A DNA stretch of 64,000 nt, taken from Duffyella gerundensis (lineage in GTDB: Bacteria > Pseudomonadota > Gammaproteobacteria > Enterobacterales > Enterobacteriaceae). Shown here piece after piece: positions 1-64,000 of the stretch. The stretch lies in assembly GCF_001517405.1 (NCBI RefSeq), contig NZ_LN907827.1, forward strand, positions 2,672,587 through 2,736,586, read 5' to 3'. The first letter of the stretch is position 1. Each line of letters begins with the position of its first letter. The notes under the pieces were generated by a model, which was not told the DNA's origin, made no database searches, and saw only the letters and a list, made by a program, of their open reading frames with translations. The translations under genes and the position numbers were made by a program.

Positions 1-2455
1 ACAGACGGTAATAAGGCGCTACGCGCCAGCTTGCTTCGGTGCTGACAAAAGCAGCCGGCACTTCTGCAAACCACGCCAGTTGACCCGCAGAGGCTTCAAA
101 CAGTCGTACGCCCGGATCGCCGTTACGCAGTTTGCCGCCCACTTCATCCTGGAATTTATTCCACGCCTGCGGTGAGTTCCAGCCTGGTGCCCAGGCAAAC
201 GGAATCTGCGAACGCGGTGCCGATGGTTGGTTGTTCCCTTCCATTGAGAAGGCAAACATGGTGTCCTGATCCTGCGGCTGACGCGGTTCATGCACGCTGA
301 TGTTGGCACGCGCTGCGGTACGACCACTGGAACGATGTGGTGAACGTGCCAGCTTCTGTCCGCGAATACGGAAAGAGGCATCAGGTGCGGCTTCTTTAAT
401 CGCCCGCAACTGTGGCAGTGCGACAACCACGGCATCAATCACATGATCAAGCTGCGTCCAGTCAACGTGGCGATTTTCCACCGTGCTGCGCAGAGAGTGC
501 AGCCAGCGCCAGCTTTCCAGCATATCAATGCTGTTATCGTAATAAGCGGGATCGTAGACCTGGAAGTAACGCTGAGCGCGGCCCTCAAGGTTGATCAGCG
601 TGCCATCACTCTCAGCAAAACTGGCGGCAGAAAGAATGAGCCCGGCTTTTTCCAGCGTGGCGGTGCGTTGATGATCTACCACAATCACGTTTTCTGCGTT
701 GTTCAGTGCGGCATCAACCTGCGCTTTTGGCGCATGACGATAAAGATCGTTTTCCAACACGATCACCGCCTGCGCGTCGCCGCTGGTCAATGATTCCAGC
801 GCGCTGTCCAGCGTATTGCCGCCCATCAGGCCGAGGCCCATGCTGTTTGCCGCTGAGGCCAGCAGCGTGATCCCGACATCGGCTCCGCGCGCTTTAAGTG
901 CTTTTGCCACGTTGGCTGCGGCGGCGATCATCGCTTCGCTACCGGAATGGGTACCGGAAATGATTAGGGGTTTTTTCGCACCGCTCAGCGCCTGCACCAC
1001 TACATCAAGCTTGCCTTTCAGCGTGGTATCAAAATCACTGACCGCTGGCGCGCTGCTGTCGATGGCGTTAGCGATCGCAAAGCCTAAACGTGCCTGATCG
1101 TCGACCGGCGCGCGATAGCTCCAGGCAGCAATATCATCCAGCCGCGTTTCGTCAACGTTGGTGACAAACAGCGGATGTTTCGCATGCTGGCCAATGTTTA
1201 AAATGGCAGCGATTTGCCAGTCAGCCACTTTTTGTGCGGCTGCCATTTCACGGGCCTTGCCTTTTACCGCCTGACGAACAGAAAGTGCCACGCGCGCGCC
1301 GGTTTGGGTCAAATCTTCACCCAGTACCAACACCGCATCATAGCTCTCAATTTCGCGCAGTGAAGGCGTATGGATGCCGCCTTCCTGCAGAACTTTGAGC
1401 ATCAGTTCGACGCGAGCCTGTTCGCCTGCTGGCATGCCGGTTGAGAAGTTTTCAGCACCTACCAGCTCACGTAAAGCAAAGTTGCTTTCGATGCTGGCAC
1501 GCGGAGAACCGATACCGATAATTTTATGCGTCTGGCGTAACACGTCCGCTGCAGCTTCCATCGCCTGGCTTGCATTCAACGCAATCCAGTCGCTACCGCG
1601 ACGCTGCATCGGATGACGAGGGCGGTCTTTCAGGTTGACATAACCGTAGCCGAAGCGGCCACGATCGCAGAGGAAGTAATGGTTTACGCTACCGTTATAG
1701 CGGTTTTCGATACGGCGTAGTTCACCGTAGCGCTCGCCAGGGCTGGTGTTACAGCCAACGCTGCACTGCTGACAGATGCTTGGTGCAAACTGCATATCCC
1801 ACTTACGGTTGTAACGTTCCGAGTGAGTTTTATCGGTGAAGACGCCAGTTGGGCAAATTTCCACCAGGTTGCCGGAGAATTCGCTTTCCAGCGTGCCATC
1901 TTCCGGACGACCAAAGTAGACGTTATCATGCGCGCCATAAACGCCCAGATCTTTGCCATCAGCATAATCTTTGTAATAGCGTACGCAGCGGTAGCAGGCG
2001 ATACAGCGGTTCATTTCATGCGAAATGAACGGCCCCAAATCCTGATTGCGGTGGGTACGTTTAGTAAAGCGATAGCGTCGGAAGCTATGGCCCGTCATTA
2101 CCGTCATATCCTGCAGATGGCAGTTACCGCCCTCTTCACAGACTGGACAGTCATGCGGATGGTTGGTCATCAGCCATTCCACCACGCTTTCACGAAACTC
2201 TTTCGCTTCACCATCATCAATTGAGATGAAGGTGCCGTCTGAGGCTGGCGTCATGCACGACATAACCAGGCGACCGCGGGTATCTTCGGCGTTTTGATAT
2301 TGCTTTACCGCGCACTGGCGGCAGGCACCGACGCTACCCAGCGCCGGGTGCCAGCAAAAATAAGGAATATCAAGTCCCAGCGAGAGACAAGCCTGCAACA
2401 GGTTGTCTGCGCCATCCACTTCATATTCTTTACCGTCTACATGGATTGTAGCCAT
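1..2455 (-). CDS. nuoG: NADH-quinone oxidoreductase subunit G (partial, C-terminus beyond window)
   Basis: Iron-sulfur subunit of the peripheral arm of respiratory complex I; it carries electrons from the NuoEF module towards NuoI/NuoB. The frame read from the ATG at 2455 begins [15 protein letters not shown] and stays open to the window edge, giving about 818 of roughly 900 expected residues. Cys34, Cys45 and Cys48 ([16 protein letters not shown]) are [2Fe-2S] ligands; further on come the His/Cys cluster ([14 protein letters not shown]) and two ferredoxin-like [4Fe-4S] motifs ([15 protein letters not shown] and QQCSVGCNT). The molybdopterin-oxidoreductase-like domain follows. It is the last gene of nuo visible here, 151 bp after nuoF. 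That gap is rather wide and contains no gene I can see. Confidence 0.97.
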
Positions 2456-2606
2456 AGTGAACATGCTTCCGTAAGGCTCGTCAGCGACAAGCGTTAAACA
2501 ATAATTCTTTTTCCCTTCTTCTCTTCAGCGGCCGCTATTACTGCGGCATCGCGGAGAAAAGTAAGGTCAACCGGCGTAAGCCAGTTTGAATCCCGGTAGC
2601 GGTGGC

Positions 2607-3953
2607 TTACCAGCGCGTATTCAGCAGATTAGGCTGAATACCTGCAATGGCACGCGTGTTGCCAAACACCTGCGGCGCGATGCCCGCTTCAAACTCTTCG
2701 CGGAAATATTTGATTGCGCTCTGTAATGGCTCAACGGCACCCGGCGCATGCGCACAGAAGGTTTTGCCCGGACCGAGCTGGCGGCAGAGCTGTAACAGGG
2801 TCTCAATATCACCAGGCTGGCCTTTGCCCTGCTCAAGCGCGCGCAGAATTTTCACGCTCCACGGCAGGCCGTCGCGGCAAGGCGTACACCAGCCGCAAGA
2901 TTCACGGGAAAAGAACTCTTCCAGATTGCGCACCAGAGACACCATGTTGATCTCATGATCGACCGCCATCGCCAGCGCGGTACCAAGACGGCTACCCGCT
3001 TTACCGATACTGCCAAATTCCATCGGCAGATCGAGGTGCTGTTCGGTCAGGAAATCGGTACCCGCTCCGCCCGGCTGCCAGGCTTTGAACTTAAAGCCAT
3101 CACGCATGCCACCGGCATAATCTTCAAGGATCTCACGCGCGGTGATACCAAAAGGCAGTTCCCAAACGCCCGGATTTTTTACCCGGCCGGAGAAGCCCAT
3201 CATTTTGGTGCCGGCATCTTCACTGGAAGAAATGCCTTTGTACCAGTCAACGCCGTTGGCGATGATGGCTGGCACGTTGGACAGCGTTTCAACGTTGTTA
3301 ACGCAGGTCGGCTTACCCCATGCACCAGCAGAGGCAGGGAATGGCGGCTTGGAGCGCGGGTTGGCGCGACGACCTTCCAGCGAGTTGATCAGCGCAGTCT
3401 CTTCGCCACAGATGTAGCGACCCGCGCCGGTATGCACAATCAGCTCAAAATCGAAGCCGCTGCCGAGGATATTTTTACCCAGCAGACCGGCTTCCGTTGC
3501 CTCAGCAATTGCACGGCGCAGATTAACCGCCGCTTCGATGTACTCGCCACGTAAGAAGATATAGCCGCGATAGGCTTTCAAAGCGAAAGCGCCAATCAGC
3601 ATGCCTTCCACCAGCTGGTGCGGTAACTGCTCCATCAGCAGACGGTCTTTATAAGTGCCAGGCTCCATTTCATCCGCGTTACACAGCAGGTAACGGATGT
3701 TCATGGACTCATCTTTCGGCATCAGGCTCCACTTGAGGCCCGTTGAGAATCCCGCGCCGCCACGACCTTTCAGGCCGGAATCTTTTATCTGCGACACGAT
3801 CTCATCAGGTGCCATAGCAGTTAGCGCTTTTTCCGCGGCGGCATAACCGTTTTTACTGCGATATTCGTCCAGAAACACCGGCTGTTTATCGTCGCGCAAA
3901 CGCCAGGTTAAAGGATGCGTTTCTGCAGTACGAATGATCTGTTTAATTGTCAT
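2607..3953 (-). CDS. nuoF: NADH-quinone oxidoreductase subunit F (NADH/FMN-binding)
   Basis: NADH dehydrogenase subunit that binds NADH and FMN and starts electron transfer in complex I. It has 448 residues, close to the 445 of E. coli. The glycine-rich nucleotide motif [10 protein letters not shown] is at residues 63-72, and the N3 [4Fe-4S] ligands are Cys353, Cys356, Cys359 ([12 protein letters not shown]) and Cys400 (KTFCAHAPG). The ATG overlaps the nuoE stop in an ATGA arrangement, so the two are probably translationally coupled. Nearly every segment can be aligned by eye with the E. coli protein. Confidence 0.98.
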
Positions 3954-4465
3954 TGATACTGCTCCAGTAACGTCGCAATGGATTCAGGCGTCAAGTGCAC
4001 ATGCGTATCCTCATCTACCATCATGGTCGGGCCTTTATCACAGTTGCCGAGGCAACAGGTAGGCAGCAACGTAAAGCGACCATCCGCAGTGGTTTGACCC
4101 GGCTTGATGCTGAGATTAGTTTCCAGCGCGGCCTGTATGCCCTGATAACCGGTGATGTGGCACACCACGCTGTCGCAGTAACGAATAACGTGACGGCCAA
4201 CCGGCTGACGAAAAATTTGGCTGTAGAACGTGGCCACGCCTTCAACGTCACTGGCGGGAATATCCAGCACTTCAGCAATAGCGTGAATGGCGCCGTCCGG
4301 CACCCATCCGCGCTGCTTTTGCACAATTTTCAACGCTTCGATTGAGGCGGCGCGCGCATCTTCGTAATGATGCTTTTCATGCTCAATGGCATCACGTTCA
4401 GCAGCGCTCAACACAAAGCCAGCGGTTGGGTCGATCGTTTCGATCGCAATTTTTTGATCGTGCAT
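3950..4465 (-). CDS. nuoE: NADH-quinone oxidoreductase subunit E
   Basis: 24-kDa-type thioredoxin-fold subunit carrying the [2Fe-2S] cluster N1a beside NuoF. It has 171 residues. Cluster ligands are visible as Cys97 and Cys102 (YCDSVVC) and Cys138 and Cys142 (CCLGNC), in the family spacing. It starts 2 bp after the nuoCD stop and overlaps nuoF by 4 bp, as in a tightly packed operon. The N-terminus is a few residues longer than I recall for E. coli. Confidence 0.97.
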
Positions 4466-4467
4466 AG

Positions 4468-6267
4468 TTAGCGGTCCACGTCTGACATAACAAAATCGAT
4501 ACTACCGAGGTAAACGATCAGATCGGATACCAGGCTGCCACGAATCACCGAAGGAATCTGCTGCAAATGCGGGAAACTCGGTGTGCGCACGCGTGTGCGA
4601 TAGCTCATGGTGCTGCCATCGCTGGTCAGGTAGTAACTGTTGATACCTTTGGTCGCTTCAATCATCTGGAAAGATTCCTGAGCCGGCATAACCGGTCCCC
4701 AGGAAACCTGCAGGAAGTGAGTGATCAAGGTTTCGATATGCTGCAAAGTGCGTTCTTTCGGCGGCGGCGTTGTCAGCGGATGATCGGCCTTATACGGGCC
4801 TTCCGGCATGTTGTTAAGGCACTGTTCGAGAATGCGCAGACTCTGGCGCATCTCTTCCATTTTCAACATAACGCGGCTGTAAGCATCGCTGATGCCATCA
4901 CCAACGGGCACTTCAAAATCGAAGTTTTCATAACCTGAATACGGGCGCCATTTGCGCACGTCAAAATCCAGGCCAGTGGCGCGCAGTCCGGCGCCGGTGG
5001 TGCCCCAGGCCAGCGCCTCTTCCAGGTTATATGCCGCCACGCCTTTTGAACGCCCAATCAGCACGGTGTTTTTCAGCGCAGCCTTGGTGTATTCGTCCAG
5101 TCGTTTCGGCAACCAGTTAATGAAGTCGCGCAACAGGCGCTCCCAACCTTTTGGCAGATCGTGAGCTACGCCGCCAATACGGAACCAGGCAGGATGCATG
5201 CGGAATCCAGTGATAGCTTCCACCACGTCATAAATTTTCTGGCGATCGGTAAAGGCAAAAAACACCGGTGTCATAGCACCGACGTCCTGAATAAAGGTCG
5301 AAATGTAGAGAAGATGGCTGTTAATACGGAACAGCTCTGAAAGCATCACGCGGATAACGTCAACGCGATGTGGAACGGTGATGCCAGCCAGCTTTTCTAC
5401 AGCCAGCACATACGGCAATTCGTTAACACAGCCACCCAAGTATTCGATGCGGTCGGTATAAGGAATGTAGCTATGCCAGGACTGACGCTCGCCCATCTTT
5501 TCGGCACCGCGATGGTGATAACCGATGTCAGGCACGCAGTCGACGATCTCTTCACCGTCCAGCTGCATGATGATGCGGAACGCACCGTGCGCAGAAGGAT
5601 GGTTAGGACCAAGGTTCAGGAACATGAAATCCTGGTTTTCTGTGCCGCGCTTCATGCCCCAATCTTCAGGCTTGAAGGTCAGCGCTTCCATTTCGAGATC
5701 TTCTTTCTGCTTGGTCAGTGTAAACGGATCAAACTCGGTGGCGCGTGCCGGATAATCTTTACGCAGCGGATGCCCTTCCCAGGTCGACGGCATCATGATG
5801 CGGGTAAGATGCGGATGGCCATCGAAGGTGATACCAAACATTTCCCAGGTTTCACGCTCGTACCAGTTGGCATTAGCGAAAATTTTGGTCAGCGTCGGCA
5901 GGTGTAGATCGGTTTCCGCCAGCGCCACTTTCAACATGATGTCGCGGTTACGATCGATCGACAGCAGATGATAGAAAACGGAGAAGTCAGCCGCTGGCAA
6001 ACCTGCGCGATGCGTACGCAGACGCTCATCCACGCCATGCAGGTCATACAGCATGACGTAAGGTTTTGGCAGCTTGCGCAGGAAGGTGATGATATCCAGC
6101 AGCTGTTCACGCTTAACCCAAACCACCGGAATGCCGGTGCGAGTGGCCTGAACGGTAAAGGCATCCGGCCCAAAGCGGTTATGTAACTCGCCGATCACTG
6201 GATCATCCAGATGCTCACGGGTTTGCCATGCTGGCTGAGCGAGATCGTGCGCGGTTGAATCTGTCAT
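4468..6267 (-). CDS. nuoC: NADH-quinone oxidoreductase fused subunits C and D
   Basis: Fused NuoC (30-kDa) and NuoD (49-kDa) subunits of complex I; the D part forms much of the quinone-binding cavity with NuoB. It has 599 residues. The C domain covers about residues 1-190 (motifs [10 protein letters not shown] and HPLRKDYP). The D domain starts near residue 205 with the landmarks [24 protein letters not shown] and the C-terminal [10 protein letters not shown]. The C-D fusion is typical of enterobacteria. A 118-bp gap with no gene separates it from nuoB. Confidence 0.98.
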
Positions 6268-6385
6268 AGTTTACTCACCATTCTGGCCTGAAATCAGGCG
6301 CGCAGTAGAAGGCGTCAGGATGGGCATTGCGCATTAATTGGTTTTGATCGTGCGCACTGCAGCAGGCCATCCATTAACTGTTTGC

Positions 6386-7063
6386 TTAAACTTCGTCTGG
6401 AGAACGCAGGTTAGTGACCGCGATGCGCTCGCCACGTTTTCTCTCGCGTTCCGACTGCATATTGGCGCGATAGACGCCCTGATCGCCAACCACCCAGGAA
6501 AGGGGGCGACGCTCTTTGCCGATGGATTCCTGCAGCAACAGCAACGCCTGCATATAGGCTTCAGGACGCGGCGGGCAGCCAGGAATGTACACATCGACCG
6601 GCAGGAACTTGTCCACGCCCTGCACCACGGAGTAGATGTCATACATGCCGCCGGAGTTAGCACAGGCACCCATGGAGATCACCCATTTCGGTTCCAGCAT
6701 CTGGTCATATAAACGCTGAATAACCGGCGCCATTTTAGTAAATGGCGTACCGGCGATGACCATAAAGTCAGCCTGACGTGGCGAGGCGCGTAGTACTTCA
6801 GCACCAAAACGTGCAACGTCATGCACCGCGGTAAATGAGGTGGTCATTTCCACGTAGCAGCAGGAAAGGCCAAAGTTATAAGGCCAAAGGGAGTTTTTAC
6901 GGCCCCAGTTGACCATATCGTGCAGCGCATGTTCCAGTTTGCCCATATAGACACTGCGGTGAACATGCTGCTCAAGAGGATCGGCGACAGTTTCCTGTTT
7001 TTGCAGGGGGTAACGGTCATTGTCTCCACCGTTAGGGTCGACGCGGGTGAGCGTATAGTCCAT
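6386..7063 (-). CDS. nuoB: NADH-quinone oxidoreductase subunit B
   Basis: Subunit carrying cluster N2, the immediate electron donor to ubiquinone in complex I. It has 225 residues (about 220 in E. coli). The N2 ligands are the tandem Cys68-Cys69 (SCCYVEM), Cys134 (GACANSGG) and Cys163 (PGCPPRPE). It lies 15 bp downstream of nuoA in the same operon. The first 35 residues vary in the family, and I see nothing unusual in them. Confidence 0.98.
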
Positions 7064-7078
7064 CAGAATGCCTCGCTG

Positions 7079-7522
7079 TTACTGCTTATGAGGATTGGTG
7101 TGAGTGGCGATGTCAGTTTTGACTACAACACGACGACGTGCAGGAGCCCAATCCAGAGCACCAATGCGCACCAGATAAACCAAACCAGCCAGCAGCACCA
7201 AAATGAAAATGGCGGCTTCTATAAAGCCTACCCAGCCGCTTTCACGAATCGAAACCGACCAGGCGTAAAGATAGAGTGCTTCAACATCGAAAATCACAAA
7301 GAACATCGCAACCAGATAAAATTTGGCTGAAAGACGTATATGTGTGGTTCCAACGGGATCGATGCCGGACTCAAAAGGTGTGTTTTTGTACCTTGCGCGG
7401 GCTTTTCCGCCCAAAAGCCATCCGCCCGCTAACATAAAGGCGCACAAACCGAATGCGATGACGACAAATACCGCAAATGCCCAATGATGGGTGATAACTT
7501 CAGTGGTTGTTGACATACTCAT
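7079..7522 (-). CDS. nuoA: NADH-quinone oxidoreductase subunit A
   Basis: Small membrane subunit of complex I and first gene of the nuo operon. It has 147 residues with three hydrophobic segments near residues 14-36, 66-90 and 98-120. The loop [13 protein letters not shown] is the conserved family signature that contacts NuoB and NuoD near the quinone site. The long non-coding region upstream (7523-8070) must hold its promoters. Confidence 0.97.
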
Positions 7523-8070
7523 TGCTTACTCATCAAAAGTGGCGCTGATTTCTGCCGCGAAAAGGCAGCCAAAATGCCATATCGATTCAAGGGAAGGATA
7601 AAAACCTCATAATTTTTGCTGTCATTGACCTATAAGCAGCAATTTTATGGGGTTTTTTACTCCTTTCAATAACCTTTTGTCAACTTTGACAAAAGTAACA
7701 GTACATTATTTTACACCCGTAGCATTTTATTAACATATGATGCTCGCTTTTTAAGCTAAATCGCTTCAGTTAGTGGGGTTAATATAAGTGTAGCGGTTAT
7801 TCACAGCGGCGGAGCGCACAATTAACAAACATATTTTGGCAGGTATTGTCCGCTTTTCCTGCACCTTATTGGGGGTATTTTTATGATCCAGAGCACACTT
7901 TTAGGCTTTATGAAGCAAAATTGTGCAGGCGGTCACGGCGAAAGCGGAAAAATGATGGCGTCAGGTCATTATGAGCATGCTGATACTATTTCATTTATAA
8001 CAGTAAGCATGATTTACATAAACTTAGGTGCCAGAGCGAGAGAAACGATGGAAAACCATCAGAAAAAGGG
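7523..8070 (-). promoter_or_regulatory. nuo operon upstream region
   Basis: About 550 bp between nuoA and the lrhA terminator without a convincing gene. It is clearly more AT-rich than the flanking genes around 7600-7760. In E. coli the equivalent stretch carries the nuo promoters and sites for several global regulators, so the same role is inferred here. A strong inverted repeat at 7674-7695 is listed separately. A 74-codon open frame at 7883-8107 on the plus strand runs into the terminator stem and is not considered real. Confidence 0.6.
7674..7695. repeat. Perfect inverted repeat upstream of nuoA
   Basis: Arms CTTTTGTCAA and TTGACAAAAG, 10 bp each and perfectly complementary, separated by only CT. 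The two-base centre makes it a poor RNA hairpin but a good dyad operator for a dimeric protein. It sits about 150 bp before the nuoA start and contains a TTGACA hexamer on both strands, so it could also overlap -35 elements. The protein that binds it, if any, is unknown. Confidence 0.6.
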
Positions 8071-8110
8071 CAAAAAAAAAGCCTTACGTCCGGATAAGCG
8101 GGCGTAAGGC
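8071..8110 (-). terminator. Rho-independent terminator of lrhA
   Basis: Read on the minus strand: a 12-bp stem, GCCTTACGCCCG with CGGACGTAAGGC (one G-U pair), a six-base loop, then a run of nine T. It lies 69 bp past the lrhA stop and separates lrhA from the nuo promoter region. Confidence 0.9.
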
Positions 8111-8178
8111 CTGATATTCACAATTACTTGTCACAATCCGCCATTAGAGATGTGTTTTAATGGCGTGTTTTAGTGAAT

Positions 8179-9102
8179 TTACTCTTCGTCATCCAGCAGA
8201 ACGGCATCATCGCCACTCAGTGCAAGATTGTAAGGGTCGTTGGTCGATTCCATGGCATTAAAAATAGCCAGCGCCAGCTCGTTTTCGCTGTCAGGATTAC
8301 GACACAGCAAATATTGCGTATCGGGCAGTACCGGCAGGCCTTCTGCCGCACCCATAACACGCAGTTCCGGGCTCATCATTTCAACCGGACGTGCGGTCAC
8401 GCCAAGTCCCGCTTTTACTGCCGCACGCACCGCTGCCAGCGTTGAGGCAACGTAAGAGATGCGCCACGGAATACCGGCCTCGTTCAGATGATCGATAGCC
8501 ATATCGCGGTACGGGCTTGGTTCATCCAGCAAAACCAATGGAATCGCTTCGCCGCGCTGGAAGATATAGTCGGCCGCGCAATACCATAAGGTTGGCGAGG
8601 TACGCAAAACCTGATAGGTAAAGTTGCCTGGGCTGGAGGTGGTAACAACCAGATCGACTTCGCCCTGGTTCAGCATCTCCATCATGAACGGGTTACGTTT
8701 CACGCGAACATCGATAGCCAACTTAGGATAGACCGACGTCACGCGGTTTAATAAGAATGGCAGGATGGTATCGGAGGTGTCATCGGAAGCACCGATGGTT
8801 AGCACGCCCTGAATGTTGCTGTACATCAGCGACGTACAGGCTTCGTCATTAAAGCGCAGAATTTTTCGGGCATAACCCAGCAGCTGAATACCGTGTTCGG
8901 TAAGCAGCTTGTTACGGCCATGTCTGGCAAACAGCTCTTTGCCGACCAGCTGCTCAAGGCGCTGCATCTGTTGGCTGACGGCAGATTGCGTTCTGCAGAC
9001 CGCAGCAGCGGCGGCGGCAAACGTATTCAAATCTGCTACGGCAACAAAGGTTCTCAGCAGATCGAGATCTAGATTGAGTATCGGACGATTTGCGTTAGTC
9101 AT
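8179..9102 (-). CDS. lrhA: LysR-type transcriptional regulator LrhA
   Basis: LysR-family DNA-binding regulator; in E. coli LrhA represses flhDC (motility) and affects type 1 fimbriae and RpoS. The predicted protein has 307 residues. The N-terminal winged helix (about 15-75, [18 protein letters not shown] then the recognition helix [13 protein letters not shown]) is close to identical to E. coli as I recall it. The substrate-binding domain follows, and the C-terminus ends in an acidic tail ([11 protein letters not shown]). I chose the ATG at 9102, preceded by GTGAAG, over a GTG four codons upstream. It lies upstream of nuo in the same direction as in E. coli but has its own terminator. Confidence 0.95.
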
Positions 9103-10077
9103 ATTTTTCTTCACTTATAAGTTTTTTAGTACTGCTACCCTGGTGTTATTGCTCAGCCTGCAAAAGACAGGCCGAAACAATTCGCAATGTCTACATGTGG
9201 TGCTCTGACGGTACATCATCTTGCCTGAGGCTACGGGCTGATCATCGCGATGAAGTCAGCGATTTCAACACACGCGATCGCCCGTATTAATGCAAAACAG
9301 ATGACGCTAAGGCATTCAGGCAGTTAAATTCATTGCAGGATGCTGCGTCATAACAGAAGCCTTCAGCCGCATGACAAGATGCCGCGAAGATAAATGAGAC
9401 CAGAGTGGTCTCTAATGGTCGTCCCAGACACGTTTTAAAACGCGTTAAATAATAAATTATACTTAATCATTTTGACAATCAAATCGCATTTTTTTTTGCA
9501 CATCAGCGCAGCAATCTCTGTTATTTACGCGGTTGTGACAAGCAGTAAGGCGATGAATGACTTTTTTCGCTTCTGTAAATTAGTCACCTGGCTTGTTTAC
9601 AATTACAGATAAAAACCGTGCTGTTGAGAAGCACGATGCCACAACAAGCCAGGCGGCAAAGCGTGTTTGGAGCTTCGTTTTTCGCCATGTGCGCGCCGAC
9701 TCAGACGCCCTACCCCGCACGCGATCGTCGCCACGCATGATAATTAACCATTTTTATCAGAATTACTTAACAGTTTACCGACGCGTTTATTACCTGTTGA
9801 TGCAATTCGTTCACAGGCTGTCGTCACAGCGGCCACTGGTAAGCCAGCTTTACAGCGGCAAACTGCCTTTAGTGCATTACGCTGAAATAAAATAAAAAGG
9901 CAGCGATATATCCTGGTGATTTTCACCGTTCGCGACTGCCGTGCCAGCATTGCGCGTTATTCTTCTCATTCACGCCAAAACATGTGGTCGGCCTTCTCTA
10001 AGTGCAGGCACAGGAGTAAATTGAGCGGGTTTGGTTTCCACGGCAGGAACGATGTTCCGCCAGTTAAGGCGAGAGTA
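9103..10077. promoter_or_regulatory. Divergent intergenic region lrhA / alaA
   Basis: 975 bp without a supported gene between the divergent lrhA and alaA. It should contain both promoters, and lrhA has a long untranslated leader in E. coli. The part around 9420-9600 is AT-rich, with homopolymeric T and A runs (for example at 9488-9497). A weak arm pair CTGCCTTT (9867-9874) / AAAGGCAG (near 9896-9903) flanks an A-rich loop. Open frames here are short, lack good ribosome sites and resemble no family I know. Confidence 0.5.
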
Positions 10078-11295
10078 ATGAATTTTCAAATTGATAAATC
10101 CGGCAAGCTTGATGGCGTGTGTTATGACATTCGCGGCCCTGTTCTGAAAGAGGCAAAGCGTCTTGAAGAGGAAGGGAATAAAGTTCTCAAGCTGAATATC
10201 GGCAATCCTGCGCCATTCGGCTTCGAAGCGCCGGATGAAATCCTTGTCGATGTGATCCGCAACCTGCCCAGCGCACAAGGCTACTGCGATTCAAAAGGCC
10301 TCTACTCTGCACGTAAAGCGATCGTGCAGCACTATCAGGCGCGCGATATGCGTGACATGACGGTAGAAGATGTCTACATCGGCAATGGCGTATCAGAGCT
10401 AATTGTCCAGTCGATGCAGGCACTGCTGAATATGGGCGATGAAATGCTGGTTCCGGCGCCTGACTATCCGCTCTGGACCGCCGCAGTTTCTTTGTCGAGC
10501 GGTAAAGCTGTGCATTATCTCTGCGACGAACAACAGGGCTGGTTCCCTGACCTCGACGATATTCGCAGCAAAATCACTCCGCGCACCCGCGGCATTGTGA
10601 TCATCAATCCCAATAACCCTACCGGTGCGGTATACAGCAAAGAGCTGCTGATGGAAGTGGTTGAAATCGCCCGCCAGCATAATTTGATCATTTTCGCCGA
10701 TGAGATTTACGACAAAATTCTGTATGACGATGCGCAGCACCATTCTATCGCTGCACTGGCACCAGATTTGCTGACCCTGACCTTTAACGGCCTCTCCAAG
10801 ACTTACCGTGTAGCGGGTTTCCGTCAGGGTTGGATGGTGTTAAACGGCCCGAAAAAGCATGCCAAAGGCTACATTGAAGGGCTGGAAATGCTGGCGTCGA
10901 TGCGTCTCTGCGCTAACGTCCCGGCACAGCATGCCATTCAGACGGCGCTGGGCGGTTATCAAAGTATCAGCGAGTTTATCGTGCCGGGTGGACGGCTCTA
11001 TGAACAGCGCCAGCGTGCCTGGGAGATGATCAACGATATTCCCGGCGTGAGCTGCGTGAAGCCTCAGGGCGCGCTGTACATGTTTCCGCGCATTGATGCT
11101 AAAAAATTCAACCTTCATGATGATCAGAAAATGGTGCTGGATTTCCTGCTGCAGCAGAAAGTGCTGTTGGTTCAGGGAACCGCGTTCAACTGGCCGTGGC
11201 CCGATCACGTCCGTATTGTCACCCTGCCCCGCGTGGATGAACTGGAGATGGCCATCGGCAAATTTGGCCGCTTCCTGGAAAACTATCGTCAATAA
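10078..11295 (+). CDS. alaA: Glutamate-pyruvate aminotransferase AlaA
   Basis: PLP-dependent class I/II aminotransferase, the main enzyme making alanine from pyruvate with glutamate as donor. It has 405 residues, the same length as E. coli AlaA (formerly YfbQ). Landmarks: NIGNPAPFGFEAPDE, PNNPTGAVYS, FADEIYDKI and the PLP lysine in FNGLSKTYRVAGFRQGW. An open frame extends 54 codons further upstream, but the ATG at 10078 has an AAGGCGAG ribosome site at the right distance and matches the E. coli N-terminus, so it is chosen. Confidence 0.97.
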   Translation: MNFQIDKSGKLDGVCYDIRGPVLKEAKRLEEEGNKVLKLNIGNPAPFGFEAPDEILVDVIRNLPSAQGYCDSKGLYSARKAIVQHYQARDMRDMTVEDVYIGNGVSELIVQSMQALLNMGDEMLVPAPDYPLWTAAVSLSSGKAVHYLCDEQQGWFPDLDDIRSKITPRTRGIVIINPNNPTGAVYSKELLMEVVEIARQHNLIIFADEIYDKILYDDAQHHSIAALAPDLLTLTFNGLSKTYRVAGFRQGWMVLNGPKKHAKGYIEGLEMLASMRLCANVPAQHAIQTALGGYQSISEFIVPGGRLYEQRQRAWEMINDIPGVSCVKPQGALYMFPRIDAKKFNLHDDQKMVLDFLLQQKVLLVQGTAFNWPWPDHVRIVTLPRVDELEMAIGKFGRFLENYRQ

Positions 11296-11321
11296 GTCCG
11301 CGTGATATACTCTTTCAGCTT

Positions 11322-11347
11322 CGGGGAGCGACTCGCTTTGCTCCCCG
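11322..11347 (+). terminator. Stem-loop between alaA and yfbR (possible attenuator)
   Basis: Stem CGGGGAGC / GCTCCCCG (8 bp) with a 10-base loop, 27 bp after the alaA stop and 27 bp before the yfbR start. There is no T-run after it, so it is more likely an mRNA-stabilising or attenuating structure than a full terminator. Confidence 0.4.
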
Positions 11348-11373
11348 TCGTCTGAACTCAAAGGATGTTTATC

Positions 11374-11973
11374 ATGCAGCAAAGCCATTTTTTCGCCCAT
11401 CTGTCCCGACTAAAACTGATTAACCGCTGGCCGCTAATGCGCAACGTGCGCACAGAAAACGTTTCTGAGCACAGCCTGCAGGTTGCCATGGTCGCACACG
11501 CTCTGGCCCTGATTAAAAATATGAAGTTTGGCGGTCAGCTCAACGCGGAACGCATCGCGTTGATGGCGATCTACCATGATGCCAGCGAAGTGCTGACCGG
11601 CGATCTGCCCACGCCCGTGAAGTATTACAACGAGCAGATTGCCCACGAATATAAAAAGATTGAAAAGATTGCCCAGCAAAAGCTGATAGAAATGTTGCCG
11701 GAAGAGCTACAGGAAGCCTGGCGTCCATTTCTGGACGAGCATGCGCATTCGGAAGAGGAGACCGCGATAGTCAAGCAGGCAGACGCGCTCTGCGCCTACC
11801 TGAAATGTCTTGAAGAGCTGTCGGCGGGTAATAATGAATTTCGCTTAGCCAAAGCGCGCCTGGAGAAAACCCTTCATCAGCGTCGTAGCCCGGAGATGGA
11901 CTACTTTATGGCGGTTTTTGTGCCCAGCTTTACCCTGTCACTTGATGAAATCTCACAGGATTCCCCTTTGTAA
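11374..11973 (+). CDS. yfbR: 5'-deoxynucleotidase YfbR
   Basis: HD-domain phosphohydrolase that removes phosphate from deoxyribonucleoside 5'-monophosphates such as dCMP, helping thymidylate precursor balance. It has 199 residues, as in E. coli. The metal ligands are in VSEHSLQVA (His), [15 protein letters not shown] (His-Asp) and [13 protein letters not shown] (Asp). The start is the ATG at 11374, eight bases after AAGGA; an in-frame ATG three codons upstream sits too close to that site. It is transcribed after alaA and converges on hxpA. Confidence 0.96.
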
Positions 11974-11989
11974 ACCGGGCGTCCGCGGC

Positions 11990-12649
11990 TTAGTGCTTTC
12001 TGAACACGTCAATCGTACCGTCATCATTTTTGCTGACGATCAGCTCTTCCAGCGAGGTGAGTTGCATAGCAACCTCATTCAGCCGCGCAGCATCCGCCGG
12101 CGCATTCACCGCAACAACGTGCGCGCCTGCGGCCAAACCGGAAAGGATTCCGGCTGGCGCATCTTCCACCACCACACACTCTTCAGAGTCGAGTTCCAGC
12201 AGTTGCGCCCCTAACAGATAGGCATCCGGCTCGGGCTTACCACGGCTGACACGTTCGGCGGTGACAAAGATTTCTGGCTCCGGCAATCCGGCTGCTTTGT
12301 GGCGCGCGCTGGCGACCGGTTTTGAACCCGAAGTCACGATGGCCCAGGGAATCTGCAATTCGTTCAGCGTAGCCAGTAATTGTTGTGCTCCTGGCAGCGC
12401 ACGTACGCCTTCAGTATCTTCGGCTTCGCGGCTTTCCAGCAGCAGGAATTCATGTTGAATAGCTTCTTCAGGCTGACCCGCCATAAAGTGACGGAGTGAA
12501 GTGATTGCCTGTTTGCCATGAATGAAATCGAGGATCTCATCGGCAGCAATGCCGTGACGCTTGCCCCAGTTGGTCCATGCGCGTTCTACAGCAGGTAAAG
12601 AATCCACCAGCGTGCCGTCTAAATCGAACAGAAAACCTCTACACTTCAC
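11990..12649 (-). CDS. hxpA: Hexitol/sugar phosphatase (HAD family)
   Basis: HAD-superfamily phosphatase formerly called YfbT; the E. coli enzyme dephosphorylates sugar and hexitol phosphates. It has 219 residues. Motif I is FDLDGTLVDS (residues 8-17, nucleophile Asp9), motif II is VTSGSKP, and the late acidic motif is VVEDAPAG. The start is GTG at 12649, preceded by AAGGAACGG. It ends 16 bp from the convergent yfbR stop. Confidence 0.94.
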   Translation of the reverse strand: MKCRGFLFDLDGTLVDSLPAVERAWTNWGKRHGIAADEILDFIHGKQAITSLRHFMAGQPEEAIQHEFLLLESREAEDTEGVRALPGAQQLLATLNELQIPWAIVTSGSKPVASARHKAAGLPEPEIFVTAERVSRGKPEPDAYLLGAQLLELDSEECVVVEDAPAGILSGLAAGAHVVAVNAPADAARLNEVAMQLTSLEELIVSKNDDGTIDVFRKH

Positions 12650-12756
12650 AAGCCGTTCCTTCTTTCAGGTTGATAATGACCCGCACATTGAACCGCGCCT
12701 GACCCGCTTTGTGCAAACCTAATTGGTTCCGCAGATCTGCGCTATGTTCAGCACAG

Positions 12757-12797
12757 CCAAAAGCACAGGGCGCTGAAATTCTCTTTCAGCGCCCTGT
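12757..12797 (-). terminator. Terminator hairpin after yfbV
   Basis: A perfect 14-bp stem (12765-12778 with 12784-12797) closed by a five-base loop. On the minus strand it is followed by GCTTTTGG, a short T-tract. It lies 31 bp past the yfbV stop and upstream of hxpA, so it should end yfbV transcription. Confidence 0.7.
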
Positions 12798-12827
12798 AGA
12801 CCAATTGCCACTAAGAAACAAGCGGAA

Positions 12828-13280
12828 TCAAAGGTCGTCTAAAAAGGTTTTATCCAGCTGATTAAACGCGCGTTTTAATACGTCAGCCAGTGCCTGATAG
12901 GTTGGTTTGCCCTCAACCGGCGCAATCGCCTGCCCTGCTTCCTGCAATTTACCCCGCACCTCATGAAACCAGTGCAGCAGCGTAGGTGGCAACGGCGTTA
13001 CCGAGCGTTTACCCAGCCACCACAATCCCTGCATTGGCAGGCTACAGGCAAAAATAGCCGTGGCGACCGCCGGACCGAGTTGACCGCCCAGCGCAATTTG
13101 CCAGGTGAGCGTAAAGATTGCCAGCGGCGGCATAAAGCGAATGGCAAATCGAGTAGCGTTACTGACGCGATTTTCCGGGAACATCGGTGCCAGCCGCTTA
13201 TCTGCAGGCCAGGTTTTCATATAACGCTGACCACGTTGGAAGAGTGAAAACCAACTGATATTGCCTGAATTTTCTGCCAT
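12828..13280 (-). CDS. yfbV: UPF0208 membrane protein YfbV
   Basis: Conserved inner-membrane protein of about 150 residues, divergent from ackA. In E. coli YfbV limits the range over which MatP constrains the Ter macrodomain. Two hydrophobic stretches lie near residues 45-65 and 70-88 ([17 protein letters not shown] and [18 protein letters not shown]). The C-terminal segment [15 protein letters not shown] through LDKTFLDDL is near-identical to E. coli. I chose the ATG at 13280 with GAGG eight bases upstream over a TTG four codons earlier. Confidence 0.93.
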
Positions 13281-13614
13281 TGCTGACCTCAACTTCTTTG
13301 GTAGGGATTAAAATATTTTTATAACCACACAACTTTACGTGACATTCTTCAAAAGATTTTGTTTTTGCTGGTCACTCTCGTTATCCTGAGCGCGGTTATA
13401 CCCGTACTGAGGTAAGCACCCCCACAAAACAGGGGGTTAAGCCACATTCGGCTAAGCGACTTTCAAATAAATACGTAATTTTGCAATAATTTTTTGATGC
13501 GGGCGGAAATTTTGCCGTTGGCATGATGTCAGTCATAAATATTACCGCTGTCATGCGCTACTCTAAAAACCTGATTGCGTTATTTTTAGCCACTTTAAAC
13601 AAATAGGTACTTCC
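13281..13614. promoter_or_regulatory. Divergent promoter region yfbV / ackA
   Basis: 334 bp without a gene. It should hold the yfbV and ackA promoters. There is an inverted repeat CACCCCC / GGGGGTT with an eight-base spacer at about 13428-13447, followed by a second small one (GCCACATTCGGC). The remainder is AT-rich. I could not pick a confident -10/-35 pair. Confidence 0.5.
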
Positions 13615-14817
13615 ATGTCGAGTAAGTTAGTTCTGGTTCTGAACTGCGGTAGCTCTTCTCTTAAGTTCGCTATCCTGAATCCTGCTGATGGCGAAGAATA
13701 TTTATCCGGTCTCGCCGAATGTTTCCATTTACCTGAAGCCCGCATCAAATGGAAGCTGGAAGGCAATAAACAAGAAGCCGCGCTGGGCGCGGGCGCTGCT
13801 CACAGTGAAGCCCTGAACTTTATCGTTGACACTATTTTGGCACAAAAACCTGAGATCTCCGCACAAATCACTGCGATAGGCCATCGAATTGTGCACGGCG
13901 GCGAAAAATTAACGCACTCAGTGATCATTACTGACGAGGTGGTGCAGGGTATTAAAGATGCCTCTTCTTTTGCGCCTTTGCATAACCCGGCCCATCTGAT
14001 CGGCATTAATGAAGCGCTGAAAAACTTCCCGCATCTCTCTGATAAAAATGTCGCTGTTTTCGACACCGCTTTCCATCAGACAATGCCTGAAGAGTCCTAC
14101 CTTTATGCCCTGCCTTACCATCTTTACAAAGAACACGGTGTTCGCCGTTATGGCGCGCACGGCACCAGCCACTTCTATGTTTCGCGCGAAGCGGCAAAAA
14201 TGCTTAATAAGCCAGTTGAAGAGCTTAACGTAATTACCTGCCATCTTGGTAATGGCGGCTCAGTCTCGGCGATTCGCAACGGCGAATGCGTTGACACTTC
14301 AATGGGCTTAACCCCGCTGGAAGGTCTGGTTATGGGCACGCGCAGCGGCGACATCGATCCTGCCATTGTCTTCTTCCTGCACGATACGCTGGGCATGAGC
14401 GTAGATGCTATTAACAAGCTGCTGACCAAAGAGTCTGGCCTGCTGGGCCTGACCGAAGTCACCAGCGACTGCCGTTACGTCGAAGATAATTATGCCACCA
14501 AAGAAGATGCCAAACGCGCGATGGACGTTTTCTGCCATCGCCTGGCCAAATATATCGGTTCTTACACCGCGCTGATGGAGGGTCGCCTGGATGCGGTGAT
14601 CTTCACCGGCGGCATCGGTGAAAACGCCGCGCTGGTACGCGAACTGGCCTTAAGCAAGCTGGGCCTGCTAGGCTTTGAGGTGGATCATGAGCGCAACCTG
14701 GCCGCGCGCTTCGGCAAGTCCGGCTTTATTAATAAAGAAGGCACCCGCCTCGCCATCGTCATTCCAACCAACGAAGAGTTGGTGATTGCGCAGGATGCCG
14801 CGCGCCTTACTGCGTAA
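13615..14817 (+). CDS. ackA: Acetate kinase
   Basis: Converts acetyl phosphate and ADP to acetate and ATP; with Pta it forms the reversible acetate overflow pathway. It has 400 residues, the E. coli length. Visible ASKHA-fold signatures: [12 protein letters not shown] (residues 8-19), [47 protein letters not shown] and FTGGIGENA. It is cotranscribed with pta 68 bp downstream, with a terminator-like hairpin between them. Confidence 0.98.
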
Positions 14818-14826
14818 TATCTTCAC

Positions 14827-14857
14827 TCCGTCAGCTCAGGCTGACGGAATTGTTTTG
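14827..14857 (+). terminator. Hairpin in the ackA-pta gap
   Basis: Stem TCCGTCAGC / GCTGACGGA (9 bp) with loop TCAG, followed by ATTGTTTTG. It has the form of a partial terminator ten bases after the ackA stop. It may let ackA be expressed above pta, or simply stabilise the upstream message. Confidence 0.6.
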
Positions 14858-14885
14858 ACCGCTTGCGATACCTGAGAGGTTTCCC

Positions 14886-17036
14886 GTGTCCCGTACTATT
14901 ATGCTTATTCCGACCGGCACCAGCGTTGGCCTGACCAGCGTCAGCATCGGCGTCATTCGCGCGATGGAGCGCAAAGGCGTACGCCTCAGCGTGTTTAAAC
15001 CGATTGCCCAGCCGCGTTCAGGCGGCAACACGCCCGACCAAACCACCACCATTATTCGCAAAAACTCCACGATTCCCGCCGCTGAGCCGCTGCATATGTC
15101 ACGCGTTGAGTCGCTGCTGGGATCCAATCAGCAGGACGTGCTGATGGAAGAGATCATTGCGCGTTACCATGAAAACACCCAGGATGCCGAAGTGGTGCTG
15201 GTGGAAGGCCTGGTCCCGACCCGTAAACACCAGTTCGCCAACGCCCTGAACTATGAAATTGCCAAAACGCTAAACGCTGAAATCGTGTTTGTGATGGCGC
15301 TGGGCAATGACTCACCGGCGCAGCTGAAAGAGCGTATTGAGCTCACCCAAAGCAGCTTCGGCGGCAGCAAAAACAAAAACATCACCGGCGTGATTATTAA
15401 CAAACTCAATGCGCCGGTTGATGAACAGGGCCGCACGCGCCCGGATCTCTCTGAGATTTTCGATGACTCCAACAAAGCCAGCGTCGCCAATATCGATCCT
15501 AAACAGCTGTTTGCCAACAGCCCGTTGCCAGTGTTGGGCTGCGTGCCGTGGAGCTTTGAGCTGATCGCGACCCGCGCTATCGATATGTGTCGCCACCTCA
15601 ATGCTGAGATCGTTAACGAAGGCGAAATCCAGACGCGCCGCGTGAAATCAGTGACCTTCTGCGCGCGCAGCATTCCGCATATGCTGGAGCATTTCCGTCC
15701 CGGTTCGCTGCTGGTAACCTCAGCCGATCGCCCTGATGTGCTGGTTGCCGCCTGCCTCGCCGCCATGAACGGCATTGAGATCGGTGCCATCCTGTTGACC
15801 GGTGGCTACGATATTGATGCGCGCATCAATCAGCTGTGCGAACGCGCCTTCCAGACCGGTCTGCCGGTCTTTATGGTGAAAACCAACACCTGGCAAACCT
15901 CTTTGAGCCTGCAGAGCTTCAATCTGGAAGTGCCCAGCGACGATACCCAGCGTATTGAGCGCGTATCAGAATATGTGGCCAGCCACATCGACGCCGACTG
16001 GATTGAGTCGCTGACCGCTGCCTCTGAGCGCAGCCGTCGTCTGTCACCACCGGCCTTCCGTTATCAGCTCACCGAGCTGGCGCGCAAAGCGGGCAAGCGT
16101 ATCGTTCTGCCTGAAGGTGATGAACCTCGCACCGTTAAGGCAGCCTCAATCTGTGCTGAACGAGGCATCGCCACCTGCGTGCTGCTGGGCAATCCAGAAG
16201 AGATCAAACGTGTTGCCGCTGCGCAAGGTGTGGTGCTGAACAGCGGCATTGAAATTATCGATCCGGAAGTAGCGCGTAAAAACTACATTGCGCGCCTGGT
16301 CGAACTGCGTAAGAACAAAGGCATGACCGAAGTGGTCGCTGAAGAACAGCTGGAAGACAACGTGGTGCTCGGCACCATGATGCTGGAAGGCGGCGAAGTG
16401 GACGGTCTGGTGTCCGGTGCGGTGCATACCACCGCCAATACCATTCGCCCACCGTTGCAGCTGATTAAGACCGCGCCAAACAGCTCGCTGGTCTCATCGG
16501 TGTTCTTTATGCTGCTGCCCGAGCAGGTGCTGGTTTACGGCGACTGTGCCATCAATCCCGATCCTGATGCAGAGCAGCTGGCCGAGATCGCCATTCAGTC
16601 GGCGGATTCCGCTCAGGCGTTCGGTATCGATCCACGCGTCGCTATGATCTCCTACTCCACCGGTAACTCAGGTGCGGGCAGCGACGTTGAAAAAGTGCGC
16701 GAGGCGACCCGTATTGCCCAGGCCAAACGCCCTGATTTGGTGATCGATGGTCCGCTGCAATATGACGCCGCGATCATGGCTGACGTCGCTAAATCGAAGG
16801 CGCCTGATTCGCCGGTTGCAGGACGTGCAACGGTATTCATCTTCCCAGATCTGAATACCGGTAACACCACCTACAAAGCGGTTCAGCGTTCAGCCGATCT
16901 GATTTCCATTGGCCCTATGCTGCAAGGCATGCGCAAACCGGTTAATGACCTTTCGCGCGGTGCGCTGGTTGATGACATTGTCTATACCATTGCACTCACT
17001 GCTATTCAGGCTCAGCAGGCTGAAGATCAGGCGTAA
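14886..17036 (+). CDS. pta: Phosphate acetyltransferase
   Basis: Interconverts acetyl-CoA and acetyl phosphate. It has 716 residues, the long enterobacterial type (E. coli 714). The N-terminal BioD-like ATPase-fold domain is at about 1-230 ([15 protein letters not shown] near the start). A DRTGG domain is at about 235-350 ([21 protein letters not shown]), and the catalytic PTA domain at about 390-710 ([45 protein letters not shown]). The start is GTG-adjacent: translation begins at the GTG at 14886 (GTGTCCCGTACTATT) after TGAGAGG. Confidence 0.97.
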
Positions 17037-17047
17037 CACATTTCTGC

Positions 17048-17087
17048 AAAAACGGTCGCCTGGCGGCCGTTTTATTTTCTTTTTTTA
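17048..17087 (+). terminator. Rho-independent terminator of ackA-pta
   Basis: GC-rich stem AAAACGGTCGCC / GGCGGCCGTTTT (one G-U pair) starting 12 bp after the pta stop, followed by a T-rich tract including seven T in a row. Confidence 0.88.
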
Positions 17088-17299
17088 TTGAGCAAAAGTA
17101 ACCGCTGCGTTTCCCTCCTGAATATATTGATAATTCTTGCCTTAGTACCCTCACACTTTATTTACGCTTCGCTTTTTTTCGATAACTTCTTGTCATTTAG
17201 TGGCAAAAGGGCTTATAGCGACTATTCTATTTTTAGCAGTTAAATCAAATTCGCTATGGCAACAGCGTCGTAATGATAAAATAATATGGAGATAGATGA

Positions 17300-18307
17300 A
17301 TGCGCGAACCTCATGTTGAAACTCGCACCCCTTATATTGAAAGCCGGGAAGTACCGTTAAAACGTATTTCGTGGAGCGCAGTATTTGCCGGTGTTATTAC
17401 CTCGCTGGTGATCTATATGCTGCTGGCTATTTTAGGCACGGCTATCGGCACCACCACCATCGACCCACTGAAAGAGCAAAACCCGCTTGATAGCATCGGC
17501 TGGGGCGCTGCCATCTGGACCGGTGCCAGCATTCTGATCTCCGTTGCCGTAGGCGCCTATATTTCTGGTCGTCTGGCACAGCGTGAAGGCGCACTGCATG
17601 GCCTGCTGATGTTTGGCGTTAATGCGCTGATTTGCGTCTGGCTGGCTGTTGTTGTGGTTAACAGCGCGGTGACTGGTGCAATGAATATTGTCGGCACCGG
17701 CCTGCAGGCGGTAGGCAATGGTATCGGCGCGGCGGCACCTTCCGTGACGCAAATGGCGAAAGACAAGCTGAAAGAAAATAACATTAACCTGGATGATTTC
17801 CAGAACCAACTGGAAACCACGCTGCGTCAAACAGGCAAGCCAGAATTACAACCTGAAAACCTGGAAAATAAAGCGCAGTCTGAAGCCAATAACGCGCAGA
17901 ATCAGGCTGAGAAAACCGCAAATAATCCACAAAATGCGGATACTGACCTCACCAACTTTGTTAAAGGCTTAATTGACCGTCATGAAAATACATTCCAGGC
18001 CGCGGACCGTGAAGCGCTGAAAAATATTATTAAAGCGCGTACCGGAAAAAGCGATCAGGAAGTGGATCAAATGGTAAATCAGGCTGAGCAGAGCTATCAG
18101 CAGGCAGTGCAGAAATACGAAGAACTGAAAAAACAGGCCGAGCAGAAAGCGCGTGAAGCTGCAGATAAAGCTGCCGCTGCTACCGCTAAAGTAAGCTGGT
18201 TTGTCTTCTTCATGATGATTATCGAAGCGATTGTTGCCGGTGTGATGGGTATGGTTGGCCGTCGTACGCAGCCTCGTCATCGTGTTGCCGGTGAACGTCA
18301 CGTTTAA
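17300..18307 (+). CDS. Membrane/coiled-coil protein of unknown function
   Basis: I do not recognise a characterised family. The 335-residue protein has a charged N-terminus (MREPHVETRTPYIESREVP), then hydrophobic segments at about 26-50, 70-91 and 99-120. A Gly/Ala-rich stretch (about 125-145), a long polar region rich in Gln, Asn, Glu and Ala (about 150-295) and a last hydrophobic segment at about 299-318 follow. Residues 255-295 are strongly heptad-like (EQSYQQAVQKYEELKKQAEQ), predicting a coiled coil, probably extramembrane. The ATG at 17300 follows GGAGAT. In E. coli the space between pta and yfcD holds yfcC, an unrelated transporter, so this is a replacement at a conserved location. It has its own terminator and is probably monocistronic. 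Envelope organisation is a guess only. Confidence 0.85.
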   Translation: MREPHVETRTPYIESREVPLKRISWSAVFAGVITSLVIYMLLAILGTAIGTTTIDPLKEQNPLDSIGWGAAIWTGASILISVAVGAYISGRLAQREGALHGLLMFGVNALICVWLAVVVVNSAVTGAMNIVGTGLQAVGNGIGAAAPSVTQMAKDKLKENNINLDDFQNQLETTLRQTGKPELQPENLENKAQSEANNAQNQAEKTANNPQNADTDLTNFVKGLIDRHENTFQAADREALKNIIKARTGKSDQEVDQMVNQAEQSYQQAVQKYEELKKQAEQKAREAADKAAAATAKVSWFVFFMMIIEAIVAGVMGMVGRRTQPRHRVAGERHV

Positions 18308-18328
18308 CCCACGCGGGTTCATCAACAA

Positions 18329-18358
18329 AACGGGTCGCTATAAGCGACCCGTTTTTTT
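18329..18358 (+). terminator. Rho-independent terminator after the unknown membrane protein
   Basis: Stem CGGGTCGCT / AGCGACCCG with loop ATA, followed by seven T. On the other strand it is followed by TTTTGTTG, so it may also end yfcD transcripts arriving from the right. The yfcD stop lies at its edge. Confidence 0.9.
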
Positions 18359-18878
18359 ATCCATTCTCACCGTTGCGGCTCATCCAGAGCGACAAGGCTT
18401 TAAGCGAATCATCGGTAAACTCATCGCAACGTGCGGTGATCTCTTCCGGCAGCATCCAAAATATCTCTGCCACTTCTTCTTCCTGCATAGCGAAAGGGCC
18501 GTGCGACACACAGCTGAACAGACCGCCCCAGACGCGGCAGTGCTGATCTTCGAAATAGAACATGCCGTGCTCGGCAAAAGGCACATCAGCGATGCCCAGC
18601 TCTTCTTCTGCTTCACGACGCGCCGATTCCAGCATGTTTTCACCGGACTGCACGACGCCGCCCGCGGTCGCATCCAGCATGCCGGGCATAAAGTCTTTGT
18701 TCTCGGTACGACGCTGCACGAGGATTTTTCCTCTGCCGTCATGCACAACGATATAGGTTGCGCGATGACGCAGCCGCTGCGCACGCATTTGCGCCCGACT
18801 CGACTGTGCGATGACCTCATTCTCTTCGTTGACAATATCAACCCACTCGGTGCCCGCAGCCTGACTTTGCTCCACCAT
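18357..18878 (-). CDS. yfcD: Nudix hydrolase YfcD
   Basis: Nudix-family pyrophosphohydrolase resembling isopentenyl-diphosphate isomerase-type Nudix proteins; the physiological substrate is not established. It has 173 residues. The Nudix box is at about residues 73-95, [20 protein letters not shown] then ELG, fitting GX5EX7[26 protein letters not shown] follows. The ATG at 18878 is preceded by AAGGGTTACGG. It converges on the unknown membrane protein. Confidence 0.94.
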
Positions 18879-19216
18879 CCGTAACCCTTAATAATATTTT
18901 TGGCGCACTGTTGCGCGATGATCTTCGCCATGACCGCGCGTTTCGTTGACGCGCGCCGCCCTAAAATAAAGATTTATCTGTTATGAAGCAATAACCGTTT
19001 TACTCCCTTTTTTACCCTTTCATTCGTGACAGCGCGACCAAAATATGCTGCGACCGGCGCCCTTTTTTGGTTCTGTTCATGATGCCGAAATCATCACGCG
19101 TCATGACGCGGTTTTTTCAGGCTGAAATCCGCGTTATCGCCCCGTTTGTTCGCCAGCCTGGCGCATCTCTTCTATGCTCAAAAGGGGCTATTAAACAACG
19201 TATAAGGATACCCGGC
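18879..19216. promoter_or_regulatory. Divergent region yfcD / yfcH
   Basis: 338 bp with no gene. It holds the presumed promoters of yfcD and yfcH. A 7-bp inverted repeat CGCGCGT / ACGCGCG with a seven-base loop lies at 18935-18955. An open frame joins yfcH from 19067, but it has no family similarity and no good ribosome site. Confidence 0.45.
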
Positions 19217-20110
19217 ATGCATATTTTACTCACCGGTGGCACCGGGCTGATTGGCAGCCATTTGGTGCCAGCGTTATTAGCGAAAGGGCACCAGATTAGC
19301 GTGATCAGCCGCGACGTCGCGGCGGCACGGGAAAAACTGGATTCACGGGTGACCATCTGGTCCGGCATCGCCCAACAGAAAGATCTCAACGGTATTGATG
19401 CAGTGATTAACCTCGCCGGCGAACCGATCGCCGATAAGCGCTGGAGTGAACAGCAGAAACAGCGCCTGTGTGAAAGCCGCTGGCAGATCACCGAACAGCT
19501 GGCGTCACTGATCAATGCCAGCAGCCAGCCGCCACAGGTGCTGATCTCAGGCTCAGCCAGTGGGTTTTATGGCAACAGCGGCGAAGCGATTGTAACCGAA
19601 GAGGATGGCGGTCAGGATGAATTCACCCACCAGCTCTGCGCCCGCTGGGAAGCGCTGGCGCTGGCCGCTGAAAGCGATCGCACCCGCGTTTGTCTGCTGC
19701 GCACCGGCGTGGTACTGGCGAAGGAAGGCGGCGCGCTGACCAAAATGAAGCTGCCGTTTAAGATGGGCGTGGGCGGACCGATCGGCAGCGGCAAGCAATA
19801 TATGCCGTGGATTCACATCGACGATATGGTTAACGGCATCCTCTGGCTGCTGGAAAAACCGACGCTGCGCGGCCCCTTTAACATGGTTGCACCTTATGCC
19901 GTGCGCAACGAGCAGTTTGCCGCCACCCTGGGTCATACGATGCACCGCCCTGCCTTTATGCGCACGCCAGCGGGCGCTATCAAGCTGATGATGGGGGAAT
20001 CGGCGGTGTTAGTGTTAGGCGGTCAGCACCTGCTGCCGAAGCGGCTTGAGGAGTCAGGCTACCGCTTTAAATGGGTACAGCTGGATCAGGCGCTGGCTGA
20101 CGTGGTGTAA
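19217..20110 (+). CDS. yfcH: NAD(P)-dependent epimerase/dehydratase-like protein YfcH
   Basis: Atypical short-chain dehydrogenase/reductase of the TIGR01777 (SDR39U1-like) group; its reaction is not known. It has 297 residues, as in E. coli. The Rossmann motif [11 protein letters not shown] is at residues 7-17; [24 protein letters not shown] and [12 protein letters not shown] follow, and the C-terminal DUF1731-type segment includes [16 protein letters not shown] chose the ATG at 19217, eight bases after AAGGA, although the frame is open 50 codons further upstream. It converges on hisP. Confidence 0.95.
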
Positions 20111-20112
20111 CG

Positions 20113-20139
20113 TGAGCCAACGGCGCAGCCGTTGGCTCA
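20113..20139. terminator. Convergent terminator hairpin yfcH / hisP
   Basis: Perfect 12-bp stem TGAGCCAACGGC / GCCGTTGGCTCA with loop GCA, starting 3 bp after the yfcH stop. A moderate T-tract (GGTTATTTT) follows on the plus strand and none on the minus strand. It probably ends yfcH and may act weakly on hisP. Confidence 0.6.
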
Positions 20140-20145
20140 ATGCGG

Positions 20146-20919
20146 TTATTTTAACGACCCCGAGAGGAACTGTTTCAGCCGTGGGCTTTGTGTACGGTCG
20201 AACACCTCTTCCGGCGTGCCCTGCTCTTCGATTTTGCCCTGATGCAGGAAAATAACGTGGCTGGAGACGTGACGGGCAAATTCCATTTCGTGTGTTACCA
20301 CCACCATGGTTTTCCCCTCTTCCGCCAGCTTCTGCATAATGCGCAGCACTTCGCCGACCAGCTCAGGATCGAGCGCCGACGTCGGCTCATCAAACAGCAA
20401 CACGTCCGGCTCCATCGCCAGGGCACGCGCAATGGAGACGCGTTGCTGCTGACCACCGGAGAGATGCACCGGATATTTACCGCGCGCGCGCTCATCAATG
20501 CCAACCTTATCAAGATAGGTAATGGCGCGCTGGCGCGCTTCCTGCTTCGACAATCCCAGCACCTGAATCGGCGCTTCCATTACGTTTTCCAGCACCGTCA
20601 TGTGGCTCCACAGATTGAAGTGCTGAAACACCATGGTCAGGCGCGTACGCAGCATACGCAGCTGCTCTTTGTTCGCCACCTTGAGCTGACCATCGGTGTC
20701 GCGCACCAGCGAAATAGCGGCGTTGTTCACCGAAATCGCTCCCTCGCTGGGCTTTTCCAGAAAGTTAATGCAGCGCAGAAAAGTGCTTTTACCAGAGCCG
20801 GACGATCCGATAATGCTGATGACATCGCCCGCCTTAGCCTGCAGCGACACCCCTTTCAGCACTTCATGTTCGCCATAACGCTTGTGTAAATCGGTCACGC
20901 TTAATTTCATTTCAGCCAT
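20146..20919 (-). CDS. hisP: Histidine/basic amino acid ABC transporter ATP-binding protein
   Basis: ATPase of the HisQMP2 importer. It has 257 residues, like E. coli HisP, with Walker [11 protein letters not shown]-loop [10 protein letters not shown], signature [14 protein letters not shown], Walker [14 protein letters not shown] and H-loop [10 protein letters not shown] chose the ATG at 20919 ([16 protein letters not shown]), because the frame upstream begins only with TTG. It is the last gene of the operon, 10 bp after hisM. Confidence 0.96.
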
Positions 20920-20929
20920 GGTCAATCAC

Positions 20930-21637
20930 TCAGTGAGGCGCTATATGTGCCAGCCAGCGGCGCTCTGCGGCGCGGAACAGGCTAATCAGCACATAAGAGA
21001 TAATAAGATAGAGCACGGCCGCAAGACCGAACGCGGTAAAAGGCTGATAGGTTGCTGAGTTAATATCGCGCGCCACTTTCAGCAGATCCGGCACGGTGGC
21101 GGTGAAGGCCAGCGCCGTGGAGTGCAGCATTAAAATCACTTCATTGCTGTAGACCGGCAGCGCGGTACGCAGTGCAGAAGGCAAAATAATGCAGCGATAA
21201 AGTTTAAAGGTGGAAAAACCATAGGCGCGCGCCGCTTCGATTTCACCGTGCGGCACCGCCCGAATGGCTCCGGCGAATATCTCGGTGGTATAAGCACAGG
21301 TGTTAAGGGTAAATGCCAGCAGCGTACAGTTCAGCCCGCTGCGAAAAAACGCGTTGAGCAGTTCGGTGCCCTTCACCACTTCCAGCGTATACATGCCGGA
21401 GTAAAACACCAGCAGCTGCACGTAGAGTGGCGTGCCGCGAAACACATAAGTGAACAGCCAGACAGGCAGGCTAATAAACCGGTTCGGTGATACGCGGGCA
21501 ATCGCTAACAGCACGGCCAGACAGCCGCCCAGCACCACCGAAATAATCAGCAGCCACAGCGTCATCGCTACGCCGGTGATGCGATAACCATCGCTCCACA
21601 GCAGTGCTTTCCAGTATTCCTGAATAATATCGATCAT
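20930..21637 (-). CDS. hisM: Histidine ABC transporter permease HisM
   Basis: Inner-membrane permease pairing with HisQ. It has 235 residues and about five membrane spans. The EAA-type loop that contacts HisP is visible as EIEAARAYGFSTFKLYRCIILP. The start codon overlaps the hisQ stop (ATGA), so synthesis of the two permeases is likely coupled. Confidence 0.95.
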   Translation of the reverse strand: MIDIIQEYWKALLWSDGYRITGVAMTLWLLIISVVLGGCLAVLLAIARVSPNRFISLPVWLFTYVFRGTPLYVQLLVFYSGMYTLEVVKGTELLNAFFRSGLNCTLLAFTLNTCAYTTEIFAGAIRAVPHGEIEAARAYGFSTFKLYRCIILPSALRTALPVYSNEVILMLHSTALAFTATVPDLLKVARDINSATYQPFTAFGLAAVLYLIISYVLISLFRAAERRWLAHIAPH

Positions 21638-22320
21638 AGCTCAGCCTTTTTCACCCCAACTGAATATCGACGCGTCAGCCACCACAGCACACCGTTGGAT
21701 AAGGTGGTGAACAGCAGATAAATGGCTCCCGCCACGATAGCGAAGTAGAAAGGTTGCCAGGTGCTTTTGCCTGCCAGTTGCGTCGCTTTTACCACATCTT
21801 CCAGCCCAAGCAGTGAAACCAGCGCGGTGGCCTTCAGAATGACCTGCCAGTTGTTGCCGATGCCCGGCAAGGCGTAACGCATCATGCCGGGAAACAGAAT
21901 GCGGCGAAAAACCTGCGATGAGGTAAACCCAAAGGCGGTTGCCGCTTCAATTTGCCCTTTTGGTACGGCGAGAAAGGCACCGCGGAAGGTTTCGGTAAAA
22001 TAGGCGCCGTAGATAAAGCCGAGCGTGATGATACCGGCCACCATCGGATCGATATCAAACTGCCCAACGCCTAAGGCATCGGTTAGCTGGTTAAGCGCGA
22101 TCTGCAATCCATAAAAAATCAGCAGCATCAGCACCAGATCGGGCACGCCGCGGATCAGCGTGGTATAGGCTTCAAACAGCAGCGCCAGCGGTCGATTGCG
22201 AGAAAGCTTGGCGGCCGCACCGGCGAGGCCAAGCACAAGCGCCAGCAAGACTGAACTGAGTGCCAGCTCCAGCGTCACCGTTGCGCCTTTAAGAATAACG
22301 TCAGAGTAGCCGTAAAGCAT
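21634..22320 (-). CDS. hisQ: Histidine ABC transporter permease HisQ
   Basis: Permease partner of HisM. It has 228 residues and about five membrane spans, with the ATPase-contact loop QIEAATAFGFTSSQVFRRILFP. It begins with MLYGYSDVILKGATVTLELA, as in E. coli. The 76-bp gap from hisJ contains a long stem-loop that may set the ratio of binding protein to membrane components. Confidence 0.95.
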   Translation of the reverse strand: MLYGYSDVILKGATVTLELALSSVLLALVLGLAGAAAKLSRNRPLALLFEAYTTLIRGVPDLVLMLLIFYGLQIALNQLTDALGVGQFDIDPMVAGIITLGFIYGAYFTETFRGAFLAVPKGQIEAATAFGFTSSQVFRRILFPGMMRYALPGIGNNWQVILKATALVSLLGLEDVVKATQLAGKSTWQPFYFAIVAGAIYLLFTTLSNGVLWWLTRRYSVGVKKAEL

Positions 22321-22329
22321 GGGGATGAT

Positions 22330-22390
22330 CCTGTCGTGAAGTGTCGATGAACAAGCTGCCCGCTATGCGGCGGACAGCCGTGACGACAGG
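22330..22390 (-). repeat. Long stem-loop in the hisJ-hisQ gap
   Basis: Outer arms CCTGTCGT (22330-22337) and ACGACAGG (22383-22390) pair perfectly. Nested inside, GCTGCCCGC (22355-22363) pairs with GCGGACAGC (22370-22378), with one G-U in the RNA. In Salmonella the same gap carries a REP palindrome, one of the first described. This structure differs in sequence but occupies the same place, so a role in mRNA stability or differential expression is inferred. Confidence 0.7.
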
Positions 22391-22396
22391 TGTAAA

Positions 22397-23176
22397 TCAG
22401 TCACCGTATACGTTGAAATCAAAGTATTTTTTCGCGATTTTGTCGTAAGTACCGTCTTTACGCATTTCGCCAAAAGCCTTATCAATTGCCGCTTTCAATT
22501 CGCCATCATCTTTGCGCAGGCCCATGCCGGTGCCGACGCCGAAGATCTTGTCGTCTTTCACTGCCGGACCAGCAAACGCATAGGCTTTGCCCACTGGCTG
22601 CTTCAGAAAGCCTTCGCTTGCCTGAATTTCATCCTGGAATGCCGCATCAATGCGTCCGGCGTTAAGATCCTGATAGACCAGATCCTGGTTGGCATAAGGC
22701 GTGATGGTCACCCCTTTTGGCCGCCAGTACTGATTAGCGTAGGTTTCCTGCGTGGTGCCCTGCAGCAGGCCAATGGTTTTGCCTTTCAACGCGGTCAGAT
22801 CGGGGGAGATTTTCGCGCCTTTCGGTGCTACCAGACGGGCGTTAGCGGCATAGAGTTTTTCAGAGAAGGCGATCTCCTGCTGCCGTTTTTCAGTAATCGA
22901 CAGTGAGGAGATAATGGCATCGATTTTTTTGGCTTTCAGTGAGGGAATCAGCGCGTCAAAGTCGCTTTCAACATAGGTACATTTGGTCTGAATACGTTTA
23001 CAGATTTCGTTCGCTAAATCGATATCAAATCCGGTCAGCTGGCCCTGCGTGTTTTTTGATTCAAAAGGCGGATAGGTAGGATCGGTGCCGATGCGCAGCG
23101 TTTCAGGCAGAGCAGCAAAGGCGCTGCCTGCGCTGAAGCAGGTCAATAAAGAAAGAGCCAGGAGTCGCTTCTTCAT
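22397..23176 (-). CDS. hisJ: Periplasmic basic amino acid-binding protein (HisJ/ArgT type)
   Basis: Substrate-binding protein delivering histidine and/or lysine, arginine and ornithine to HisQMP. It has 259 residues with a signal peptide of about 22 (cleavage AFA/ALPE). Ligand-site residues of the family are present in [23 protein letters not shown] and [10 protein letters not shown]. It mixes features of the two E. coli paralogues. Many blocks resemble HisJ ([18 protein letters not shown]), but the binding-pocket residue equivalent to mature position 52 is Phe (SDFDALIP), as in LAO/ArgT, and it ends FNVYGD like ArgT. It is the only binding-protein gene in this operon, so hisJ versus argT is unsettled. 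The operon is preceded by a sigma-54 promoter. Confidence 0.93.
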
Positions 23177-23234
23177 GGATTACCCTCAGTGATGTGTTTG
23201 CTTGTTGTTATGATGCTGTTTGCCTGTCCAGAAT

Positions 23235-23250
23235 TGCAGATTTCGTGCCA
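23235..23250 (-). promoter_or_regulatory. Sigma-54 promoter for hisJQMP
   Basis: On the minus strand TGGCACGAAATCTGCA matches the -24/-12 consensus TGGCACGNNNNTTGCW at every fixed position but one (C for T before TGC), with correct spacing. It lies about 60 bp upstream of the hisJ start. The equivalent argT promoter of Salmonella/E. coli is nitrogen-regulated and sigma-54-dependent. Confidence 0.8.
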
Positions 23251-23367
23251 GATCTGCAAGCGCCGATAACATAGGCGTTGCGCCATTGCCTCCCGGATGA
23301 ACAACGCTTCATCTTGTCGGTTTAGTGTTCAATATAGAGAATAAAAAGCCGAAGCAAAGCAGGATGA

Positions 23368-23436
23368 TGGCGCATTTTGGTGCATTTGCCGGACAGGTCA
23401 CGCGGCGGCTCCGTTTTTATGCACCAGACTGGCGCA
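23368..23436. promoter_or_regulatory. NtrC (GlnG)-like enhancer sites
   Basis: TGCACCAGACTGGCGCA at 23420-23436 fits the NtrC palindrome TGCACCANNNTGGTGCA with one mismatch. A second, half-conserved site TGGCGCATTTTGGTGCA lies at 23368-23384, 52 bp away (about five helical turns). Both are 118-186 bp upstream of the sigma-54 promoter, the usual enhancer distance, and end just before the ubiX stop. Confidence 0.65.
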
Positions 23437-23441
23437 TCACA

Positions 23442-24017
23442 TCACTTTTGTGCACCTTGCCAGCGCACAAACAGATCGTCAGGCAGGTCAATATCAAACT
23501 GATCGATGACTCGGTTAACGGTTTGATCAACGATGTCCATGACGTTTTGCGGGCGGTGATAAAACGCTGGCACCGGCGGCATAATGATCGCGCCCATTTC
23601 TGCGGCGGTGGTCATCATGCGCAAATGGCCGATATGCAGCGGCGTTTCCCGAACGCACAACACCAGCCGACGCCGCTCTTTTAAAATGACATCTGCGGCG
23701 CGCGTCAGCAGCCCGTCGGAATAGCTGTGAACGATGCCGGAGAGCGTTTTCATTGAGCACGGCACGATTGCCATGCCTTCGGTTTTAAACGATCCCGAGG
23801 AGATTGTGGCGGCGATATCACGCGCATCGTGCACCACATCCGCCATCTGTTGGACATCACGCAGGCTGTAATCGGTTTCCAGCGCCAGCGTCTGCCGCGC
23901 GGCGTTACTCATGATCAGATGGGTTTCCACCTCGTCTACCGCCTGCAAAACCTGCAACATGCGCACGCCGTAAATCGCCCCGCTGGCGCCGGAAATGCCA
24001 ATAATTATTTTTTTCAT
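23442..24017 (-). CDS. ubiX: Flavin prenyltransferase UbiX
   Basis: Makes prenylated FMN, the cofactor of the UbiD decarboxylase in ubiquinone synthesis. It has 191 residues. Motifs: the N-terminal flavin-binding GISGASGAIYG (residues 8-18), the middle PCSMKTLSGIVHSYSDGLLTRAADV, and the C-terminal RETPLHIGHLRMM and PPVPAFYHRPQNVMDIVD. It follows purF as in E. coli but is separated from it by a terminator. Confidence 0.96.
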   Translation of the reverse strand: MKKIIIGISGASGAIYGVRMLQVLQAVDEVETHLIMSNAARQTLALETDYSLRDVQQMADVVHDARDIAATISSGSFKTEGMAIVPCSMKTLSGIVHSYSDGLLTRAADVILKERRRLVLCVRETPLHIGHLRMMTTAAEMGAIIMPPVPAFYHRPQNVMDIVDQTVNRVIDQFDIDLPDDLFVRWQGAQK

Positions 24018-24053
24018 GCTGATCCTGTTTAGCTGCGCTTACGCCGGTTGTGC

Positions 24054-24082
24054 CCACAAAAAAGGCCGGTTTCCCGGCCTTT
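24054..24082 (-). terminator. Rho-independent terminator of cvpA-purF
   Basis: On the minus strand: stem AAAGGCCGG / CCGGCCTTT (9 bp), loop GAAA, then a run of T (TTTTTTTG). It begins 26 bp after the purF stop and precedes ubiX, so ubiX either has its own promoter or receives read-through. Confidence 0.88.
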
Positions 24083-24107
24083 CATTTCCTGAACGCATCG
24101 TCGGTGA

Positions 24108-25625
24108 TTAGCCTTCGTTGTGCAACTCAAGATTTTCGCCTTCATTCTGGCGCAGCGCGGCTTTTGCATCATCATTGCGCAGCGATTGCAGATATTCAAG
24201 ATACTGCTGATCGACATCTTTGGTGACGTAAATGCCATCAAACACCGAACACTCGAACTGACCAATGTCCGGGTTTTCTTCGCGTACCGCTTCAATCAGA
24301 TCGCCCAAATCCTGGAAAATCAGCTTGTCCGCTTTAATCAACGTACAGATCTCATCCGCTTCACGTCCGTGGGCAATCAGCTCAGTGGCGCTGGGCATAT
24401 CGATGCCGTACACGTTAGGGAAGCGAATCTCTGGTGCAGCTGAGGCGAGATAGACTTTCTTCGCGCCCGCTTCACGCGCCATCTCAATAATCTGCTCTGA
24501 GGTGGTACCGCGCACGATGGAATCATCTACCAGCAGCACGTTCTTATCGCGGAACTCGGCGCGGTTGGCGTTCAGCTTGCGTCGAACGGCGCTGCGACGC
24601 AGATGCTGTCCTGGCATAATGAAGGTACGTCCGACATAGCGATTTTTTACAAAGCCCTGACGATACGGCTTGTCGAGAATGCGGGCAATTTCCAGCGCAA
24701 TGTCGGTGGAGGTTTCAGGAATGGGAATCACCACATCGATATCGAGATCTTCCCACTCACGCGCAATTTTATTGCCCAGCTTGGTGCCCATGCGAACGCG
24801 CGCGCTGTAGACCGAAATTTTGTCGAGGAAGGAGTCCGGACGCGCAAAGTAGACGTATTCGAACAGGCACGGATTAGTTTTCGGGTTTTCTGCACACTGG
24901 CGCGTGAACAGCTGGCCCGCCTGCGTGATATAGACCGCTTCGCCCGGCGCGACGTCACGTAAAAACTCAAAGCCCAGGGTATCCAGCGCCACGCTTTCCG
25001 AGGCAACCATATACTCCACGCGGCCATCAGGCATAGCACGCTTGCCAATGACCAGCGGACGGATACCGTTGGGATCGCGGAAAGCGACCATGCCATGGCC
25101 GATAATCATGGAAACGCAGGCGTAGGCACCGCGCACCATTTTATGCAGCGCGGCAACCGCGGCAAAAATATTGTCTGCCTGCAGCGGATGCTGCGGAAAA
25201 CGATCGAGTTCCTGCGCAAAGATATTCAGCAGGATTTCAGAATCGGAGGTGGTATTGACGTGGCGGCGGCCGCTTTCGAACAGCTGCTTGCGCAGTTCAT
25301 GTGCGTTGGTCAAATTGCCGTTATGCGCCAGCGTAATGCCGTAGGGCGAGTTGACGTAAAACGGCTGCGCCTCAGAGGCGCTGGAGCTACCGGCAGTGGG
25401 ATAGCGAACATGGCCAATGCCCATGTTGCCCTGCAAACGCTGCATGTGGCGCGCTTCAAACACATCGCTGACCAGACCGTTTGCTTTTCGCTGACGGAAG
25501 CAATTAATGGCATCAATGGTACAAATGCCTGCGGCATCCTGCCCGCGGTGCTGAAGCACCGTTAACGCGTCATAAATCGACTGGTTTACCGGCATGAAAC
25601 CGGTGATACCGACAATACCGCACAT
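24108..25625 (-). CDS. purF: Amidophosphoribosyltransferase
   Basis: First committed step of purine synthesis: PRPP and glutamine to phosphoribosylamine. It has 505 residues. The N-terminal Ntn glutaminase domain uses Cys2 after Met1 removal (MCGIVGITG), with [11 protein letters not shown] and [10 protein letters not shown] conserved. The phosphoribosyltransferase domain carries the PRPP loop [17 protein letters not shown]. It lies 35 bp after cvpA, and a PurR box is placed before cvpA. Confidence 0.97.
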
Positions 25626-25660
25626 GTTGTCATTTCCTCATAAGCCGCAGCCCAGTGGAA

Positions 25661-26146
25661 TCACTGGGGTAAAAAACTCGACGAGCTTTTCAGATAATCA
25701 AAAAACCACCTGATGATATAACTAAACTGGGGAATCAGCTGTGACTGTTGCCAGTCGGGACTTTTCGAAAAGCCGGTGAATGTATCGAGGAAGAAAAGTA
25801 TGGCAGAGACAATCAATACGCCACGCAATGCCCCAAAACAGACGCCCAAAACCCGGTCAGTGCCGGACAAGCCGGTCTTTTCCACCAGGGAGCCGATGAC
25901 GTAATTCACAATCGCCCCTACGATAAGGGTAGCAATAAAAAGTACGCCGATGGCAATGCCATTTCGAACCAGTTCGTCTTCAAAGCCTGTAAACCAGACC
26001 GCAAGGAAGGAGTAATAATGACTGGCGACAAAGAATGCGCATCCCCAGGTAACGAGAGATAAGGCTTCCCGAACAAAGCCACGAATCAGGCTGACGAGGG
26101 CCGAAAAACTTACTACCGCAATAATGGCGTAATCTATCCAGATCAT
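25661..26146 (-). CDS. cvpA: Colicin V production accessory protein CvpA
   Basis: Inner-membrane protein with four predicted spans, first gene of the cvpA-purF operon; in E. coli it is needed for colicin V production or export, and it is linked to envelope stress resistance. It has 161 residues. IRGFVREALSLVTWG and LSGTDRVLGVCFGALRG are family landmarks. I chose the ATG at 26146 (MIWIDYAIIAV), which matches E. coli, over one 15 codons upstream that would extend into the promoter. Confidence 0.95.
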   Translation of the reverse strand: MIWIDYAIIAVVSFSALVSLIRGFVREALSLVTWGCAFFVASHYYSFLAVWFTGFEDELVRNGIAIGVLFIATLIVGAIVNYVIGSLVEKTGLSGTDRVLGVCFGALRGVLIVSAILFFLDTFTGFSKSPDWQQSQLIPQFSYIIRWFFDYLKSSSSFLPQ

Positions 26147-26189
26147 GAACTCTTCCAGTGACGGTGCCCCTGCATCCAGTTCGGGGCGC

Positions 26190-26218
26190 ATTCTAACAGA
26201 AAAAGAAAACGTTTGCGT
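26190..26218 (-). promoter_or_regulatory. PurR operator and -10 of cvpA-purF
   Basis: On the minus strand ACGCAAACGTTTTCTT (26203-26218) matches the PurR box ACGCAAACGTTTTCGT at 15 of 16 positions. A -10-like TAGAAT lies at 26190-26195, so the box sits between -35 and -10, where bound repressor would block RNA polymerase. Confidence 0.85.
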
Positions 26219-26243
26219 AGCGTTTTCCCCGTGCCTTTTCGCA

Positions 26244-26282
26244 TAAAAAGAGGCGGCGAAAAAATTCTCAATCGCCGCCTCT
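26244..26282 (-). terminator. Rho-independent terminator of dedD
   Basis: Perfect 11-bp stem AGAGGCGGCGA / TCGCCGCCTCT with a 12-base loop; on the minus strand it is followed by TTTTTATG. It separates the folC-dedD transcript from the cvpA promoter. Confidence 0.88.
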
Positions 26283-26321
26283 GGTTAGCATAATGTTTGC
26301 CTGAACAGAAGGCACAAAGCG

Positions 26322-27071
26322 TTAACGGGCGCTGTAAGGCTTCACCACGCCGCTCAGGCCAGAAATGCCTTTCAGCTCGCTGACTGCCGCCTGCATTTTC
26401 GCTTTTGACGCATCCGGTCCTACGTAGAGACGTGTAATTTGTCCCTGCACCGGCGTGGCTGGCACGGTAAAGGCGCGATAGCCCGACAACCGTAGCTGCG
26501 CAACAATTTCATTGACCTTGCTGGCATTTTTCAGCGCGCCCAACTGCACCACATACGCCTGCCCAACCGGCGCATCAGCGGGTTTCGTCTGCTCAACAGG
26601 TTTAGGTTGCTCAACCACTTTTGGCTGTTCAACCGGTTTGCTTTGCTCGACCGGCTTGCTTTTCGGCTGCTCAACCGGCTTCGCTTTTTCAACCGGTTTC
26701 GGCTGCGCTTTAGGCGGCTGGCGCACCGGCTCCGCAGGTTTTGTCGCGGCGACAGGCGGCGGCGTCACCACCGTTGGCGACGTATTGCTTTGCGGCTGCG
26801 TCGCGCCACTGTCGGCTGACTGCTGCGGTCGGTTGCTGTTGCCGCCTACCGCCGCACCCGCGCCTTCCGGTGGCTGAGACGGCAACGACTGGGTCACCGG
26901 CGGCACCATTTCGCTGTCCTGCTGATCTTCCGGTTTCGGCACCAGCGGAATCGCCGCAAACTCTTCTTTATAGTGCTTCTTCTTGCCGTCAAGCAGCCCA
27001 GGCAGCACGATGACTCCCACGGCGACTAATATGATGGTGCCGACTAAACGGTTTTGAAACTTACTTGCCAC
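26322..27071 (-). CDS. dedD: Cell division protein DedD (SPOR domain)
   Basis: Septal-ring protein anchored in the inner membrane that binds denuded peptidoglycan through its C-terminal SPOR domain. It has 249 residues, longer than the 220 of E. coli. A membrane segment lies at about 9-28. The Pro/Lys/Gln-rich linker (about 60-165) contains repeated KPVEQ/KPVEK units. The SPOR domain covers about 170-249 (YVVQLGALKNASKVNEIV, RLYVGPDASK). The start is GTG at 27071 (VASKFQNRLVG) with GGAGAAGG upstream, and it overlaps the end of folC by 11 bp. Confidence 0.95.
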   Translation of the reverse strand: MASKFQNRLVGTIILVAVGVIVLPGLLDGKKKHYKEEFAAIPLVPKPEDQQDSEMVPPVTQSLPSQPPEGAGAAVGGNSNRPQQSADSGATQPQSNTSPTVVTPPPVAATKPAEPVRQPPKAQPKPVEKAKPVEQPKSKPVEQSKPVEQPKVVEQPKPVEQTKPADAPVGQAYVVQLGALKNASKVNEIVAQLRLSGYRAFTVPATPVQGQITRLYVGPDASKAKMQAAVSELKGISGLSGVVKPYSAR

Positions 27072-28329
27072 TGCCCTTCTCCGTTTCCAGCGTTTCCATA
27101 ACCTGTGCCACGGTGTGGAACGAACCGCACACCAGCACAATATCCTGCTTGCCCGCCTGCTGCATGGCCGCACGCCAGGCTGAAGTCACATCGCTGAACG
27201 CCTGTCCTGCAGGCAGATGCGCCAGCAGCTGTTCAGCACTGGCACCGCGCGGTCCGCTTAACGGTGCGCAATACCAGACATCCACCTGATTTGCCAACGC
27301 GGCCAGCGTGCCGGCAATATCTTTATCGTGCAGCATGCCGACCACCGCGTGTACTTTACCGGCCACTGGCTCTGCCGCCAGACGACTCGCCAGGTAGCTG
27401 GCGGCGTGAGGATTGTGGGCAACGTCGAGAATCAGACGCGGAGCCTGGCTGACGGTTTGAAAACGGCCCGGCAGAATCGCCCGCCCGATATGCGCCCGAA
27501 TAACCGCATCGTCCACCGCCAGCCCTGACGCGCGCAATGCCGCCAACGCGGTAGCCGCATTCGGCAACGGCACCTGAGGCAGCGGCAGATCGTTAACTTC
27601 GCCCTGCGCGTCCACAAAACGCCAGCCGGTAGCCAGCTGTTGATAATGCCAGTCGCGATCGCGTTGATGCAGCCGGGCGCCGCAGGCGCTGGCAACGTCA
27701 GCGATGGTCACTGGCATGTCAGGCTCGCCAACCACCGCCGGCTTGCCCTGGCGAAAGATACCCGCTTTTTCGCGGCCAATGCTTTCACGATCGTTGCCCA
27801 GCCAGTCGGTATGATCCAGCGCAATGCTGGTCACTACCGCAACGTCGGCATCTACAATGTTGGTGGCATCCAGGCGACCGCCAAGGCCGACCTCAAGGAT
27901 CACCACATCGAGTGCCGCCTGCTTAAACAGCATCAGCGCCGACAGCGTGCCAAATTCAAAGTAGGTTAATGAGGTGGTTCCGCGCCCTGCTTCAATTGCC
28001 GCAAAGCTGGCGGTGTGCGCCGATTCGGCCAGCTCTTCGCCCTGAACACGTACGCGCTCGGTGTAACGCACCAGATGAGGCGAACTGAAGACGCCAACGC
28101 GAAAGCCTGCCGCCATCAGCACCGTTTCCAGCGTGCGACAGGTGGTACCTTTGCCGTTGGTGCCGGCGACGGTGAAGATAAACGGAGCGGGTTGCAGCAG
28201 GTCGAGCCGCTGAGCGACGTCGCGAATGCGGTCAAGCCCCAGTTCGATCGCTTGCGAATGCAGGTGTTCAAGATAATGAAGCCACGTGGCCAAAGGCGAC
28301 GTGGCTTGAGGAAGGTGAAGATTATCCAT
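27061..28329 (-). CDS. folC: Bifunctional dihydrofolate synthase / folylpolyglutamate synthase
   Basis: Adds glutamate to dihydropteroate and then further glutamates to folates. It has 422 residues of Mur-ligase fold. The P-loop is GTNGKGTTCRTLE (about 57-69). FSSPHLVRYTERV, EVGLGGRLDATNIV and LDHTDWLGNDRESIGREKAGIFR follow, and the C-terminal domain holds ILDVAHNPHAA. It is cotranscribed with accD upstream and dedD downstream. Confidence 0.96.
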   Translation of the reverse strand: MDNLHLPQATSPLATWLHYLEHLHSQAIELGLDRIRDVAQRLDLLQPAPFIFTVAGTNGKGTTCRTLETVLMAAGFRVGVFSSPHLVRYTERVRVQGEELAESAHTASFAAIEAGRGTTSLTYFEFGTLSALMLFKQAALDVVILEVGLGGRLDATNIVDADVAVVTSIALDHTDWLGNDRESIGREKAGIFRQGKPAVVGEPDMPVTIADVASACGARLHQRDRDWHYQQLATGWRFVDAQGEVNDLPLPQVPLPNAATALAALRASGLAVDDAVIRAHIGRAILPGRFQTVSQAPRLILDVAHNPHAASYLASRLAAEPVAGKVHAVVGMLHDKDIAGTLAALANQVDVWYCAPLSGPRGASAEQLLAHLPAGQAFSDVTSAWRAAMQQAGKQDIVLVCGSFHTVAQVMETLETEKGSGK

Positions 28330-28361
28330 GTGTCCCGTTCACAACGTTACGGTGCATTGGT

Positions 28362-28384
28362 GAAAGGCGCTCAGCGCGCCTTTC
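28362..28384 (-). other. Stem-loop between accD and folC
   Basis: GAAAGGCGC (28362-28370) and GCGCCTTTC (28376-28384) form a perfect 9-bp stem with a five-base loop, between the accD stop and the folC start. There is no T-tract on the minus strand, so it is more likely an mRNA-processing or stability element than a terminator. Confidence 0.45.
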
Positions 28385-28393
28385 GATCATCTG

Positions 28394-29305
28394 TCAGGCC
28401 TCGTGGCTTTCTGGCTCAGAAGCCGGTGCTGGCTCATCGCTATCAGGCAGCGGGGCTGGCAGGTTCATCATTTTTGCCAGCAGGCTGGCCAGCTTGTAGC
28501 GCAATTCCGGACGGCGAATGATCATGTCGATCGCGCCTTTTTCAATCAGGAACTCGCTGCGCTGGAAGCCTGGCGGCAGCTTTTCGCGAACCGTCTGCTC
28601 AATAACGCGCGGACCAGCAAAACCGATCAGCGCTTTTGGCTCAGCGATATTCAGATCGCCTAACATGGCGAAGCTGGCTGACACACCGCCCATAGTCGGG
28701 TCAGTCATGACAGAAATATAAGGCAGACCGCGCTCGCGCATCTTGGCCAACGCCGCACTGGTTTTCGCCATCTGCATCAGCGACATTAACGCTTCCTGCA
28801 TACGGGCGCCGCCGCTGGCGGAGAAACAGATCAGTGGACAGTTATCTTCCAGCGCCTGCTCAACCGCACGCACAAAGCGCGCACCCACTACCGAGCCCAT
28901 TGAACCGCCCATAAAGGCAAACTCAAACGCGGCGGCAACGACCGGCATGCTGTGCAGCGTGCCTTTCATAACAATCAGCGCGTCCGTCTCATCTGTCGCT
29001 TTCTGCGCGGCAGTCAGACGATCTTTATATTTTTTGGAATCCTTAAACTTGAGCACGTCTTTTGGTTCCAGCTCGCTGCCCAACTCCACCAGCGTGCCTT
29101 CATCAAGCAGCCGGTTCAGGCGCTCACGTCCATGCATACGCATGTGGTGATCGCATTTCGGGCAAACTTCCAGATTGCGCTCCAGTTCGGCACGGTACAG
29201 AACCTGGCCGCAGCTGTCACACTTGGTCCACACGCCTTCCGGGATACTCGCTTTACGCGATGGCGTGATGGTGCTCTTGTTGAGAATTCGTTCAATCCAG
29301 CTCAT
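28394..29305 (-). CDS. accD: Acetyl-CoA carboxylase carboxyltransferase subunit beta
   Basis: Beta subunit of the carboxyltransferase that makes malonyl-CoA, the first step of fatty acid synthesis; it pairs with AccA. It has 303 residues. A four-Cys zinc ribbon is at Cys29, Cys32, Cys48 and Cys51. The carboxyltransferase core includes [26 protein letters not shown] and [13 protein letters not shown]. The C-terminal tail is Pro/Glu-rich. I chose the ATG at 29305 ([10 protein letters not shown]) although the frame is open upstream. Confidence 0.97.
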
Positions 29306-29453
29306 TGATGACCTTTCTGTTTGAACCTGGTGAGACCAGTTTTTCTTGTTGCTGCTGTCGGTGACAGCAGACCATAAATGTCGCTCATTAAACCATAACC
29401 ATCCGGCGCTGTGGATAAAAATCTGGTCGGATGGCCTGGCCTGAACCCTTTTT

Positions 29454-30116
29454 TTAAGGCTGCTTCTGCTGCTTCGCCGCACGGCGATGGCGCCACACTT
29501 CTATCACGCCTGGCAGCACAGAAACCAGGATAATCCCCACGATCAGCAGTTTCAGGTTCTCCTGCACCACTGGTAAATCACCGAAAAGATAACCGGCGTA
29601 GGAGAATAGCACTACCCATAACAGCGCGCCCGTCACGTTATACAGCGCAAAGTGACGGTAGGACATGTGCCCCATCCCGGCAACAAACGGCGCAAAGGTG
29701 CGCACGATCGGCACGAAGCGCGCAAGGATAATCGTTTTTCCGCCATGACGCTCGTAAAACGCATGGGTTTTATCGAGATAGCTTTGACGAAAGATTTTCG
29801 AGTTGGGGTTGCTGAACAACCGCGCCCCAAACAGGCGGCCAATGGTGTAGTTCACCGCATCGCCAAGAATAGCGGCAATCACCAGCAGCGCGACCATCAG
29901 ATGGATATTGAGGTCGTTGCCCGGCAGCGCCGCCAGCGCACCGGCAACAAACAGCAGCGAATCACCGGGTAAAAACGGCGTCACGACCAGGCCGGTTTCA
30001 CAGAACAGGATCAAAAACAGAATGGCATAGACCCAGACGCCATACTGCGCCACCAGCTCGGCAAGATGCACATCAATGTGCAAGATAAAATCGATGACTA
30101 AATGGATGAAATCCAT
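29454..30116 (-). CDS. dedA: DedA family inner-membrane protein
   Basis: Member of the DedA/SNARE-associated (VTT) family, whose members act as lipid scramblases or flippases such as undecaprenyl-phosphate recyclers. It has 220 residues with several membrane and re-entrant helices. Landmarks: [32 protein letters not shown] and [20 protein letters not shown], with the conserved Glu, Asp and Arg residues. It lies in the pdxB-usg-truA-dedA-accD chain, 25 bp after truA. Confidence 0.94.
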
Positions 30117-30141
30117 GGCGCTACTATCCTATGGCTAAAAG

Positions 30142-30948
30142 TTAATCCGCGAGGAACAGCGGTCCCATCGGCGGTCGGGGAAGATCAAAATGGGATGGAT
30201 AATCCACCGCCACCAAATAGAGCCCTTCTGCTTTGGCGGTTGCTGCCGCCAGCGTACGATCCTTTGCCGCCAGCAGGCTGGCCATCCAGTTCTCAGGCTG
30301 GTTGCCGCAGCCGATCTCCAGCAGGCTACCCACAATGTTACGCACCATGTGGTGAACAAAGGCGTTGGCCTTGATATCCACCACCACATAGGCACCAAAG
30401 CGGCTGACCTCAAGGTGCATGATGTTGCGCCACGGCGTGCGCGACTGACACTGCACGGCACGAAACGAGGTGAAGTCGTTTTCACCCAGCAGGCACTGCC
30501 CGGCGCGCTGCATTTTTTCCACATCCAGCGGATGGTAAAAATGAGTCACGCCGCCGTGCAGAATCGCTGGCCGCAGCCGTTGATTATAAATGATGTAGCG
30601 ATAGCGGCGTGCGGTGGCGCTGAAACGGGCATGGAACTCATCCGGCACCGCTTTGACCCAACGCACCGCGATGTCATCCGGCAAATTGGCATTAACGCCC
30701 AGCGTCCATGCCGCATCTTTGCGGATCGACGTGGTCACAAAATGCACCACCTGACCGGTACCATGCACTCCTGCATCGGTGCGACCCGCACAAAACACGT
30801 TTACGTCATGATCGGCTACTTTTGCCAGCGCCTGTTCCAGCTTGCCCTGCACGCTGCGCACTTCCTGCTGTCGCTGCCAGCCATAATAGCGGCTGCCGTC
30901 ATATTCGATGCCCAACGCCAGTTTGTGCTCGTTGACCGCCTCAGACAT
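30142..30948 (-). CDS. truA: tRNA pseudouridine(38-40) synthase TruA
   Basis: Isomerises uridines 38-40 in the anticodon stem-loop of many tRNAs. It has 268 residues. The catalytic Asp58 is in [27 protein letters not shown] and [16 protein letters not shown] are also conserved. The start overlaps the usg stop by one base (TGATG), so translation is probably coupled. Confidence 0.96.
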
Positions 30949-31958
30949 CAGTACATGTACTCCCGCACCAGCTTCTCAGCGGTTTTGATGGCCATCAACG
31001 CGCCACCGAAGCGAATATTATCCGCTACCGTCCAGAACTGCAGCAGCTCCGGTACGCCGTAATCATTGCGCACGCAGCCAATGCTCAGCGTTTCGTTACC
31101 AGACGCATCGCCTACCGGCGTGGGATAATCGTTCTCTTCAGAAAGCGAAATATCCTCCGCCTCCAGCAAAATCTCGCGCGCTTCTTCAGCCGAGAGCGGA
31201 CGCAGGTTTTCGACCCACACCTGCTGCGCGTTGCCGTAAAACACCGGCGCCTGCAGGCTGGTTACCGCAATCGGCAATCCTTCGTCCTGCAGTACTTTGC
31301 GTACCTGATCCACCAGGCGACGCTCGCTGGCGACGCTACCGGCGTTATCTGCCAGCTGCGGCAGCAGGTTGAACGCCAGCTGACGGCCAAAGTGGTGCTC
31401 TTCGGGCGGAATGCCGTTCAGCAAACGGGCGCTTTCGCCTGCCAGGCCGTCCACCGCGGCTTTGCCGTGCGAGGAAACCGACAGCAGGTTAGTGACCTGA
31501 ATGCGGCTGAGCCCGGCCTGCTCAATCAGCGGCTTCAGTGCACTCAGCAGCTGGCTGGTCAGACTGTCGGCCACGCTGACAATATTACGATTACGGTAAT
31601 CGCTCAGTACCTGCGGATTCACATCCGGCACCACCAGCGGCACATCCGGCTCCAGCGCGAACAGATCGCTGCTATCGATCACCAGACAACCGGCGTTGGC
31701 CGCTTCTTCGGCGTAGCGTGCCGAAGCGTCGCGTCCGGCAACAAAAAAGGCCAGCTGCGCCTGAGACCAGTCAAATTCACTGGCGTCCTGCACTACCAGC
31801 GTCTGGCCCACAAAGCGTTTGTTTTCACCGGCGCTGTTGGCGCTGGCGAGCAAAAATAATTCACCCACCGGGAACTCGCGTTCCGCCAGCAGTTCCAGTA
31901 CAGCGTTCCCTACTGCGCCTGTTGCGCCAAGTAGCGCAATATTCCAGCCGTCAGACAT
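30948..31958 (-). CDS. usg: Semialdehyde dehydrogenase-like protein Usg
   Basis: USG-1 protein, a paralogue of aspartate-semialdehyde dehydrogenase of unknown function. It has 336 residues, with an N-terminal Rossmann fold ([16 protein letters not shown]) and the family C-terminal dimerisation domain ([16 protein letters not shown]). Where the active enzymes have an NCxT catalytic Cys loop, this has SVADSLTSQ with no Cys, so it is probably not an active semialdehyde dehydrogenase, as is also the case for the E. coli protein. Confidence 0.93.
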
Positions 31959-31993
31959 GGTGGTTTACCTCAGACAATGACATAAAAACAGAA

Positions 31994-32012
31994 GGCGGTG
32001 ATATTCACCGCC
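31994..32012 (-). terminator. Hairpin between pdxB and usg
   Basis: GGCGGTGA / TCACCGCC (8 bp) with a three-base loop; on the minus strand it is followed by TTCTGTTTTTATG. It may be a partial terminator or attenuator lowering expression of usg-truA relative to pdxB. Confidence 0.6.
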
Positions 32013-32063
32013 CGGGGATTCAGATTTTTCCCCCTGTAAACAGGGAGAGGATGATCGGCGTAT

Positions 32064-33197
32064 TTATTCCGCCTGATGCACCGCGTTAAAGCCCAGCTGC
32101 TGCAGCATCGCTGCTGCTGCGGCATCATCACAGTTAACCTGCAATGAAGACCACTCGCGGCGTTCCTGATATTGCTTGCGTAAACGGTCAAATTCACCCG
32201 CTATGGCAGCGACCTGGCGCAGGGGCGCATCATCGCGGCGCACATCATACACCAGATGCACCAATCGTTTCAGCGTTGCCTGATCGAGCGGCCCGCGCAG
32301 CGTAATCTCGCCAAACTCCGGTGCGGGCAGCAGGCTGGCCAGCGAGACCTGTTGTGGCTGGCCAATAAACGCACTCCACGCCTCAAACACCTGCGTGGTG
32401 CCGCGCGCTTTGCCCTCGAGCGTGTAGCCAGCAATGTGCGCCGTAGCGATGTCCACTTTTGCCAGCAGCGCCAGATCCAGGTCCGGCTCCGGTTCCCATA
32501 CATCCAGCACCACGCTTAAATCGCCCCGGCTGTTTAACACGTTCAGTAACGCCGCGTTATCCACCACCGGCCCACGACAGGCGTTGATCAGGATGGCGTT
32601 GGGCTTCAGCGCGCGCAGCAGCGCCTCATCGGCCAGATGCAGCGTTTTATACTGTCCCTGCTTAAACAGCGGCGTGTGGAAGGTGAGAATATCGGCTTCC
32701 GCCACCAGCGTGCTAAGCGGCTGAAAGTCGCCAGGCTCGCCCCTGTCGGCGCGCGGGGGATCGCAGAGCAGCGTCCGCACGCCCCAGGCTTCCAGACGTT
32801 TTTGCAGGCGCCCGCCCACGTTGCCGACGCCCACAATGCCAACCGTGCGGTCGGTGAGCTGAAAGCCATCGCGCTCCGCCAGCAGCAGCAGTGCGGAAAA
32901 CAGGTATTCCACTACCGCGATGGCGTTACAGCCCGGCGCGGCGGAAAAGGCGATGTTCGCTGCGGTAAGGTAATCGTTGTCGATATGATCGGTGCCCGCG
33001 GTGGCGGTACCGACAAACTTCACGCTGGTACCATCAAGCAGGGCGGCATCCACCTTTGTCACTGAACGCACCATCAAGCCCTGGGCGTCACTCAGCTCAG
33101 CAACCGGCAGCGGACGCCCCGGTACGGCAACCACATCGCCGGTGCGGCTGAACAGTTCATGGGCATAGGGCATATTCTCATCAACGACAATTTTCAC
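32064..33197 (-). CDS. pdxB: Erythronate-4-phosphate dehydrogenase
   Basis: Second step of the deoxyxylulose-5-phosphate-dependent pyridoxal phosphate pathway. It has 377 residues, a D-2-hydroxyacid dehydrogenase. The NAD-binding motif is [18 protein letters not shown], the catalytic Arg is in [10 protein letters not shown], and the catalytic His is in [12 protein letters not shown]. The C-terminal PdxB dimerisation domain ([16 protein letters not shown]) is present. The start is GTG at 33197 ([16 protein letters not shown]) after AGGAAAG. It is the first gene of the pdxB-usg-truA-dedA-accD group. Confidence 0.96.
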
Positions 33198-33369
33198 AGC
33201 GGCTTTCCTGTTCGGACGAAAAGAAGTAAGGAAATTATTCTGGCATAAAGAGGCGGTAAACACACATCGCCTTCACCGCCCAGACCGGCAATGGGATTTT
33301 TCTGTGCGTCGCGCTTTTATAAAATGCTGACAGGCGTAAACTTGCGCGCCTTATTATGATGAGGTCGCT

Positions 33370-34254
33370 ATGAATTTTTTGTTCCCCCTGTTTGCGGTGC
33401 TGATCTGGTCGATCAACGCCATCGTCAGTAAGCTTTCGGCCGGCGCTATCGATCCGGCGGCGATCTCGCTCTATCGCTGGCTACTGGCCTTTTTGGTGCT
33501 GACCCCCTTTGTGCTGCCTGGCGTCTGGCGCAATCGCCAGCGTGTGCGGCAGGTGTGGTGGCAGCTGGCGCTGCTGGGGCTACTCGGCATGGTGCTCTAT
33601 CAGAGCCTTGCCTACTTTGCTGCGCACACCGTTAGCGCGCTGTTTATGGGCATTCTTAACGCGCTGATTCCGCTGCTCACCGTGTTGTTGAGCGTGCCTT
33701 TGCTGCGTCTTGCGCCCACCGTTGGCATTCTGCTGGGCAGCGTGATCTCTTTCAGCGGACTGGTGTGGCTGGTCAGCGCCGGGGAACCGCAGCAGTTGAT
33801 GACGCACGGGCTGGGAAAAGGGGAACTGATGATGCTGGCGGCCTCAACCTCCTACGCGCTCTATGGCGTGTTGACCAAACGCTGGAGTATCGGCCTACCG
33901 AACTGGCAGAGTCTGTATGTGCAAATTTTCTTTGGCCTGCTGTTTCTGACACCCAATTTTCTGCTCGCGCCGGAGGTCACACTCAACCTGCATAATCTGC
34001 CGCTGGTGCTGTTTGCCGGTATTCCCGCCTCGATTATCGCGCCGTTTTTGTGGATTCAGGGCGTGCAGCGCATGGGCGCCAGCACCGCCAGCATTTTTAT
34101 GAACCTGGTGCCGATTTTTACCGCGCTAATCGCCGTGCTGTTTCTGCACGAACAGTTGCACAGCTATCACTTTATTGGCGGTGGACTGACGCTGGTCGGC
34201 GTGGTGCTGGCGCAACGGGTAAAAACGCCGTTGCGTCGTGTTAACACAGCCTGA
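33370..34254 (+). CDS. DMT-family (EamA) transporter
   Basis: Probable metabolite exporter of the drug/metabolite transporter superfamily; the substrate cannot be told from sequence. It has 294 residues and ten predicted membrane helices formed by two EamA repeats (residues 1-135 and 150-285). Landmarks: FAVLIWSINAIVSKLSAG, ISLYRWLLAFLVL and ASIFMNLVPIFTALIAVLFLHE. It is divergent from pdxB and overlaps the convergent tctE by 14 bp. I do not recall it at this location in E. coli. Confidence 0.85.
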   Translation: MNFLFPLFAVLIWSINAIVSKLSAGAIDPAAISLYRWLLAFLVLTPFVLPGVWRNRQRVRQVWWQLALLGLLGMVLYQSLAYFAAHTVSALFMGILNALIPLLTVLLSVPLLRLAPTVGILLGSVISFSGLVWLVSAGEPQQLMTHGLGKGELMMLAASTSYALYGVLTKRWSIGLPNWQSLYVQIFFGLLFLTPNFLLAPEVTLNLHNLPLVLFAGIPASIIAPFLWIQGVQRMGASTASIFMNLVPIFTALIAVLFLHEQLHSYHFIGGGLTLVGVVLAQRVKTPLRRVNTA

Positions 34255-35620
34255 AGGCGATCTGCACACACAGGCCGCCCAGCGGTGCGCTGTCGCCAAG
34301 CGTAAGCTGGGTGCCGTGCCACTGGGCGATATCATTCACCAGCGCCAGCCCGAGGCCTGCCCCCTGTTCAAGCCGGGCGCTCTGCAGGCGCTGAAAAGGC
34401 TGTAGCGCCTGCTGCCGTTGCGCCTGGGCGATGCCAGGCCCGCTGTCCTCAATGTTAAGGCAACCCGCCACCACGCTGGCGGTTACCACGCCGCCCGGCG
34501 GCGTATATTTTATGGCGTTATCCAGCAGGTTAGCGCACAGCTCCGCCAGCAACAGCGGATCGCCCAGAATCATGCAGCGTTCATCGCCTTCATAGCCTAA
34601 ATCGATCTGCTTACTGCGTGCCTGGCTGTAACGCGTCAGGCAGGCATCGCGCACAATGCCGGTGAGATCGAGATGCTGCATCGGCTGCTGTTCGCTCTGC
34701 CGCCCTTTTACCCGCGACAGCTGCAGCAGACGATCGGTAAGCTGAATGGTGTCATCCAGCGTGCTGCGCATCGCCAGCAGGCTTTCGGTGCGCTGCGCAG
34801 CCTCTTCGCTGTTCAGCGCTACCGTAACCTGGGTTTTTAAAATGGCCAGCGGCGTGCGCAGCTGATGCGCCGCATCACCGCTGAACCGTTCCTGTCGCGC
34901 CAGCAAGGCGCGCAGCCTTGCCATATAGCGATTGATCGCCATCACCAGCGGCTGCAGCTCTGACCACGGCAACAGCGACGGCAGCGGCGTAAGATCGCTG
35001 GCATCGCGATGCAGCATCAGCCGTGACAACCGACGCAGCGGACGTAGCAGCCGCCGCAGCATCAGGCTGGCCAGCAACAGCGTGACCAGCACCAGCACGC
35101 CCTGACTCCAGAGCGCGGTGCGTAACAGACCGGCCGCCATCTGCACGCGAGAATTAAGCGTTTCGCCCACGATCACCAACGCCATTCCTTCAAAACCCTC
35201 CTCGCTGACCGGCTGCCACAGCGCGGCAATCCGAATCGGCAAAGACTGATAGGTGGCGTTGTAAAAATGCACCAGCGCCGGATAGCTGGTGGCCATAGGA
35301 TTATCCGCGGGAATGGGTGGCAGATCCTGATAACCCGACAGCGTTTTTCCTTCCGGCGAGATCACCTGATAAAAAAGCCGATCGTCCATGTTGCGCTCAA
35401 AGCTGTCCAGCACCACCCACGGCACTTCAACCTCCAGGTGACCGCGGCGCACCACCAGCCGCTCGGCGACCGTGCGCGCCGAGGCGAGCAGCGATCGATC
35501 GTAGGCAAGATTGGCGGCGGCTAATGCGCTCTGATAATGGGTCAACACCGACAGCGCCCAGAGCAGCAACAGCGGCAGGCCAAGCCAGAGCAGCAGCTCA
35601 TTGCGCAAGGTTAACCGCAT
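34241..35620 (-). CDS. tctE: Sensor histidine kinase TctE
   Basis: Membrane sensor kinase of the TctDE system controlling tricarboxylate uptake. It has 459 residues from the ATG at 35620 (MRLTLRNELLLW); a GTG three codons upstream is less likely. Membrane segments lie at about 8-28 and 172-192, flanking a periplasmic 2CSK_N-type sensor domain. The phosphoacceptor His is in DAAHQLRTPLAIL (about residue 252). The ATPase boxes are LLDNAIKYTPPGG, DSGPGIAQ and GAGLGLALV. It overlaps the end of tctD by 10 bp. Confidence 0.92.
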   Translation of the reverse strand: MRLTLRNELLLWLGLPLLLLWALSVLTHYQSALAAANLAYDRSLLASARTVAERLVVRRGHLEVEVPWVVLDSFERNMDDRLFYQVISPEGKTLSGYQDLPPIPADNPMATSYPALVHFYNATYQSLPIRIAALWQPVSEEGFEGMALVIVGETLNSRVQMAAGLLRTALWSQGVLVLVTLLLASLMLRRLLRPLRRLSRLMLHRDASDLTPLPSLLPWSELQPLVMAINRYMARLRALLARQERFSGDAAHQLRTPLAILKTQVTVALNSEEAAQRTESLLAMRSTLDDTIQLTDRLLQLSRVKGRQSEQQPMQHLDLTGIVRDACLTRYSQARSKQIDLGYEGDERCMILGDPLLLAELCANLLDNAIKYTPPGGVVTASVVAGCLNIEDSGPGIAQAQRQQALQPFQRLQSARLEQGAGLGLALVNDIAQWHGTQLTLGDSAPLGGLCVQIAFRLC

Positions 35621-36282
35621 GGCTGGCACTCAAGGCTGTAGCCGAGGCCGCGCAGGGTAACGATGGCCACATTGCTGCCGGCCAGTTTTTTTCTGACGCG
35701 ATGAACGTAAAGTTCAATGCTCTCGAGGCTCGCCTCATCAGCCAGGGTGAACGTCTGCTCATACAGCTGCTGGCGCGAAACCGGGCGACCACGGCGCTGC
35801 ATCAGCGTGGTCAGCACGCTCGATTCGCGCGGCGTTAGCGCCAGCGGTTTATCCTGCAGATGAAAATAGCCCTGCTCAAACAGCACCAGTTCACCCAGCA
35901 CCTGCGTCTGGCTCTGCTGTCCGTGGCTGCGACGCAGCAGCGCACGAATGCGCGCCTCCAGCTCAACCAGATCAAAAGGCTTGCTGAGGTAATCATCGGC
36001 ACCCTGATTCAACCCGCGCACGCGATCCTGCAGATCGCCGCGCGCCGTCAGCAGCATCACCGGCAGGCTCTGCCCACGCTTGCGCAGCCGCGCCAGCACC
36101 TCAAGACCATCAAGCCGCGGCAACGACAGATCCAGCACCACCAGTTCATAGTGTTCGCTTTGCAACAGATGATCGGCGGCAAGGCCATCGGCGACCCAAT
36201 CCACCACAAACCCCGCCTGGGTCAGCGCTTTTTGCAGCCAGCGCGCCAGCTCCGTCGTATCTTCCACCAGTAAGAGACGCAT
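35611..36282 (-). CDS. tctD: Response regulator TctD
   Basis: OmpR/PhoB-type response regulator that activates the tctCBA transporter genes when phosphorylated by TctE. It has 223 residues. The receiver domain is at 1-115 with the acidic pocket Glu7-Asp8, phospho-acceptor Asp51 (VVLDLSLPR) and Lys in LSKPFD. The C-terminal winged helix is at about 125-220 (LTPRESSVLTTLMQRRGRPVSRQQLYE). It is divergent from tctC, and a tandem direct repeat lies between them. Confidence 0.93.
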   Translation of the reverse strand: MRLLLVEDTTELARWLQKALTQAGFVVDWVADGLAADHLLQSEHYELVVLDLSLPRLDGLEVLARLRKRGQSLPVMLLTARGDLQDRVRGLNQGADDYLSKPFDLVELEARIRALLRRSHGQQSQTQVLGELVLFEQGYFHLQDKPLALTPRESSVLTTLMQRRGRPVSRQQLYEQTFTLADEASLESIELYVHRVRKKLAGSNVAIVTLRGLGYSLECQPCG

Positions 36283-36309
36283 ATCACATCCTGTAATTTT
36301 TCCCGGGTA

Positions 36310-36329
36310 ATGAAAGGTAAATGAAAGGT
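36310..36329. promoter_or_regulatory. Tandem ATGAAAGGT repeat, probable TctD site
   Basis: ATGAAAGGT occurs at 36310-36318 and 36321-36329, a period of 11 bp, one helical turn, as expected for head-to-tail binding of an OmpR/PhoB-type dimer. It lies 28 bp before tctD and about 72 bp before tctC, so it could control both divergent units. Confidence 0.65.
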
Positions 36330-36401
36330 TGCGGCATTAACAATTCGATAACCCAAGAAGTTTGGCAATGTTCACAAACTGGAAGAAAGCCTGGAGCCTT
36401 C

Positions 36402-37382
36402 ATGAAAAAAACACTTTGTCGCGCCATTACCTGCGCCTTGCTGACCGTCGCTACCGCCCCTGCTTTTGCTGCCGAAGCGCCGTCACGCACTGAATGTATT
36501 GCCCCGGCCAAGCCCGGCGGCGGCTTTGATCTCACCTGTAAATTACTGCAGGTTTCGCTACAGCAAACCAAACAGATTACGTCGCCCATGCGCGTGACCT
36601 ACATGCCTGGCGGCGTTGGCGCGGTAGCTTACAATGCGATAGTCGCACAGCGCCCGGCTGAAGCGGGCACCGTGGTCGCCTTCTCCGGCGGCTCCCTGCT
36701 AAACCTGTCACAAGGCAAATTCGGCCGTTATAACGTTAACGACGTCAAATGGCTGGGCGCGGTCGGCACCGACTACGGCATCCTGGCAGTGCGCAGCGAC
36801 TCGCCGTGGACCTCGCTGAAAGAGGTAATGACAGCGATCAAAAACGATCCCAATAAAGTGGTGGTCGGCGCGGGCGCCTCGATCGGTAGCCAGGACTGGA
36901 TGAAAACGGCGCTGATCGCCAAAGCCGCCGACGTCGATCCACGCAAAATGCGCTATGTCGCCTTTGAAGGCGGCGGCGAGACGGTCACCGCCCTGCTCGG
37001 CAATCATATCCAGATGATGTCCGGTGACATGAGCGAAATGGTGCCGCACTTGCAGGGCGGCAAACTGCGCGTGCTGGCGGTGCTGGCCGATCAGCGTTTG
37101 CCTGGCGACCTGGCCAACATTCCTACCGCTAAAGAGCAGGGTTACGACGTCTCCTGGCCGATCATTCGCGGCTTCTATCTGGGTCCAAAAGTGACCGATG
37201 CAGAGTATCAGTGGTGGGAATCCGCCTTCAAAACCATGATGGCCAGCGACGAGTTTAAAAAGCAGCGCGATATGCGTGGGCTGTTTGAATTCAACATGAC
37301 CGGCCCGGAACTGGATGCCTACGTGAAAAAACAGGTAGCCATGTATCGCGAGCAGGCAAAAGCCTTTGGCCTGGCGAAATAA
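36402..37382 (+). CDS. tctC: Tricarboxylate-binding periplasmic protein TctC
   Basis: Solute-binding protein of the tripartite tricarboxylate transporter; it captures citrate-like substrates for TctAB. It has 326 residues from the ATG at 36402, preceded by TGGAG; an earlier in-frame ATG lacks this. The signal peptide is cleaved near AFA/AE (residue about 23). Bug-family landmarks: PAKPGGGFDLTCKLLQ, ASIGSQDW and PTAKEQGYDVSWPIIRGFYLGP. It is followed 12 bp later by tctB. Confidence 0.95.
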   Translation: MKKTLCRAITCALLTVATAPAFAAEAPSRTECIAPAKPGGGFDLTCKLLQVSLQQTKQITSPMRVTYMPGGVGAVAYNAIVAQRPAEAGTVVAFSGGSLLNLSQGKFGRYNVNDVKWLGAVGTDYGILAVRSDSPWTSLKEVMTAIKNDPNKVVVGAGASIGSQDWMKTALIAKAADVDPRKMRYVAFEGGGETVTALLGNHIQMMSGDMSEMVPHLQGGKLRVLAVLADQRLPGDLANIPTAKEQGYDVSWPIIRGFYLGPKVTDAEYQWWESAFKTMMASDEFKKQRDMRGLFEFNMTGPELDAYVKKQVAMYREQAKAFGLAK

Positions 37383-37394
37383 GCGGAGGCGGCA

Positions 37395-37826
37395 ATGAGC
37401 GATCGTATTTTTGCCAGCCTGTGGCTGCTGCTCTGCATCGGCGGCCTGTTTATCGGCGCAGGCATTCAAAGCGAATACAGCTATGAACCGGTGGGGCCTC
37501 GGCCCTTTCCGATGATTATTCTTGGTCTGATGGCGGTTTGTGCGCTGCTGATGCTGTTTAAAAAACCGGACAGCATCGCGTGGCCACATAAAAATACGCT
37601 GGGTCGACTGGTGGCGCTGGCGGCGATGATGATGCTGTATGGCTGGCAGTTCGAAAACCTCGGTTTTCCGCTCTGCACCACGCTGTTGACCTTTGGTATT
37701 GGCCTGCTGTTCGGCGCGACCTGGTGGGCAGCGGCCCTCTCCGGCGTGATCATGGGCATCTCGCTGTTTTACGCCTTTGATCGCCTGCTGGAAGTGACGT
37801 TACCGATCGGTAGCTGGCTAAGTTAA
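37395..37826 (+). CDS. tctB: Tricarboxylate transporter small membrane subunit TctB
   Basis: Small four-helix membrane subunit of the TctABC transporter. It has 143 residues with hydrophobic segments at about 8-25, 40-58, 76-95 and 105-130. EYSYEPVGPRPFPMII is typical of the family (a small periplasmic loop, then the PRxFP motif). It lies between tctC and tctA with short gaps. Confidence 0.93.
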   Translation: MSDRIFASLWLLLCIGGLFIGAGIQSEYSYEPVGPRPFPMIILGLMAVCALLMLFKKPDSIAWPHKNTLGRLVALAAMMMLYGWQFENLGFPLCTTLLTFGIGLLFGATWWAAALSGVIMGISLFYAFDRLLEVTLPIGSWLS

Positions 37827-37837
37827 CGGAGAACCCT

Positions 37838-39343
37838 ATGGAAACCTGGTCTTTTTTAATGCAGGGTTTTGCCGTCGCCATGACGCCAACCAACCTGTTT
37901 ATCGCCCTGACCGGCTGTTTTATCGGCACCATCGTTGGCCTGTTGCCGGGGCTGGGGCCAATCAACGGCGTGGCGATTTTGATGCCGCTGGCGTTTGCGC
38001 TGCATCTGCCCGCTGAGTCGGCGCTAATCCTGCTGGCAACGGTCTATATCGGCTGCGAATATGGCGGACGTATCTCATCGATATTGCTGAATGTGCCAGG
38101 CGATGCGGGGGCGATCATGACCGCGCTCGACGGCTATCCCATGGCCCAGCAGGGCAAGGCGGGCGTCGCCCTGTCGATTTCAGCGGTCAGCTCTTTTGTC
38201 GGCTCTACCATCGCTATCCTCGGCATTATCCTGTTCGCTCCGCTGCTGGCCAGCTGGTCACTGGCGTTCGGCCCGGCGGAATATTTCGCCCTGATGGTGT
38301 TCGCTATCGCCTGCCTCGGCAGCATGATGAGCCATAACCCGCTGAAATCTTTCCTGGCCGCGTTGATTGGACTTGGCATGGCCACGGTGGGCGTGGACGC
38401 CAACACCGGCGTGTACCGCTTTACCTTCGACAGCGTGCATCTCTCCGACGGCATTCAGTTTGTGGTGGTGGTTATCGGCCTGTTCTCGGTCAGCGAGATT
38501 CTGCTGATGCTGGAATCCACCCGCAGCGGTCAGAAAGTGGTGCGCGCCAGCGGCCGCATGATGTTCAATATGAAAGAGGCGGCCCAGTGTACCGGCGCCA
38601 CGCTGCGTTCCTCGCTGGTGGGCTTTTTCGTCGGTGTGCTGCCGGGTGCGGGCGCCACTATCGCCAGCGCTATCGCCTACATGAGCGAGAAAAAGATCAG
38701 CGGCAGCGACCAGTTCGGGAAAGGCGATATCCGTGGTGTCGCGGCGCCGGAAGCGGCCAACAACGCCTCTGCCTGCGGCTCGTTCATTCCGATGCTGACG
38801 CTGGGCATTCCCGGCTCCGGCACTACTGCGGTAATGGTCGGCGCGCTGACGCTCTATAACATTACCCCAGGCCCGGCGATGTTCACCGAGCAGCCCGATA
38901 TCGTCTGGGGGCTGATCGCCGCCCTGCTGATTGGTAACGTGATGCTGTTAGTGATGAATATCCCGATGATCAACATCTTCGCCCGCATGCTGTCGATCCC
39001 ACTGTGGTTTCTGGTGCCAGCGATTGCCGCGATTTCGGCTGTCGGCGTCTACGCCGTGCACAGTACGACTTTCGATCTGCTGCTAATGGTGGCGCTGGGA
39101 ATATTTGGCTATATCCTGCGTAAAATGGACTTTCCGATGTCGCCGCTGATTCTGGGCTTTGTCCTGGGCGAGATGCTGGAACAGAACCTGCGCCGTGCGC
39201 TATCGATCAGCAACGGTAACCTGCCGATTCTGTGGGAGAGTTTAATCTGTAAGGTGCTGTTAATTCTGGCAATTACGGTATTGCTGGTACCGCCGTTGTG
39301 GAAACGCTGGCGTCGTAAGCGCCTGGCGCTGGCCGCAGAGTAA
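37838..39343 (+). CDS. tctA: Tricarboxylate transporter large membrane subunit TctA
   Basis: Channel subunit of the tripartite tricarboxylate transporter, about 12 membrane helices in 501 residues. The two related Gly/Pro-rich motifs of the family are visible: [20 protein letters not shown] near residue 40 and [20 protein letters not shown] near residue 265. [16 protein letters not shown] is also conserved. It ends just before a strong terminator, so tctCBA is one unit. Confidence 0.95.
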
Positions 39344-39352
39344 GATTTTTCG

Positions 39353-39380
39353 CCTTCCTCACCGCTTGAGGAAGGTTTTT
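39353..39380 (+). terminator. Rho-independent terminator of tctCBA
   Basis: Stem CCTTCCTCA / TGAGGAAGG (9 bp), five-base loop, then TTTTT, ten bases after the tctA stop. Confidence 0.88.
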
Positions 39381-39461
39381 CCCTTCTGTTTTCTGCCCCG
39401 CTTTTGTATCATATCCCACGCTCATTTTCCGGTATGCCGGCTTCGTTCTTAAGGATTCCCC

Positions 39462-40493
39462 ATGCAACCTCTCAGCGGCCCCGGTCTGCCACCAGGCGAT
39501 CGCCCTTCGCTTACGCCTGCCGGTGGGCAGAACCGCGTTGCGGGTGAGCAGCCGCTTTCTCCGGCGCAGCGCACCACGCTGGAGCGTTTGATTGTGCGCA
39601 TATTGTCGCTGAGTACCTTGAAAGCGCCAGAGCTGTGGGCTGGGATCCGTCATGAAGTGGGCGTAAAAAGTGAGGCTGAACTTCAGTCGCGTCATTTTCC
39701 CGCGGCGGAACAGTATCTGAATACGCGTTTGTCGCAGGCGCAGGATGGCCACGCCTCACGGCAGCTGTTGCAACAACTCAGCGATCTGCTGCCGCAGGGT
39801 AATAATCGCCAGGCGGTCAGCGATTTTATCCGCCAGCAGTTTGGCCATACCGTTTTGAGTTCATTAACGCCCGATCAGATGCGTCAGGTGCTGACCATGC
39901 TGCAAAACGGACAGATGGCAATTCCGCAACCGCAGCAAACCCGCGCTACCGATCGCACCCTGCTGCCGGCAGAGCATCACACGCTGAACCAGCAGGTTGC
40001 GCGTCTGGCGGCCGCCACCGGCGAGCAGCCGGTCAAGCTGTGGGCTGGCGTAATGAAGCTGGCCAACCTCAAAAGCGGCGATCCCATTCCGTCACGGCAG
40101 TTTCCGTTGTTGACCCATTATTTGCAGGCGCGACTGGCGCTGACGCAGCATCAGGCGCCTACGCTACAGCTGCTTGAAGCCTCGTTGCGCCAGCCGCCCG
40201 ATCAGGCTGAACATCGCCTGCTGGAAGATTATAGCCGGCAGCGTTTCCAGGCGACGCCTCAAACCGTGCTGACCGCAGCGCAGGCGCAGGATCTGCTTAA
40301 TCAGCTGTTTGCTCGACGTGCTGAAAAATATCATGAAGCGCGCCTGGCGGATGACGAGCTGCGTCCGCAGCCGATCTACTCGCCTTTTGTGGCCTCGCTG
40401 CCGTCGCTGTTGCAGCCCGCCGCAGCACGACCGGCGATGACTGCTTTTATCGTGCTGCTGGTGGTGGTTTTCCTGCTGTGGCTGTTTCTCTGA
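39462..40493 (+). CDS. flk: Flagellar biosynthesis regulator Flk
   Basis: Membrane-anchored protein that in Salmonella prevents premature export of the anti-sigma factor FlgM. It has 343 residues, close to E. coli (331). It is mostly soluble and Gln-rich, with two related blocks (ALWAGIRHEVGVKSEAEL-like near 60 and KLWAGVMKLANLKSGDPI near 190, each followed by FP...YLxxRL). It ends in a C-terminal membrane anchor at about 322-342 (MTAFIVLLVVVFLLWLF). In E. coli it follows pdxB; here the tct locus lies between. Confidence 0.92.
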   Translation: MQPLSGPGLPPGDRPSLTPAGGQNRVAGEQPLSPAQRTTLERLIVRILSLSTLKAPELWAGIRHEVGVKSEAELQSRHFPAAEQYLNTRLSQAQDGHASRQLLQQLSDLLPQGNNRQAVSDFIRQQFGHTVLSSLTPDQMRQVLTMLQNGQMAIPQPQQTRATDRTLLPAEHHTLNQQVARLAAATGEQPVKLWAGVMKLANLKSGDPIPSRQFPLLTHYLQARLALTQHQAPTLQLLEASLRQPPDQAEHRLLEDYSRQRFQATPQTVLTAAQAQDLLNQLFARRAEKYHEARLADDELRPQPIYSPFVASLPSLLQPAAARPAMTAFIVLLVVVFLLWLFL

Positions 40494-40946
40494 TTAACAG
40501 CCGCAGGTCGGCGCGCTGGCCGTTTCAGGCCAGTGGCCCGGCGCATCCCCGGTGTTAACCGGATGCCCGTCACGCAGCCAAAAATCGAGCCCGCCAATCA
40601 ACTCCTTCACCTGAAAACCTAAGCACGCCAGCTTCCACGCCGCTTTGGTCGAACCGTTACAGCCAATGCCGTCGCAATAGGTGATATAGACTTTGCTGCG
40701 GTCCAGCGTCGCGGTGCTTTCAGCGGTCATGGTGCGATGCGGAAAACTCACCGCGCCAACGATATGGCCGCTGGCATACGCCGCTGAAGAACGCGCGTCG
40801 ATTACCACGATATCCTCTATCTGGCGGGCAAGATCCTGTGCCACATCCCAGGCATCGGCATAATAACGTAATTTCTGTTCCAGCCAGGCGGCGCTTTCAA
40901 CAGCGGCAGGCGGGGGAAAAGCAAGAACAGCAGAATGTGGGTGCAT
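40494..40946 (-). CDS. Rhodanese-like domain protein
   Basis: Single rhodanese domain of 150 residues, probably a cytoplasmic sulfur carrier or transferase. VVIDARSSAAYASGHIVGAVSFPHR is the conserved CH2A-like part. The putative catalytic Cys91 starts the loop YCDGIGCNGS, with a second Cys96 in place of the usual loop residues. The C-terminus ends CGC, giving two more Cys. It is convergent with flk with no base between their stops and divergent from a MocR regulator that may control it. The sulfur acceptor is unknown. Confidence 0.85.
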   Translation of the reverse strand: MHPHSAVLAFPPPAAVESAAWLEQKLRYYADAWDVAQDLARQIEDIVVIDARSSAAYASGHIVGAVSFPHRTMTAESTATLDRSKVYITYCDGIGCNGSTKAAWKLACLGFQVKELIGGLDFWLRDGHPVNTGDAPGHWPETASAPTCGC

Positions 40947-40984
40947 ATTTATCTCCTGGTTGGCGCTTGATAATACTCCGCGCT

Positions 40985-41025
40985 GGTCTTAGCGTAGAGG
41001 CCAATTCTCTACTCAGGATAAGACC
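40985..41025. promoter_or_regulatory. Nested inverted repeats between the rhodanese gene and mocR-type gene
   Basis: Outer arms GGTCTTA (40985-40991) and TAAGACC (41019-41025) enclose inner arms GTAGAG (40994-40999) and CTCTAC (41007-41012). The probable ribosome site CAGGA (41014-41018) of the downstream gene lies between the right-hand arms. It may be the MocR operator or a 5' leader structure. Confidence 0.6.
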
Positions 41026-41030
41026 CATTT

Positions 41031-42464
41031 ATGGCCAGCGTTGCGTTTTCGTGGCATCACCATTTTGCCCGTCAGCCAGGTGAGCATCGCCGCCAGCGCC
41101 TGTGCGCTATGCTGCGAGAGGCAATCAATCAGGGTCGCCTGCAGCAGGGCGATCGGCTCCCCTCCTCCCGCCTGATGGCGGCCGATCTGGCACTGTCGCG
41201 GGTGACGGTGGAAGCCGCTTATGGTCAGCTGGAAAGCGAAGGCTATCTGTTGCGACAAACCGGCCGCGGTACCTTTGTCGCATTCAGCGTGACCAAAAAA
41301 GCGCAACGGCAACAGCTGGCGCTGCCGGTAAAGCTTTCACGACGCGGCAACCAGATTCTCGCCACTGGCGGCTGTCAGGATCCGCTGTTTCCCCACGCTT
41401 TTGCCGCTGGTTCACCTGAGCTGCGAGCGTTTCCTCAGCGCATCTGGCAGCGGCTTACTTCGACGCTGCAGCGCCAGCAAGGTATGACGCTACAACGCTA
41501 TGGCGATCCGCAAGGCTATTTGCCGCTGCGCGAGGCAATAGCGGATTATCTGGTGCAGTCGCGCGGTGTTCGCTGCAGCGCGCAACAGGTAGTGGTGTTA
41601 ACCAGCTCGCAGCAGGCACTGCAACTGCTGGCATGGCTGCTTATCGATCCAGATGATGAAGCATGGCTGGAGGAGCCCGGTTATCCTGGCGCGCGCAACG
41701 CGTTATTGAGCGCAGGTGCGAATCTGCATCCGGTCATGCTGGATGGAGAAGGTGCGCAGCTGCGTGAGGGCCAGCCGAAACTGATCTATTTAACCCCTTC
41801 TCACCATTATCCTGGCGGCGTAACGTTAAGCCTGCAGCGACGACACGCGTGGCTGGCATTTGCTCGTCAGCAGCGCAGCTGGATCGTGGAAGATGACTAC
41901 GACAGCGAGTTTCACTATCAGGGCGAGCCGATGCCCGCCATGCAGGGTCTCGACCGTACCGGGCGGGTGATTTATCTGGGCACCTTTTCTAAATCACTTT
42001 TTCCCTCGTTGCGGCTGGCCTATATGGTCGTGCCCGATGGCCTGGTGGATGCGCTGTGTGCCGCGCGTAGCCTGATGGATGGGCACAGCGCACTGTTGCC
42101 ACAGGCTGTAACCGCGGCCTTTATTTCTGCAGGGCATTTTGGCGCGCACCTGCGGCTGATGCGCCAGCTCTATCACAGCCGTCGTGATTTGCTGAGACAG
42201 CAACTGGAACAGAAATTGGCGGAGTCGCTGGTGAGTTTTCCCACGCAGGGCGGTATGCAATTGCAGGTCAGGCTGTTGTATGGTGATGAAGCAGTCATTA
42301 CCCGAACAGCCCGTCAGCAGGGACTGCTGTTACCGCAATTATCTTCCCTCTATCGCCACGGGAATGCGGTGCCGGGCTGGCTGCTCGGCTTCAGTGCGCT
42401 GGAAAATCAGGAAATTATTCAGGCGGTAGATAAGCTGGCCCGGATCATGGAAAGCAGTCATTGA
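41031..42464 (+). CDS. MocR-type (GntR/aminotransferase) transcriptional regulator
   Basis: PdxR/MocR-family regulator of 477 residues. It has an N-terminal GntR winged helix at about 15-80 (QGDRLPSSRLMAADLALSRV) and a C-terminal fold-type I aminotransferase domain at about 110-470 that binds PLP. The PLP lysine is Lys321 (LGTFSKSLFPSLRLAY); IVEDDYDSEFHYQGEP and LTPSHHYPGGVTLS are also typical. Family members often control a divergently transcribed neighbour, here the rhodanese gene. The effector could be PLP itself or a PLP-amino acid adduct. I cannot equate it with PdxR, since no pdxST genes are near. Confidence 0.9.
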   Translation: MASVAFSWHHHFARQPGEHRRQRLCAMLREAINQGRLQQGDRLPSSRLMAADLALSRVTVEAAYGQLESEGYLLRQTGRGTFVAFSVTKKAQRQQLALPVKLSRRGNQILATGGCQDPLFPHAFAAGSPELRAFPQRIWQRLTSTLQRQQGMTLQRYGDPQGYLPLREAIADYLVQSRGVRCSAQQVVVLTSSQQALQLLAWLLIDPDDEAWLEEPGYPGARNALLSAGANLHPVMLDGEGAQLREGQPKLIYLTPSHHYPGGVTLSLQRRHAWLAFARQQRSWIVEDDYDSEFHYQGEPMPAMQGLDRTGRVIYLGTFSKSLFPSLRLAYMVVPDGLVDALCAARSLMDGHSALLPQAVTAAFISAGHFGAHLRLMRQLYHSRRDLLRQQLEQKLAESLVSFPTQGGMQLQVRLLYGDEAVITRTARQQGLLLPQLSSLYRHGNAVPGWLLGFSALENQEIIQAVDKLARIMESSH

Positions 42465-42471
42465 ACACGGC

Positions 42472-42503
42472 ACAAAAACAACAAAGCCCGGTTTCCCGGG
42501 CTT
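42472..42503 (-). terminator. Rho-independent terminator of fabB
   Basis: On the minus strand: stem AAGCCCGG / CCGGGCTT, loop GAAA, then TGTTGTTTTTG. It lies 23 bp beyond the fabB stop and just past the convergent regulator stop. Confidence 0.82.
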
Positions 42504-42525
42504 AAGCAGATCACTAAGCAGAGGC

Positions 42526-43749
42526 TTACTGATATTTGCGCATGGTCAGCGTGGCGTTGGTGCCGCCGAAACCGAAGCTGTTGGACATCACCGTGGTCAG
42601 CTTGCGCTGGGTAGGTTCGGTCACAATGTTCAGGCCTTCGGCCGCCGGATCCAGCTCATCGATATTGATGCTTGGCGCGATAAAACCGTGCTCCAGCATC
42701 AGCAGTGAGTAAATCGCTTCCTGCACGCCAGCGGCGCCCAGTGAATGGCCGGTCATCGCTTTGGTCGCAGACATCGCCGGTGAGTTATCACCAAACACCG
42801 CGCGGATGGCACCCAGCTCTTTCACATCGCCCACCGGCGTTGACGTGCCGTGCGTGTTCAGATAGTCGATTGGCGTATCCACGCCTTCCATCGCCATACG
42901 CATGCAGCGCATTGCGCCTTCACCCGATGGAGCAACCATGTCCGCACCGTCAGAGGTCGCACCGTAACCGACGATTTCAGCATAGATGTGCGCGCCACGT
43001 GCCAGAGCGTGCTCCAGCTCTTCCACCACTACCATGCCGCCGCCGCCGGCGATCACAAAGCCATCGCGTTCGGTGTCATAGGTGCGGGACGCCTTTTCTG
43101 GCGACTCATTGTATTTGGTGGAAAGTGCGCCCATCGCGTCAAATTCACAGGACATTTCCCAGCACAGCTCTTCGCCGCCGCCAGCGAAAACGATATCCTG
43201 TTTGCCCAGCTGGATCTGCTCAACCGCGTTACCGATACAGTGTGCTGAAGTCGCACAGGCTGAGCTGATGGAGTAGTTTACGCCATGGATTTTAAACGGC
43301 GTGGCGAGGCAGGCGGAGACGCCGGATGCCATCGCTTTGGTCACCATATAAGGACCGACGCCGCGCAGGCCTTTTGCACGCATGCCATCAACGCTGGCTG
43401 CCTGATTGACCGGCGAGCCGCCGCCTGAACCGGCCACCAGGCCGACACGCGGGTTATTCTGATATTGCTCAACGGTCAGACCGGAGTCTTTCACCGCTTC
43501 CAGCATAGAGATATAGGCATAAATTGACGCGTCACTCATGAAGCGCAGCATTTTGCGGTCGATAAGGGCGGAAATCTCTTCTTTAGTGAGTTTAACGTTG
43601 CCCCAGACGTGACTACGCATGCCGGAATCTTTCAGCTCCTGTGAGAAAGTGATGCCTGAGCGACCTTCACGCAGCGAAGCTAAAACTTCTTGCTGGTTGT
43701 TACCAATGCTCGAAACGATTCCCAAGCCTGTAATCACCGCACGTTTCAT
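42526..43749 (-). CDS. fabB: 3-oxoacyl-ACP synthase I (KAS I)
   Basis: Elongating condensing enzyme of type II fatty acid synthesis, essential for unsaturated fatty acids. It has 407 residues. The Cys-His-His triad is visible: Cys165 in SSACATSAH, His in [12 protein letters not shown] and His in [12 protein letters not shown]. The 155-bp upstream region contains adjacent matches to FabR and FadR operators, as for the unsaturated fatty acid genes of E. coli. Confidence 0.98.
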
Positions 43750-43791
43750 TCATTACCTCTGCCACTTTAATTAAGATTCGAGACGCACTCT

Positions 43792-43809
43792 AGCGTACAC
43801 TTGTACGCC
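43792..43809. promoter_or_regulatory. FabR operator upstream of fabB
   Basis: AGCGTACACTTGTACGCC is an almost perfect palindrome (AGCGTACA/TGTACGCC) that fits the FabR (YijC) site of E. coli fabA and fabB as I recall it. FabR represses unsaturated fatty acid synthesis in response to acyl-ACP composition. Confidence 0.75.
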
Positions 43810-43810
43810 G

Positions 43811-43827
43811 AACAAGTCCGATCAGCA
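43811..43827 (-). promoter_or_regulatory. FadR operator upstream of fabB
   Basis: On the minus strand TGCTGATCGGACTTGTT matches the FadR site of E. coli fabA (CTGATCGGACTTGTT core) and lies one base upstream of the FabR palindrome. FadR activates fabA and fabB from this kind of position. Confidence 0.75.
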
Positions 43828-43904
43828 GTTTACTTTTGTAAATTTGCGTCATGTGATCGCTGTCGCTAGAATCGCGCCACTGCCTGATTAATGAGCCATA
43901 ACCC

Positions 43905-45908
43905 ATGAAATTGACCCCGGTAGAACATGCTGAACTTGGCTGGAATGAACAGGGTACACCTGTATCCCGAGCATTCGGCGATATCTACTTTTCCAACGAT
44001 GATGGCCTCGAAGAAACACGTCATGTTTTTCTGGGCGGCAACGGTTTACCGGCGCGTTTTGCCACCCATCCGCGCCCGCTTTTCATCGTGGCGGAAACTG
44101 GATTTGGCACCGGGCTCAACTTTTTAACGCTGTGGCAGGCCTTTGATCGCTTTCACGCCGCGCACGCTGGGGCCAGCCTGCAACGTCTGCATTTTATCAG
44201 CTGCGAGAAATATCCGCTGACACGCGCCGATCTCACCGCCGCGCTGGCACAGTGGCCGGAACTGGCGCCCTGGTCAGCCGAGCTGTGCGCGCAATGGCCT
44301 GCTGCCCTGCCCGGCTGTCAGCGCCTGCTGTTTGCCGACGGACGCATCACGCTGGATCTCTGGTTTGGTGATATTAATCAGTTACCCGACATTTTTGATG
44401 ACAGCCTGACGCGTCAGATCGATGCGTGGATGCTGGATGGCTTCGCGCCGTCGAAAAACCCGGATATGTGGACGCCGGAACTGTTTGCCACCATGGCAAA
44501 ACTGGCAAGAGCCGATGGCACCTTCGCCACTTTTACCGCCGCCGGATTTGTGCGTCGCGGGCTGCAACAGGCGGGATTCACCGTTGAGCGGCGCAAAGGC
44601 TTTGGCCCGAAACGGGAGATGCTGTGCGGCCAGCTCACGGCAGCCACGCCGATCGCAGCGATGCAGCCCTGGTATGCGCGCCCTGCCGCGCAGCCCGGTG
44701 ATATTGCAATTATCGGCGGCGGCCTGGCCAGTGCCACGCTGGCGCTGGCGTTGCTGCGACGTAATCTGCGGGTCACGCTTTACTGTGCTGACGACGCCCC
44801 CGCGCTTGGCGCATCAGGCAACCGCCAGGGCGCGCTCTACCCGCTGTTGCAGCCGCATGATGAGGCGCTCAGCCGCTTTTTTCCGGCAGCGTTCAGCTTT
44901 GCCCGTCGCTGGTATGACGCGCTACCGCTGAGTTTTGATCATGACTGGTGCGGCGTGACGCAGCTCGCCTGGGATGAGAAAAGCGCGAAAAAAATTGCCG
45001 GCATGCTGGAGATGGCTCTGCCATCAGAGATCGCCACCGCGATCAGCCAAAGCCAGGCCGAAGCGCTGGCGGGCGTGAGCCTTGGCTGCGGCGGCATTCA
45101 TTACCCGGCGGGCGGCTGGCTTTCACCGGCGGAGCTGACCAGTGCCCTGCTGCAACGGGCAGAAACGCAGGGACTACGCGTGCACTGGCTGCATAAACTT
45201 GATGCGGTGGAGCGCGAGAACAGCGGCTGGCGGCTGCACTTTGCCAGCCAGCCATCAACGCGGCACGATAATGTGGTGCTGGCTAACGGCCATGCAATGG
45301 CCGATCTGACGCAGAGTCAAAAGCTGCCGCTCTACGCTGTCGCCGGCCAGGTCAGCCATGTGCCCTCGCGCGATGGCCTCGCCGAACTGCGGCAGGTCCT
45401 CTGCTATGACGGTTATTTAACGCCAGCCAGCCCGCAGTTTGCCAGTCATTCCATCGGCGCCAGCTATCATCGTGGCGAACGTGAAACGCACTTTCGCGAC
45501 AGCGATCAGCAAGAGAATGCCGCGCGCCTGCGCGCCTGTCTGCCCGACAATAAATGGACCGATGCGGTCGACGTCAGCGATAACGATGCGCGTAACGGCG
45601 TGCGCTGCGCCACCCGCGATCATCTGCCGATGGTGGGCAGCCTGCCCGATTACGATCGCACACTGGCCAACTATGCCGATCTCATGACGCAGCAGCAGGA
45701 TGCCGACAGCGCACCCGTCTGGCCGGGATTATTTGTGCTCGGGGCGCTGGGTTCGCGCGGCTTATGCAGCGCGCCACTGGCGGCAGAGATTTTGGCGGCG
45801 CAGATCAGCGGCGAGCCGCTGCCGGCCGATCGCATTACGCTGGCGGGATTGAATCCAAACCGTTACTGGATCAGGAAGTTACTGAAGGGAAAAGCGGTAG
45901 AGAAGTAA
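43905..45908 (+). CDS. mnmC: Bifunctional tRNA mnm5s2U34 enzyme MnmC
   Basis: Completes the 5-methylaminomethyl-2-thiouridine at tRNA wobble position 34. It has 667 residues (E. coli 668). The N-terminal methyltransferase is at about 1-245 ([33 protein letters not shown]). The C-terminal FAD-dependent oxidase is at about 265-660 ([22 protein letters not shown], dinucleotide-binding; [11 protein letters not shown] near the end). It is divergent from fabB, as in E. coli. Confidence 0.97.
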
Positions 45909-45930
45909 GGGCGGCAGACCGCCCTGTTAT
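45908..45930. terminator. Hairpin between mnmC and yfcL
   Basis: AGGGCGG / CCGCCCT (7 bp) with loop CAGA between the convergent mnmC and yfcL stops. The T-tract after it is weak (GTTATT), so termination strength is uncertain. Confidence 0.5.
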
Positions 45931-46211
45931 TACGCCTGGCGGCGAGCCTGCAGAAACAGATTGTCCCACATGCCGATCACCAGCGCCTGATCGCGCGGTG
46001 AAAGCTCACCGGCGGCAATGGCGTTTTGCAGGCTGTTTTGCACATGCACCTGCAACGCTTCAGGCGTGTGCTCATTAAGCTGCTCTACTTCCGCCACCGC
46101 CAGCGTAAGATGACCGCGCAGATACCCGCTGGCAAACAGCTCATCGTCACTGGCGTGGTCAACCATATCGTCAATCAGCGCCAGAATACGTGTTTCAAAC
46201 TCTGCGATCAT
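45930..46211 (-). CDS. yfcL: YfcL family protein
   Basis: Small conserved acidic protein of unknown function, 93 residues (E. coli 92). [20 protein letters not shown] and [14 protein letters not shown] are near-identical to E. coli. It has no membrane segment or signal. It is the last gene of the prmB-aroC-mepA-yfcA-epmC-yfcL group, 30 bp after epmC. Confidence 0.92.
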
Positions 46212-46241
46212 GTCATTTCCTCGTTAGAAAATCGCTCCCGC

Positions 46242-46790
46242 TCAGCTCAGATCGTCCGACCAGGAAAACTGTTCCGCCATAAGCGGAGGGGTGCCATAAA
46301 AGGTGCGAAGTCGTTCAATAAAGCGCGCGGGCCGCGTCGGGATCCCTTTAGCAAGATAGTGCATAACCTGCTCATGCACCTTATGCTGAAAAGCGATGCG
46401 ATCGGGCTCACAATCGCCTTCGAGATTGTCACAACTTACATTGAAGGGAAAGCCTGCTGCGACACAAAACATCCACTCCAGCGCCTGCGGTTTTACCTCA
46501 ACCGATTCAAACTGGCTTTGCGTAGCGGCATCGCGGCCATCAGGACAATACCAGTAGCCGAAATCGACCTGCTTGCGGCGCTCTGCGCCCGCAATGCACC
46601 AGTGCGAAATCTCATGCAGCGCGCTGGCGTAAAAGCCATGGGCAAACACCACCCGATGCCAGGGTGATGTCTCATCCGCAGGAAGATAGATCGGTTCATC
46701 ATCGCCTTTAATTAGACGGGTCTGAAAGTCGTCAACAAAACAGCCGTCGAACAGGTCGATAAGCTGCTGATAATGGTGTGTGGTGGTCAT
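46242..46790 (-). CDS. epmC: Elongation factor P hydroxylase EpmC
   Basis: Hydroxylates the beta-lysylated lysine of elongation factor P after EpmA and EpmB; formerly YfcM. It has 182 residues, the E. coli length. The metal-binding signature HEISHWCIAG, DFGYWYCPDGRDA and KPQALEWMFCVAAGFPFNVSCDNLEGD are conserved. I chose the ATG at 46790 (MTTTHHYQQL), since an ATG two codons upstream sits on top of the presumed ribosome site GAAGA. Confidence 0.95.
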   Translation of the reverse strand: MTTTHHYQQLIDLFDGCFVDDFQTRLIKGDDEPIYLPADETSPWHRVVFAHGFYASALHEISHWCIAGAERRKQVDFGYWYCPDGRDAATQSQFESVEVKPQALEWMFCVAAGFPFNVSCDNLEGDCEPDRIAFQHKVHEQVMHYLAKGIPTRPARFIERLRTFYGTPPLMAEQFSWSDDLS

Positions 46791-46860
46791 AAACATTCTT
46801 CAAAAAAGTCAGCGCGCGATTGTCGCATCTGGCGGCAACACTGACGAGTAAAAAAGTGGC

Positions 46861-47658
46861 TTAAAGCTGCTGAAACCAGGCAAGAATTTCCATGCCGTGG
46901 CTGTCATAGAGCAGCTTGCTGCTCATCACCGCAGAGACAATCACCACCATCGGCCGGATAAGCTTCTGGCCGCGGCTGAGCACCATATGTGCGCCCATAC
47001 GCGCGCCGCAAATCGCCCCCAGCAGCATCACCACGCCCAATCCCCACATCACCTGCCCGCCAAACATGAAAAACAGCAGGCTGCTGAGGTTGGAGGTAAA
47101 GTTAAGCACCTTGGCATGCGCGGTGGCTTTCGCCATGTTGAAACCGGCCAGCGTGACAAACGCCAGCGCATAAAACGAACCGGCGCCGGGGCCAAAAAAG
47201 CCGTCATAAAAGCCGACGCAGCTGCCAGCAATCAGGGCAAACGGCAGGCCGTGCAGCCTGCGCGCACGATCTTCCTCGCCCAACCGCGGCACCAGCAGGA
47301 AATAGAGACCGATGGCCAGAATCAACAGCGGTAAAATTCGACGCAGGAGTTCGGTGTGCAAATGCTGAATCAGCAGCGTGCCAATCACCGCGCCGATAAA
47401 GGTCATGGCGATGTTGAGCCGCTGTTCGCGCAGGTTGACCGCGCCGCGCCGCAGGAAATAGAGGCTGGCTGAAAAAGAGGCCCCTACCGCCTGCAGCTTA
47501 TTGGTTGCCAGCGCCTGTGCCGGAGTTAATCCCGCAGCCAACAGCGCCGGTACGGTCAGCAATCCGCCGCCGCCAGCAATCGAGTCGATAAAGGCCGCCA
47601 GCATCGCCACGAAAAACAGCAGCGCCACAATTGACGGACTGACCACAAACCATTCCAT
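46861..47658 (-). CDS. yfcA: TSUP-family membrane transporter YfcA
   Basis: Member of the sulfite exporter TauE/SafE family (TSUP), probably exporting an anionic sulfur compound or organic acid; the substrate is unknown. It has 265 residues and about eight hydrophobic segments. Landmarks: FIDSIAGGGGLLTVPALLAAGL, TNKLQAVGASFSAS and FYDGFFGPGAGSFYALAFV. It starts 8 bp after mepA in the same operon. Confidence 0.93.
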   Translation of the reverse strand: MEWFVVSPSIVALLFFVAMLAAFIDSIAGGGGLLTVPALLAAGLTPAQALATNKLQAVGASFSASLYFLRRGAVNLREQRLNIAMTFIGAVIGTLLIQHLHTELLRRILPLLILAIGLYFLLVPRLGEEDRARRLHGLPFALIAGSCVGFYDGFFGPGAGSFYALAFVTLAGFNMAKATAHAKVLNFTSNLSSLLFFMFGGQVMWGLGVVMLLGAICGARMGAHMVLSRGQKLIRPMVVIVSAVMSSKLLYDSHGMEILAWFQQL

Positions 47659-47666
47659 GACGTTTC

Positions 47667-48488
47667 CTAAAGCAGATGTTTATCCAGCAATGCCTGACAG
47701 GAAGGTGGCAGCGGCGGTGGCTCACGTTTTACCGGCGCCGCGCCTGGTTTTTTCGGCAGGAACCAGCTGTTCAGCTCGGCGCCACAGCCATCGCCCGGCG
47801 GCGGCGGAGATTGATCTTCGCATTCTAGGCTACCAGCCGGGCAGCGCAGCCGCACATGCATATGTGCACGGTGCTGGAACCAGGGGCGCACTTTATGCAG
47901 CCAGTCACGATCGCTACCGGCATCAGCACAAAGCTGCTTTTTAATCGCTGGATTGACGAAAATGCGCGTAACTTCTTCATCTTTCGCCGCCAATTTGATC
48001 AAACTGGCAATCTGCGGCTGCCAGTGACGCGCCACCACGTTTTTGCCATCGGCGGCCACTAAATCCAGCGGCTGCGGCTTCAGTAACATCTGCTCGCTCC
48101 AGCGCTGCTTCGGCAGCTGTAGCCAGATATCGACATCCAGCCCGGACTGATGGCTGGCGTGACCGCTGCTGAATCGTCCACCTGCCGCCATGCCCATGTC
48201 GCCAATCAGCACTTCCCCAAGGCCAAGGTTATGCACCTGCATGCCCAGCCGCTGAATGAACAGAATCAGATCGGGGTGGCCAAAATAGCGGCGCTGATCC
48301 TGACGCATCACCTGATAATGCGGCGAGTTCAGTGGCAGCGACTGTGCGCCAACGATACAGCCGTTGGCAAAACCGCCGATCGCCTGCGATGAACCGGCAA
48401 TGGGCTGACGGATATTTTGCCACGGCGTTGCCGCCAGCGACACGGCGCTGAACAGCAGCGCCGACAGAAAGACCAAGCTCTTTTTCAT
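47667..48488 (-). CDS. mepA: Penicillin-insensitive murein endopeptidase MepA
   Basis: Periplasmic LAS-family metalloenzyme that cleaves D-Ala-meso-DAP cross-links in peptidoglycan. It has 273 residues from the ATG at 48488, with a signal peptide of about 19 ([19 protein letters not shown]). Zinc ligands are in [20 protein letters not shown] (His and Asp) and HRAHMHVRL (His). Paired Cys residues suggest disulfides. It begins 4 bp after aroC. Confidence 0.96.
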
Positions 48489-48492
48489 CGGC

Positions 48493-49578
48493 TTACCAGC
48501 GCGGTACGGTAGAGGCAACATCGGCATTCTGCGCACGATGACGCAGCAGATGATCCATCAGCACGATCGCCATCATTGCTTCCGCGATCGGCACCGCACG
48601 AATGCCCACGCAGGGATCGTGGCGACCTTTGGTGATCATATCGATCTCAGCGCCGTGACGGTCGATGGTTTTGCCCGGCACGGTAATGCTTGATGTCGGT
48701 TTCATCGCGATATTGGCGCTGATGGTCTGGCCGCTGCTGATGCCGCCCAGAATGCCGCCGGCGTGATTGCTCTGAAACCCGTTGGCGCGAATTTCATCGC
48801 GATGTTCGCTGCCGCGCTGATTCACCACGGCAAAACCGTCGCCGATCTCCACGCCTTTTACCGCGTTGATGCTCATCAAGGCGTGGGCTAAATCAGCGTC
48901 AAGACGGTCAAACACCGGTTCACCCAAGCCAACCGGCACGTTTTCTGCCATTACGGTGACCTTAGCACCAATGGAATCGCCCTCTTTTTTCAGCGCACGC
49001 ATCAGCTCGTCCAGCGCCGCTAATTTGTCAGCGTCCGGGCAGAAAAACGGGTTCTCTTCTACGATGCTCCAGTCTTTCAGCTCGCAGGCAACGTCGCCAA
49101 TCTGCGCCAGATAGCCGCGCACCTGGATACCGTGTTTCATCGCCAGATATTTCTTGGCGATCGCCCCCGCGGCCACGCGCATCGCGGTTTCGCGCGCCGA
49201 TGAACGGCCGCCGCCGCGGTAGTCGCGCACGCCATATTTCTGCTCATAGGTGTAATCAGCGTGGCCAGGACGAAAGGTATCTTTGATGGTGCCGTAATCC
49301 TGCGAGCGCTGATCGGTGTTCTCGATCAACAGGCCGATGCTGGTGCCGGTGGTCACGCCCTCAAACACGCCGGAGAGAATTTTTACCTGATCCGGTTCGC
49401 GGCGCTGGGTGGTGTAGCGCGAGGTGCCTGGACGACGACGATCGAGATCGTGCTGCAGATCGGCTTCGGTCAGCGGGATGCCGGGCGGCACGCCGTCAAC
49501 AATGCATCCCAGTGCCAGTCCGTGGGATTCGCCAAAGGTGGTTACTCGAAAAAGTTGCCCGATGCTGTTTCCGGCCAT
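48493..49578 (-). CDS. aroC: Chorismate synthase
   Basis: Last step of the shikimate pathway: EPSP to chorismate using reduced FMN. It has 361 residues. The three family signatures are visible: [19 protein letters not shown] (residues 13-31), [19 protein letters not shown] and [17 protein letters not shown]. It lies between prmB and mepA, as in E. coli. Confidence 0.98.
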
Positions 49579-49631
49579 GCTGATTCCTTTGCTTACAAGC
49601 TGAGTAGCGGCGGGTTCACGCCCGCCAGCGA

Positions 49632-50564
49632 TTAATCGCGATAGAGAGAAAAGTGGTGCTGCGCGTCGATGATCTGCTGTTTAGTCAACATAAAGACACC
49701 GTCGCCGCCGTTGTCGAACTCCAGCCAGGTGAAAGGCACATCAGGATACTGTTCCATCATGTGCACCATGCTGTTGCCCACTTCGCAGATCAGCACGCCG
49801 TTATCGCTGAGGTAATCAGGCGCGCAGGCCAGAATCCGCCGCACCAGCTTCAGGCCGTCGCTGCCTGCCGCCAGGCCTAGCTCCGGCTCATGACGGTACT
49901 CATTCGGCAGATCGCCCATGTCATCTTCATCGACGTAAGGCGGATTGCTGACGATCAGGTCGTAGCGCATCGGTGGCATATTGCGGAACAGATCGGAGCG
50001 CAGCGGCGTCACCTGGTGAATCAGGCCGTGCTCTTCAATGTTCTGTTCGGCTACCGCCAGCGCATCGACTGAAATATCCGCCGCATCGACTTCCGCTTCC
50101 GGGAAGGCGTAAGCGCAGGCGATGGCGATACAGCCGCTGCCGGTACACATATCCAGAATCGTGGCAGGCGGCTGCTGAACCAATCCGGCGAAACGGTTGT
50201 TGATCAGCTCGGCAATCGGCGAACGCGGCACCAGCACACGCTCATCGACATAAAATTCATGACCACAAAACCAGGCTTTATTGGTCAGATAGGCCACCGG
50301 CACGCGCTCGTTCACCCGGCGAATCACCCGTTCAACAATACGATGACGCTCGCTGGAGGTCAGGCGCGCATTGTGCATCTCTTCGGGAATATCGAGCGGC
50401 AGATAGAGCGTTGGCAACACCAGCTGAACAGCTTCGTCCCAGGGATTATCGGTGCCATGACCATACCAGATGTTGGCGGCGGCGAAACGACTGACCGACC
50501 AGCGCAGCATATCCTGAATGGTGTGCAGTTCATTGACCGCCTCTTCGACGAAAATTTTGTCCAC
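49632..50564 (-). CDS. prmB: Ribosomal protein uL3 glutamine N5-methyltransferase PrmB
   Basis: Methylates the glutamine side chain of ribosomal protein L3. It has 310 residues, as in E. coli. The SAM-binding motif is [19 protein letters not shown] and the catalytic NPPY is in [14 protein letters not shown]. The start is GTG at 50564 ([13 protein letters not shown]) with the strong site GGAGGG; a longer frame upstream lacks one. It is first in the prmB-aroC-mepA-yfcA-epmC-yfcL series and divergent from smrB. Confidence 0.96.
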
Positions 50565-50718
50565 GTTGCCCTCCGCAGGCCGTTGGCTAAACACGGCGGC
50601 TAGTTTGCCATGAAGAGGGCGATAATTCAGCGCAGCAGTGTGAAAAAGCTGACTTTTGTTTCGGCTGCGGGTTAAGGTAACGGCAAATACGCCCCTGATT
50701 ACCGACAGAACCTATTCC

Positions 50719-51270
50719 ATGAGCAAAAAACAGACGCTGAACGCCGACGATAAGGCCCTGTTCTCGCAGCTAATGGCGGGAACCAAAAAGCTGACGCAGG
50801 ATACCATTCTGCATAAACCGGTACGCAAGCCGGGCCGCGAGCTGCCGGTGAAGCGGATGATTTCCGAGCAGATGGACAACAGCCACTACTTTTCCGATGA
50901 GTTTCAGCCGCTGCTCTCCGCGGAAGGCCCGATGCGCTACGTGCGCAGTGACGTCAGCCATTACGAGCTGAAAAAGCTGCGGCGCGGCGACTATACGCCG
51001 GAGATTTTCCTCGATCTGCACGGCCTGACGCAGAATCAGGCGAAGCAGGAACTTGGCGCGCTGATTGCCGCCTGCCGCCGCGAGCACATTTTTTGTGCCA
51101 GCGTGATGCACGGCTATGGCAAACACGTGCTCAAGCAGCAAACGCCGCTCTGGCTGGCACAGCATCCGCACGTAATGGCGTTTCACCAGGCTCCGAAAAT
51201 GTTTGGCGGCGACGCCGCGCTGCTGGTGCTGATTGAAGTGGAAGAGTGGCAGCCGCCTGAACTGCCATGA
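50719..51270 (+). CDS. smrB: Ribosome rescue endonuclease SmrB
   Basis: Smr-domain nuclease that cleaves mRNA between collided ribosomes. It has 183 residues, as in E. coli. The Smr domain is at about 95-176 with [16 protein letters not shown] and [15 protein letters not shown]; the conserved DxH motif is in the first. I chose the ATG at 50719 ([15 protein letters not shown]) by similarity; the ribosome site upstream is weak (ACAGAACC). It marks the left border of a variable locus. Confidence 0.95.
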
Positions 51271-51640
51271 TCGCTATTCCAGCGACGGCGTAAAAACCAG
51301 CCTATTAGCAACGCCGGGAGCAACAGGCACAGAAGTTAAAAATGGCTTTTGCTGGCGGTTCCCGGGCCGGCGATGTAACACAAGAGACTTGTGGAGTTAA
51401 ATAAGCGGTTAAGTCGCCAGAAAATTAAACTGGATTGGCGTTTCTGTGGTGGCCGAACGCAGAAAAAGAAGAGAATAAAATAAAATAAAATAAAACCGCA
51501 GAGATAAAATAATTCAGTTAATTATCAGTATATTAAATTGACTTCTTCGGTATTAATTAAAAAAGCCCTGCGTATTTTTAATTAAAAATGCAACAACAAA
51601 ACCCGATTAACGATAAATAATTATGGAAAATTCTTTTTTC
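51271..51640. other. AT-rich intergenic region downstream of smrB
   Basis: 370 bp without a gene. From 51470 it is very AT-rich: four TAAAA units in tandem at 51476-51495 and an 11-bp inverted repeat TTAATTAAAAA (51553-51563) / TTTTTAATTAA (51575-51585). The composition contrasts with both neighbours and is typical of H-NS-bound borders of acquired DNA. No attachment site or integrase is seen. Confidence 0.55.
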
Positions 51641-51643
51641 CAT

Positions 51644-51669
51644 TAAAAAAGCCAGCCGCGAGGGCTGGC
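51644..51669 (-). terminator. Rho-independent terminator of the Ig-repeat gene
   Basis: On the minus strand: stem GCCAGCC / GGCTGGC (7 bp) with a five-base loop, then TTTTTT. It lies 20 bp after the stop of the large gene. Confidence 0.88.
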
Positions 51670-51688
51670 TGAATTAGCAAATAATAAA

Positions 51689-54600
51689 TCAGATTAGCTG
51701 GGTTTGCACTCCGCTTTGAATCAGCAGCTCGGCATCCTCGCTGCTGTGCTGCCAGACGCTGTACTCCAAGCCGCCCACCGTTATGGTGCCGCTGAGCTGC
51801 GACCAATCGCCGTTATCACGCCCGTCGCCCAGCAGGTCGTCAAGGTTAACCACGTCGCTGGCATCGCCATTGATCATCAGCTGGGTTTTGCCGTCGGCGA
51901 TAAACAGATCTTTTTCGCCCCAGGCCAGTACATCACCTGCCTTGACCGTCAGCATAGTGCTGCCGTGGCCAGTGAGATCAGCGCCTTTCTGTACGGTGCC
52001 CGCCAGCGCATCTGCCATCAGCAATGTCGGCTGTTCACTATCAACACGATTGATTTCCGGCTCGATAACCACGTTATCAAACCAGAAGTCGTTACCATTG
52101 CCAGACTTCTCTCCGTTGGTTACCGCTACACGTACGGTTTTGCTTTCCGTCGCAACGTAGGTACCGCTGAGATGAATCCAACTTTCGGTTATTGGAGTTT
52201 CAGGAATAACAGTTTGCCCATCAACTTTCATGCCCAGCTTTGGCGCCTGATGCTTATCATTTGCCCTAAATGCTTCAAATTCAAAGTGATATACCTGTCC
52301 CGCCACTACGGTAATGTCACGATAAATAATGTCGCCATCGTATCCACTTTCGGTCTTATCGTCAGTGTGGCTGTTTACGCCGATACCTGAGCCATAACTT
52401 TTAACGGCCATTTCGTTTTCTTTGGCATATTTTCCTGCTGCCGACCAGCCCTGTAGCGTACCGTCGTTAAAGTCCCACACGGTTCGGCTTTCAATCAGGT
52501 TGTCACGCACTTCTATATACATTTGTGAACGAAGTTCGCCTTCATTGCCCGCAGCATCGACCGATTTAACCCGGAAGTGCCAGCGATCGTCTGTCAGCTC
52601 AGGAGCCGGAATCGTTACTTTCCAGTTGCCGTTTTCATCAGCCCAGGTTTCAACGCTACGGTTATTGTTTTCCCACCCTTCTTGTCCTTTTGCCAGCACG
52701 ACGATAATTTTGCTGTTTGGCTCGCCCGTGCCGCGGATTTCTGGTGTGCGATCGTTGGTAAAATCGCCATCTGCCAGTTCGCGCAGAGATCCTTCGTTAT
52801 CCCAAATAGCGGTAATAACCGGTTCTGCCGCACTATCGCTTTTAATATCCAGCTGAAAACTGGTGGAATAATCGAAACCGGCTGAGGTATTACTCACAAA
52901 AAAATCCCACTTATGAGCATGGTTCAGTTGCGGTGTGAATGACCACTCGCCTTTGGCGTTGGCTTTGACGCTGGCGAGCGGTTCAAATGCGATGGATAAG
53001 CGGCCGTATTGAATATAGACAATGCTGTTTGCTTCGGCTTGACCGCGCAGCGTTGGCGTGCGATCGTCAGTGGAGGCGCCGTTTACCAGCTCACCGGTGC
53101 GTATACCGAAGTCATCGTATGCATCAATAATCACTGGCTTCAGCGCATTGCCGCTTTTTAACTCCAGCTGGAAAACCGTCTCAACGTCATCACGATTAGA
53201 CGAAGTGCTGGCATAAAAGTCCCACGTATAATCCTGATAAAGATTCGGCGTAAACGACCATTCGCCTTTCGCATTGGCCTGCACGCTGGCAGTAGGCTCC
53301 CAGGACACACCCGAGCGGCCATAATGAATATAAACGATGCTGTTTGCTTCCGCAGTGCCGCGCAGCGTCGGCGTGCGATCGTCAGTGGAGGCGCCGTTTA
53401 CCAGCTCACCGGTGCGCATACCGAAGTCATCGTATGCATCAATAATTACTGGCTTCAGCGCATTGCCGCTTTTCACATCAAGCTGGAACACCGGCGTACC
53501 ATCGCGCCAGTTGGTCGTCGGTGAAGCGTAAAAATCCCACGTTTGATCCTGATACAACTCGGGGGTAAACGTCCATTCGCCTTTTGCGTTAGCTTTGACG
53601 CTGGCCACAGGCTCCCATGAGACGCCGGAGCGGCCATAATGAATGTAAACAATACTGTTTGCTTCCGCAGTGCCGCGCAGCGTCGGCGTGCGGTCATCGG
53701 TCACTGCGCCGTTTGCCAGCTCACCGGTAGCGGGGCCTGCATCATCAACCACATCAACAATCACTGGCTTCAGTGCGTTGCTGCCCGCATCAGCAATGGT
53801 CAGACGGAAAATATCAGCGTTCGGGTTGCGCGTCGCGCTGCTGCTGACCTGAAAGTCGTAAGTGCCCGCATTTAGCTGTGCGGTTTCTACAGACCAGCGG
53901 CCATCTGCCTCGGCCCGGGAGCTGGCCACAATCAGCCACTGCCCGGCGGCGTTTGCGGCGAATACGTACACCACGCTGCCCGGCTCGGCCATGCCCTTCA
54001 GCATAGGCCGGTTATCGTCGGTCATCGCGCCAAACGCCAGTTCCCCCTGCGCTGTGCCCACGTTGTCTGCTCCGCCGGTAATATAGGGATCAGATGCAGG
54101 CGGCGCATTGGGATCCTTGATATTTACCACCCAACTTTCGGAAGGTTCGCTGACATGATCATGGCGATCGCTGGAGGTGACAAAAACTTCTCGCTGGCCG
54201 TAGCCCAACTCTTCCTCAATCGTCCAGTAGCCATTAAAATTGGCTACCGCTGATCCGAGCAGCGCGCCGGTATCTTTGTCAAACAGGCGCACAATGCTCT
54301 GCGGCTCCGCCGAACCGCTGAATCGTGGTTTTGTGTCATCGGTGATTTGACCGTTGAACAACGGCATGGAATCGCCCACATCGTCCTGCACCGTCTGAAT
54401 TATCGGCTTCGCTGGCGGCGTGGTATCGACATGAATTGTTGACAGGTATGGCGGGCCGTAATTCATCGCCCGATCGATGTAGCGTACCGACAGATTATGC
54501 TGGCCGTCCATCAGCATTACCGGCAACTGGAATGTCCAGGAGCCGTCGGCCTCAATGTTCGTGGTATAGAGCATATTATTAATCACAAACTCTACTTTAC

Positions 54601-54697
54601 CGCCCGCCTCTTTAGGCTCGGAGCCGGCCCAGTACTGGTAGGGAGAGCTGGTGTAGTCTGCGTTGCCGCTGGTAGGATCCCATGGGAAATCTGACAT
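51689..54697 (-). CDS. Large Ig-like repeat protein, putative secreted adhesin
   Basis: 1002-residue, acidic, Thr/Asp-rich protein built of bacterial Ig-like (Big_13-type) domains, recognisable by the motif TDDRTPTLRGTAEANSIVYI. About three divergent Ig units cover 1-305. Three closely similar 105-residue repeats lie at 306-410, 411-515 and 516-620, and another divergent Ig at 621-731. A galactose-binding/CBM-like jelly-roll domain is at about 739-880 (WDFNDGTLQGWSAAGKYA to DFWFDNVVIEP). The tail at about 905-1002 (GEKDLFIADGKTQLMINGD to VQTQLI) resembles C-termini of other long enterobacterial Ig-repeat proteins I recall. There is no N-terminal signal peptide or membrane anchor, and the ATG has a good ribosome site (AGGACAG), so it is not obviously truncated. 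Type I secretion is inferred from the architecture; no export genes are adjacent. In E. coli this smrB-sixA space holds a fimbrial cluster. Confidence 0.88.
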   Translation of the reverse strand: MSDFPWDPTSGNADYTSSPYQYWAGSEPKEAGGKVEFVINNMLYTTNIEADGSWTFQLPVMLMDGQHNLSVRYIDRAMNYGPPYLSTIHVDTTPPAKPIIQTVQDDVGDSMPLFNGQITDDTKPRFSGSAEPQSIVRLFDKDTGALLGSAVANFNGYWTIEEELGYGQREVFVTSSDRHDHVSEPSESWVVNIKDPNAPPASDPYITGGADNVGTAQGELAFGAMTDDNRPMLKGMAEPGSVVYVFAANAAGQWLIVASSRAEADGRWSVETAQLNAGTYDFQVSSSATRNPNADIFRLTIADAGSNALKPVIVDVVDDAGPATGELANGAVTDDRTPTLRGTAEANSIVYIHYGRSGVSWEPVASVKANAKGEWTFTPELYQDQTWDFYASPTTNWRDGTPVFQLDVKSGNALKPVIIDAYDDFGMRTGELVNGASTDDRTPTLRGTAEANSIVYIHYGRSGVSWEPTASVQANAKGEWSFTPNLYQDYTWDFYASTSSNRDDVETVFQLELKSGNALKPVIIDAYDDFGIRTGELVNGASTDDRTPTLRGQAEANSIVYIQYGRLSIAFEPLASVKANAKGEWSFTPQLNHAHKWDFFVSNTSAGFDYSTSFQLDIKSDSAAEPVITAIWDNEGSLRELADGDFTNDRTPEIRGTGEPNSKIIVVLAKGQEGWENNNRSVETWADENGNWKVTIPAPELTDDRWHFRVKSVDAAGNEGELRSQMYIEVRDNLIESRTVWDFNDGTLQGWSAAGKYAKENEMAVKSYGSGIGVNSHTDDKTESGYDGDIIYRDITVVAGQVYHFEFEAFRANDKHQAPKLGMKVDGQTVIPETPITESWIHLSGTYVATESKTVRVAVTNGEKSGNGNDFWFDNVVIEPEINRVDSEQPTLLMADALAGTVQKGADLTGHGSTMLTVKAGDVLAWGEKDLFIADGKTQLMINGDASDVVNLDDLLGDGRDNGDWSQLSGTITVGGLEYSVWQHSSEDAELLIQSGVQTQLI
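52838..53782 (-). repeat. Three tandem 315-bp repeats inside the Ig-repeat gene
   Basis: Units at 53468-53782, 53153-53467 and 52838-53152, each exactly 315 bp (105 codons). Long stretches are identical between units, for example the block encoding STDDRTPTLRG and the segment ANAKGEW. Differences concentrate in the C-terminal third of each unit. Confidence 0.9.
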
Positions 54698-55054
54698 TGT
54701 CTGTCCTGTGTATTTTTAGGTTATAAACGTGCGTAACCTCTCACTTCGATGATTTCTCATGTACGGGCTTTGTCTCAAAAACGGGAATGTGCAGATGAAA
54801 AAGAATTAATAAACTTGAGATTAATTGCAGCGAAATAAAAACGAAGAAACGCAGTGTTTATTGCTGCCGCGCCTGGCTAATTAAAAGGCGGGTTTACCGA
54901 TATAAATGTTTGATAAAATGCTGACGTCATTCTTTGGAGAAGAAAGAAAGTGTTATTCCGCGCAAAGCAAACGGATAAAAGAGGCGAATAGTTATTGGGA
55001 ATTGAAAATGAGAGGGTTAACGGTGAATGCCGGAGCGCGCTCCGGCAGAGTAGA
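54698..55054. promoter_or_regulatory. Upstream region of the Ig-repeat gene
   Basis: 357 bp without a gene, moderately AT-rich, between the Ig-repeat gene and sixA. It should contain the promoter of the former; a -10-like TATAAC lies on the minus strand near 54722. I find no clear -35 element or known operator. Confidence 0.45.
55028..55047 (-). terminator. Perfect palindrome after sixA, possible terminator
   Basis: TGCCGGAGCG / CGCTCCGGCA, a perfect 20-bp palindrome that can fold as an 8-bp stem with loop CGCG. It begins 8 bp past the sixA stop. The following bases (TTCACCG on the minus strand) are a poor T-tract, so termination may be weak. Confidence 0.5.
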
Positions 55055-55537
55055 TTAGATCGCTTTGGCTAATTTAGATGGGCTGACCTGCCACTCCAGT
55101 TTGCTTTCCGTGTCATCGTCGCTAAAAGTCACGCAGGCGATAGCGGAGGTAGCGAACATCGGCGGCGCTTCCGCCGGGCACAGCTCGCTGACCAGATAGC
55201 CCACCAGCGGCAAGTGCGAAATCACCAGCGCAGATTTTACGCCCATTTTTTCCAGCGCATGCAGGTAGCTAGCGACCTGAGCGGGATCGCCGCCCGGCGT
55301 CAGTTCAGGCAGCACTTCTGCCGAAACCGGCAGCTTCAGCGCTTCGCGCACCGTTGCCAGCGTCTGCTCTGCACGCAGATAGGGACTAACCAGGACACGC
55401 TCAATATTCAGGTTCTGGCCGTTAAGCCAGGTCGCCATTTGGCGTGATTCGTCACAGCCGCAATGTGTGAGGGGTCTTACCGAATCACTTGCTGCTTCAA
55501 GGGCGGCATCGCCGTGACGCATGATGAAAACTTGCAT
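55055..55537 (-). CDS. sixA: Phosphohistidine phosphatase SixA
   Basis: Histidine-phosphatase-superfamily enzyme that dephosphorylates phosphohistidine, in E. coli on the HPt domain of ArcB and on the nitrogen PTS protein NPr. It has 160 residues. The catalytic RHG motif is at residues 7-9 (VFIMRHGDA), with LVSPYLRAEQT and ISHLPLVGYLV carrying further active-site Arg and His. Confidence 0.95.
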   Translation of the reverse strand: MQVFIMRHGDAALEAASDSVRPLTHCGCDESRQMATWLNGQNLNIERVLVSPYLRAEQTLATVREALKLPVSAEVLPELTPGGDPAQVASYLHALEKMGVKSALVISHLPLVGYLVSELCPAEAPPMFATSAIACVTFSDDDTESKLEWQVSPSKLAKAI

Positions 55538-55708
55538 AAAGCACCGATGTTGTTTGACATGATCGCCGGTAAACCGCGCCTACCGACTCTTCATTCACGC
55601 GAATGAACGCTGTGTTTTACCGCAATGCTCTGAGTATAGTCAACTGATTGTTTATTAAATAAGCGCTTCTCAGAGCAGTGCCAGTCGGGCCCTTTTTTAC
55701 AGCCTCAA

Positions 55709-57850
55709 CTAAGCCGCTGAATTGGGTTGTTTATTCGCCACATCCGGCAGCGGATAATAGCGTTCACCCTGCTCAGCCAATCGGTTCAGCGCCGCACAGG
55801 GTGCGAAACGATCGCCATGCAGCTGCATCAGGCTATGCAGCAGCTGCCGCAGGTTTTCAGCGCCAAAACTGTCGATATAACGGAATGGCCCACCGGTAAA
55901 CGGCGGAAAGCCGATGCCGAATATGGCGCCGATATCGCCGTCGCGTGCGCTACGAATCACCCCTTCATCCAGACAGCGCACCGCTTCATTCAGCATCATC
56001 GCCACGCAGCGCTGGGCAACCGCACCGTCGGCCAGCTGGGTTTTCGGCTGCACTTTAAGCAGAGAATAGAGGCTGGTATCAGGCTGACGCCCACGCCAGC
56101 GTGGCGCATCGTAGCGATAAAAGCCGCGGCTATTCTTGCGACCTTTGCGGCCATCGTTGAGCACCGCAGCAAACGCTGGCGGTGCGGCAAAACGCTCACC
56201 AAACGCTTCGGTTAACACCGGCACAATTTTACTGCCGACATCAATGCCGACCTCATCCAGCAGCTGCAATGGCCCCACCGGAAAGCCGAACTGCACCAGC
56301 GATTTATCGATGTGCTCAATCGGCTCGCCCGCCAGCAGGCAATGCAGCGCTTCATTAATGTAGGGTGCCAGAATGCGGTTAACGTAAAACCCGGCTTTAT
56401 CCGCCACGACGATTGGCGTTTTGCCCTGCTTTCTTGCAAGCGCCACCGTGGTTGCGACGGTTTCAGGCGATGTCGCCGCATGCGGAATGACCTCCACCAG
56501 CGGCATTTTGTCCACCGGACTGAAATAGTGCAGCCCGATGATGTTCTCAGGCCGCTGCGCGCCAGCGGCGATATCCACAATCGGCAGCGATGAGGTATTA
56601 GAGGCAAAAATGGTCATCTCGCCGCACTGCTGTTCTACTTCCGCCACCATCTGCTGCTTCAGTGCCAGATCCTCAAACACCGCTTCCAGCACAATATCGC
56701 GATGGGCAAAGCCTTGATAATCGGTGCCGCCGGAGATCATCGACATTTTCTGCTGGCGTTCCGCTGGCTTCATCTGCCGACGCTGCACTTTCTTGCTCAG
56801 CAGATCCCAGCTGTACTGCATGGCATGGTTGATGCCCTGATTGTTGATATCTTTAATGCGTACCGGCAGCCCGGCGCGCATCGCGGTCACGCTGGCGATG
56901 CCGCCGCCCATCAGGCCGCCACCCAGTACGCCGACGCGCGCGATGGTGCGCGGCTCCGCGTCCTGCTCTTTTTTCATTTCGGTGGTAGCAAAAAACAGGC
57001 TGCGCAGTGCGACAGACTGCGGCGTCATCGCCAGTTCCCCAAAGGCCTGCGCTTCCGCAGCATAGCCATTGCTTTGGCCTAATCCGCGCCGAACCACCGC
57101 CAGAATCCGTTCCGCCGCCGGATAGTTGCCGTGGGTTTTTCGCTGGGTCTGCTTGCGCACCACAGAGAACAACAGCGGACGCGCGATCGCACTCTGCGCC
57201 AGCCGTTCGCGCCATGGCAGAGGCCGACGCTTTTTCTTGCCCTGCAGTGCGCTTTTCACCGCGGTCTCCAGCAAAATAGAGACGGCAACGGCATCATCCA
57301 CCAGCCCACATTTCAACGCCTGGCGGGCGCGCAGGGTTTTACCGGTGAGTATCAGGGGCAGCGCCTGTGTCACCCCAATCAGCGCCGGAAGCCGCTGCGT
57401 GCCGCCGGAGCCCGGCAGCAAACCCAGCTGCACTTCCGGCAGGCCGAGCCGGGTTTTGTCATCCAGCGTGCAGATGCGGCGATCGCAGGCCAGCGCCAGT
57501 TCCAGGCCGCCGCCGAGGCAGGCGCCGTGAATCGCCGCCACGGTAGGAAACGGCAGATGGGCAATCTCCGCCATCACCTGCTGTCCCTGCTCCGCCAGCG
57601 CCTGCGCCTGTTGCGCGCTCTGGCAGCGATCGATCATGCTGATATCAGCACCGGCAATAAATGAATCCTTTTTACCCGAGATAAACACCAGACCAGCCAG
57701 CCGCGGGTTTGCCCGCGCCTCGCTGATGATCTGCCGCAGCTGCGCAGCAAACTCCGCCTTCAGGGTATTCACCTTTTCATCAGGTACATCAATAGTAATC
57801 ACCGCGACATGATCCGACCGTAGAGTGAGATGAAACGCTGAACGGTTCAT
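55709..57850 (-). CDS. fadJ: Fatty acid oxidation complex subunit alpha FadJ
   Basis: Multifunctional beta-oxidation enzyme: enoyl-CoA hydratase and 3-hydroxyacyl-CoA dehydrogenase; with FadI it acts mainly anaerobically. It has 713 residues (E. coli 714). The N-terminal crotonase domain is at about 1-190 ([43 protein letters not shown]). The NAD-binding motif is [13 protein letters not shown] (about 308-320), and the C-terminal dehydrogenase domain follows. The start overlaps the fadI stop (ATGA). Confidence 0.97.
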
Positions 57851-59151
57851 GCATCCACCTCCAGTACCATCGCCGCGCCTAACCCACCCGCCGCGCAGGC
57901 GGTGACCAGCCCGAGTCCGCCACCGCGTCGTCGTAGCTCATGCAGCGTTTGGGTAATCATGCGCGCCCCGGTGGCGGCAAACGGATGGCCGTAGGCGATA
58001 GAGCCGCCGAGCACGTTGAATTTTTCTTCGTCGATCTCACCCAGCGCCTGCGGGCGGTTGAGCACCTCGCGGGCGAAGCGATGATCGTGAAACAGCTTGA
58101 GATTGGTCAGGGTTTGCGCGGCGAAAGCTTCATGCATATCAATCAGGGTGAGCTGATCGAGGGTGATCCCAGCACGATCCAGCGCCAGCGGCGAGGCGTA
58201 AACCGGGCCCAGCAGCATATCCTGATGCACATCAATGGCGGTAAACGCGTAGCTGCGCAGCCAGCCGAGCGGCGTGATGCCCAGCTCGCGCGCACGGGAT
58301 TCGGTCATCATGATCACCGCCGCTGCTCCATCGGTAAGCGGCGTGCTGTTCGCTGCGGTCACCGTGCCGTGCCGGCGATCAAAGGCGGGACGCAGGCGCG
58401 CATAATCCTGCGGCTGCGAATCGTGACGCACGTTGTTGTCCTGCTCAAACGGCGCGCGCCACGGCGGGATAAAGGCGGTCATCACCTCCTGCTGCAGCTT
58501 GCCCTGCTGCCAGGCGAGCGCCGCCCGCTGGTGAGATCGGTGCGCCAGCGCATCCTGCTGTTCGCGGCTAATGCCGTGGCTTTTTGCCATCTGCTCGGCG
58601 GTATCGCCCATGCGCAGACCGGTGGAATATTCCGCGACCGCGGGCGGCACCGGTAACAGATCTTTTGGCCGCAGCCGTTTCAATACCGCGAGCTTCTGCC
58701 CCAGCCGCCGCGCCTTGCTCAGATCGAGCAGCGCGCGTGCCAGCGCTCTGCTGACGCCAATCGGCAGCACCGAGGTGGAATCGGCACCGCCAGCAATACC
58801 GGCGCGAATAGTGCCCGCACGCAGGCTTTCCGCCACGTTGGCCACCGCCTGAAAGCTGGTGGCACAGGCGCGGCTGACGCTGTAAGCATCGGTGTGCACG
58901 CTAAGCCCGCTGGAGAGCACGATCTCACGCGCAATATTTGGCGCCTCCGGCATCTGCACCACCTGCCCGAACACCAGCTGCTCAATGATTTCCGGCGGCA
59001 GTTCGCTGCGCGCCATCATTTCGGCAATCAGCAGCCGACCCAGCTCCACGGCGGGCAGCGCCTGCAAAGCGGTTGACTGGCGGGCAAAGGGCGTGCGAAG
59101 CCCGTGAGTAATGGCGATGCGTTCACCCTGGCGCAAATGCGGCTGACTCAT
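57847..59151 (-). CDS. fadI: 3-ketoacyl-CoA thiolase FadI
   Basis: Thiolase subunit of the FadIJ complex; releases acetyl-CoA in each beta-oxidation cycle. It has 434 residues. The catalytic nucleophile Cys is in [13 protein letters not shown], the active-site His in [12 protein letters not shown], and the second Cys in [15 protein letters not shown] chose the ATG at 59151, seven bases after AGGTGG, over a GTG three codons upstream that overlaps that site. A FadR-like palindrome lies about 40 bp upstream. Confidence 0.96.
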
Positions 59152-59188
59152 TGTTTCCACCTGTAATCAAATGTTGGCTTCATGCCAA

Positions 59189-59205
59189 AAGAGGTCTGAC
59201 CTCCC
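59189..59205. promoter_or_regulatory. FadR operator upstream of fadIJ
   Basis: AAGAGGTCTGACCTCCC contains the palindrome GAGGTCTGACCTC, matching the FadR core TGGTNNGACCA (for example the fadB site) with a compensated change in the arms. It lies 38-54 bp upstream of the fadI ATG, where FadR would repress. Confidence 0.65.
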
Positions 59206-59299
59206 AAGTGTTAACCGGATTGTTGCGCGACGCCAGAATGAGAAAAAGAAAATGCGAGAGAAAACACGAAATTGCGGGCCAACAACTGGCCCGTTTTGT

Positions 59300-59593
59300 T
59301 TAGCGCAGGCCGAGCTGAAAAATCAGCGTTTCTGCCTGACAGCAAAAGGTAAAATCGACGTCGAGGCGCACGCCGTCGCCGTCGGGCAGAAAGCGCGGCG
59401 CAATAAAACAGGGCTCTGATTCCACCTGATGCGCTTTCGCCGACAGGCTGGCCAGCATCGCTTCCGCCTCTTCACGGCTGGCAAATACCCGCGACCAGGA
59501 GGCGGTACAGTCGCTGTTATCCATTATCGTGCCGACATCGACACAGCAACAGGCGGCGGTTTCGGTGGCGCGGGGTTTGTTCAGATCAGACAT
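59300..59593 (-). CDS. yfcZ: YfcZ/YiiS family protein
   Basis: Small conserved protein of unknown function, 97 residues. It is Cys-rich: ACCCVDVGTIMDNSDCTASWSR near the N-terminus, ESEPC in the middle and FTFCCQAETLIFQLGLR at the end. The N- and C-terminal blocks match E. coli YfcZ closely. It is divergent from fadL and monocistronic by spacing. Confidence 0.92.
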   Translation of the reverse strand: MSDLNKPRATETAACCCVDVGTIMDNSDCTASWSRVFASREEAEAMLASLSAKAHQVESEPCFIAPRFLPDGDGVRLDVDFTFCCQAETLIFQLGLR

Positions 59594-59814
59594 AGTCGAC
59601 TCCGGTAAGCTGAAAGCGGATAAGTGTATTGCGTGAATTTTACCCCTTTCGCACAGCGATGTTTACTCCGTCGGGTGAGCAAAGGTTGATCCAGAATAAC
59701 GATGTTGCATTCTGTGAAATCAGAGCCAAATGAATTTGTTAAGCAGATCTTATTTTGTCGATCAAATCCGTAATATTTGAAAAACATTATTGCAACATCA
59801 CCAGCGGTCAGCTC
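59594..59814. other. Intergenic region yfcZ / fadL
   Basis: Together with the fadL control region this gap is 333 bp. It holds the yfcZ promoter, is AT-rich from about 59690 to 59800, and shows no gene, repeat or terminator that I recognise. Confidence 0.4.
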
Positions 59815-59842
59815 TATACTGGCCCAACTGGTCTGATTTGTC
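59815..59842 (+). promoter_or_regulatory. fadL promoter -10 with overlapping FadR operator
   Basis: A -10-like TATACT (59815-59820) is followed by AACTGGTCTGATTTGTC (59826-59842), a strong match to the FadR consensus with core CTGGTCYGAYNTGT. A possible -35 TTGCAA lies at 59790-59795 with a slightly long 19-bp spacer. FadR bound at the start site would repress fadL, as in E. coli. Confidence 0.75.
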
Positions 59843-59926
59843 AGTTTCAGATTAGTCCCTAGAATCCGCCTTCACCTGTTACCCGTTGTAACAGAGTCTA
59901 ATAAAAATCTAACTGAGGTTGTGGTC

Positions 59927-61201
59927 ATGAACCATAAGAACCTGTTTGCAAAATCAGCAGTGGCAATTGCGGTGGCGCTCATCTCTACACATGCCTCGGC
60001 AGCGGGCTTTCAGCTTAATGAATTTTCTTCGATTGGTTTAGGCCGTGCCTATTCCGGTGAAGGTGCGATCGGCGATACCGCCGCGTCAGCCAGCCGCAAC
60101 CCGGCGACCATGGCGTTAATGGATCGTCCAGCGTTTTCAATGGGTGCGGTTTATATCGATCCTGATGTCAACATCAGCGGCACCAGCGATACAACGGGTA
60201 ATAGCCTGGATGCCAAAAACATTGCGCCCTCAGAATGGGTGCCTAACCTGCATTATGTGCAGCCAATCAACGATCAATGGTGGGTGGGCGCGTCGGCCAC
60301 TGCCAACTACGGTTTGGCGACCGAGTTCAATAACGGCTATGCGGCAGGCGCTTACGGCGGCAAAACCGATCTCACCACGGTTAACTTTAACCTCAGCACC
60401 GCCTGGCGCATGAACGACCACTTCAGCCTTGGCGTCGGCTTTGATGCCGTTTATGCCCGAGCGAAAATCGAGCGCTATGCCGGAGAAGGCGGCGCACGCC
60501 TCGGCATTCCTGCCGACACGCAGGTGGCGCATCTAAAAGGCGACGAATGGGGCTATGGCTGGAACGCCGGTGTGCTCTACGAAGTGGATGAAAACAACCG
60601 CTTCGGCTTTACCTATCGCTCAGAGGTGAAGGTCGATTTCGACGGCGACTACAAGAGCAGCCTGCCGCCAGCGTTAAATGCCCGCAACACCGGCTTACCG
60701 TACGCCACCGGCGGCACCACTATTCCTGGCGCGCTGACCCTGAACCTGCCGGAGATGTGGGAAGTGTCGGGCTGGCATAAAGTGGCGCCGCAGTGGGCGG
60801 TGCATTACAGCATGGCTTACACCAGCTGGAGCCAGTTCCAGGAGTTGAAGGCCACCGGTTCAAACGGCCAGACGCTGTTCTATAAAGATGAGAGCTTCCA
60901 CGACGCCTACCGCATCGCGCTTGGCACCACCTACTCTTATAACGATAACTGGACCTTCCGCACCGGTATCGCCTTTGACGACAGCCCGGCACCGGCAGAA
61001 AACCGCTCTATTTCCATTCCGGATCAGGATCGCCTCTGGCTGAGCGCCGGTACGTCCTATGCGTTTAATCAGGATGCGTCAGTAGACGTCGGTATTTCTT
61101 ATATGCACGGTCAGCATGTGACTATTGAAGAAGGCCCGTACAAATTTGAGTCAACCGGCAAAGCCTGGCTCTACGGCGCAAACTTCAACTACAAGTTCTG
61201 A
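59927..61201 (+). CDS. fadL: Long-chain fatty acid outer membrane transporter FadL
   Basis: Outer membrane beta-barrel channel for long-chain fatty acids. It has 424 residues from the ATG at 59927 (GAGG nine bases upstream), with a signal peptide of about 26 ending in ASAA before [30 protein letters not shown] is the conserved hatch (plug) region, and the C-terminus ends in aromatic NFNYKF, the barrel-assembly signal. It is about 20 residues shorter than I recall for E. coli. The missing part lies in the extracellular loop near residue 180, where the sequence runs [19 protein letters not shown]. Confidence 0.96.
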
Positions 61202-61218
61202 TGCTTTCCTGAAGACAT

Positions 61219-61252
61219 AAAAAAAACGCGATCTGACGATCGCGTTTTTTTT
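61219..61252. terminator. Bidirectional terminator fadL / mlaA
   Basis: CGCGATC / GATCGCG stem with loop TGAC, flanked by an A-run on the left and eight T on the right. It therefore has the terminator form on both strands between the convergent fadL and mlaA. Confidence 0.92.
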
Positions 61253-61268
61253 ATCTGTCTGGCTGTGC

Positions 61269-62030
61269 TTACTCGGCGTCAATATCCTTGAGATCGCCTT
61301 CAATCGCCGCCGCGTTAGGGTTCTCTTCCGGCTTCAGCTCGCCGCCGCGGGCAAGGAAATCGTGCCGCTGGAAATAGGCATTGCGGATAAAGGCGTACGG
61401 ATCGTCCTGCTGGCGCAGAATGCCATCGGAATCGAGCAGCTGCGCGCGCGTTTCCACCCCTTCAATCGCCCATTTGCCGATCGATACCGGCCATGTCAAC
61501 CAGCCTAACACCGGATAGAGCGTATCGACATAATCGCCGCCGTCTTCACGGATGGTAAAGCTACCGTAGGCTGGCAGCTCAACATACGGGCCGTAACCGA
61601 CGCCATAATGACCGAGCGTGCTGCCAAAGCGACGCGGACCGCCACGCGCCAGCTCAGGATTGGCCTTGCCCGCCACGTCGATGAAACCGCCAAGCCCCAG
61701 CGTAGAGTTGAGGAAAAAGCGCGTGAAGTGAATCATCGCCTGACGCGGTTCGCCAATCAAAAAGGCGTTCACCATGCTGGCTGGCTCATCCAGATTGCCC
61801 AGCACGTTGCTCAGTCCGGTCCGCGCCGGTGCTGGCAGATAATCGCGCCACGCCACCGCCACCGGCCGCAGCACGTAAGGATCAACTACGTTGTAGTTGA
61901 AGTTAAACATGGTGCGGTTAAAACCTTCCAGTGGATCGCTACGGCCCTGAGGTTCATCCCCAGGTTGCGAGCTGGCGCAGCCGATCATCAACACGCTGGC
62001 AAGCGCGACGCCGCTAAGGCGATAGTTCAT
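61269..62030 (-). CDS. mlaA: Outer membrane lipid asymmetry lipoprotein MlaA
   Basis: Outer membrane lipoprotein (VacJ) that removes misplaced phospholipids from the outer leaflet and passes them to MlaC. It has 253 residues from the ATG at 62030. The lipobox is VLMIGC (Cys at about residue 18). DPLEGFNRTMFNFNYNVVDPYVLRPVA and GLGGFIDVAGKA are conserved. I rejected a long upstream extension that overlaps ccmI. The C-terminal tail (ELKPEENPNAAAIEGD) is acidic. Confidence 0.96.
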   Translation of the reverse strand: MNYRLSGVALASVLMIGCASSQPGDEPQGRSDPLEGFNRTMFNFNYNVVDPYVLRPVAVAWRDYLPAPARTGLSNVLGNLDEPASMVNAFLIGEPRQAMIHFTRFFLNSTLGLGGFIDVAGKANPELARGGPRRFGSTLGHYGVGYGPYVELPAYGSFTIREDGGDYVDTLYPVLGWLTWPVSIGKWAIEGVETRAQLLDSDGILRQQDDPYAFIRNAYFQRHDFLARGGELKPEENPNAAAIEGDLKDIDAE

Positions 62031-62064
62031 GGTGTTCTCCCTGTGCTGATTTACTGGGCCCCGT

Positions 62065-63279
62065 TCAGCGCTGCTGCTGATTAACCTCAACAGACACCGA
62101 CTGATGACCATCATATGGCGTGACCGCGCTTTCGCCGAACCAGTCACCGGACTGCGGATTCGCGCTGCCGTCACGAGAAATACGCACCCGCACTTTGACC
62201 TGATGCTGCGCTGACAACAAACGATCCGGCATCATCGCGTTGCTGTCATCCAGCGTCAGCGATAGTGGAAAGTGGCCTGGCGGCACACGCTTCACCGCGA
62301 CCGGTACCGGCGAAAGCCCGTCGGAAACCGAAATATACATGACTCCGCCCGGCGGTAACATTTTTTCTGCCGCGGCGGAGAGGCTGATGGTCAACGGTAA
62401 GCTGCCCGCCTGTTCACCGGCCGCGGCTTTTGCCTGAGCGATACTGTGGGTGATTTTTTCCACCCGTGAATCGCCTGCCGGCAGCAGCGTCAGCATGGTC
62501 TGCCAGGCATCAATCGCCTGCGCATAATGTTGCTGTTCCCAGGCGTTAAAGGCCAGCAGCGCCAGAATGCGCAAATTGCTGCCATCCTGCTGCTGCATTT
62601 CCTGCAACAGGGCGCCGCCTTCACGGTTATCTTCTGCATCGCCGGAGCGCGTCAGCACTTCAGCATAGCTTAAACGCACCTCTTCGTTGGTCGGTGCCAG
62701 TTGCAATGCGTGCTGAAAGGCCTGCGTGACGGTGGTGACATTGTTCAGCACCATGCCGATGCGCCCCAGAATCATCCAGTCGTTGAGGTTTTGCGGATCC
62801 TGCTGCAGGCTGCTGCGAATGCCCAGCCCAAGCCGCGCCAGCTCTTCCATCGACAGCGGTTTGGCCTGCGGATCCATCATCCGCGCGCGCAGCTGCGGCA
62901 GCGAGGCCTGCACCTGTGTCCAGGCCGTCAACTGCGTCAGACCACCGGTTTTCAGATAGACGCCCAGCGTGACGCCGATCAACAGCAGCACGCCTGGCAG
63001 CAATACCCAGCGGGAAACCGGGGCGCGCGCGTTGCCGGTCTCAGCATCAGGAATATCCGCCAGCAGCGTCTGTTGCAGTTCGCGCACCATTTCTGGCCGC
63101 TCCGCTACCGTGCCCTGCGCTTCATCTTCCTCCAGCTCCTGCAAACGCTGATGATAAAACGCCTTGTTCAGGGCATCGCGCTGATGGCGATCGACGCCGT
63201 GATTCCGCCAGGCTGGCAGCACAAACAGCGCGCAGGCGGCCAGCAGTAATAATAAAAGCGTTAGCCAGTAGAGGCTCAT
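62065..63279 (-). CDS. ccmI: Cytochrome c maturation protein CcmI
   Basis: Apocytochrome c chaperone of the system I maturation pathway; E. coli carries the equivalent as the C-terminal part of its longer CcmH. It has 404 residues, with membrane segments at about 3-23 and 91-111, a cytoplasmic loop (DEAQGTVAERPEMVREL), then a periplasmic TPR region (about 125-270) and a C-terminal beta-rich domain. It overlaps the end of ccmH by 4 bp. It is the last gene of the ccm operon, ending 34 bp before the mlaA start. Confidence 0.93.
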   Translation of the reverse strand: MSLYWLTLLLLLLAACALFVLPAWRNHGVDRHQRDALNKAFYHQRLQELEEDEAQGTVAERPEMVRELQQTLLADIPDAETGNARAPVSRWVLLPGVLLLIGVTLGVYLKTGGLTQLTAWTQVQASLPQLRARMMDPQAKPLSMEELARLGLGIRSSLQQDPQNLNDWMILGRIGMVLNNVTTVTQAFQHALQLAPTNEEVRLSYAEVLTRSGDAEDNREGGALLQEMQQQDGSNLRILALLAFNAWEQQHYAQAIDAWQTMLTLLPAGDSRVEKITHSIAQAKAAAGEQAGSLPLTISLSAAAEKMLPPGGVMYISVSDGLSPVPVAVKRVPPGHFPLSLTLDDSNAMMPDRLLSAQHQVKVRVRISRDGSANPQSGDWFGESAVTPYDGHQSVSVEVNQQQR

Positions 63280-63731
63280 GGTTGCTTCCTGTTGTGATCG
63301 AGCAGCGCATTCAGCCGCTGTTGCTCATCGCTATTCAGCGTGGGTGCCTGCCGCTTACGGCTGCGTAAAATAATCACCGCCCCACCCACCAGCACAAACA
63401 GCAGCGGGCCGAGCCATAAAATCAGCGTCGCAGCGGTCAGCGGCGGCTCATAGGTCACAAAGTTGCCGTAGCGCGCTACCATGTAATCGGTGATCTGCGC
63501 CTTGCTCTGCCCTTGCTTCATCAGCTCATACACCTTCAGCCGCATATCCGCCGCAATCATGGCGTTGGAATCGGCGATGCTGTTGTTCTGGCATTTCGGG
63601 CAGCGCAGCGAGGCGGTGAGCTCGCGATACTGCTGCTCCTGCGCTACCGAATCAAAGTGCAAGGTATCGATAGCCGCGAACAGGCTGCCGCTGAGCAGCA
63701 GACCTGCCAGCAATATAACGATGCGCCTCAT
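63276..63731 (-). CDS. ccmH: Cytochrome c maturation protein CcmH
   Basis: Periplasm-facing thiol oxidoreductase that reduces apocytochrome c haem-binding cysteines. It has 151 residues from the ATG at 63731, with a signal segment (MRRIVILLAGLLLSGSLFA). The redox motif is LRCPKCQNNSIADSNA, and the C-terminal membrane anchor is at about 95-120. The frame is separate from ccmI, unlike the fused E. coli gene. It overlaps dsbE by 4 bp. Confidence 0.95.
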   Translation of the reverse strand: MRRIVILLAGLLLSGSLFAAIDTLHFDSVAQEQQYRELTASLRCPKCQNNSIADSNAMIAADMRLKVYELMKQGQSKAQITDYMVARYGNFVTYEPPLTAATLILWLGPLLFVLVGGAVIILRSRKRQAPTLNSDEQQRLNALLDHNRKQP

Positions 63732-64000
63732 ACCCCGCTCTCCCGGCTGTATTTCTCCCACAGCGGCTTCACTTCCTGATTCCAGACGCGCTCGTTGAGA
63801 TCGCCAGCGTGGCGATAACGAATAATGCCTTTGCCATCGATCAGAAAGGTCTCCGGCGCGCCATATACGCCGAGATCGAGACCCAGCATACCGTTACCGT
63901 CGTACAGGCTGAGCGCATAGGGATTGCCCAGTGTATTCAGCCAGTTAATCGCCTTGCTGCGATTGTCTTTGTAGTTCAGCCCGACCACGCGAATGCCCTG
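63728..64000 (-). CDS. dsbE: Thiol:disulfide interchange protein DsbE/CcmG (C-terminal part)
   Basis: Membrane-anchored thioredoxin-like reductant of the cytochrome c maturation system. Only the last 90 or so residues are in the window; the frame stays open to the right edge (QGIRVVGLNYKD...). YGAPETFLIDGKGIIRYRHAGDLN includes the cis-Pro region of the thioredoxin fold. The membrane anchor and the WCxxC motif must lie beyond 64000. It is coupled to ccmH by a 4-bp overlap. Confidence 0.94.
   Translation of the reverse strand, partial: QGIRVVGLNYKDNRSKAINWLNTLGNPYALSLYDGNGMLGLDLGVYGAPETFLIDGKGIIRYRHAGDLNERVWNQEVKPLWEKYSRESGV

What the first reader, a model, noticed from the sequence alone, without database searches (positions are those of the whole stretch)
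51271..55054. Single-gene Ig-repeat adhesin locus in a variable site between smrB and sixA
A 1002-residue Ig-repeat protein with AT-rich flanks and its own terminator occupies the interval where E. coli has a fimbrial cluster. Both are surface-interaction functions placed in the same chromosomal gap, which suggests a hotspot for swapping adhesion genes. The absence of mobility genes fits exchange by homologous recombination in the conserved flanks (smrB, sixA).
Basis: partly seen in the sequence, partly recalled or inferred. Interest (0 to 1): 0.62.

Follow-up and report, generated by a model that had tools for sequence, protein, structure and literature searches.

The report
Orphan type-I-secreted Ig-lectin protein
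The gene between smrB and sixA most likely encodes a secreted, rod-like, sugar-binding protein that leaves the cell through a type I secretion machine encoded about 0.5 Mb away; it sits in a gap that is empty in nearly all relatives, so it is a lineage-specific insertion rather than evidence of an adhesin-swapping hotspot.

Summary
In detail: the smrB-sixA gap (51271-55054) contains one 1002-aa ORF (51689-54697, minus strand) with about seven Big_13 Ig-like repeats, its own terminator and AT-rich flanks; E. coli K-12 has a fimbrial cluster there. The 'hotspot for swapping adhesion genes' does not hold: in 65 of 68 sampled loci, nearly all Erwiniaceae, the gap is 14-296 bp, and the few other occupants are a chemoreceptor, glycosyltransferases, a phosphatase set and a deaminase-permease pair. 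Convergent gene ends make it a tolerant insertion site. Recombination in the flanks could not be tested.

The protein has no Sec signal. It has an EclA-C-like sugar-binding module (735-870) and a ~115-aa tail that recurs only at the C-terminal ends of Ig-repeat proteins, several beside TolC-HlyD-LssB operons; all 15 genomes with the tail have LssB. This genome carries a complete exporter operon of that clade with no substrate gene beside it, and five other unlinked tail-bearing genes. Best reading: an orphan substrate exported in trans by a stand-alone type I secretion system. New member of a known kind, modest interest; export, sugar binding and surface retention are untested.

The parts
50719..51270 (+). 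smrB, flank of the insertion (183 aa from its ATG)
   Evidence: ORF; homologues in 51 of 60 relatives and 70 loci of genome contigs
51271..51688 (.). AT-rich spacer, 38% GC
51650..51670 (-). intrinsic terminator of the Ig gene (AGCCAGCCCTCGCGGCTGGCT then TTTTT)
51689..54697 (-). Ig-repeat gene, 1002 aa, no Sec signal, no Cys
51692..52036 (-). C-terminal ~115-aa tail, inferred type I secretion signal module
   Evidence: tail profile hits only C-terminal ends of Ig-repeat proteins; alignment
52088..52495 (-). sugar-binding module (residues 735-870), CBM_4_9 / EclA-C-like
52896..53728 (-). three near-identical Ig-repeat units, 315-bp period
54698..55054 (.). AT-rich upstream region with the putative promoter, 41% GC
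   Evidence: the promoter-like match is no better than chance
55028..55047 (.). 20-bp palindrome TGCCGGAGCGCGCTCCGGCA beside the sixA stop, probable remnant of the ancestral smrB/sixA terminator
   Evidence: read; GC-rich hairpins fill the short gap of several relatives; inference
55055..55537 (-). sixA, other flank of the insertion
   Evidence: homologues

Best explanation
The gene encodes an orphan substrate of a type I secretion system. The protein is made without a Sec signal; its C-terminal ~115-aa module is recognised by a TolC-HlyD-LssB exporter encoded elsewhere, most likely the operon at G000:C1:3244.6-3250.2 kb, about 0.5 Mb away, which has no substrate gene beside it. Outside the cell it folds into an Ig rod (Ca2+-stabilised by analogy with SiiE-type repeats) with a sugar-binding module near the C-terminal end, and acts as a released or loosely held lectin, matrix protein or adhesin. 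Shown by computation: architecture, tail homology, presence and clade of the exporter, tail-exporter co-occurrence, unlinked paralogues, lineage-specific position. Inferred: export in trans by that exporter, sugar binding, adhesion. The gene entered a gap between two convergent genes that tolerates insertions; its source is unknown.
For: No hydrophobic N-terminus (19-residue Kyte-Doolittle maximum 0.27 near the N-terminus) and no Cys. A tail profile built from the window and nine relatives hits 31 other Ig-repeat proteins, 22 of them outside the profile, always 0-6 residues from the C-terminus; the next matches are insignificant. Tail-bearing genes lie near TolC-HlyD-LssB operons in G360, G026, G415, G404, G211 and G166. 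All 15 genomes with tail hits have LssB against 211 of 392 overall (p 7e-5; by genus 10 of 10 against 82 of 154, p 0.0014). The genome has a second, complete exporter operon without adjacent substrate; its LssB is sister (99) to that of G263, another substrate-less operon in a genome with unlinked tail genes, and groups (95) with the LssB beside a tail gene in G026. Accessory and regulatory neighbours of that operon match those of substrate-linked loci. Ig repeats match solved structures 2yn3 and 7dm0, a biofilm-associated surface protein. The sugar-binding module matches EclA-C, PDB 6YF6 (E 1.7e-6; Z 12.4).
Against: No secretion experiment. The tail belongs to no Pfam or NCBIfam family and has no significant solved fold match (best Z 5.2). 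The genome has two LssB systems, so the choice of exporter is inferred. No retention module was recognised and no LapG (PF06035) is present, so surface attachment is unexplained. The window tail is at most ~50-55% identical to any other and its place in the tail tree is weak.
Confidence: 0.7

Rival explanations
1. Adhesin-swapping hotspot: the gap is a cassette site where adhesion genes are exchanged by homologous recombination in smrB and sixA.
For: E. coli has yfcO-V fimbrial genes in the gap, and these are patchy among E. coli genomes (4241 of 5426 with any match, 2100 with at least 80%); the window has an Ig-repeat protein there; no mobility genes.
Against: 65 of 68 related loci are empty; most other inserts are not adhesins; flanks show no raised identity to any relative and trees are unresolved.
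Confidence: 0.1
2. Same protein class, but exported by the other LssB system of this genome (C1:2621.8-2623.9 kb, beside a giant adhesin), or by either one.
For: The giant adhesin beside that exporter ends in a distantly related tail; exporters with several substrates are documented, and unlinked substrates too (Legionella, PMC7730722).
Against: Its tail differs (insert before LGDVLVQ, gap in the middle) and scores only E 0.006 with the tail profile; its LssB is in another clade.
Confidence: 0.15
3. A non-functional remnant or cytoplasmic protein: a degraded piece of a giant adhesin without an export route.
For: Shorter than classical giant adhesins, no retention region, no linked exporter.
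Against: Intact ORF with start, ribosome-binding-like site, terminator and complete tail; tandem families of similar short proteins occur in this genome and in G263; exporter present.
Confidence: 0.05

Closest known systems
SiiE/BapA-type Ig-repeat adhesins of type I secretion systems
   Same: Big_13/BIg repeats, no Sec signal, C-terminal secretion region, LssB-type exporter in the genome
   Different: About 1000 aa rather than several thousand; no N-terminal region before the repeats; not linked to its exporter; has a lectin-like module. SiiE is 595 kDa with 53 BIg domains, is encoded beside its exporter and is that exporter's only known substrate (PMC5466336)
Ig-like repeat protein Blp2 (NCBIfam NF040520)
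   Same: Similar Ig repeats (194.9 bits)
   Different: Far under the family cut-off of 750 bits: not a member
EclA C-terminal domain, fucose lectin (PDB 6YF6)
   Same: CBM22-like beta-sandwich, 27% identity over 108 residues, GNDF motif with the Ca2+ ligands Gly271 and Asp273 (PMC11875179)
   Different: Ser269 and Thr181 replaced by Gly and Asp, Tyr218 by His in my alignment; no ligand data; part of an Ig-repeat protein instead of a LecA fusion
Unlinked type I substrates, e.g. Legionella RTX proteins and DDxP proteins
   Same: Substrate and exporter genes lie apart; such genes are proposed to move as independent units (PMC7730722)
   Different: No RTX or DDxP modules were recognised here; different tail

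Membership tests
Type I secretion substrate | no N-terminal Sec signal | tested here: met
   no hydrophobic N-terminal stretch; reading frame opens only a few codons further upstream
Type I secretion substrate | C-terminal module shared with proteins encoded beside type I exporters | tested here: met
Type I secretion substrate | a TolC-HlyD-LssB exporter in the genome | tested here: met
   two LssB operons
Type I secretion substrate | secretion depends on the exporter and on the tail | not testable with these tools
   needs gene removals
LapA-type retained adhesin | N-terminal retention module with LapG control | tested here: not met
   the Ig-like region begins within about 30 residues of the N-terminus; no Peptidase_C93 in the genome
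Big_13 Ig-repeat proteins | Big_13 over the curated cut-off | tested here: met
   169.3 bits against 27
Blp2 (NF040520) | score over the curated cut-off | tested here: not met
   194.9 bits against 750
EclA-C-like lectin domain | fold and Ca2+-dependent fucose site | tested here: inconclusive
   fold and GNDF motif agree; part of the site differs; binding not tested
Adhesin-swapping hotspot | frequent occupation, mostly by adhesion genes | tested here: not met
   65 of 68 empty, mixed contents elsewhere

The most novel reading that the evidence does not exclude
One stand-alone type I exporter serves a scattered, extendable set of at least six short Ig-repeat proteins (window gene, four in tandem at 3.21 Mb, one at 0.61 Mb). 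These lack retention modules and are held at the surface in trans by a Sec-exported accessory family (DUF2846-like) found beside the exporter and the substrates, one copy of which is fused to an OmpA peptidoglycan-binding domain between two Ig genes (L016:6765-7634). The surface coat could then be changed by adding single genes anywhere in the genome.
Probability: 0.3. Interest if true: 0.55.

Novelty: new member of a known kind. Interest (0 to 1): 0.3.

Why it matters
It replaces a hotspot reading with a testable exporter-substrate pairing, and describes a secretion-type tail that Pfam and NCBIfam do not hold, found here in ten genera. If one exporter serves many unlinked substrates, annotation by gene neighbourhood misses most of the secreted Ig-repeat proteins of these bacteria.

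Tried and rejected
Phage or plasmid origin: no match of the sugar-binding module plus tail in phage records and a single 48% tail match on a 927-kb Pantoea plasmid. Recent duplication of a paralogue in the genome: the best one is 41% identical over residues 30-609, and the tail tree gives no supported sister. Insertion footprints: no flanking direct repeats or inverted ends beyond short chance-like matches. Recombination breakpoints in smrB/sixA: one genome per genus held, gene trees unresolved. Known fold of the tail: Foldseek found nothing significant; the top rows of VIA-align are mostly the C-terminal RTX parts of other type-I-secreted proteins, but Z is 5.2 or less and the library notes that Z under 8 may mean only a common arrangement, so I count it as a hint at most. 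Literature searches found nothing on this locus. A search with the tail of the second Ig family mostly hit Ig repeats and did not trace that tail.

Full report
Observation. The smrB-sixA interval holds one 1002-aa gene on the minus strand with its own terminator and AT-rich flanks, as described. Pfam and NCBIfam find about seven Big_13-type Ig repeats and a CBM_4_9 module. E. coli K-12 has yfcO to yfcV in the same gap.

Is the site a hotspot? SmrB brought in 70 loci from named genomes; 68 gave a measurable gap. In 65 the gap is 14-296 bp; only P. ananatis, P. allii and P. stewartii hold a 2.2-kb insert, a methyl-accepting chemotaxis receptor. Among 33 other relatives in which both genes are clearly linked, 29 have gaps of 31-791 bp and four have 1.7-4.9 kb (my subtraction from the coordinates). 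Those four hold a GtrA-like protein with a glycosyltransferase (G004, and a shortened version with repeated transposase-like ORFs in G025), a small phosphatase with membrane-protein-like ORFs (G003), and an amidohydrolase with an amino-acid permease (G039). smrB and sixA converge, and several of the short gaps are little more than a GC-rich hairpin. The window keeps a 20-bp palindrome beside the sixA stop. A gap between two gene ends tolerates insertions, which explains unrelated contents without any swapping mechanism (inference).

What the protein is. It has no Sec-like N-terminus and no cysteine. Residues 735-870 match the fucose-binding C-terminal domain of EclA (PDB 6YF6; E 1.7e-6), and the AlphaFold2 model of this part resembles CBM22, CBM4 and EclA-C structures (Z 15.9 at best; 6YF6 Z 12.4, 2.2 A over 108 residues). 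In EclA-C the calcium is held by Ile180, Thr181, Ser269, Gly271 and Asp273 (PMC11875179). In my alignment Gly271 and Asp273 are kept in a GNDF motif, Ser269 and Thr181 are replaced by Gly and Asp. Sugar binding is therefore plausible, its specificity open.

The tail. A profile of the last ~115 residues, built from the window and nine close relatives, hits 31 other Ig-repeat proteins (22 of them outside the profile), always at the C-terminus. The module can be aligned through to the giant adhesin beside this genome's own first type I operon. No Pfam or NCBIfam family covers it. Several tail genes are neighbours of TolC-HlyD-LssB operons. All 15 genomes with the tail have LssB, against 211 of 392. 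Related genomes are not independent, so the genus-level count (10 of 10 against 82 of 154, p 0.0014) is the fairer one.

The exporter. The genome has two LssB operons. The one at 2.62 Mb accompanies a giant adhesin. The one at 3.25 Mb is complete but has no substrate gene beside it. Its LssB is sister to that of G263, a genome with the same arrangement (substrate-less operon, unlinked tail genes), and groups with exporters that sit beside tail genes. Its DUF2846-like accessory proteins, sensor kinase and response regulators match those of substrate-linked loci. It thus looks like an adhesin locus without its adhesin, in a genome with six unlinked tail-bearing genes. Export in trans is inferred, not shown.

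Origin. No orthologue was seen in the gap of any relative. The nearest paralogue is 41% identical, and the tail tree gives no supported sister. GC and third-position GC of the gene (53.7%, 58.4%) lie at the low end of the genes around it but within the range of the window. This fits a gain in this lineage from an unknown source; when and how cannot be said with one genome.

Verdict. The points of interest are the lectin-like module, the unlinked exporter without a substrate of its own, and a candidate anchoring protein.

Noticed in passing
L014 and L015 (G000:C1:303-330 kb); also L016:3928-6699, L017:5065-7374, L018:5818-6321: A second family of Ig-repeat proteins without evident Sec signals, at least six genes in tandem, sharing another tail (SLLQDADxPLF...TQPxEPxAFVP). 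A search with the last 120 aa mostly hit Ig repeats elsewhere; the tail itself was not traced.
   Followed up: partly
L016:6765-7634, L141:6538-7452, L141:7517-8002, L126:7103-7669: DUF2846-like exported accessory proteins beside the type I operon and between Ig genes; the L016 copy has an OmpA peptidoglycan-binding domain and could anchor Ig proteins.
   Followed up: partly
L140:2817-8063 (G000:C1:3229-3235 kb): What looks like a chaperone-usher fimbrial operon lies between the tandem Ig genes at 3.21 Mb and the substrate-less type I operon at 3.25 Mb.
   Followed up: no
L019 (G000:C1:2612-2631 kb): A type I operon with a giant Ig-repeat adhesin and a separate 506-aa Ig protein beside it.
   Followed up: partly
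L099, L100 (G185, G016): The EclA-C-like module also follows what looks like a von Willebrand A domain in genomes without an LssB match, as the EclA paper reports for E. ludwigii.
   Followed up: no
L057-L059, smrB-sixA gap (about 10550-12720): A 606-aa chemoreceptor gene sits in the same gap in P. ananatis, P. allii and P. stewartii.
   Followed up: yes
L139:5229-11647 (E. coli K-12 yfcO-yfcV): The E. coli fimbrial insert is itself patchy: 4241 of 5426 genomes have some match, 2100 hold at least 80% of it.
   Followed up: no
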